32,318 nucleotides of DNA from assembly GCA_028692735.1 (NCBI GenBank), contig JAQUWS010000011.1, forward strand, positions 1-32,318, written 5' to 3'. The stretch is from Candidatus Altimarinota bacterium (lineage in GTDB: Bacteria > Patescibacteriota > Gracilibacteria > BD1-5 > UBA6164). The position numbers were made by a program, and so were the translations under genes. The notes below the pieces were generated by a model. It saw nothing but the letters and a program-made list of their open reading frames with translations, did no database searches and was not told where the DNA came from. This document shows positions 1-32,318 of this stretch, piece after piece. Numbering within the stretch: the stretch's first letter is position 1; every line of letters begins with the position of its first letter.

Positions 1-80
1 TTCTATATTCTAAATTATTGTTTTTCATGAGTTTATTGTTAGGAAGTAAGTTTTTTATATGGATTTTTATTATTTTTATG

Positions 81-101
81 ATTCCGGAACAAGTCCGGAA
101 T
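81..101. repeat. palindromic repeat, copy 1
   Basis: ATTCCGGA (81-88), loop ACAAG, then TCCGGAAT (94-101), followed by TGACA. The stem is perfect and far richer in G+C than its surroundings. It shares the layout stem, nCAAG loop, stem, TGACA with the copy at 143-165, although the stem sequence differs. Confidence 0.75.
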
Positions 102-142
102 GACAGTCTGTGTAAGTTTTGTTGTTAGTTAATGTATTCTGG

Positions 143-165
143 ATACTCGTGTCAAGCACGAGTAT
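143..165. repeat. palindromic repeat, copy 2
   Basis: ATACTCGTG (143-151), loop TCAAG, CACGAGTAT (157-165), followed by TGACA. The arms are perfect 9-mers. The loop CAAG and the TGACA flank match copy 1, while the stem differs with its pairing kept. Related hairpins with a CAAG loop and an AATGACA flank are common as dispersed repeats in some other bacterial genomes. Confidence 0.75.
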
Positions 166-239
166 GACAAAAAATTTTTCTATATTCTATATTCTGTATT
201 CTAAGTTTCTATTCTATTGCTTTGAATTTCAAAGAAAAA

Positions 240-379
240 AAAAGACTATTTTGTGTAATTCATTTGAAGTGCACAAAATACCTCTTTTAGTTTTAAATAC
301 TTTATTTCTTTTATCCTCATTGTAGCTTGTTGTAGCATTTAGTTTTTATTACATTTAATGTAAAAAATTTTAGTCTTTT
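240..379. other. possible structured RNA or hairpin cluster
   Basis: An outer pair AAAAGACTA (240-248) and TAGTCTTTT (371-379) encloses a hairpin TATTTTGTG (247-255) / CACAAAATA (272-280) and a palindrome at 349-363. The nested arrangement could be a non-coding RNA with a closing stem. No promoter or known RNA family was recognised, and AT-rich sequence produces such pairs by chance. Confidence 0.2.
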
Positions 380-452
380 ATACTAGATTGTCAAAATATT
401 GTATGTTTTTTGAGTTGACAAATAATGTTATAATTTTGTTTTATAGTTTTTA

Positions 453-1784
453 TTAACTCTTACACTGATCAAGTACATTTAAAAATTCAGGAAAACTTTT
501 ATCTATACAAGAAATATTTTCAATTTTTATATCAACTCATTTACACTGACTTAAACAAATAAGAGCCATAACAATCCTATGATCATTTCAGTGATCTCCA
601 GATTTTATTTCAACATCCTTAATTTCTCATTTTGGTGGAGTAATTATCATATCCTTTTCAGTTAATTCAACTTTAGCTCACAATTTCTTTAATACACTAG
701 GAATAGTCTGATCTTTCCTTTTTGTCATTTTATTATTTGAACTATTTGCATTTCTAATATAACACTTTCAATCAGCGAGTAAAGATGACATAGCTATGTT
801 TGGCAATAAAAAAGGTATATCATATACATCTATATCAAAAGCCCCAACCTTTCATTCATTTTCCAAAGTTAACAATCAATTATCAATATTAATATGACAA
901 TTAAAATGATTTTTGAATATATCTAATACCCACTTATCAGAAATTAAATCTTCTTCTGGGATATCAACACTTAATTTTCATCAAATCATAGATGTCATAA
1001 ACAAAAAATTTGTTGCTAAAATCAAATCTGTTTCTATTTTAATTTCCCTTTTATATCAAAAATTTTGATTAGGATTGATATTAAATATATTATAATCATT
1101 ATTTACATTAACTTTAATTCAATTTTTTTCTATCATTTGTCTAGTCATCTCTATATAACTTTTTGATACAAGATTATCAGTTTTTAAAGTTAATCCATTT
1201 TTATTTTGAGCTAGTCACAAAAGCATTGCTGTATGAAATTGACTAGTTTCTTTTCATGAAACAAAAAGTTCTCATCATCACAAAGTTCATCAATTTCAAA
1301 CTATATCACACGGAGGATATCAAAGCTCAGTTTTTACTTTAACTCAAACATCTAATAATCAACTTTCTAAATCTTTTATAGTTCTTTTATTCATTCTTTC
1401 ATCTCATACCAAACTATATTTTCATTTTCATAAAGCTGCCAGCATCATAGCAATTCTAAATCATAATCAAGAATTTCAAAGATAAATTGGGACATCACAA
1501 TCCTGCATTTTATCAATTCATCAAGCAATTTCTAATACGCTATAAGCTCATGGATTAGAAACAATTTGATCAACTTTCCATCAAAATTTCTTCATTGCAT
1601 CAATAACAATTAAAGCATCATTACTTAAACTAAAATTTTTTATTTTTGTAGTTTTATCTCATGTGTCTGTCAAAGCTGAAATAACCAACTGTCTAATTGA
1701 TTTAAATTGAGAAGGTGGTAAAACTATTTTTGAATCAACTTCTCTTATATGGGATTTATTTCTATAAAAATTATTATTTGTCAT
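453..1784 (-). CDS. EPSP synthase-like protein (AroA family), divergent active site
   Basis: 443 aa, the usual length of 3-phosphoshikimate 1-carboxyvinyltransferase. Family landmarks run in order: LPPSQ near residue 22, GNSGLGFR (103-110), RMNKR (130-134), YPP (156-158), TSQF (180-183), DIPFLLPNIAM, DHRIVMAL (401-408) and DKSFPEF (about 428-434). EPSP synthase adds the enolpyruvyl group of PEP to shikimate-3-phosphate. Two catalytic positions of the E. coli enzyme are changed by my alignment: Lys22 is Gln (Q26), and the KETDR segment with Glu341 reads KRKDQ near residue 355. Arg27, the DHR pair and the late Lys are kept. No other shikimate gene is in the window, so the true substrate is open. 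The start is ATG at 1784, 73 bp after the HAD gene on the same strand. Confidence 0.75.
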
Positions 1785-1857
1785 AAAAAAAAGACTTTTT
1801 AATAATACTTAATATATGTTACATAAAATATTTAAAAAAGTCAACAAATAACAACAT
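1785..1857 (-). terminator. hairpin with U-tract between HAD and AroA-like genes
   Basis: On the minus strand GACTTTTTTAA and TTAAAAAGTC pair imperfectly (one bulge) and are followed by eight T residues right before the ATG of the AroA-like gene. It could end transcripts from the fur-HAD operon or act as an attenuator. A TTGACT lies at its upstream edge, so a promoter for the downstream gene is also possible. Confidence 0.4.
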
Positions 1858-2469
1858 TTAAATTTTAGTTATAAATTCTTTCATAAAACTTATTCTCTCA
1901 TCATTATCTTCGGATACAAATCAGTAAAATCAACTATTTTCATAAAACATTCTATCAACTTCAGAATTTCAAACATACAAAATTTCATTGGGTTTCAAAT
2001 CATATTTTTTACACAATTCTAAAGATAGTCTGACATCAGGCTTATAATACCTATAAGTATCTTCTCCTATAACATCAAAGAAATATTTATCTAAAGAGAA
2101 ATACTTTAACATTTCTATTAATAGTTCTCTATATTTATTACTAACAATTACCATTTTAATTCATTTTTCAATTAATCTCTCAAATATACTAATCCATCAA
2201 TCATAAATTTCACATTTATCAAATCACTGCTTATATTCCAACAACCAATTTTCTTTTAATTTTAAAAAATCTTTTGATGAAATATAATTTAATTTTTCAG
2301 AAACTGGCACTCACTTAAATTTCTCTCTAAACAAATAAAAATCATCAATAGATGAATTTGGATAATACAAAAAAAATAGTTCTTTTAACTTATTAGTTGA
2401 AAAATTCATAGTATGACAAATAGTTCAATCAAAATCAAACATCACAAATTTTATATTTTTAGAAATCAT
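1858..2469 (-). CDS. HAD-superfamily hydrolase (phosphoglycolate phosphatase-like)
   Basis: 203 aa. Motif I is DFDGT (about residues 11-15), whose Gly is a TGA codon and whose first Asp would be the nucleophile. Motif II is VIVSNK in the middle, the motif III lysine is in YKPD, and motif IV is VGNSEVDR. A helical cap domain lies between motifs I and II. This is the layout of Gph/PGP-type cytosolic phosphatases, and the substrate cannot be read from sequence. The start ATG at 2469 follows the fur stop by 9 bp, so the two genes form an operon. The motif IV Asp is preceded by an unusual GNSEVD rather than GDxxxD. Confidence 0.85.
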
Positions 2470-2478
2470 AATTTAAAA

Positions 2479-2823
2479 TTAAATAAATTTTCAATAAACA
2501 TCTACATTAAGATAATCAACTGAAAAATTATAAGGAATTCATGGTATATTTATATTGTCTATATCCAAATCTTTAACTTCTAGTGTATCAGTATCTATCA
2601 AATGAATATGATTATCTCTTGTTAATTCATAAAGTGCTTTTTCTTGAATTCAAGTAATCTTTGTTAATACTCAAATTTTACTCATTTCTTCAACATTTCT
2701 ATAAACAGTAGATCTTCCTGCCTTTGGATGAACCTTCTTTAATTTTGCAAATATTTCATCAACAGTTAAATGATGTCCATCACATATATCTCTTATTGTT
2801 GTTAAATAAGCATGTGTTTTCAT
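2479..2823 (-). CDS. Fur/PerR-family metal- or peroxide-responsive regulator, short form
   Basis: 114 aa from the ATG at 2823; a longer in-frame ATG at 2889 would add a lysine-rich tail and fits the family poorly. The winged helix is clear: LTVDEIFAKLKKVHP, then GRSTVYRNVEEMSKIGVL, the recognition helix of Fur proteins. The C-terminal part keeps a HIHL segment (the Fur HxH region) but lacks the CxxC pairs of the structural zinc site, and the protein is about 25 residues shorter than typical Fur. It is divergent from the peroxiredoxin gene with a Fur-type box between them, which suggests a PerR-like role in peroxide or iron response. It heads an operon with the HAD hydrolase. Confidence 0.85.
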
Positions 2824-2906
2824 ATTTTCTAATATAATTAATAAATTAATGATTTTATTATAAATAAAACTCTTTTTTTTGCAAGTCAAAATAATAACTA
2901 TTCTTA

Positions 2907-2939
2907 TTATTTAATTTGACTTTTAAATAATAAAGAATA
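2907..2939. repeat. inverted repeat in fur-prx intergenic region
   Basis: TTATTATTTAA and TTAAATAATAA face each other around TTTGACT, with a near-match extending to TTCTT/AAGAA. It overlaps the -35 element of the peroxiredoxin promoter and may be a second regulator site. In such AT-rich sequence it may also be chance. Confidence 0.4.
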
Positions 2940-2943
2940 ATAT
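2916..2943 (+). promoter_or_regulatory. peroxiredoxin promoter
   Basis: TTGACT (2916-2921), a 16-bp spacer and TAATAT (2938-2943). Transcription would start near 2950, inside the Fur-type box, leaving a leader of about 150 nt before the ATG at 3103. Confidence 0.55.
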
Positions 2944-2948
2944 ATTTA

Positions 2949-2963
2949 TGAGAATCATTCTCA
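2949..2963. promoter_or_regulatory. Fur/PerR-type operator
   Basis: TGAGAATCATTCTCA is a perfect 7-1-7 inverted repeat, the classic layout of a Fur-family box (compare TGATAATNATTATCA). It lies directly downstream of the -10 of the peroxiredoxin promoter and between the divergent fur and prx genes, so binding would block prx transcription. Confidence 0.8.
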
Positions 2964-3102
2964 CTATTTTATTTGGTAATCATAATAATATAAAAATCTA
3001 TATAATAAGACAATTAAAGCATATACTAATATATTATTAATACCCCCAGAATGAACTTCAAAATTATTTTTAAACTAAACATTATCTCTTAATAACAAAA
3101 AT

Positions 3103-3762
3103 ATGACAGAATTTAAAATCCCTCTAATTTGAGAACTTGCTCCAGAATTTAATAGCAACTCAACAACATGAGTTATCAATTTTCCAAATGATTACAAATG
3201 AAAATGGACAGTATTATTTTCTCATCCTGCAGATTTTACTCCAGTTTGTACTACAGAATTTGTTGCTTTTCAAGAAAAAAAAGCAGAATTTGATAAAAGA
3301 TGAGTATCCCTAATATGATATTCAGTTGACTGAATTCAATCACATATAGCTTGGATAAATAATATAAAAGAAAAATTTTGAGTAAAAATAGAATTCCCCC
3401 TTGTGTCAGATATAAGTATAGCTTACAAATATGGAATGCTTCATCCAACAGCTGATTCAAATCATACAGTAAGAGCCGTATTTGTTATTGATCCAGATTG
3501 AAAAATTGCTGCTCTTATGTATTACCCTTTATCAAACTGAAGAAATATAGATGAAATATTAAGACTTGTTGATTCTTTACAAATGACTGCAAATAATGGC
3601 AAAGCTACTCCTGCTAATTGGCCAAATAATAGTATATTTAATGACAGAGTAATTATCCCTCCTGCTGCAAATTTAGAACAAATGGAAAAAAATTTAACAC
3701 AATATGAATGTAAAGATTGGTACTTATGTACTCAAGAAAATCCAACAAAAAAAGCGAATTAA
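3103..3762 (+). CDS. peroxiredoxin (Prx6/archaeal-type AhpC-TSA)
   Basis: 219 aa, cytosolic (no signal peptide). It reduces hydrogen peroxide and organic peroxides. The peroxidatic Cys49 sits in [12 protein letters not shown], the canonical PxxxTxxC motif. Downstream come [12 protein letters not shown] and the Prx6-type C-terminal arm ending in ECKDWYLC, with two cysteines near residues 203 and 209. That spacing recalls archaeal peroxiredoxins of the Prx6 subfamily that use C-terminal cysteines to resolve the sulfenic acid. The gene is divergent from the Fur-like regulator and has a Fur box at its start of transcription, so peroxide or metal control is likely. Its last codons form half of the terminator hairpin and overlap the tail of the NUDIX gene by 4 bp. 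Confidence 0.93.
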
Positions 3763-3780
3763 ATTCGCTTTTTTTGTTGG
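3742..3780. terminator. bidirectional terminator shared by prx and NUDIX genes
   Basis: Nineteen-base arms (3742-3760 and 3762-3780) pair perfectly around one base, with GCGAATT in the core and A/T runs on both sides, so either strand yields a stem with a U-tract. Both convergent genes have their stop codons within it (3760-3762 and 3759-3761). Confidence 0.85.
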
Positions 3781-4205
3781 ATTAATCAAACTATATTTTC
3801 ATTATTTTTTGCTTTTATAAAAAGCTCTTCTAAATCCTTAGGATAAGAAAATTTATTTTCTTTTAAATAATCAATACTATAAAATCATATTTCACACCAT
3901 TCTTCACAATGACTACATTTTTCTCTTATTATTTCAGAAAAATCATCAACATTTTTTACTTTAAATAAAAATTGAATTGCTACATATCATTTTTTAGAAA
4001 CATATTCTTTAAATCACAAAAATGATTCAATTATAACATCAATTCAAGTTTCTTCCTTCATCTCTCTATAAAAAGTATCTTCTATAGTTTCTCATTCCTC
4101 TTGAGTTCATCAAGGTAATAAAAAATTTCAAAATTCCTTATCTCTAAGTAAAAAAATTTTATCATCCTTTATAATAATTCACCTAGCTTTAATATAAGTT
4201 TTCAT
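3759..4205 (-). CDS. NUDIX hydrolase
   Basis: 148 aa. The NUDIX box is intact: GTQEEGE, seven residues, then REMKEETGI, matching GX5EX7REUXEEXGU and supplying the metal-binding glutamates. NUDIX enzymes cleave nucleoside diphosphates linked to another group; a house-cleaning role on oxidised or modified nucleotides is common but not shown here. A CSHCEEW segment in the C-terminal third adds a CxxC pair. The ATG at 4205 follows the stop of the DsbA-like gene with 2 bp between them, so the two are co-transcribed. The last codons lie inside the hairpin shared with the peroxiredoxin gene. Confidence 0.9.
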
Positions 4206-4207
4206 TA

Positions 4208-5389
4208 TTATTTTAATAGTTTATCTATTAATACCTTAAAGTTTTCATATGGATAAGCTCAACTTATTACATCAAATTCTCATGTCTCATTATTTACAAG
4301 AATACTTGCTGGAGTTCAAGTTATTGCAAAAACCGTAGATCAACTTGACATTTGATTTATAACCTTTTGACTATATTTTGATGAATTTACACAATCCTCT
4401 AATTTCTGTTTATCAGCTCATAAATTTACTGCCTCATCAATAAGATAAGTTTCTTCAGATTTTTCATCACTATAAGCTTTAGCAATCAAACTATAAAAAG
4501 CATCACTTCATTTTTGTTCTCATAAACATTCCAAAACTAATGCTCAACTAAGTGCATTTTGATGAAAACTTAGAGGAAAATTATTAAAATATTTATTTAC
4601 ACTTCAAGAATAATCTTTATTTATTTTAGTTTCAACATCAGAGTTATGAAACTTAGCACAATAAGGACACTCTAAGTCACTATATTCTATCCATGATATC
4701 TTTGCATTTTTATTTCATTTTAAATAAGTATTTATTTTTATAGAATCTAAGACAGTTTTATCAATAATCAAAAATCACTTACTTGATCTTTCTAAAAATG
4801 GATCAAAAGTTGATCAAACATTTAACGAAAACTGCTTATCTTTTAACTCTTCTAAATATGGAGTCATTGTTCATTCATCACCTAAATCATTTGTTGATAA
4901 TATAACTACTGGTAGATGAGATATACTGTTTTCTTTTAAATAATCAGAAACTCAAATATCAGAAAAATCTTTAATTACAAATTTTGCTGATGTTAAAAAA
5001 GAAGTTTGTTTAATTTGAGTAGTTATCACTTCAGTCATACAATTAGTACATCTTTTATCTCAAATAATTGTAACAACTACATTTGAAGATTTAGTTCTAT
5101 TAGATATCTCTGAAGATACTAAATTACTTAAAGCCGTCAATTGTCATAACAATGTTTCTTTTTTTGTATCTGTTAATTTACTATTACTTTCAGTACTAGT
5201 TATAGCATTTTCTATTTTTATTTTCAATTTTTCTAACACATTTGTATTATACTTTGAAAAATTAATTTTACTTTTAAAAGCCTGTTCATACTTTGAAGTA
5301 TTATTTACAACATTTACTATAGAATATGCATTTACTTGTAAAAAAGTAAATCATAACACAAAACACAATAAAAAACCTATTTTTTTCAT
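4208..5389 (-). CDS. exported DsbA-like protein with two thioredoxin-fold domains
   Basis: 393 aa with an N-terminal signal or anchor (residues 1-21: MKK, a hydrophobic run, then VNA). The first thioredoxin-like domain has CTNC at 114-117 and a likely cis-Pro in SHLPVVIL near 160. The second, at about 225-393, is DsbA-like: IEYSDLECPYCAKFH (CPYC at 241-244), a helical insert and cis-Pro in ITGTPASILV near 355. It should act outside the membrane as a thiol oxidase or isomerase. Likely clients exist nearby, such as the six-cysteine protein at 25890-26222. Most DsbA/BdbD proteins have only one such domain. It forms an operon with the NUDIX gene. Confidence 0.88.
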
Positions 5390-5476
5390 AATTATTTAAT
5401 AATAAAAAATAAACAATTCAATTATAATTAAAAAATTAATTTTAGAAACTTTATTATTAAATAAAAATTATTATTA

Positions 5477-5506
5477 TTGACAGTACGGTATTTTTATGTA
5501 TTATAT
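5477..5506 (+). promoter_or_regulatory. promoter of PPK2-like gene
   Basis: TTGACA (5477-5482) followed by TATGTATTATAT (5495-5506), giving a -10 of TATTAT at 16 bp or TTATAT at 18 bp spacing. The same TTGAC to TATG distance (18 bp) and the TATGTATTATAT block recur upstream of the gene at 8534. Confidence 0.5.
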
Positions 5507-5534
5507 AATATAATTTATTCGTATTTAATCATAA

Positions 5535-6419
5535 ATGAGAAACAGCATTAAAGTTGATGTAACTGATGATCAGATAGCAAAAGCTAAACATAATCTAAAA
5601 ATAATGAAAGAAGATATAGATGATGAAACCCTTGAAAAACATTGATATAGCTTATCAGAACAACTAATATATGAAGTGAAAAAATTAATCATACACATTA
5701 TAATAAACAAAAACAATTGAGTATTTCCAATTGATTGATTTGATACAAGTAGAAAGACAACAATATCAGAAAAAATAACAAGCCCAAGTACTATGTATTA
5801 CAATAACTTTGATAATGCACTTGCAACTAGAGTATCTTTATGAGTTCCCAAATGAAAAGAACTATCAATGCTTATTACAAAATTATATGAAAGATTTTTT
5901 CCTTGAAAATGAAAAACTGTGTTTTTTGATAGATGATTTTGTAACAGAGCATTTGCTCAATATCCTAATTGATACTGTAGTGAAAGACAATATAAAAAAT
6001 TTATTGATACACTTGAATACGAATTAGAAAGATTTAGTGAAAAATGATATAATATTCATAATTTTTTCTTATACATATCAAAAGAAATACAAGAAAAGAG
6101 ACTTGATGAAAGAAAAAATGATCCTTTAAGAATGTTTCGTTATTCTGAATCAGATAAAAATGCATTAAAACATTATGACATAATAAAAAAACAAGTATGA
6201 AAAGTAGCTAAGATCTACGACAAAGCATGACTTCCTTTTACACTTATAAATACTGATGATGAAGAATTATGATTTATTAATTTTTTAAAAGCACTTTTAG
6301 AAAATTGGGATTATTGAAAAAAATCAAAGAAAATAGACTTTACCCCAGATAAAACAATTGTTATTTCTTGAGTTAATGAAATACTTAAATATACATGACA
6401 AGAAAAGTTAAAAAAATAA
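5535..6419 (+). CDS. polyphosphate kinase 2-like protein (PPK2 family)
   Basis: 294 aa. PPK2 enzymes move phosphate between polyphosphate and nucleotides; the direction here is unknown. The order of motifs fits: a Walker A-like PIDGFDTSRKTT (about 65-76), a Walker B/lid segment FFDRGFCNRAFAQ (about 131-143) and YISKEIQEKRLDERKNDPLRMF with SESDKNALKHYD, all PPK2 signatures. The Walker A differs from the usual G-x-D-A-A-G-K: the Gly before Lys is Arg (DTSRK). The Lys and the Arg-rich lid are kept. It stands alone on the plus strand with its own promoter and shares its terminator with the convergent histidine kinase gene. Confidence 0.82.
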
Positions 6420-6446
6420 GACAATATAAAATTGTCTTATTTTTTT
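6411..6446. terminator. bidirectional terminator between PPK2 and histidine kinase genes
   Basis: AAAAAATAAGACAAT (6411-6425) pairs with ATTGTCTTATTTTTT (from 6431) around a 5-base loop. A and T runs on both sides let it work in both directions. The PPK2 stop (6417-6419) and the kinase stop (6445-6447) both lie in or at the edge of it. Confidence 0.85.
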
Positions 6447-7713
6447 AACTAAACTTTATCTCAACTATAGTTCAAATTCACAATTGACTACTATAAATAA
6501 TTTTCCATTTATAGATATCAGCTATCTTCTTAACCAAAGACAATCAAATTCAAAATCATTCAGTATTTCTGGATTTATCTCCTTTATAAAATCTATCAAA
6601 AATTTTTGGTAAATCTTTTTCATTTATTCATAATCAAGTATCTTTTATTATAAAACTAGTTCCCCTATAATTTATTTCTATTTCTCATCAATCCTTATTG
6701 TATTTAATAGCATTTCAAATTATATTTGATAAAAATATATGAAAATAATCCTTATTTGCTTTTATTAAAAGCTTTTTAGGTATATTAACATTTATATTTA
6801 ATTTTTTTTCAGCTATTTTAAACTTAAATTCTCAAACAATATCATCTATGCTTTCTTTAAGATTTATAGTTTCAGTATTTTTTAATAAATCTATATTAGA
6901 AAGATTTACTAAGGTTTCTATCAAAGAATTTAATCTAAGAACTTCTTTTTTCATTTCAACAACCATTTCTTCATCATAAATCTTTAAATCTTTCATCAAT
7001 TGAAGATTTGAATCCATAACTGAAATAGGAGTTTTTAATTCATGTCATGCATTATGAATAAAATCGTTCATATCTTTTATATTAGCCTCAATTGGTCTCA
7101 ATGTCCTATCAACAAATTTATATCAAACAAAATACAAAACTAAAGAAAACAATATACTAATAAAAATAAAACCAAATAAATCATTTAAATAATCCAAAAA
7201 ACTATATCTTAATTTATTAAAAAGAATTATAGTATTTCAAGAATTTCATAATTGAATCTTTTTTACTAAAAATCATGATTTTTGTACCGTATCAAAGTAT
7301 TTATCATCAGACAATGCTGAATTTATAAGTTCATTTGACGTATCATCTTTTATATCACTAGCAAGAACTTTGTTAGAACTATCAAGTAATATATAATTCA
7401 TAAAGTTTTCTGGTTTTAAAATTTTCTTATTATCTGTTTCTTCTCTAATTTCAGCTAGAGGTAATCAAATTTTTACTCATTTTTCAAATCTATTTTCCCT
7501 TATTTTAACAGATAGCGTTATAAAACTCTCTACATCAAAATCATCTTCTTCTACAAAACTTACAAAAAATGAAAAATTATTTTTTTCATTTTTTATTTCT
7601 TTAATGTATTTTGAAGAAAAATAAACTAATTCCAAAAACAAAACAAGCAAGAAAACTATCATCGAAAATGTGATAGTTAAACTTCTTTTTGTTTTCTTTA
7701 AACTATTTGTCAT
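6445..7713 (-). CDS. sensor histidine kinase
   Basis: 422 aa. A first membrane helix (about 12-34), an extracytoplasmic sensor of about 135 residues, and a second helix (about 173-200) precede the kinase core. The H-box is FIHNAGHELKTPIS (phospho-acceptor His near 223), followed by N-box NIIGNAIKYN, G1 DTGLGI, F-box FDRFYKG and G2 GFGIGLSLV, so all ATP-lid elements are present. It is co-transcribed with the response regulator, whose stop precedes this ATG by 2 bp. By the candidate regulon it probably senses envelope or redox stress, which is inference. No HAMP was firmly identified; only a short linker joins the second helix and the H-box. Confidence 0.93.
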
Positions 7714-7715
7714 AA

Positions 7716-8378
7716 TTACCTAATTAAAAATCAAAATCATTTTTTAGTCTCAATTAAATCCTTTCATAATTTTTTTCTAAGATATCATACATATACATCA
7801 ATAGTTTTACTAAACATAAAATCTACTTGAAACTCACCCCAAACTTTTTCATATATCTGTTGCCTAGATAAAGCAACTCATCTATTTTGCAATAAATATT
7901 TAAATAAATCATATTCTAGCTTTGATAAATCAATTTTTTCTCATCATTTTTTTACTTCAACTTTTTGTAAATCAAGTTCTATATCTCATATTTTTATAAT
8001 AGTATTACTTCTATTAACCATTTTCCTTCTTAAAATTGCATTAATTCTAGCTAATAGCTCATCATATTCAAAAGGCTTAACTAAGTAATCATCAGCTCAG
8101 ATATTTAATCATTCAATTATATCTTCCTTAGTTCACCTAGATGTAAGCATAATAATAGAAACATCTTTCTCTTTTTCTCTTATCTGTTTACATATTTCAA
8201 GTCAATTAATTCATGGTAAATTTATATCTAAGATTACAATATCATAGTATTTTGAAATTGCTTTTCTTAATCAGTCATCTCAAACCATCGCAGCCTCAGC
8301 AAATATATCTCTTGAAATTAAATACCTTACAAGATTCCTTGATAATATTTCATTATCTTCTACTACTAATACTCTCAT
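7716..8378 (-). CDS. OmpR-family response regulator
   Basis: 220 aa. The receiver domain has the acidic pair VVEDN at the N-terminus, phospho-acceptor Asp51 in [11 protein letters not shown] in MLTSRG and the lysine in VKPFEYDEL. The C-terminal winged helix (about 125-220) is of OmpR/PhoB type: [13 protein letters not shown], then [12 protein letters not shown], and a recognition helix in KTIDVYVGYLRKKLG, ending GFGFLIR. Its own promoter carries the CTTAA direct repeat (8430-8446) found at five other promoters here, and OmpR-family dimers bind such 11-bp-phased direct repeats. It is first in a two-gene operon with the histidine kinase. Confidence 0.94.
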
Positions 8379-8413
8379 AAATTTAATTAGAAAATTATAA
8401 ATCATTTTCCTTA

Positions 8414-8446
8414 ATAATAATTATATTCATTAAGAAACATTTAAGA
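8414..8446 (-). promoter_or_regulatory. CTTAA box and -10 upstream of response regulator gene
   Basis: On the plus strand TTAAGA at 8430-8435 and 8441-8446 (11-bp phase). In the sense direction CTTAA-N6-CTTAA is followed by 10 bp and then TATTAT (8414-8419). The box takes the place of a -35 element and suggests autoregulation of the two-component system. Confidence 0.7.
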
Positions 8447-8478
8447 AATATTTTTTTATCTACAAACAATTTATTTTA

Positions 8479-8506
8479 TTGACTTTTTATATATATTATG
8501 TATTAT
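8479..8506 (+). promoter_or_regulatory. promoter of the 653-aa protein gene
   Basis: TTGACT (8479-8484), a 16-bp spacer and TATTAT (8501-8506) preceded by TATG. Its layout matches the promoter at 5477-5506 closely. Confidence 0.5.
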
Positions 8507-8533
8507 ATATAAAATATATTTTTATTTTTAAAT

Positions 8534-10495
8534 ATGGATATAAACAAAACTCTAGAATCTCAATACTACGAAAAATCACTAACTCTTTTTAATAGGGCTT
8601 GAGAAGAATTATTAGCAGATGAAATACTTAACTGCATAAAACAAATATGATCAAAAGTAGAACAAACTCTTAGATCAGATATGAATGATGAACAAAAAAG
8701 TGACACATTAATTGACTTACCTGACTTTATAAACGTAAAATTATCAAAAAATCTAAAATTTGTAGATCTCATGAGAGAGTTTATAAAAGAAAAAAATAGT
8801 AACTATAATACTGCAGAAAAAAATGAAAAAAAAACAGAAGATAACCTTGAAAATAGTATATCATTATTAAATAATTTATCTTTAGAAATTCAAAAAAATA
8901 TAATAAAATTAAAAGAACACAAAGAAACAATAGAATGAATGATAGATTTAATTAGTATTAAAACATTAAAGACAGCAAAAAAAATTCTTAAAGATGTTAA
9001 AGATGAATTTTTAGATGATAAAAGTATAATTGTAACCATAATTAATAAAATTAATTCTTTAAAAAGCTTAATTAATGAAAATAAAGATAAAATAAATTTA
9101 GACTTAGACCTAAAAGAAAATGTTTATTGACAACAAGGTGAATTTTTATCAGAAAGTGAAACAAATGAAATTATTGAATTGATAGAAGAAATAGAAAAAA
9201 TAATCATAAACTTTGACTTCCTAATTAAAGATAAAGAACAAGAAATTTTAGTTCAAGAAGTCAAAGATAAAAGAGAAAAAGATAGTTTTTGTTTAGAAAA
9301 TTTAGATACTGAATCAATAGAATATCAATATATTAAAGAAATTTTAGAACTCTATGATTCTATAGATAAAAACAGAGTTATAAGTGCAATAAGACATTTA
9401 TATAATTGGATTGAATGAATATTAGAAGATGAAAGCATAGACTATAAAAAAAAGAAAGAAATATTTAAAAATCCACTTATCGCATTTAATCCAAATTATC
9501 TAAAAAATAATGAAAAAGCTATTTGATTATTAAAAATAATTATTGAGTTAAAAATAAAAGAATGATTAGATAAAATAACAAATGATGAATATAACATGGT
9601 TTTTGCAATTCCCTCAAAATGCCAATGAGAAATTATTAATCAACTAAAAAATATTGTTAATAAATATTCCGATGAATGAAGAAATTTAAATAGAAAAGCA
9701 GAAATAAAAAATAAATGTGAAGTTTTCATAAAACAACTTGATAAAGTTATCCCTGACCTTCTTCGTAATATTGAGGAAAGAAATGATATATCTAAATTTA
9801 AAGTCAACTATGTTATACCTATTTTAATAGAAATATGAATTCCAAAAAAATTCTATGAAGATTTTATGGTCATAGTGGACATATATAATAAAGAAAAAAA
9901 AGAAAGCTTAATTGATTTAGCAAAAAAAGAGATGTTTTATAAAAATAAATTAAACTTATCTTACTTAGATTTAAAAGATGCAATTTCATCATGTCCAATA
10001 AATCTTATCAATATATGTGAAAAGTGCCTGATTTTTATTCAAAATAACTTACCATGAAAAATATCTGAAGATATTGCTATAGAAAAAGAAGCTGAAAGAA
10101 GAAGTTTAAAAAAGAATCCCAATGATAAAGATGAAACAAGCAATATAGTAATGAAAATGCAAAATCTTTGAAATCAAAGAAAAAGAAATGAAATTATTAT
10201 AGATGATCCAGTTATTGTATCTGCAAAAGAATTTGTAAACTCTGAAAGTCAAAAAATAAAAAGGAATATTCTTAACTCAGAATCTATTTGACTTAGTCAA
10301 AAACTACTTAATAGAACAACTAACTTTTTTCTTGACAAATATCCAAATATTCCTTTAAATGTAAAAGAAAAGTTAAAACCATTTATAGAAAATTACTATC
10401 TATACCTAAAAAATATTATGTTAATAAATCAAAGAACAACTAGTAAAATTATAAATGAAATAAGAGAAGAAAAACTTAATTTATCAAATATTTAA
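8534..10495 (+). CDS. uncharacterised 653-aa helical protein
   Basis: Not recognised. The protein is Lys/Glu/Asn-rich, strongly charged and predicted mostly helical, with coiled-coil character around residues 95-240 (runs such as KNEKKTEDNLENSISLL and KIILKDVKDEF-like repeats). It has no signal peptide and no membrane segment, so it is probably cytoplasmic. The C-terminal 120 residues (from about IIIDDPVIVSAKEF to the end) look like a more compact domain, with few glycines. It is monocistronic, with a promoter at 8479 and a strong terminator at 10534. It is not a nuclease, ATPase or transferase by any motif I can see. A structural or scaffold role is possible but is a guess. Confidence 0.85.
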
Positions 10496-10533
10496 TAATA
10501 CTTTTTCAAAATTTAACAATATCATTGTCCCCT

Positions 10534-10573
10534 AAAAAACAAATCATATTATTTTAAATATGATTTGTTTTTT
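10534..10573. terminator. terminator after the 653-aa protein gene
   Basis: AAAAAACAAATCATAT (10534-10549) pairs perfectly with ATATGATTTGTTTTTT (10558-10573) around an 8-base loop and ends in a T run. Its right edge touches the regulatory box of the padR promoter. Confidence 0.85.
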
Positions 10574-10605
10574 CATAAATATTTCTTAATTCAAAAAATT
10601 ATATT
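10573..10605 (+). promoter_or_regulatory. CTTAA-type box and -10 upstream of padR (P1)
   Basis: TCATAAATATTTCTTAA (10573-10589) differs by one base from the sense-strand box TCTTAAATATTTCTTAA found upstream of the LTxxQ gene at 14523. The second CTTAA (10585-10589) is followed by exactly 10 bp and TATATT (10600-10605), the geometry of the other five sites, and it faces padR. Confidence 0.6.
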
Positions 10606-10613
10606 GATTTTAC

Positions 10614-10641
10614 TTGACAATAAAAATTTTATAAATAATAT
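10614..10641 (+). promoter_or_regulatory. second padR promoter (P2)
   Basis: TTGACA (10614-10619), a 16-bp spacer and TAATAT (10636-10641). The -10 overlaps the left arm of the large inverted repeat, so a bound repressor would block it. Confidence 0.6.
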
Positions 10642-10666
10642 TACCTTGCAATACAAGGTAATATTA
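10636..10666. promoter_or_regulatory. inverted-repeat operator upstream of padR
   Basis: TAATATTACCTTG (10636-10648) and CAAGGTAATATTA (10654-10666) are perfect 13-bp arms around a 5-bp centre. The repeat overlaps the P2 -10 and ends 7 bp before the padR ATG. This placement is typical of autorepression by PadR proteins. Confidence 0.75.
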
Positions 10667-10673
10667 AAAAATT

Positions 10674-10994
10674 ATGGAAAAAATCTCAACTCAAATGAGA
10701 AAATGAATATTAGAATACATTATCTTATGAATAATCTCAAAATGAGATATTTATTGAGCTGAAATTATAGAACTTCTAAAGTCATGAGACTTAATTGTTG
10801 CAGAATGAACAATTTATCCTCTTCTATCCCGTCTAAAAACAGATAATTTGATAAATTATTATTGGATAGAATCAGACTCATGACATCCAAGAAAATACTA
10901 TAATTTGACGCAAGATTGAAAAGATATGTTGATTTTAATGGAAAAGAATTGGTTAGATATGAAAAACTCAATAAAAAAAATATTAAGTAAATAA
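10674..10994 (+). CDS. PadR-family transcriptional regulator
   Basis: 106 aa, the length of the short PadR type. The winged helix is clear: YIILGIISKGDIYGAEIIELL, then EGTIYPLLSRLKTDNLI and SGHPRKYYNLTQDGKDML, which match the PadR core (G-x-x-Y-G, EGTLYPLLxRLExxGLI, GpPRKYYxLT). PadR proteins repress their targets and are released by ligands or stress. It lies 22 bp upstream of a HAAS-PspC membrane protein gene on the same strand, a pairing known for PadR with HAAS-domain proteins. An inverted repeat just before the ATG is its probable operator. The promoter region also carries the two-component box. Confidence 0.95.
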
Positions 10995-11016
10995 TTTTAT
11001 TTTTAATTAAAATAGT

Positions 11017-12840
11017 ATGAATAAATTCAAAGAATATAATATAGAAATTTCTAAAAAAAATGAAGATCTTGTATTAAATTATTTGGATAAAATAAAAAAA
11101 TATACAGAAAAAAATGATATTGAAAAAGATCTATACAATGATATTGAAGAAATGGTATTTGAAAAATTATCTAAAGAAAAGGATTTAAATCAACTTAAAA
11201 TAACAAAAATATTAAAAGAAGTATGAGAACCTGAAATAATTTTTTCTGACTATTTAGAAACAGAAAAAAAAGTAAATAAGGAGTTATTTTATGATAAACT
11301 TATAAGACTATGATGGATAAGAGACAATAAAAATGCTATATTTTTATGAATATCAAAAACCCTATCAGAAAAGATATGATTACCAATATTTATAATAAGA
11401 TTAATTCTTTTTATACTTATCTTTTTATGAGGAATAAGCGTATGGCTATACATTTTAACTTGAATTATTCTACCAATAAAATGAGTTGATTATAAAAACA
11501 AAACTATATTCCAATATATAAAATTTCAGATTGTAAGAGTTATAAAAGATTGAATACATAATCTTATAAGAAGTTTTTTAGCTCTTTTCAAACCAACAAT
11601 TAAGTGAACATTATGAATATTTTGAGTACTATTATCTATATTAAGATTTATAATTTTTTCATTTATTTGAATCACATTTTTTATATTAATATTTTTATTA
11701 CTTACAGCTTGAGCGTGATATTTTACATCATTTAGTATATGAAATATAGACTATACATCTTTTTTACCTCTATATTTCATCTTTTGAGTTATTTTCTGAA
11801 TTATAGCATCATCTATTCTAGCAATATTTAGTTTTGTTTATGCCGTAAATAAAAAAGTAATAAATGTATATATATTATCTTTTTGATGAGTATCTCTTCT
11901 AATAGCAATATTTTTATGATTAGCAACTTGATTTGACCTAGTTGAAAAATTCTTAACTGAGACAAAAAACGAACAAATCTCAAACATACAAATTGATAAT
12001 ACTCAAACCTGAACAATAAATATAAACCTAAAATATAAAAGTGATTATGAATTATGAAGTATATCATCACTAGATCAAAATTTCATAACAATAGAAACAA
12101 GTACTTGAGATAAAATAGAAACAAAAATAATCAATACAGTTTACTGAAACGAGGAAATATCAAAAAAAATATTTAATTGATTAAATAACATAAAAATAAA
12201 AAAAGAAAATTCTGATTACATAATATATATTGAAAATTGAAAAACTTTTAAAAATAAAGTCCCTTTTTCTATTCTAAGAAGAGAAATTATAATATATTTA
12301 CCAATAAATTATAGCTACACAATAAGTAATGATTATTGAATATATTTTAAAAATATAAAATTGGATGATAATGAAAAAAAATATATTAACTGAAATTACT
12401 ATGATTGTAATAATTCACTAATAACTTATTCTGAGGAAAAAAAATGATTTATATGCAAACTTAACGAAAAAGAACTAAAAAAATTCAAAGAATTATATTA
12501 TCAATCATATATAATAAATAATTTTGACTCAATATCTTCTATAAAACATATAGACAAATATAAAAGAAATTATGAGAATGAATATGAAAATAATGCTTAT
12601 GATTGGAGTTTCGACAATTTTAATTGGAATGACACCAATAATATAACTATTGATTTTTCAGACAACAGCTTAGAAATAAATGCAAATCTATATATAGAAG
12701 AAACAAGTTCTTGAATTACAACAAAAGATTTTACAATAAATAAAGTTGAAATAAATAAAGACAATTATGATGAAAAATATTACAATGATATAGAAAGTAT
12801 AAAATGATTTCTAGATGAAAACAAAGAAAGCCCAAATTAA
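11017..12840 (+). CDS. HAAS-PspC membrane protein with C-terminal beta-rich domain
   Basis: 607 aa. Residues 1-75 are a soluble helical segment (YLDKIKKYTEKNDIEKDL, then ITKILKEVGEPEIIFSDY) like the HAAS/DUF1700 domains found beside PadR regulators. Residues about 105-155 are a PspC domain: DNKNAIFLGISKTLSEKIG, a helix, then WLYILTGIILPI. Four or more further membrane helices follow up to about 310. The rest is an exposed, beta-rich, Asn/Asp-rich region with no named domain, possibly of the toastrack/DUF4097 kind seen after PspC. PspC proteins sense or buffer membrane damage. It forms an operon with padR and ends in a strong terminator that contains its stop codon. Confidence 0.88.
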
Positions 12841-12855
12841 TTTGGGCTTTCTTTG
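12822..12855. terminator. terminator of the padR-PspC operon
   Basis: A perfect palindrome with 17-base arms (12822-12838 and 12839-12855) and core AGCCCAAATT/AATTTGGGCT. The coding sequence stops inside it (12838-12840). Confidence 0.8.
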
Positions 12856-12920
12856 AACTTTATATAATACAAAAAACTTTTTATTTTACTTAATTTTGTT
12901 TTTACTTTTTAAACTTTATT

Positions 12921-13580
12921 TTATTCAGATTTTTTATGTCTATTTGCTTCAAAAGTATCTAATTTAGCTTGTTCATCACTTGTAAGAGTTTCTCAATTTT
13001 TCTTTTTTCCCATTATTGTTCTCATTGAATCCATTTCTGCTTTTTTTTCTTTCCTATCAGCTCTTTCTTTTATGATTTCTTGTCTAACTGTTTCTTCGTC
13101 AGATGTCAAAGTTTGTCAAGCTAATAACTTATCTATTACATTGTCTTCTGCTATCATTTTAGCTTCAGCTTCAGTTATTTTTTGCTCAAAGAAAATTTTC
13201 TTTTCATCATCTGTCATAGATTGCAATGCTGTTTTTTCTGCATCAGTTAATTCTTGTCACATAAAATGACCTCTGCCATGTCATTTTCCTCACATATCTC
13301 ATCAAAATCATTTTCATTCAGATCTATTTGCTTCAAAAGCATCTAATTTAGTTTGTTCCTCTGTTGTCAGAGTCTCTCAACTTTTCTTTTTATCCATTAT
13401 TGTTTTTATTGCATCCATTTCTGCCTTTTGTTCATCCGTTAATTCTGGCATTTTTCTAAATTCTTTAAAAGTATCAGTAGTACCAGAAGAAGTAGTTGAA
13501 TCATTGGCAAAAGAAACTCATACTCAACCTACAACAACCGTAGTAAGCAATAATCATGTTAATAACTCTTTATTCTTCAT
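12921..13580 (-). CDS. exported LTxxQ-like repeat protein 1
   Basis: 219 aa with a signal peptide (MKNKELL, a hydrophobic stretch, then VSFAN near residue 27). Two copies of one helical module occur, about residues 38-80 and 170-216: K-A-E-M-D, IKTIMDKKKSGETLT, EEQTKLDAFEANR in the first, nearly the same in the second. Between them is a Gly/His-rich stretch (KGFGGDMGGKGHGRGH, possibly metal-binding) and a second helical part with LTDAEKTALQSMT. The LTxEQ phrases recall the LTxxQ motif of Spy/CpxP periplasmic stress chaperones, but homology is not certain. It is paralogous to the next gene upstream. Its promoter carries the CTTAA box at 13735-13751. Confidence 0.85.
12942..13040. repeat. about 99-bp direct repeat, copy 1
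   Basis: Nearly identical in length and closely similar in sequence to 13326-13424, encoding the C-terminal module of the LTxxQ-like protein. A more diverged third copy is in the neighbouring gene (about 14114-14212). Confidence 0.7.
13326..13424. repeat. about 99-bp direct repeat, copy 2
   Basis: Partner of 12942-13040; encodes the N-terminal module of the same protein. Both begin ATTTGCTTCAAAAG and end CATTTCTGC on the plus strand, which suggests a module duplication within the gene. Confidence 0.7.
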
Positions 13581-13690
13581 ATATATTTATTTAAATAATA
13601 AATTTATGTAATGTAAATTACTATAAATTCTTTAGAACCTTTTTATTTACTTTTTAAGATAAAAGAATATAATAAATTTACTTCTTGTCC

Positions 13691-13717
13691 AAAGTGTAAT
13701 CCTCGAGGTTACACTTT
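13691..13717. promoter_or_regulatory. GC-rich palindrome at the transcription start of LTxxQ gene 1
   Basis: AAAGTGTAA (13691-13699) and TTACACTTT (13709-13717) flank TCCTCGAGG, itself containing the palindrome CCTCGAGG. On the minus strand it begins only 1 bp after the TATAAT (13719-13724), so it would form the first bases of the mRNA or an operator over the start point. No U-tract follows on either strand, which argues against a terminator. Confidence 0.55.
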
Positions 13718-13718
13718 A

Positions 13719-13751
13719 ATTATATCTAAAACAATTAAGAAATATTTAAGA
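13719..13751 (-). promoter_or_regulatory. CTTAA box and -10 upstream of LTxxQ gene 1
   Basis: Plus-strand TTAAGA at 13735-13740 and 13746-13751 (11-bp phase). On the minus strand CTTAAATATTTCTTAA is followed by exactly 10 bp and TATAAT (13719-13724). It lies between the stop of LTxxQ gene 2 and the start of LTxxQ gene 1. Confidence 0.75.
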
Positions 13752-13755
13752 ATAA

Positions 13756-14523
13756 TTACTCAAACAAATCTTCAATTAAACTATCAGCATCAGAATCATC
13801 AGTTTTTCAATTTACATTATCTATTTCATCATTTATAAGTTCTAACATATAACTAAATATATTACTATATGCAGATTTTTTGGTGTCAGAGTAAGATGAA
13901 TTAGAAACATTTGTTTGTTTTTTTTCTATATTATTTTTTAATTTATTTAAAAGTGTAAGCTTATCATCATCAGAATAAGAATCTAATCATTTAAATACAC
14001 TATTTACAGCTGAATCTATTTTAGTTTTATAAGAATTACTAATTTTATAACTTGAAATAGTCTTTTGTTGATTATCTCTTTTCTTATCTATTGATCAACT
14101 TCACATAGAATGTCTATTAGCTTCATATTGATTTAAAATAATTTGTTCCTCATCAGTCAAAGTTTCTCAATTCTTCTTTTTTTCGATAATTGTTTTTACT
14201 TCTTCCATTTGAGCCTTTTGTTCATCAGTCATCTCTGGGATATTGGCTCCTGATCAATTCATCATTCTAAAATCTTTTCACATATTCATAGTTCAAGATC
14301 ACATTTTCATATCCTTTCATGATCATGTTGGTATACAAGATTTTACATTATCCAAAACAGTTTGTTCATCATCTGTCAATGTTTTTCAATTATGTTGTTT
14401 ATCTAAAATTGTTTTTAAATCTTGCATATTGAGTGTAGAACAATCATACGAAGCTGATGTTAAATAAGTTAAACCTAAAAAAGGTAAAACAGCAACTGTT
14501 GCTATTAATTTTCTATTTTTCAT
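13756..14523 (-). CDS. exported LTxxQ-like repeat protein 2
   Basis: 255 aa with a signal peptide (MKNRKLIA, hydrophobic core, cleavage near TSASYD). Two modules match those of the downstream paralogue: MQDLKTILDKQHNGKTLT with DDEQTVLD (about residues 29-57) and MTDEQKAQMEEVKTIIEKKK with NGETLTDEEQ and NQYEANR (about 93-133). Between them is a Met/Gly/Lys-rich linker (KDMKMGSGTMNMGKDF). The C-terminal third is a separate helical region. Two cysteines (in YDCS and KSCIP) could form a disulfide outside the cell. As with its paralogue, resemblance to Spy/CpxP-type stress proteins rests on the LTxEQ motif and export signal. Its promoter has a CTTAA box at 14616-14632. Confidence 0.85.
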
Positions 14524-14568
14524 AAAAATTAATTATATAATAAAATATTTTAACCACAATAAAAAAAT

Positions 14569-14597
14569 AAATATGTAATAATTAATATTACATATTT
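14569..14597. promoter_or_regulatory. palindrome at the transcription start of LTxxQ gene 2
   Basis: AAATATGTAATA (14569-14580) and TATTACATATTT (14586-14597) are perfect 12-bp arms, starting 2 bp after the TATAAT (14600-14605) in the direction of transcription. The position mirrors the palindrome of LTxxQ gene 1, though the sequence differs. Confidence 0.45.
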
Positions 14598-14599
14598 AT

Positions 14600-14632
14600 A
14601 TTATACTTAGTAGGATTAAGAAATATTTAAGA
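14600..14632 (-). promoter_or_regulatory. CTTAA box and -10 upstream of LTxxQ gene 2
   Basis: Plus-strand TTAAGA at 14616-14621 and 14627-14632. On the minus strand TCTTAAATATTTCTTAA is followed by 10 bp and TATAAT (14600-14605). The box overlaps the stop codon of the ferredoxin lipoprotein gene. Confidence 0.75.
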
Positions 14633-15148
14633 GATAGAAATTGCTTGAGCTGGACATTTATCAATAGCTTGTTGAACTCAACTACTATCCAAATTATCTT
14701 GACTTATTACAATTGCGTTATGAGACGCTTTATCAAAAGAAAAATTTGTTGAAGAAAATCTAACACAATGACCACATCAAATACACTTTGAACTTATTGT
14801 TAATTTTTTTCACGTATCTACATCAATCTTTTTAATTTCATCAGTATTTGTATTAGATGAAATAGATACCGAAGAATTATCTTTACTTGATACATTAAAA
14901 TCATTTCATCAAGAATCAATTGTTGTATCAGTAGCAATAGATGATGTATCATCAGAACTATCTTCACTCACTGTATCTATAGAAACACTATTATCATCAA
15001 CACTCTCAGAATCAAAAGATTGCTCATTTTGTGTTGAATTTAATCAATCAGAAGTTCAAGTATTTGTATCTCAAGTATCACTAGAAGAACAGCTTGCAAG
15101 TAACCAAATAGTTAATAAAAAAATTACTCATTTATTAAATTTATTCAT
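14627..15148 (-). CDS. ferredoxin-domain lipoprotein
   Basis: 173 aa. A lipoprotein signal is clear: hydrophobic run, then LLASCSSS, with the lipid-anchored Cys near residue 20. A long Ser/Asp/Thr-rich linker (about 21-110, many acidic residues, no Cys) leads to a small iron-sulfur domain: SSKCIGCGHCVRF, then KCPAQAISIS at the C-terminus. CxxCxxC plus CP gives four ligands for one [4Fe-4S] cluster, as in monocluster ferredoxins. An anchored, extracytoplasmic ferredoxin on a flexible tether is unusual. It follows the cytochrome b/rubredoxin/reductase gene on the same strand (57 bp gap), so the two may exchange electrons. It has its own CTTAA promoter. Confidence 0.88.
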
Positions 15149-15178
15149 ATTTGTTATTTTATATAATAATGTATAAAT

Positions 15179-15211
15179 ATTATAACATTCTAATTTAAGA
15201 AATATTTAAAA
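15179..15211 (-). promoter_or_regulatory. CTTAA box and -10 upstream of ferredoxin lipoprotein gene
   Basis: Plus-strand TTAAGA (15195-15200) and TTAAAA (15206-15211), 11-bp phase. On the minus strand the box is followed by 10 bp and TATAAT (15179-15184). It overlaps the stop of the upstream redox fusion gene, giving this gene an internal promoter in the gene row. Confidence 0.72.
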
Positions 15212-16603
15212 TTTTTCATAAAAAACATTACTTATAATATTCTTTGATTGAAAATATTGCATTGCAGAATCTAAAATTCAAGGATTTCAACATATATAAA
15301 CTTCAGTATTTTCATCAAAACTTATATCTTCAAAGTTAATTCTACCAAAATTATATCATTCAACATTTTCTCTTGATAAATATATATTAACTTTTAGATT
15401 TTTTATTAAACTTAATTTATCTAAATAAAACAAATCTTTTATGTAAGCTACTCAAAAATATAATTCTTTTTCAATATCATCAGACAAACTTAAAAGCATA
15501 GAATATATTGGAGCTAATCATGTTCAAGAAGCAATGAAGACTTTTTTATTTTTAGTATTTTGTAACAAAAATATTCAAGAAACACTTGTAAATTTAACAT
15601 TTTCTCAAACTTTCATTTTCTTAAATAAAATACCTGCTCTTCAATCTTGTTTTATCTTAATTAAGAAAGTAATTAGTTTTTTATCTTTTAAAGCAATAGA
15701 GTAACTTCTATTAAATTCTCATTTATCATCTTTCATAACAAAAGAAACAAATTGTCAATTAACATATTCAAAATCATTTTTTGATATTAAAACCAACTCA
15801 ATAACATCATCCGTCAAATAATTTAAAGAAATTACTTCTCACTCATTTAATTCTATATCTGAGTCTAATAATACAAAATCACTTTTTCAAACTCAGCAAA
15901 CTGGACAAAGCCAATCAGAAGGAATATCTTCAAATCTTGTTCAAGGAGCTATTCAAGAATCAGGATCTCAACTATTTTGATCATATATATATCAACAAGG
16001 AATACATAGCCATTTTGGTCAATTTAAAACCCCTTTACGAGAATTTTTCTTATTTTTAAAATAAGCAATATTAAATATAATAAACCATACAATAACAACA
16101 AAAACTGGTCAAATTTCTCATCTTATCATATAAATATGAATAGCTACAAAAACAAACATAAAATAAGATAATCTCTGTAATAATTTCCAATTTTTTCACA
16201 ACAATTTTGTAGAAAATGAATTTGATGTTAATAATAATGGAATAGATACAAGCAAAGCCAACATTCACCAAAAAAGCAAACCAGTGTAATCCCAAGTAAA
16301 AGAATCAGTAAAAAATCATAATAAGTTACTATAACTCATCATAATAACATATCAAACAGCATGAGCTAATCAAAAAACTCAAACTAAAATTCAAAGTTCT
16401 CTTCTAAATTTTAATAGGTAAATAAACAACTTACACTTAGGAAAAATATCTTTAACCGGTCTTATAAACATTACAACAACAAGTAAAGCCCGAGCTAAAA
16501 ATCAAGATTCCTTATAAAATCAACTTGGAGAAAGTATAACTAATAACGAAGATAACGAAGACAAAAGTAAACCTATTTTTATGTATTTTATATATTTATT
16601 CAT
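15206..16603 (-). CDS. membrane cytochrome b/rubredoxin/flavin reductase fusion
   Basis: 465 aa with three domains in one chain. Residues 1-185 are membrane-embedded and resemble the ferric-reductase-like/MsrQ (YedZ) fold: FRRELGILVGVFGLAHAVGY, then LTSNSFSTKLLG, NWKLLQRLSYF and AIHIYMI, with His81 and His156 as likely heme ligands. Residues 197-243 are a rubredoxin: CIPCGYIYD, DPDSGIAPGTRFEDIP, DWLCPVCG, with Cys200, 203, 233 and 236 binding one iron. Residues about 250-465 are a ferredoxin-NADP reductase-like module with RSYSIA (flavin), GTGLAPIYS (nucleotide) and CGNPGIL. NAD(P)H electrons could pass from flavin to rubredoxin or heme. The ATG at 16603 lies 16 bp after the MacB permease stop. 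Confidence 0.9.
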
Positions 16604-16619
16604 ATTTTGAATTTATATA

Positions 16620-17819
16620 TTATTCAAATCTTAAAGCATCTATAGGTCTAAGTTTAGCTGCTTTATATGCAGGTAGTATACCAAAAAACAATCAAATTCA
16701 AAGTGAAAATAAAAAACTTATAATAATAGATTTTGTTGTAATTATTGCAGATATTGAAAAATAATTCAATATATACACAACAAAATAACTAAAAGCAATT
16801 CATATTATTCATCATAAAATACTTAAACTTGAAGCTTCAGTTAAAAACTGTAATAATATATCTTTTTTTCATGCTCATATAGCCTTTCTTATTCAGATTT
16901 CTTTTGTCCTTTCAGTAACAGAAACAAGCATTATATTCATAACTCAAATTCATCATACAAGTAAAGAAATTCAAGCTATTCAACTTAAGAGTAAAGTCAA
17001 TGTTTCAGTTATAGAACTCATATTTTCTAGCATTTCAGATTGATTTCTTATTCTATATGGCAAATTATTAGTATCAGTCACTTCTAAAACTTTTTGTAAC
17101 AATGTATCAATTTCAGTTTCTTTTGCATCAACTTGTTCAGCATCTTGAACTGCAACTAAAATCTGAGAATAATATTTTTGTCAAGTTATCCTTATAGAAG
17201 CAGTTGTAATTGGAATAAACATATAAGACCCCAAAGTTGAATTTTCTTCAATTACTCATATTACTTCAAAAACATTATTTCACATTTTTATATTCTGTCA
17301 AATAGGATTCTCTCAATCAAAAAGTTCATCAACTATATCCTGTCAAAGAACAGTAACTTTATCTAAATTATCTAAATGAGTTTGAGTAATATTATTTCCA
17401 TAAACTACTTCAACATTCTTTGCACCAAAATAATTAGAATCAATTCAATAAACAGATACACTCATATCATTTGATCAATATTCTAATTGTCAATTAGTAG
17501 AAACAATTGGCAAAACTGAACTTAATCAATCAATATTATTTTTTATCTCTGTCACAACTTTTGCAGTCAATATATTAGTAGCAGTTGCTCTCTCTCTACT
17601 TCATCAAAATCATCATCATGCAGAAATTGTTAAGATATTTGTTCACATTTCTTCTATTTTATCAACAATTGCCTGACTACTACCATTTCATATTGCTGTC
17701 AAAATAATAACTGATGAAACTCAAATTATAATTCAAAGCATACTTAAAGAAGATCTGAGTTTGTTAGATTTTATAGATTCCAACGAATTTACAATATTTT
17801 CAAATACAATATTAAACAT
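16620..17819 (-). CDS. MacB/FtsX-type ABC transporter permease
   Basis: 399 aa. The N-terminus is diagnostic: SLESIKSNKLRSSLSMLGIIIGVSSVI (first membrane helix about 20-40). A large extracytoplasmic MacB-PCD domain of about 220 residues follows, with NIGQ-like segments (GENPIGQNIKMGNNVFEVIGV). The last three helices include [28 protein letters not shown], the FtsX core signature, and the tail is AAKLRPIDALRFE. It works with the ATPase 17 bp upstream and the HlyD-like adaptor to push substrates such as peptides, toxins or lipoproteins outward by mechanotransmission. In single-membrane bacteria the equivalent is YknXYZ. The whole cassette is under the CTTAA promoter at 21003-21036. Confidence 0.95.
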
Positions 17820-17836
17820 ATTTTTTTTGTTAGTCT

Positions 17837-18508
17837 TTAATTCAATATAAGTCAATCTTTTATAAATATATGTTTCTTAGCATAAGCATCAATATCTTTT
17901 TCATGAGTTATCAATACTATTGTTTTTCCCTCATTGTTAAGTTCAGTCAATAAATTCATTATATCTTCTCAAGTCTTAGTATCAAGTGCTCATGTTGGTT
18001 CATCTGCCAAAATCATAGCAGGATTTAATGCTAACGCTCTTGCAATAGATACTCTTTGTTGTTGTCATCAAGAAAGTTCATTAGGTTTATTATCCCTCTT
18101 ATCAGCAAGTCAAACTTTAGCAAGTGCTTCAAGAGCTATTTTCTCTCTTTTTGATTTTGCAATTCATTGGTAAGCTAAAGGAAGCATAACTTGTTTTATG
18201 ACTGACATTCTTGATATAAGATTATAACTTTGAAAAATAAATCATATACTTTTACCTCTTATTTTTGATAAATCATCCTCTCTTTTTCAAGTTATTTCAT
18301 TTCAATCAAATATATATTTTCAATTTGATGGAATATCAAGCATTCATATAATATTCATTAATGTAGATTTTCCACTTCAACTAGGTCACATTATAGAAAC
18401 AAAATCTCATTTATATATAACCAAATCTATTCATTTTAAAACATGAACAATATTTTCTCACATTTTATAATCTTTTTTTATTCATTCTAATTTTATTAAC
18501 ATAATCAT
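17837..18508 (-). CDS. MacB/LolD-type ABC transporter ATPase
   Basis: 223 aa. Walker A is GPSGSGKST (two of its glycines are TGA codons), the Q-loop is FIFQSYNLISRMSV, the signature is LSGGQQQRVSIARAL (both glycines TGA), Walker B is MILADEPTGALD and the H-loop is VLITHEKD. The ADEPTGALDTKTGEDIM segment marks the MacB/LolD/FtsE group. It energises the permease encoded just downstream. The ATG at 18508 is used here; a second in-frame ATG at 18502 would shorten it by two residues. It sits 23 bp after the HlyD-like gene. Confidence 0.96.
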
Positions 18509-18531
18509 TTTATTATTATTAAATACTTTTA

Positions 18532-20619
18532 TTAAAATCAACCTGGAGGTCAGAAATCTCTATTAGAACTACTATTTGAAGAACTAGAAGATGATGACTT
18601 TTTAGATGATGGTCAAAATAGTGATGTTGAAGTTGTAGTATCATTTGAAGAAGAACTTACATAATCAGCAGTAACAACTTGATCTCATGCTTCAAGTCAA
18701 GAAGCTATTTCAGTAACTCAATCTCAATTAATTCATGTAACAATCTCAGTTTCTACTTGCTTTCAATTTTTTAAAACATTAACATAACTTTTTCAATCTT
18801 TTTCTGTTATTGCAGAAGTTTTCAATACCAATATATCTTTTTTTGATTCAACAATTATTTCTATATCAGCCCCCATTCAAGAAAGTATTTTCTTATCAAA
18901 AGTATCATCATTCAAAACCAATTTAACTTCATATGATACAACTCAAGATGTTTCTACAGGCTGAGTATCAATAGAACTAATTTCTGCTTTTACTGTAGTT
19001 GTTGAATAAGCATCAAAAACAACTTTAGCTTCTTGTCATAATTTAACTTTTGTTATATCTATTTGATCAAGCATAACTGTAATTACAAGTAAATCAGGAT
19101 TTTCTATATAAACATATTTATCTGTATCAGTAGTTATATTATCTCAAAGCATGTAATCAATCTTTCTTACTACTCAATCAAAAGGAGCTTCTAACTTATA
19201 ATCATCCAATTTTTTATAAGCACTTTCCAAATTAAGTTCAGCTTGTTTAATAGAATTCTTTGATTTTTGAATTTCATCTGAAGTTGGTCAATCCATCAAT
19301 TCATCATAACTAATATTAGCAAGTTCTAAAGATCTTTCTTTTGAATCAATATCTTTTTGTTTTGTTTCTAAAGCAATTCTATAATTTTCTTTAGTTGTTT
19401 CTAAATCTTTTTCACTATTTTCAATACTAATTTCTTGTTTTTTTATACTTAATTCACTTGCTGTTATTGATACCTGAGTTTGTTCTATAGTATTAGAATT
19501 ACTTTGACTAATTAAATCAGTATCAGATAATGTATCTAATGTATTTAAAGAAGAATTAATTGTTGTAGACTTATTTTGTGCAGTTGTTCTATAAGAAGAC
19601 ATAATACTTTTCTTTGTTTGTATATCTGAATCAGATAAAGCTCAATCACTTTCTACACTATTATCAAGAGTTTTATAAATTAAATCGGTTGTATCAGCTA
19701 AATCATTATAAACATTTAAATACTTAGTTAATAAAGTCTTAATAGAACTAATATTTCAATCATAATTATATTTACTAACTGTTGACTTCAAATCTTCATA
19801 TAAGCTAATAGAACTAAGTAATGAAGCTGTTGCTTTAGATTTAACTGCTAAATCTTTTGCTCATAAATAATTTTCGTATGAATTATTTTTATCTTTATTA
19901 TCATTAGAAACTCACATAATATAATCTGATTGTTCAATTATATTTTCTATTTCAGATAAATTAGTTTTTAAAGTATTTTCAATATTAATAACTGTAGTAC
20001 TTTTATTAGAAACAGTATTACTTAAAGAATTTTGTTGTGTTTGCTTCAAAGTTTCTAATTGTTTCTTTGATAATTCTAAATTAGTTTTAGAAGTTTCTAA
20101 ATCTCCCTTAGAAGTTTCAATATTTTTTTCTAATTGTGTTAAAGAATTCTGTTGAGTTGTTTTTAAATTTTCATACTCCTTTTTAGCAATTTCTAAACTA
20201 TTCTCAGCAGAAGTTATAGCATTTTTTGATTGTAGTATCTGACTTTTATCTGGCTCATCAAAAAGTTGTTTATAACTAATATTAGCATTATCTAAGCTTA
20301 TTTGAGCCTGTTCAATAGAATCATAAACATCTGTATTATCAAGTTCTGCAATTATATCTCACTTTTTTACTGTATCTCATGCTTTAAAAGTTACTTTTGT
20401 AATAGTTCATTCTTTAGTAAATTTTAAACTCTGTTCATCAACTAACTCAGAATCTCATGATACTTCAATTGTATTCTCAATACTTCAAGTTTCAACAATA
20501 AGTGTTGAGCCTGATGACGAAGTAGATGTTGTTGAACTGAATTGATAAAAAGTTTTGTAATTTATTGCTAAAATAAAAATCAATCAAATTAAAAAATACT
20601 TAGTGTTAAATTTAAACAT
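18532..20619 (-). CDS. MacA/HlyD-family membrane-fusion adaptor, long coiled-coil form
   Basis: 695 aa, nearly twice the length of MacA. An N-terminal membrane anchor (about 7-22) is followed by the barrel-sandwich half GTITKVTFKAGDTVKKGDIIAELD (about 65-90), a very long Ser/Thr/Lys-rich coiled coil (about 95-480), the second half LEAPFDGVVRKIDYMLGD, then beta-barrel domains and a low-complexity Ser/Asn tail ending SNRDFGPPGGF. The coil contains an internal duplication: ANISYKQLFDEPDKSQ with QSKNAITSAENSLE near 108-150, and ANISYDELMDGPTSDE with QKSKNSIKQAELNLE near 431-475. It would bridge the permease to the cell exterior or wall. It is second in an operon with the small membrane protein, ATPase and permease. 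Confidence 0.92.
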
Positions 20620-20637
20620 GTTCTATAAAATTATATA

Positions 20638-20967
20638 TTAATTACTTCAAGTTGAAGTATTTTGTAATTTAACAGATCAACTTCATGACCTATTAGGCAT
20701 TATATCTCTTAAACTTTCTCATGATTTAAGTTTTGACTTTAATTCATCCTTAGTTATACCTGCTCTTTCAGCCATTTTTTCTAATTGAGAATCAGACATA
20801 CTTGAAACATCCATATTTCAATTAGGAGGAGTTCAAGGATTTCATCAAAAAGAAGAATTATTTGATGATCAAGGGATAAAATAAGAGTAAGAGTAAACTA
20901 ATATTCATCATATTATCATACCTAAAACAAAGGAAATTATTTTTCATATTAAAACATTATCTTTCAT
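20638..20967 (-). CDS. small membrane protein, first gene of the exporter operon
   Basis: 109 aa. One membrane helix near the N-terminus (about residues 6-30: LIGKIISFVLGMIIGGILVYSY) is followed by a Gly/Pro/Asn-rich stretch and a helical part: MSDSQLEKMAERAGITKDEL, then KSKLKSGESLRDIMP. The GITKDELKSKLKSGESL phrase resembles DUF2680-type helical repeats and the SGETL phrase of the LTxxQ-like proteins. The function is unknown. Its location, 18 bp before the HlyD-like gene, suggests an accessory or substrate-linked subunit of the exporter, comparable in place to YknW beside YknXYZ, though there is no sequence similarity I can claim. Confidence 0.8.
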
Positions 20968-21008
20968 ATAATAAAACTTATAAATTAAATTTTTGTGATT
21001 TTATTATA
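20967..21008. repeat. inverted repeat spanning -10 and start codon of exporter operon
   Basis: TATAATAAAA (20967-20976) and TTTTATTATA (20999-21008) flank a 22-bp loop. On the mRNA this could hide the start region, or it may be chance in AT-rich DNA. Confidence 0.25.
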
Positions 21009-21036
21009 TACTTTTGAGTTTAAGAAGTATTTAAGA
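21003..21036 (-). promoter_or_regulatory. CTTAA box and -10 upstream of exporter operon
   Basis: Plus-strand TTAAGA at 21020-21025 and 21031-21036 (11-bp phase). On the minus strand CTTAAATACTTCTTAA is followed, after 11 bp, by TATAAT (21003-21008). It faces the small membrane protein and HlyD-MacB genes. Confidence 0.7.
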
Positions 21037-21174
21037 AGAATTCTCAAATAAAACACAAATAAATAATACTTAAAAATACTCTTTTCCAAAAAATTTAAAT
21101 ATTGTTATATTATTTTGATTTTTTATAAAAAAAATGTTACACTTTATATAAATAATTTTTAAATATATATAAAA

Positions 21175-22395
21175 ATGTGATTTCTTACAAAAATAAAACA
21201 ATTTTTATACCTACATATTATATGAATAACAATGTTTATTTTCACAATAATAAATATTTGGTTAATAAACACATATTTTAGAAACTGAACTGACATAGAA
21301 CCTCAAATATTAAATATTATGTGAATAAGTATTGTAATTTTTCAAACTCTTTTTCTATCATATATAATCAATATATCTTATACTAGTCCTATAAAAAAAC
21401 TAACTCAAAACATAAAAAGAACTATTTTAACAAAAGAAAAAATAGAATTTGAAAAAACAATAAATCCAAATATCACATATATAAACACATTCTTTATAGA
21501 ATTTTTAAACAGTTTTAAAAACATTAAAAATGATTTTTTAAGATGAAAAGTTATATCATCAGAAGTTGAATTAGCAAAAGAAATCCAAGAAAAATTATTA
21601 AATAAAAAAATTACACCTCCTCCATCTTTAAATATTGTTGCAAGATCAAAACCAATGTGAGAAATTTGATGAGATAGTTTTGATATTATACAAAATAAAG
21701 ATAATTATTATATATATATTTGAGATGCAACCTGACATTGAGTTTGAGCTTGATTTATAATGGTTATGGTTAACGCATTAATAGAATGAATGACAAAGTT
21801 TTTTGTTTCTTGATGAAGTGTACTTGTAAAGACAAATGAAATATTAAAACCTAGAATCAAAGCAAACTTACTTATGAGTACACTACTTTTAAGATGGAAT
21901 GAAGTTGAAAAAAGATTGTTTATGACATGAGCATGACATGAGTATTTACTTATATATAAAGATAAATTACAGAAATGTTTCAAAATTAAATCAGGGTGAC
22001 TTGCTTTATGAATGATGAAAAATATAGAAAAATTAATTAAAGAAAATGAAATCAAATTTGAAGAAAATGATATAGTTGTATTATATAGTGACTGAGTAAC
22101 AGATGCAATAAATAGTAATGATAATTCAGAAATAAAAGAAAGATTTTGAGAAGATAGACTAGTTAAAGCAATAGAAAAAGCACCAAATCTAATGTGAAAA
22201 TGATATAAAACAGCACAAGGAGTTTTTAATAACATAACTCTAAATTTATCTAGATTTATGTGATATAAACCTTTTCAAGTTGATGATGTAACTCTAGTAG
22301 TAATACAATACAAACCTAAAGATTATATTGAAACAAATGATTTCAATGAAAATATATTTAATGATGAATCAGTAATAACTGAATGGAAGTGGTAA
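21175..22395 (+). CDS. membrane-bound SpoIIE/RsbU-type PP2C phosphatase
   Basis: 406 aa. Two membrane helices (about 8-35 and 45-72) are followed by a HAMP-like linker (SPIKKLTQNIKRTI) and the PP2C_SIG domain: LAKEIQEKLL (about 137-146), MGEIGGDSFDII, YIGDATGHGVGAGF (metal-binding Asp), TGAGHEYLLIY, VLYSDGVTDA and DDVTLVVIQ. SpoIIE/RsbU phosphatases dephosphorylate anti-sigma-antagonist-type proteins or other Ser/Thr phosphoproteins. No partner-switch gene is in the window. The second codon is TGA (Gly). It opens an apparent operon with the VirB4 ATPase (23 bp gap) and two exported proteins, so it may control assembly or firing of that secretion system, which is inference. Confidence 0.92.
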
Positions 22396-22418
22396 TTTTT
22401 ATATATTTATAAAAAAAA

Positions 22419-24302
22419 ATGCAAGCAGAAAGCAATAAAGAAAAAATATACAAACTAAAAGAACTAGTAAAAAAAAGATATAATTGAGATATTTATAGTT
22501 ATGATAAAAATATCAAATCTTTCATTGTACCAGAAAATAATAAGACAAAAGAAGAGAACAAAGATGAAGATAAATTAATTATCGAAGCTGAAAATGATTA
22601 CAAAAGTGCATTAGCTTATATAAAAGACATAATTTCTCCAGCATTCATGAAAGTTTTTCCTGATAAAATAAAAATAAACAATATCTATGCAAGAACATTT
22701 TTTGTATATGCATACCCTAGTTATCTTGAATGAAACTGGTTATCTCCTATAATTAATTGGGACATAAAACTTGACTTAAGTCTATTTATATATCCTATAG
22801 ACTCAAACTTTATCCAAAAATTTTTAAGAAAAAGATTAACTCAATTATTTTCAGAAAGATCAATAAATATAGAAAAATGATTGATAAATGACCCAGCACT
22901 AGAAGCACAAATACAGGATGTTGAAGAATTTAGACAAAAACTTACAAGATGAGAAGAAAAATATTTTCACCTTTGAATTTATATAACAATATATAGTGAT
23001 ACAGAAGAAAAATTAACAAAAATATGAAAAGATATTGAAACAATCTTAGCATGAAGAAATGTATTACAAAAACAAAGTTTTTTGAGAGCAGAACAATGAT
23101 TTACATCAACATGACCATTTGCTAAAGATGAACTATCTGTATACAGAAATATGTCAACTTGATGAATTTCAACAACTTTCCCATTTACATCGTCAACATT
23201 AAGTCACAACGAATGAATACTATACTGAATTAATACTCATAATAATTCATTAATAATCTTTGACAGATTTAAAACAGAAAACGCAAATATGTGTGTTTTT
23301 GCAAAATCTTGATCATGAAAATCATTCACTATAAAACTTGAGATTTTAAGAAGTCTAATGATTTGAACAGATGTAATAGTAATAGATCCAGAAAATGAGT
23401 ATAATAATCTTGTAACAACTGTATGATGAAGTTATTTAAATGTATCATTAAACTCTAACCAAAGAATAAATCCTTTTGATTTACCTCTTTGACTTAAAGA
23501 TCAAGAATTAAGACCATGAGATTTACTTAGAAACGCAGTAATTAATTTACTATGATTAATGAATTTAATGCTTTGAAAAATAACAATTGATGAAGAAACT
23601 ATTCTTGAAAAAGCAATAATATCAACATATAGTTTAAAATGAATAACATTTGATGATGATAATATCGAATGAAAAGAAATTCCAACAATGAAAGATCTAC
23701 AAGAAGTTCTTGAAACTATGGATTGAGCAAGTTGATTAGTAAAAAGAGTAGATAAATTTACAAACTGAATTTTTGCATGAATTTTTAGTCAACAAACAAA
23801 CATAGATTTAGAAGAATGATTACAAGTTTTTTCAGTTAGAGATTTAGATGAAATATTAAGACCTATTGCAATGTATGTAATAATGAACCATATCTGGAAT
23901 AAAATAAGAAGCTCATTTAAAAGAAGAATGCTAGTAATAGATGAAGCATGGAATGTTATGCAATATGAAGATAGTGCAAAATTTTTATTTTGATTAGTTA
24001 AAAGAGCAAGAAAGTACTGACTATGAGTAACAACTATAACTCAAGATGTTGAAGACTTTTTATCAAGTCCTCAATGAAAACCTATAGTTACAAACTCATC
24101 AATACAACTATTATTAAAACAATCATCGGCATCAATTGATGTACTACAAAATATTTTTAAATTGACAGAACAAGAGAAATATATATTATTGAACTCATCA
24201 ATATGACAATGATTATTTTTCGCATGAACAGACCATGTCTGAATACAAGTAATAGCATCACCTTATGAAGAAGAAGTAATCACAAAAACATCAAAAAAAT
24301 AA
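22419..24302 (+). CDS. VirB4-type secretion/conjugation ATPase
   Basis: 627 aa. The N-terminal part (IYARTFFVYAYPSYLEG, then LDLSLFIYPIDSNFIQKFLR) matches VirB4/TraC-type docking domains. The C-terminal ATPase has Walker A AKSGSGKS (295-302), with both glycines encoded by TGA, DVIVIDPENEY (the VirB4 signature after Walker A), SLNSNQRINPFDLP, RRMLVIDEAWN (Walker B, about 502-512) and a GLGVTTITQDVEDF segment. VirB4 powers type IV secretion channels or related pili. No other core subunit (VirB6, VirB8-10) is visible, so the rest of the machine lies outside the window or is too diverged. It has no signal peptide and should act at the inner face of the membrane. Confidence 0.95.
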
Positions 24303-24318
24303 CATTAATTATAAATTT

Positions 24319-25860
24319 ATGTTAACCAAAAAAAGTATAATATTTTCAGCTTTGTTTTTATTTGTTTTATTATGAATATGTACAGTACTAACAATAGTAA
24401 ATAAAGACTCTAAAAACTTAGAAGAAGATAATTCTCAAATAAAATCAGATATTCTTCAAAGTTCAAAGATAATATATTCAAAAGAAAAAGAAGTAGATAT
24501 AACAAAAAAAGACATTGACCCAAACAAATATGAAACACTAAATGAATTTATTCATTATTTTAATATGTGAAGTTGAATATCTTTAAGCGTAAATCTAGAA
24601 GAAGAACCTTTTTATATAAAAACTTGATCTTGAAAAAACACAATCATAAAGAAAATAGATAATGATACAATAACAAATGTAGATAAAAACTCTGACAAAA
24701 ATATTAAAAATATAGCAATAAATGAGATATTTCAATCATATTTAAATGATAACTACGTTTACTGAGAACCAAATTGAACTAGAAATTCTGTAAGATTCTT
24801 AGAAAATAATGAACTCCCTAGCAACTTAAGTTTGCATAATCAATTATTATCTTTCAATTCATGAGAATCTTTCTATGAAACAAAAAAAAGACTTGAAAAT
24901 ATAAGTAATAAATCTAAAGAAGATTATTTAGAATTATCTTATATTTATGATTATGCATGATTATATGACAAAGCAAATTTGTACAAAAAAATATCATGAA
25001 CAAAAAAACTAAATTATACAATTAAATGAAAAGTCTTTAATTCTGATACTGCTTTAAAATGAGCAACAATATCACTATTAAACAACACTACGATAAAAAC
25101 TACAACAAATAACGATTGAGAATATACACTAAATTTTGAAACATATCCAGAAACCAGAATTAGATTAAGAGCCTCTTATTTATGACTATCAGATTGATTT
25201 AATTGAACATATATAATATTTGACTATGACAATCAAGAAGCAACAGATGTAAACTTCAACCTACATAAATATGATACAAAAAATGAACTAGACACTTCTA
25301 AAATACAAAACTGAGCACCAACAATAATAAAATCAAGTCTATGAAATACTTTTGAGATAAACAAAGACTCAATTATCTATAAAGATTGAAAAACTTATTC
25401 ATGAAAATTTATCACTTATATATATGAATTCAATAAAGATACTCCATGAATGGATAATTTTTTATCATTAGATAGTTTTAATAACTCATATTGATTAGAA
25501 TGAAATATGATGATAACTAATTGAATGACTTACCTACTCATAACTGATACTCAATGAAACGAATTATATATAAGCAAAAAAAATCCAATAAAAACTCAAC
25601 AATACATGGATATAAAAAATATGATGAACATTGATATAAATTGAACAAAAAAGTTAACAGAATCTGAAATTGATTTAATTCTTGAAAAGTCTAAAGAAGG
25701 AGGCTATCCAATAAATTATGAATTTTTAAGAGAAAGAAATATAACTTGATTCAGCCCTTGGTGGGTGCTTAATATAAAAAAATGAATCCGGGAAAATAGT
25801 TGAATAAAACTAATAAATAAAAAGGGATTAAAAGAATGACTTTACTATAATATAGATTAA
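24319..25860 (+). CDS. exported protein with carboxypeptidase-regulatory-like domain
   Basis: 513 aa, anchored or secreted by an N-terminal helix (about 6-26). A beta-sandwich segment near residues 231-260 (YTIKGKVFNSDTALKGATI, then TTTNNDGEYTLNF) has the G-x-V, NG-x-Y-x-L pattern of CarboxypepD_reg/CNA-B-like domains, which occur in surface and pilus proteins. The remainder is Asn/Asp/Lys-rich without recognised motifs. The C-terminus includes a Trp-rich SPWWVLNIKKG. The gene starts 16 bp after VirB4 and is followed at 29 bp by a small cysteine-rich membrane protein, so it is likely part of the same secretion locus as a surface component or substrate. Confidence 0.8.
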
Positions 25861-25889
25861 ATAAATTTTATTTTTTAAACATAATTATT

Positions 25890-26222
25890 ATGAAGAAAAA
25901 TTATATTGTTGCTATATTGATAATTGTTTGATTATTGGTTATATACTGAGCTTACAAATTACTTGCAAATGATGATTATATTTGTTACATATACTCATCA
26001 TCAGTATGAGAATGTAAAGTTGACTATACAAATTGTTCAGATTGGAATACCTGAAAAAGAACTTGTAATTGAATTATTACAACAACTTATACAAGATGAA
26101 AGTCATATTCATGTTGAAATTTTTGAGCAGAAAACAGATCAACTTATACAACTAACTCAGCATGTAGTGTAGAAGAAACAGATACTCAAAGTCCTGATGT
26201 AAGTGAATGATGAATTGAATAA
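25890..26222 (+). CDS. small cysteine-rich membrane-anchored protein
   Basis: 110 aa. One N-terminal helix (about 5-25, IVAILIIVGLLVIYGAY) anchors an outside domain with six cysteines, in ICY, ECK, NCS, TCN, SCG and ACS, spaced 7-16 residues apart, followed by an acidic tail. Six cysteines suggest three disulfides, in keeping with the DsbA-like protein encoded at 4208-5389. No family was recognised. It is last in the row of SpoIIE, VirB4 and the CarboxypepD_reg-like gene, with a strong terminator after it. It may be a pilin-like or minor secretion component, but no pilin motif is seen. Confidence 0.75.
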
Positions 26223-26236
26223 TTTTTTTATAATAT

Positions 26237-26277
26237 AAAAAAGTAGAATGTTTTTACAAAAACATTCTACTTTTTTT
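26237..26277 (+). terminator. terminator of the SpoIIE-VirB4 operon
   Basis: AAAAAGTAGAATGTTTTT (ending at 26255) pairs with AAAAACATTCTACTTTTT (from 26258) around two bases, then a T run. It sits 15 bp after the stop of the cysteine-rich protein. Confidence 0.85.
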
Positions 26278-26337
26278 ACTTTTAAATTAATTTATGATAA
26301 AATTATTATATATTAAGTATAATTTTATACAATAATT

Positions 26338-29250
26338 ATGAAAAATAAGCTGAAAATAATTGATATCATTTCAATAATAATAAGTATTTTCATCATCTTT
26401 TTCAGCATAAATTATAGTTATAGTGAAAACAATAACAATAACTGAAATAACTGAAATTGAAATACTGACTCGGATCCACAGGCAAGCATATGATTTTATA
26501 AACTTTCATGAAATAATCTATGAAATATAATATTCATAGAAAAAGATTATAACTGAGTTTATAAAGAAAGATTTATAAATGATTATGTAGGAACAGATGT
26601 TAGAGTAATTTTAAAATGTCAAAATAGTAATGTATGTGAAGAAGATGAAAAACATATAGATTTTCAACAAAATTGAAATGGGAACTTATCAATAAACTTG
26701 AAAAATTGAACCAAAATAGAAGTCAGTTTTGAAGTACGGAAAATAGATAAGACATCTCCAACATGACAAGTTTCATACAATCCAAATAATCTAACATGGA
26801 CAAACGGATATAAAACAGCAACATTAACATGAATTGATTGAGAAAGTTGGTTAGTATGAAATACAAGTCCCTCATACACATGTAATACAGAGTGATGATG
26901 TACTTGATACTTAATACTAGAGGATATTGCATGAAATGAGTTACAAAAAACTTTCAGTATAAAAAATATAGACAAAACTACTCCAAATATAAATATTGAA
27001 TTATTCAACGAATTTGATGCATGAAACCAAAAAGTTTGAATAACCTGTGCTGACGAATGATGAAGTTGATGTAGAGAAAATCAGGATAAAATACTATGGT
27101 TACCAATGTGAATCACAAAAAATGTTTGTGTCTATGACAATGCATGAAATACAAAATGTACACAAATAGTAACAGCTTGATCAACTAAAGATTATTCAGA
27201 TGATACATATGATTGGGTAAATAGAGACAGAAGACTTTATTTGAAATGTATAGATGACTTAAGTTGATGCAAACAAGAAATAGTTGAAAAATACATCTCA
27301 AAAAATATAACAGATACAATACTTAAAATTGAAGATAACGCATGAAATAGCCTAACAAAACATTTTCAAATAAGTAAAATTGATAAAGATCTACCTATCT
27401 TAAAAATAAATAACTGAAATAAAATAACAACAAATAATTCATTTTTTGCATGAGAAAATGATATAAAACTAAGTTTTTCAGATACCTTAAGTTGAATAAA
27501 TAAATCCACTTACAAATGGGATTCAAGTTGTATAGAAACATTGGCAGATTGAACAAAAACAATTAATTGAACAGATTTTCTAAATAATTCATATATATGA
27601 TATAATATTTCATGAAATCATATTTTATATATTTGCATAAAAGATAATGCTTGAAATATAAGTGAATGAAAAGAAAACTATACAATCTATCCAAACAACA
27701 ATATTACATGAAATACTACTCTTCTTGATACAAACTGATCAAAGTATTGAAATAATAGTGATTACTACACCTATAAAATAACTTTAAAAGATAACTATTG
27801 AAATCCAATATATTGAAAAAAAATATTAAATATAGAACAAAACTGTAATGATTTTTTAAACTGTAAAACAGTAAAAACTGATATGGTAGATCAAAGTTTA
27901 TGAACTGATGCTTTAACTGAATACGCTTATGTAACACAAAAAACAAATAATAATTGAGAATTAACATTTAGAATTAAAGCTTCTTCAACATGAGAATTTT
28001 ATGAAAAATTTAAAATGAAAATCAACAAATGGGACAACAATTACAATGATACAATATCAAGTATAGAATTATACAACGACATAAGTTTATTCACTACAAA
28101 TTCCTTTAAAAAACCATTTATTTGAAATTTTAAAGTATCAAATGATAACTGAATAACATGGAATTGAACAGTAAGTTTTTGAACTGCCCAAAAATATAAA
28201 CTTGAAATAAATAATTTACTCAATCTAACATTACCATATTCTATAAGTTGATTTAATCTTAATACAATTAAAGCATTTGACGAAAATAATTTTTCAGTAG
28301 ATTTTTGAACTTGAACAATAAATAGAAACTTAGAATTTGACGCAAAAATAAACACATCTATAAATTGAACAAGTGCAAATTGAACAATATGATTAAAAAC
28401 AAATCCAAATCCAATAATAACTTATAATTTATGATGAAATAGCATAAAATACTATATAACAAGTGATGCTGGTATTTATGATACAACCCCTATTTCAATA
28501 AGTGATAACAAAAAATTCATATGAGTAAAAGTAATTTGAGAACTTCAATGACAATGAAAACAAGTAATAACTTGACAAAATTCAAATTTTTCAGATATTT
28601 CAAAACAAGATACAAGAACTACTATAAGAAAAAATGCATACAAATACATAACAAACATGACAAGTTGACAAATTCTTAATAAAATAAAATATATTGAATG
28701 AGATTATACAATATCTTGAGAAATAAACTATGAAACACTAATTATAAAAGATTGAAACGTAACTATTAATTGAGATTTAAATACAAACAATAAAAATTTT
28801 GGTATAATAGTATTAAGTGATTGATATGATGTGACAAACTGATACATATGAAAATGAAATATATATATTACTCCTAATGTAAAAAGTATAAATGCTATTA
28901 TATATGCTGATTGATGACTTATTAGTGCTAACAATAGCTGAAATCCTTATACTATTGATACACCTAATAGAACAAATGAATTACAAAATCAACTTATATT
29001 AAAATGATCACTATTTACAAGAAATACAATATGATGATCAATATATAGTTGATGAGAATATATATTGCCATGATGAGCTAAAACAACAGACTTTAATCTA
29101 GCAATGATTTATGATTTGAACTATGTAAGAAGATGAATAAATAGTTGCCTTGAATCATCTCCTTGAATATGTAAATACACTGATTGAGCATTTGTTATAA
29201 TATATAATTCTAGTGTAGAACTAACTCCACCAAAATTATTTTCTAAATAA
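26338..29250 (+). CDS. large surface protein with Ig-like DNAGN repeats
   Basis: 970 aa with an N-terminal signal or anchor (about 5-27). Residues about 30-420 hold four or five Ig-like units, seen as DKTSPTGQVSY, EDIAGNELQKTF, DKTTPNINIE, YDNAGNTK, EDNAGNSLTKHF, DKDLPILKIN and KDNAGNISEG; the DxAGN plus IDKxxP pattern is typical of adhesin-type beta-sandwich repeats. Several cysteines lie in the first half. The C-terminal part, from about 780, has short hydrophobic beta repeats (DGNVTINGDLN, FGIIVLSDGYD, GNIYITPNVKSINAIIYADG, GSLFTRNTIGGSIYSG), suggesting a solenoid or tip domain that I cannot name. The role is probably adhesion to a host or prey cell. It shares a 26-bp-arm terminator with the convergent ATPase gene. 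Confidence 0.85.
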
Positions 29251-29295
29251 AAAAATATATGACCTAAATGGTCATATATTTTTTTATTTAGAAAA
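29239..29295. terminator. bidirectional terminator between surface protein and VirD4-like genes
   Basis: Twenty-six-base arms (29239-29264 and 29270-29295) pair perfectly around TAAAT, with GACC/GGTC at the tip and long A/T runs. The surface-protein stop (29248-29250) lies within it and the VirD4-like stop (29300-29302) just beyond. Confidence 0.88.
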
Positions 29296-29299
29296 ACTA

Positions 29300-31720
29300 C
29301 TATTTCTTATTTTTATCTTTCTTTGCTATTTCTTTATTTTTTATCACAACATTTTCAGCAGAATCTAATTCACCAAGTACATCCTCTATATTTTTTACAA
29401 CTTTGTCTCTTGGTTTACAATATTTTTCCCTATTAACTGATAATACTTTTTCATACCTAACTTTAAATTCTTTTTCATCTCTTTTTATTGGTGGGAATGT
29501 ATTAGCTGAAAATATAGAAGAAGGCATACCATTAATCAATAGTTTTGTATAAATAGAATGATTCTTTAAATTAATTAAATCATTTTCACTAACTTCTCAT
29601 GCAAAAACATCCTTTAACAAAAAAGCATCATTATATCAAACCTGAAACGAAATAAGACTTCAAACATTACCAAACACAGCTCATTTTACTTCTTCAGTCA
29701 TCTGATCAATATACTGGTTAGCCATAACTAAATTTAGCTTATATTTACGTGCCTCTGACAAAATAGTTGAAAAACTATCAGTGGTAAAATTTTGAAACTC
29801 ATCAACATATAAATAAAAATCTTTTCTATCTTTTTCTTTTATATCAGCTCTACTCATGGCATCCAGTTGAAACTTAGTTACAAGCATAGATCAAAGCAAA
29901 GCTGAAGCATCTTCTCATATTTTTCATTTTGATAAATTTACAATAATAATCTTTGAATTATCCATCGCCCATCTTAAATTAAAACTATTTCTTTGTTGCC
30001 CTAAAACATTTCTAAGAATTGGACTTGATAAAAATTGTCAAACTTTATTTAAGATTGGAGAAACTGCTTCAATCTTTTGATTTGGTGCCATTCTTTCAAA
30101 TTCACTTATCCAAAATTTCTTTACAACCGGATCTGTTATCTTTGAAACAACCCTAGACCTATATAAATCAGAAGTTAACATTAAAGGGACCGAAAGTAAA
30201 GTTGAATTTGGATATTCAAGCAAACTCAAAAAAGTATTTCTAAGTATATATTCAAGTCTTGGTCACCAACTGTCTCAAAATATTCTTTTAAATATTCAAA
30301 CCATTCAAGAAGCAATTAACGCTCTATGTTCTTTACTTACTCAGTCAAACATATTAAATGCAATTGGCCATTCTACATCTGATGGATCAAAGACAATAAC
30401 ACTATTTGTTCTATTTTTAGGAATTAATCCTATTATATTTTCCGCTAAGTCTCAGTGAGGATCAATTACAGCAACTCATCTTCATTTTTTTATATCATCA
30501 ATAATCATATTTTCAAGCAATGTAGACTTTCACATTCAAGTTTTTCATATTATATACATATGCCTTCTTCTATCATTCGCTCATATTCAAAAATCTATAT
30601 TAGTTCACCTAAAATTTGTTTTTCAAATAGGAGTTAAATCAGAATCCACAGAATCTAAATCAACTATTGATAAGTTTGCTGGTGGTTCAAAATTACGAGC
30701 TGAAACCCAATTTATTGAAGGAGTTTTTACATAAGTTGTTGGTAAATGCACCAAAGAAGCAAGTTCTTTTGTATTTAAAACAAAATAATTATTTAAAGCT
30801 CTTGATTTTACTAAATTTATATTTTCATTATCCTTATTTATATAATTTAATTTAAATCAATTATATTTTTCCCCAGTAAAAATACCCAATGTTGAAAAAA
30901 TCTCATTTATTATAGATTTTGATTCTAAATCATCCTCAGATGCTGAAATCAAATTTATACTACAAGCAAATCATGATAAAGATAATTTATTTTTTGCTTC
31001 CAACGGAATTTCAACTTTTTCTTCAACTTTGACTTCTTCTTTAATCCTTTTAAATTTCGTTTTATATGAATCTGGTTTTATCATGATTCCTATAAACTTA
31101 ATTAACAAAGAAAAAGGAATCAATCACAATCTAAAATATTTATATGCATTTTTTATAAATACTTTTCAAGAAGAAATATTTTCATCTTCAAATACCTGCA
31201 TTATCAAATCAGGCTGTTTTTTCCATAAGTTATCCTCTATGGGTTGAAAATTTATCTGAATTGTATTTACAGAATAAGTTAATGTTCTTGATAAAGACGA
31301 TGTTATAGAAGAATAAGTATCTATAATTGATTTTCAAGATTCTTCATTAAATTTCTGATAATCTTTTATAGGATAGAAATTTCATTTATTTAATGATATA
31401 TTTCAAACAGTAATCTTATCATTAGGAATTCTTGACAAATAATCTCAAATTTCATTTATTTCTACATCACTAAAATGGGCAAAAATCTGATTTTTAATAA
31501 AACTATTATAATTTTCAGGACAAATTAAAAAAAATCTTATTTTATTTGCAATTTTTGCAATTTCAAAAGATATAGTAGGAAGTTGTTTTGTCTTTGTTAT
31601 AAAATCTTTAGCTGAATATTTATCAAATACCTTATGTAAAACAATCAAAATATGCTCAAAAACTTCAGGTCATTTCTCATTTTTTCTATCAACTAAAATT
31701 TCAAAAATCACTTTTTTCAT
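29300..31720 (-). CDS. VirD4/TraD-like type IV coupling ATPase
   Basis: 806 aa. The N-terminal 250 residues form a mixed domain (KIRFFLICPENYNSFIKNQIFAHF, then DVEINEIGDYLSRIP) like that of Patescibacteria VirD4-type proteins, with a hydrophobic segment near 200-215 (YFRLGLIPFSLLIKFIGIMI). The ATPase core has Walker A IIGKTGMGKST (about 390-400), VAVIDPHGDL, NRTNSVIVFDPSD, Walker B FYLYVDEFQNF (about 635-645) and LVMANQYIDQ, as in TraD/VirD4/HerA-like ATPases with a TraM-recognition-type segment. It would feed DNA or protein into a type IV channel and pairs naturally with the VirB4 gene at 22419. The C-terminal 40 residues are lysine-rich. It stops at TAG. Confidence 0.92.
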
Positions 31721-31805
31721 TTTTATTTTTTTATTAAATCTATTATCCCCCTATTATCATATCATATTTTTTATAAAAAATGCAAATATTTTACATATTT
31801 TTAAT

Positions 31806-31833
31806 TTGACAAATAATATTTTTTATGTTATTT
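31806..31833 (+). promoter_or_regulatory. promoter-like sequence directed toward the superoxide reductase gene
   Basis: TTGACA (31806-31811), 16-bp spacer, TTATTT (31828-31833) preceded by TATG, the same 18-bp TTGAC-to-TATG distance as the promoters at 5477 and 8479. It reads antisense into the minus-strand gene, so it may be spurious or give an antisense RNA. Confidence 0.2.
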
Positions 31834-31870
31834 AATTTAATTATCAATTATTTTACCTATTTTAAAAGAA

Positions 31871-31902
31871 AAAATAAAATCATTAATTTTTATATTAATG
31901 AT
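31871..31902 (-). terminator. terminator of the superoxide reductase gene
   Basis: ATCATTAAT and ATTAATGAT (31879-31887 and 31894-31902) form a stem over the stop codon at 31890-31892. On the minus strand it is followed by TTTATTTTTT. Confidence 0.65.
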
Positions 31903-32318
31903 AATTTATTAATTAATCATGAACTCCAAAGTCAATGAATATTACACCTAAGTCTTATTTCAAAATCATCTAAATCATGATCATCAAATAAAACATTTCA
32001 TTTATCTTCTACCCCCAAAAACTTCTCCTCTACTAAATCTCAATACTCATCATACAAAGCTATACTTGAAATAAAATGACTATCTTCACTTGGATGTGCT
32101 TCATCTTTTCAAATACTTACTTCAAGTTTTCAATCTTTAAAAGAAATTAAAGGAAAATGATACTCCTCTTCAAAAGATAAATCTTGATTTTTAGAAAAAT
32201 AATTTATCTCATCATTAATTTCTTGAAAAAAATCAATATTTTCACCACAAACTGGACACGAGAAAAAATCTTGCATACTACTGAGTAAAACTCATGATTC
32301 ATATCATTCTGTAATATC
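31890..32318 (-). CDS. superoxide reductase (desulfoferrodoxin/neelaredoxin-like), possibly cut by window edge
   Basis: The frame stays open to the window edge (142 codons). An internal ATG at 32276 would give 128 aa, the family's usual length, starting MQDFFSCPVCGENIDFF. The catalytic iron site looks complete: His in EYHFP, two His in EAHPSEDSHFISSI, and Cys plus His in CNIHGLW, matching the His4Cys centre that reduces superoxide to peroxide. The Lys next to the first His in many enzymes is Tyr here. The N-terminal CxxC lacks the paired CC of a full desulforedoxin centre, so iron centre I is probably absent or is a zinc ribbon. The product peroxide could be handled by the peroxiredoxin, and rubredoxin is the usual donor. 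Confidence 0.8.

Follow-up and report, generated by a model that had tools for sequence, protein, structure and literature searches.

The protein closest in layout to the one analysed here is Vamp_33_45 of Vampirococcus lugosii, in which, as in its Absconditabacteria/SR1 homologs, a flavocytochrome-like transmembrane (TM) part, a rubredoxin and an FNR-like NAD-binding part follow one another (Moreira et al. 2021, PMC8080830). Eight TM helices were described for this protein and the function proposed for it, in an account that includes no exported partner, was the generation of a proton motive force (PMF). Beyond that report, our search of the open-access literature found no other description of the fusion.

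Parts of the same layout occur in other FRD proteins. In the MsrPQ system of E. coli, an FRD membrane heme protein receives electrons from an FNR-type flavin reductase, Fre, and delivers them to an exported protein. SpNOX (8qt6, 8qq7) carries FRD and FNR domains in one chain; it binds two hemes through four His and has no rubredoxin. STEAP1, STEAP2 and STEAP4, which have the closest membrane-domain fold and one outer heme, are eukaryotic, bear a different cytosolic domain (none in STEAP1) and likewise lack rubredoxin. MsrQ-like systems associated with flavinylation have been reported mainly from Actinobacteria (Meheust et al. 2021, PMC8238504), and the same study found flavinylation to be strikingly underrepresented in CPR.

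Here we analyse a fusion gene encoded in a window of 32,318 nucleotides, contig C69 of a Candidatus Altimarinota bacterium whose genome (G000) is a single metagenome-assembled genome of 1.53 Mb in 98 contigs, 92% complete. The window protein shares with Vamp_33_45 the wider lineage, the genetic code and the domain order, a likeness of description rather than of alignment; it differs in having six helices and in being adjoined by an exported ferredoxin lipoprotein. Compared with E. coli MsrPQ and Fre, it is one chain instead of two, adds a rubredoxin and comes without MsrP. The window fusion is thus not a new single case: its architecture is already published and is common in this taxonomic order. 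What is new here is the link of the fusion to exported flavin proteins in relatives, the exported ferredoxin of the window lineage and the variants of the fusion, for none of which we found an earlier description in the open-access literature.

A single reading frame for three domains

The 465-aa fusion is encoded on the minus strand (16603..15206) in one frame, which is open only when TGA is read as Gly (code 25), the code known from Gracilibacteria and SR1. Thirty TGA codons lie inside it, and translation with table 11 yields no 465-aa frame at 15206-16603. An earlier reading of the same DNA, made from the letters alone and referred to below as the sequence-only reading, had reported one 465-aa frame at this position; its coordinates were right, the frame running along the minus strand with TGA as Gly.

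Pfam recognises Ferric_reduct at residues 34-153 (5e-8; 33.5 bits against a cut-off of 28), Rubredoxin at residues 197-243 (5e-21; 74.9 bits against 23) and, both above the gathering cut-off, FAD_binding_6 at 275-343 and NAD_binding_1 at 356-446. The rubredoxin domain (15875..16015, minus strand) is complete, as had been claimed: the four Cys of its two CxxC(G) knuckles (C200/C203/C233/C236) are invariant across the aligned homologs. It is the sole rubredoxin found in the available genome. The C-terminal part (residues 251-465; 15209..15853, minus strand), previously called ferredoxin-reductase-like, is an FNR-type FAD/NAD(P) reductase domain, matching 4eh1_A in VIA-align with a Z of 28.3. The motifs by which FNR membership was judged, RxYS for FAD and GTGxxP and CGNP for NAD(P), are all present and conserved in the homolog alignment (R299-Y301-S302, G360-T361-G362 and C438-G439-N440-P441).

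An intact, single-frame TM-rubredoxin-FNR gene was found in 28 of the genomes of 60 relatives (29 genes), which are independent assemblies; two further fusion genes are broken or split (G013, G053). An assembly join of separate genes, one of the doubts attached to the sequence-only reading, is ruled out by this recurrence. The closest homologs are 57-59% identical to the window fusion over all three domains, and those that carry names belong to Candidatus Gracilibacteria and SR1/Absconditabacteria. Among 380 Patescibacteria genomes from other orders, no full-length three-domain match was found. The matches examined outside Gracilibacteria/Absconditabacteria never showed the three domains in this order: they were plain rubredoxins, rubredoxins fused to a different enzyme, or FNR proteins.

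Variants of the fusion were seen among the relatives. One set (L038, L040, L042, L044, L045, L046, L048, L051; 540-571 aa) carries about 70-100 extra hydrophobic residues at the N-terminus. These N-extended fusions are probably the eight-helix form described for Vampirococcus, which is like the N-extended relatives L038, L040, L090 and L094. L026 (7407-9047; 546 aa, one frame) has two tandem rubredoxin domains between TM and FNR domains, while L053 (4538-6646) and L054 (3744-5858), of 702-704 aa, combine the TM-rubredoxin part with an FMN domain of the glutamate-synthase type (Glu_synthase 1e-102). A permuted relative of about 500 aa, ordered ferredoxin-FNR-TM and often found beside ApbE, is represented by L052, L055-L061 and L164-L169.

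The membrane domain and its predicted heme site

Residues 1-192 (16028..16603, minus strand) are predicted by AlphaFold2 and VIA-align to form six helices with the FRD/STEAP/NOX fold. Modelled alone, the domain reached a pLDDT of 92.8 and a pTM of 0.86; the whole chain, modelled with 28 homologs, gave 86.4 and 0.60, with uncertain packing of the domains. The best VIA-align matches of the membrane domain include STEAP2 (Z 14.2; 174 residues, 4.1 A), STEAP4 (13.8), CsNOX5 (13.3) and STEAP1; all of the first 19 entries are STEAP, NOX, DUOX or SpNOX structures, with Z values of 10-14 for STEAP and NOX. Since Foldseek returned weak matches for the isolated domain (E about 0.02), the fold is assigned from the Pfam match and from the ranking in VIA-align. 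The heme-type fold supposed for residues 1-185 in the sequence-only reading is thereby borne out at the level of prediction.

So are the two residues named there. His81 (codon 16361..16363, minus strand; helix 3) and His156 (codon 16136..16138, minus strand; helix 5) are both invariant in the fusion homologs of two alignments (22/22 and 28/28) and are the proposed ligands of a distal heme. Together, the match to PF01794, the modelled six-helix fold and the outer His pair on helices 3 and 5 assign the protein to the FRD superfamily. The term "MsrQ-like" holds for fold and superfamily but not for MsrQ proper: the NCBIfam MsrQ model scores 45.8 bits against a cut-off of 130, and only the outer heme site has both His. 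No ferrochelatase was found in G000 (92% complete) although the heme site is conserved, which implies that heme is imported or that a contig is missing.

At the inner site the window protein has R67/R68 and Q143, position 143 being His in some relatives. R67, S127 and W139 are identical in all 53 membrane domains compared, 14 of which lack both heme His. Because these residues are kept even where the heme ligands are lost, the inner (proximal) site probably has a conserved role of its own. By analogy with MsrQ and STEAP, it could possibly hold a flavin; Caux et al. 2021 (cited in PMC11031084) call MsrQ a flavocytochrome in their title. Loss of both heme His with R67, S127 and W139 retained was seen in 11/11 aligned permuted proteins and in three stand-alone TM proteins (L157, L170, L171), the latter adjoining ApbE. 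Judged by these residues, the permuted and stand-alone proteins apparently constitute a heme-less branch.

Taken as a whole, the chain finds its best Foldseek match in SpNOX (8qt6, 8qq7), over both the FRD and FNR domains. This match, along with the peroxiredoxin, Fur-type regulator and superoxide reductase genes of the window, would fit a NOX-like oxidase or an oxygen or peroxide scavenger, whose outer heme would reduce O2 (or peroxide) outside the cell in defence or attack. However, the four His for two hemes that define a NOX are not there, the inner pair being R/Q, and an oxidase would leave the linked ApbE/FMN_bind and ferredoxin lipoprotein genes described below unexplained. We regard this role as quite unlikely.

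As to orientation, the basic loops of the membrane domain (residues 1-9, 49-68, 132-145 and 183-191) lie on the same side as both termini. Because the positive loops share the side of the termini, the rubredoxin and FNR domains are predicted to be cytosolic, which puts the His pair in the outer half of helices 3 and 5.

Genes surrounding the fusion

The fusion gene is part of a same-strand run encoding, in order, a 109-aa protein, a MacA-like protein, an ABC ATPase, a MacB-like protein, the fusion, a ferredoxin lipoprotein and two secreted helical proteins; the successive gaps are 18, -10, -19, 16, 57, 103 and 175 bp. All lie on the minus strand. The probable first gene (20638..20967) encodes a small predicted exported or membrane protein without a Pfam match. 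It is followed, after the 18 bp gap, by a MacA/HlyD-like adaptor (18532..20619; HlyD_3 6.2e-11), by the ABC ATPase of a MacAB-like transporter (17837..18541; Walker and LSGGQ-type motifs), which overlaps both its neighbours, and by a MacB/FtsX-like permease (16620..17855; MacB_PCD 1.6e-39, FtsX 4.3e-24), 16 bp upstream of the fusion. L023 shares the permease-fusion order, and around the fusion the genes of G003 are arranged as in the window.

Located 57 bp downstream of the fusion is the gene for an exported ferredoxin lipoprotein of 173 aa (14627..15148; lipobox LASC20, Fer4_13 1.9e-9), whose cysteines (C122-x2-C125-x2-C128-x36-C165-P) are predicted to bind a [4Fe-4S] cluster. Absent from the sequence-only reading, this lipoprotein is a more telling candidate partner than the superoxide reductase to which that reading had pointed. 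Downstream of it are the genes for two secreted charged helical repeat proteins, both of cluster 15: one of 255 aa (13756..14523), shared with L023, and one of 219 aa (12921..13580), with a homolog downstream of the lipoprotein in L160. These secreted proteins match no Pfam family; those of the window, L023 (3753-4436) and L160 (3465-4151) have repeated LT.EE/DEQ...L motifs and recur 3' of the ferredoxin lipoprotein.

With the lipoprotein as an iron-reducing tip, the fusion might alternatively be a ferric reductase of the STEAP type that serves iron assimilation. The STEAPs, which have one outer heme, are the top structural matches of the membrane domain. Moreover, MsrQ-like systems linked to a VIT1 transporter have been read as assimilatory iron reductases (PMC8238504). 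Yet no iron transporter lies beside the window gene, the upstream transporter being MacAB-like, and such a reductase would be a special case, with its acceptor named, of the transmembrane conduit proposed below. We consider it unlikely.

MsrP, noted in the sequence-only reading as missing from the window, was not found elsewhere in G000 either (PF00174; genome 92% complete), and an MsrP-type repair role was rejected for this reason. Neither ApbE nor FMN_bind was found in the same 92%-complete genome. The linkage to ApbE or FMN_bind by which a flavinylation-associated MsrQ-like system is recognised was thus seen in relatives and not in G000.

Exported partners in relatives

ApbE is present in 44 of the 60 relatives, and 15 of 30 fusion genes have it less than 5 kb away, where chance would give well under one for the 30 at one or two ApbE copies per about 1.2 Mb. 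At L024, L034, L035 and L049, a gene adjoining or close to the fusion encodes an exported protein with FMN_bind above the Pfam cut-off, and two-component regulators are frequent neighbours. This linkage places the fusion of the window's relatives with the MsrQ-like flavinylation-associated systems (PMC8238504). The fit is not complete, as rubredoxin goes unmentioned in those systems and the window fusion carries one; in the window genome, moreover, an exported ferredoxin is found instead of ApbE/FMN_bind.

The ferredoxin lipoprotein adjoins the fusion in three genomes (G000, G003, G031; the loci include L023 and L025) and a stand-alone MsrQ-like gene in four others (G012, G014, G022, G027; L065-L068). 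Six of the seven genomes with such a pairing are without ApbE, and the presence of the lipoprotein is anti-correlated with that of ApbE (Fisher p 0.004 for 61 genomes and 0.002 for the 31 fusion genomes, uncorrected for phylogeny). In a tree of TM domains, the window protein groups with L022, L023, L024 and L026 (SH-aLRT 97) and pairs with L023. Within this five-member group the lipoprotein accompanies the window and L023 genes, and ApbE is adjacent in L022 and L024; L025 and the stand-alone MsrQ-like genes with lipoprotein fall elsewhere in the tree. Since lipoprotein and ApbE loci mix within one group, and lipoprotein loci also occur outside it, the putative exported partner has been exchanged.

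The gene immediately upstream of the fusion encodes, at 17 of the 30 loci, a protein with a conserved C-terminal tail (such as DTTTKAS, NTTTSAS or KTRSRAS); examples are L022 (7212-8231), L024 (6095-7657), L032 (8896-9855), L034 (4920-6956), L044 (2273-2959) and L049 (9090-10715). Most of these proteins have a signal or lipoprotein start, and the low-complexity tethers that bear the tail are otherwise unrelated. Apart from a substitution of the Gly, the tail looks like the ApbE motif Dxx[ST]GA[ST]. Neither the tail nor ApbE is present in the window, L023 or L025.

We suggest, tentatively and as a possibility still open to considerable doubt, that the FRD-rubredoxin-FNR family of TGA=Gly bacteria drives electron transfer outside the cytosol by way of interchangeable exported carriers. 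Some of these carriers may be flavin proteins, part of which end in the [DN]xx[ST]xAS tail, possibly an ApbE site that has gone unrecognised ("flavin on a string"). In the window lineage the carrier would be the [4Fe-4S] ferredoxin lipoprotein, which would have replaced the covalent-flavin machinery.

Superoxide reductase and other redox genes

A superoxide reductase (SOR) fragment is encoded at 31890-32318 on the minus strand, cut by the contig end. Its first residues, FSCPVCGENIDFF, form the last part of a rubredoxin-like domain, and its intact homologs are two-domain Rd-SOR proteins of 155-156 aa. The fragment thus appears to have a rubredoxin domain of its own. No SOR was detected in nine of the fusion genomes (G032, G036, G042, G046, G051, G052, G054, G055, G056). 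Toward one end of the window there are genes for a Fur-family regulator (2479-2889), a peroxiredoxin (3103-3762) and an exported DsbA/thioredoxin-like protein (4208-5389), which add to the redox-stress genes of the window.

According to the sequence-only reading, the fused rubredoxin might feed the SOR, a suggestion that is poorly supported by these data: both the rubredoxin-like start of the fragment and the nine genomes led us to judge it unlikely. A broader version would make the rubredoxin a cytosolic outlet through which the FNR domain supplies SOR or other soluble enzymes, the membrane domain being mainly an anchor or entry port. That no second rubredoxin was found in the available genome, that an SOR lies within the same window and that L053 and L054 join TM-rubredoxin to an FMN domain can all be cited for it. 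Besides the built-in rubredoxin of the Rd-SOR proteins and the fusion genomes in which SOR went undetected, the invariance of H81 and H156 argues against it, as this would be unexpected in a mere anchor. The cytosolic outlet strikes us as very improbable.

Proposed electron path

The view we favour, as somewhat the more probable one, is that the fusion acts as an FRD-superfamily transmembrane conduit leading from NAD(P)H through FAD, rubredoxin and an outer heme b to an exported carrier; we infer the cofactors, the outward direction, the ferredoxin partner and the extracytosolic acceptor. Cytosolic NAD(P)H would reduce FAD in the C-terminal FNR domain, and the fused rubredoxin, a one-electron carrier, would bring single electrons to the cytosolic face of the six-helix domain. 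Next in line would be a single b heme in the membrane's outer half, with H81 and H156 as its ligands, and from it the electrons would go to the exported carrier. In the window lineage this carrier would most likely be the [4Fe-4S] ferredoxin lipoprotein; in many relatives, exported FMN proteins made by ApbE would take its place. The final acceptor would lie outside the cytosol. The single-chain NAD(P)H-to-membrane path put forward in the sequence-only reading is supported by the three Pfam domains, the confident model of the membrane domain, its STEAP/NOX matches and the failure to find MsrP genome-wide.

Several points weigh against this scheme. With no ferrochelatase found, heme would have to be imported. 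Typical rubredoxins have a potential of about 0 mV and ordinary [4Fe-4S] ferredoxins one of about -400 mV. Because the rubredoxin potential is the higher, reduction of the ferredoxin by this route would be uphill unless the potentials are adjusted or an additional carrier takes part. Furthermore, if no heme occupies the inner site, electrons would need another cofactor to get from rubredoxin as far as the outer heme.

The direction of flow also bears on the published proposal for Vamp_33_45, by which the protein would move electrons and/or protons and so power ATP synthase in a cell that does not respire. An ATP synthase is indeed kept without a standard respiratory chain in these genomes (PMC8080830). 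However, electrons leaving from a cytosolic NAD(P)H site while protons stay inside would lower the PMF, which only the reverse flow would build; no proton channel or second half-loop was seen; and the neighbours of the fusion encode exported electron carriers. A PMF-generating device therefore appears improbable to us.

Bacteria of the window lineage dwell on hosts, and their genomes contain very few respiratory genes. For the disposal of electrons in such a host-dependent lineage, the gene neighbours of the fusion point to transfer to the cell exterior. The fusion, formerly an oddity with a guessed PMF role, thus has neighbours that suggest a purpose. With ApbE present in so many of the relatives, flavinylation is not as close to absent from this part of CPR as had seemed. 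Finally, the natural swap of a covalent-flavin for an iron-sulfur exported carrier on the same membrane protein would make the interchangeability of the two directly testable.
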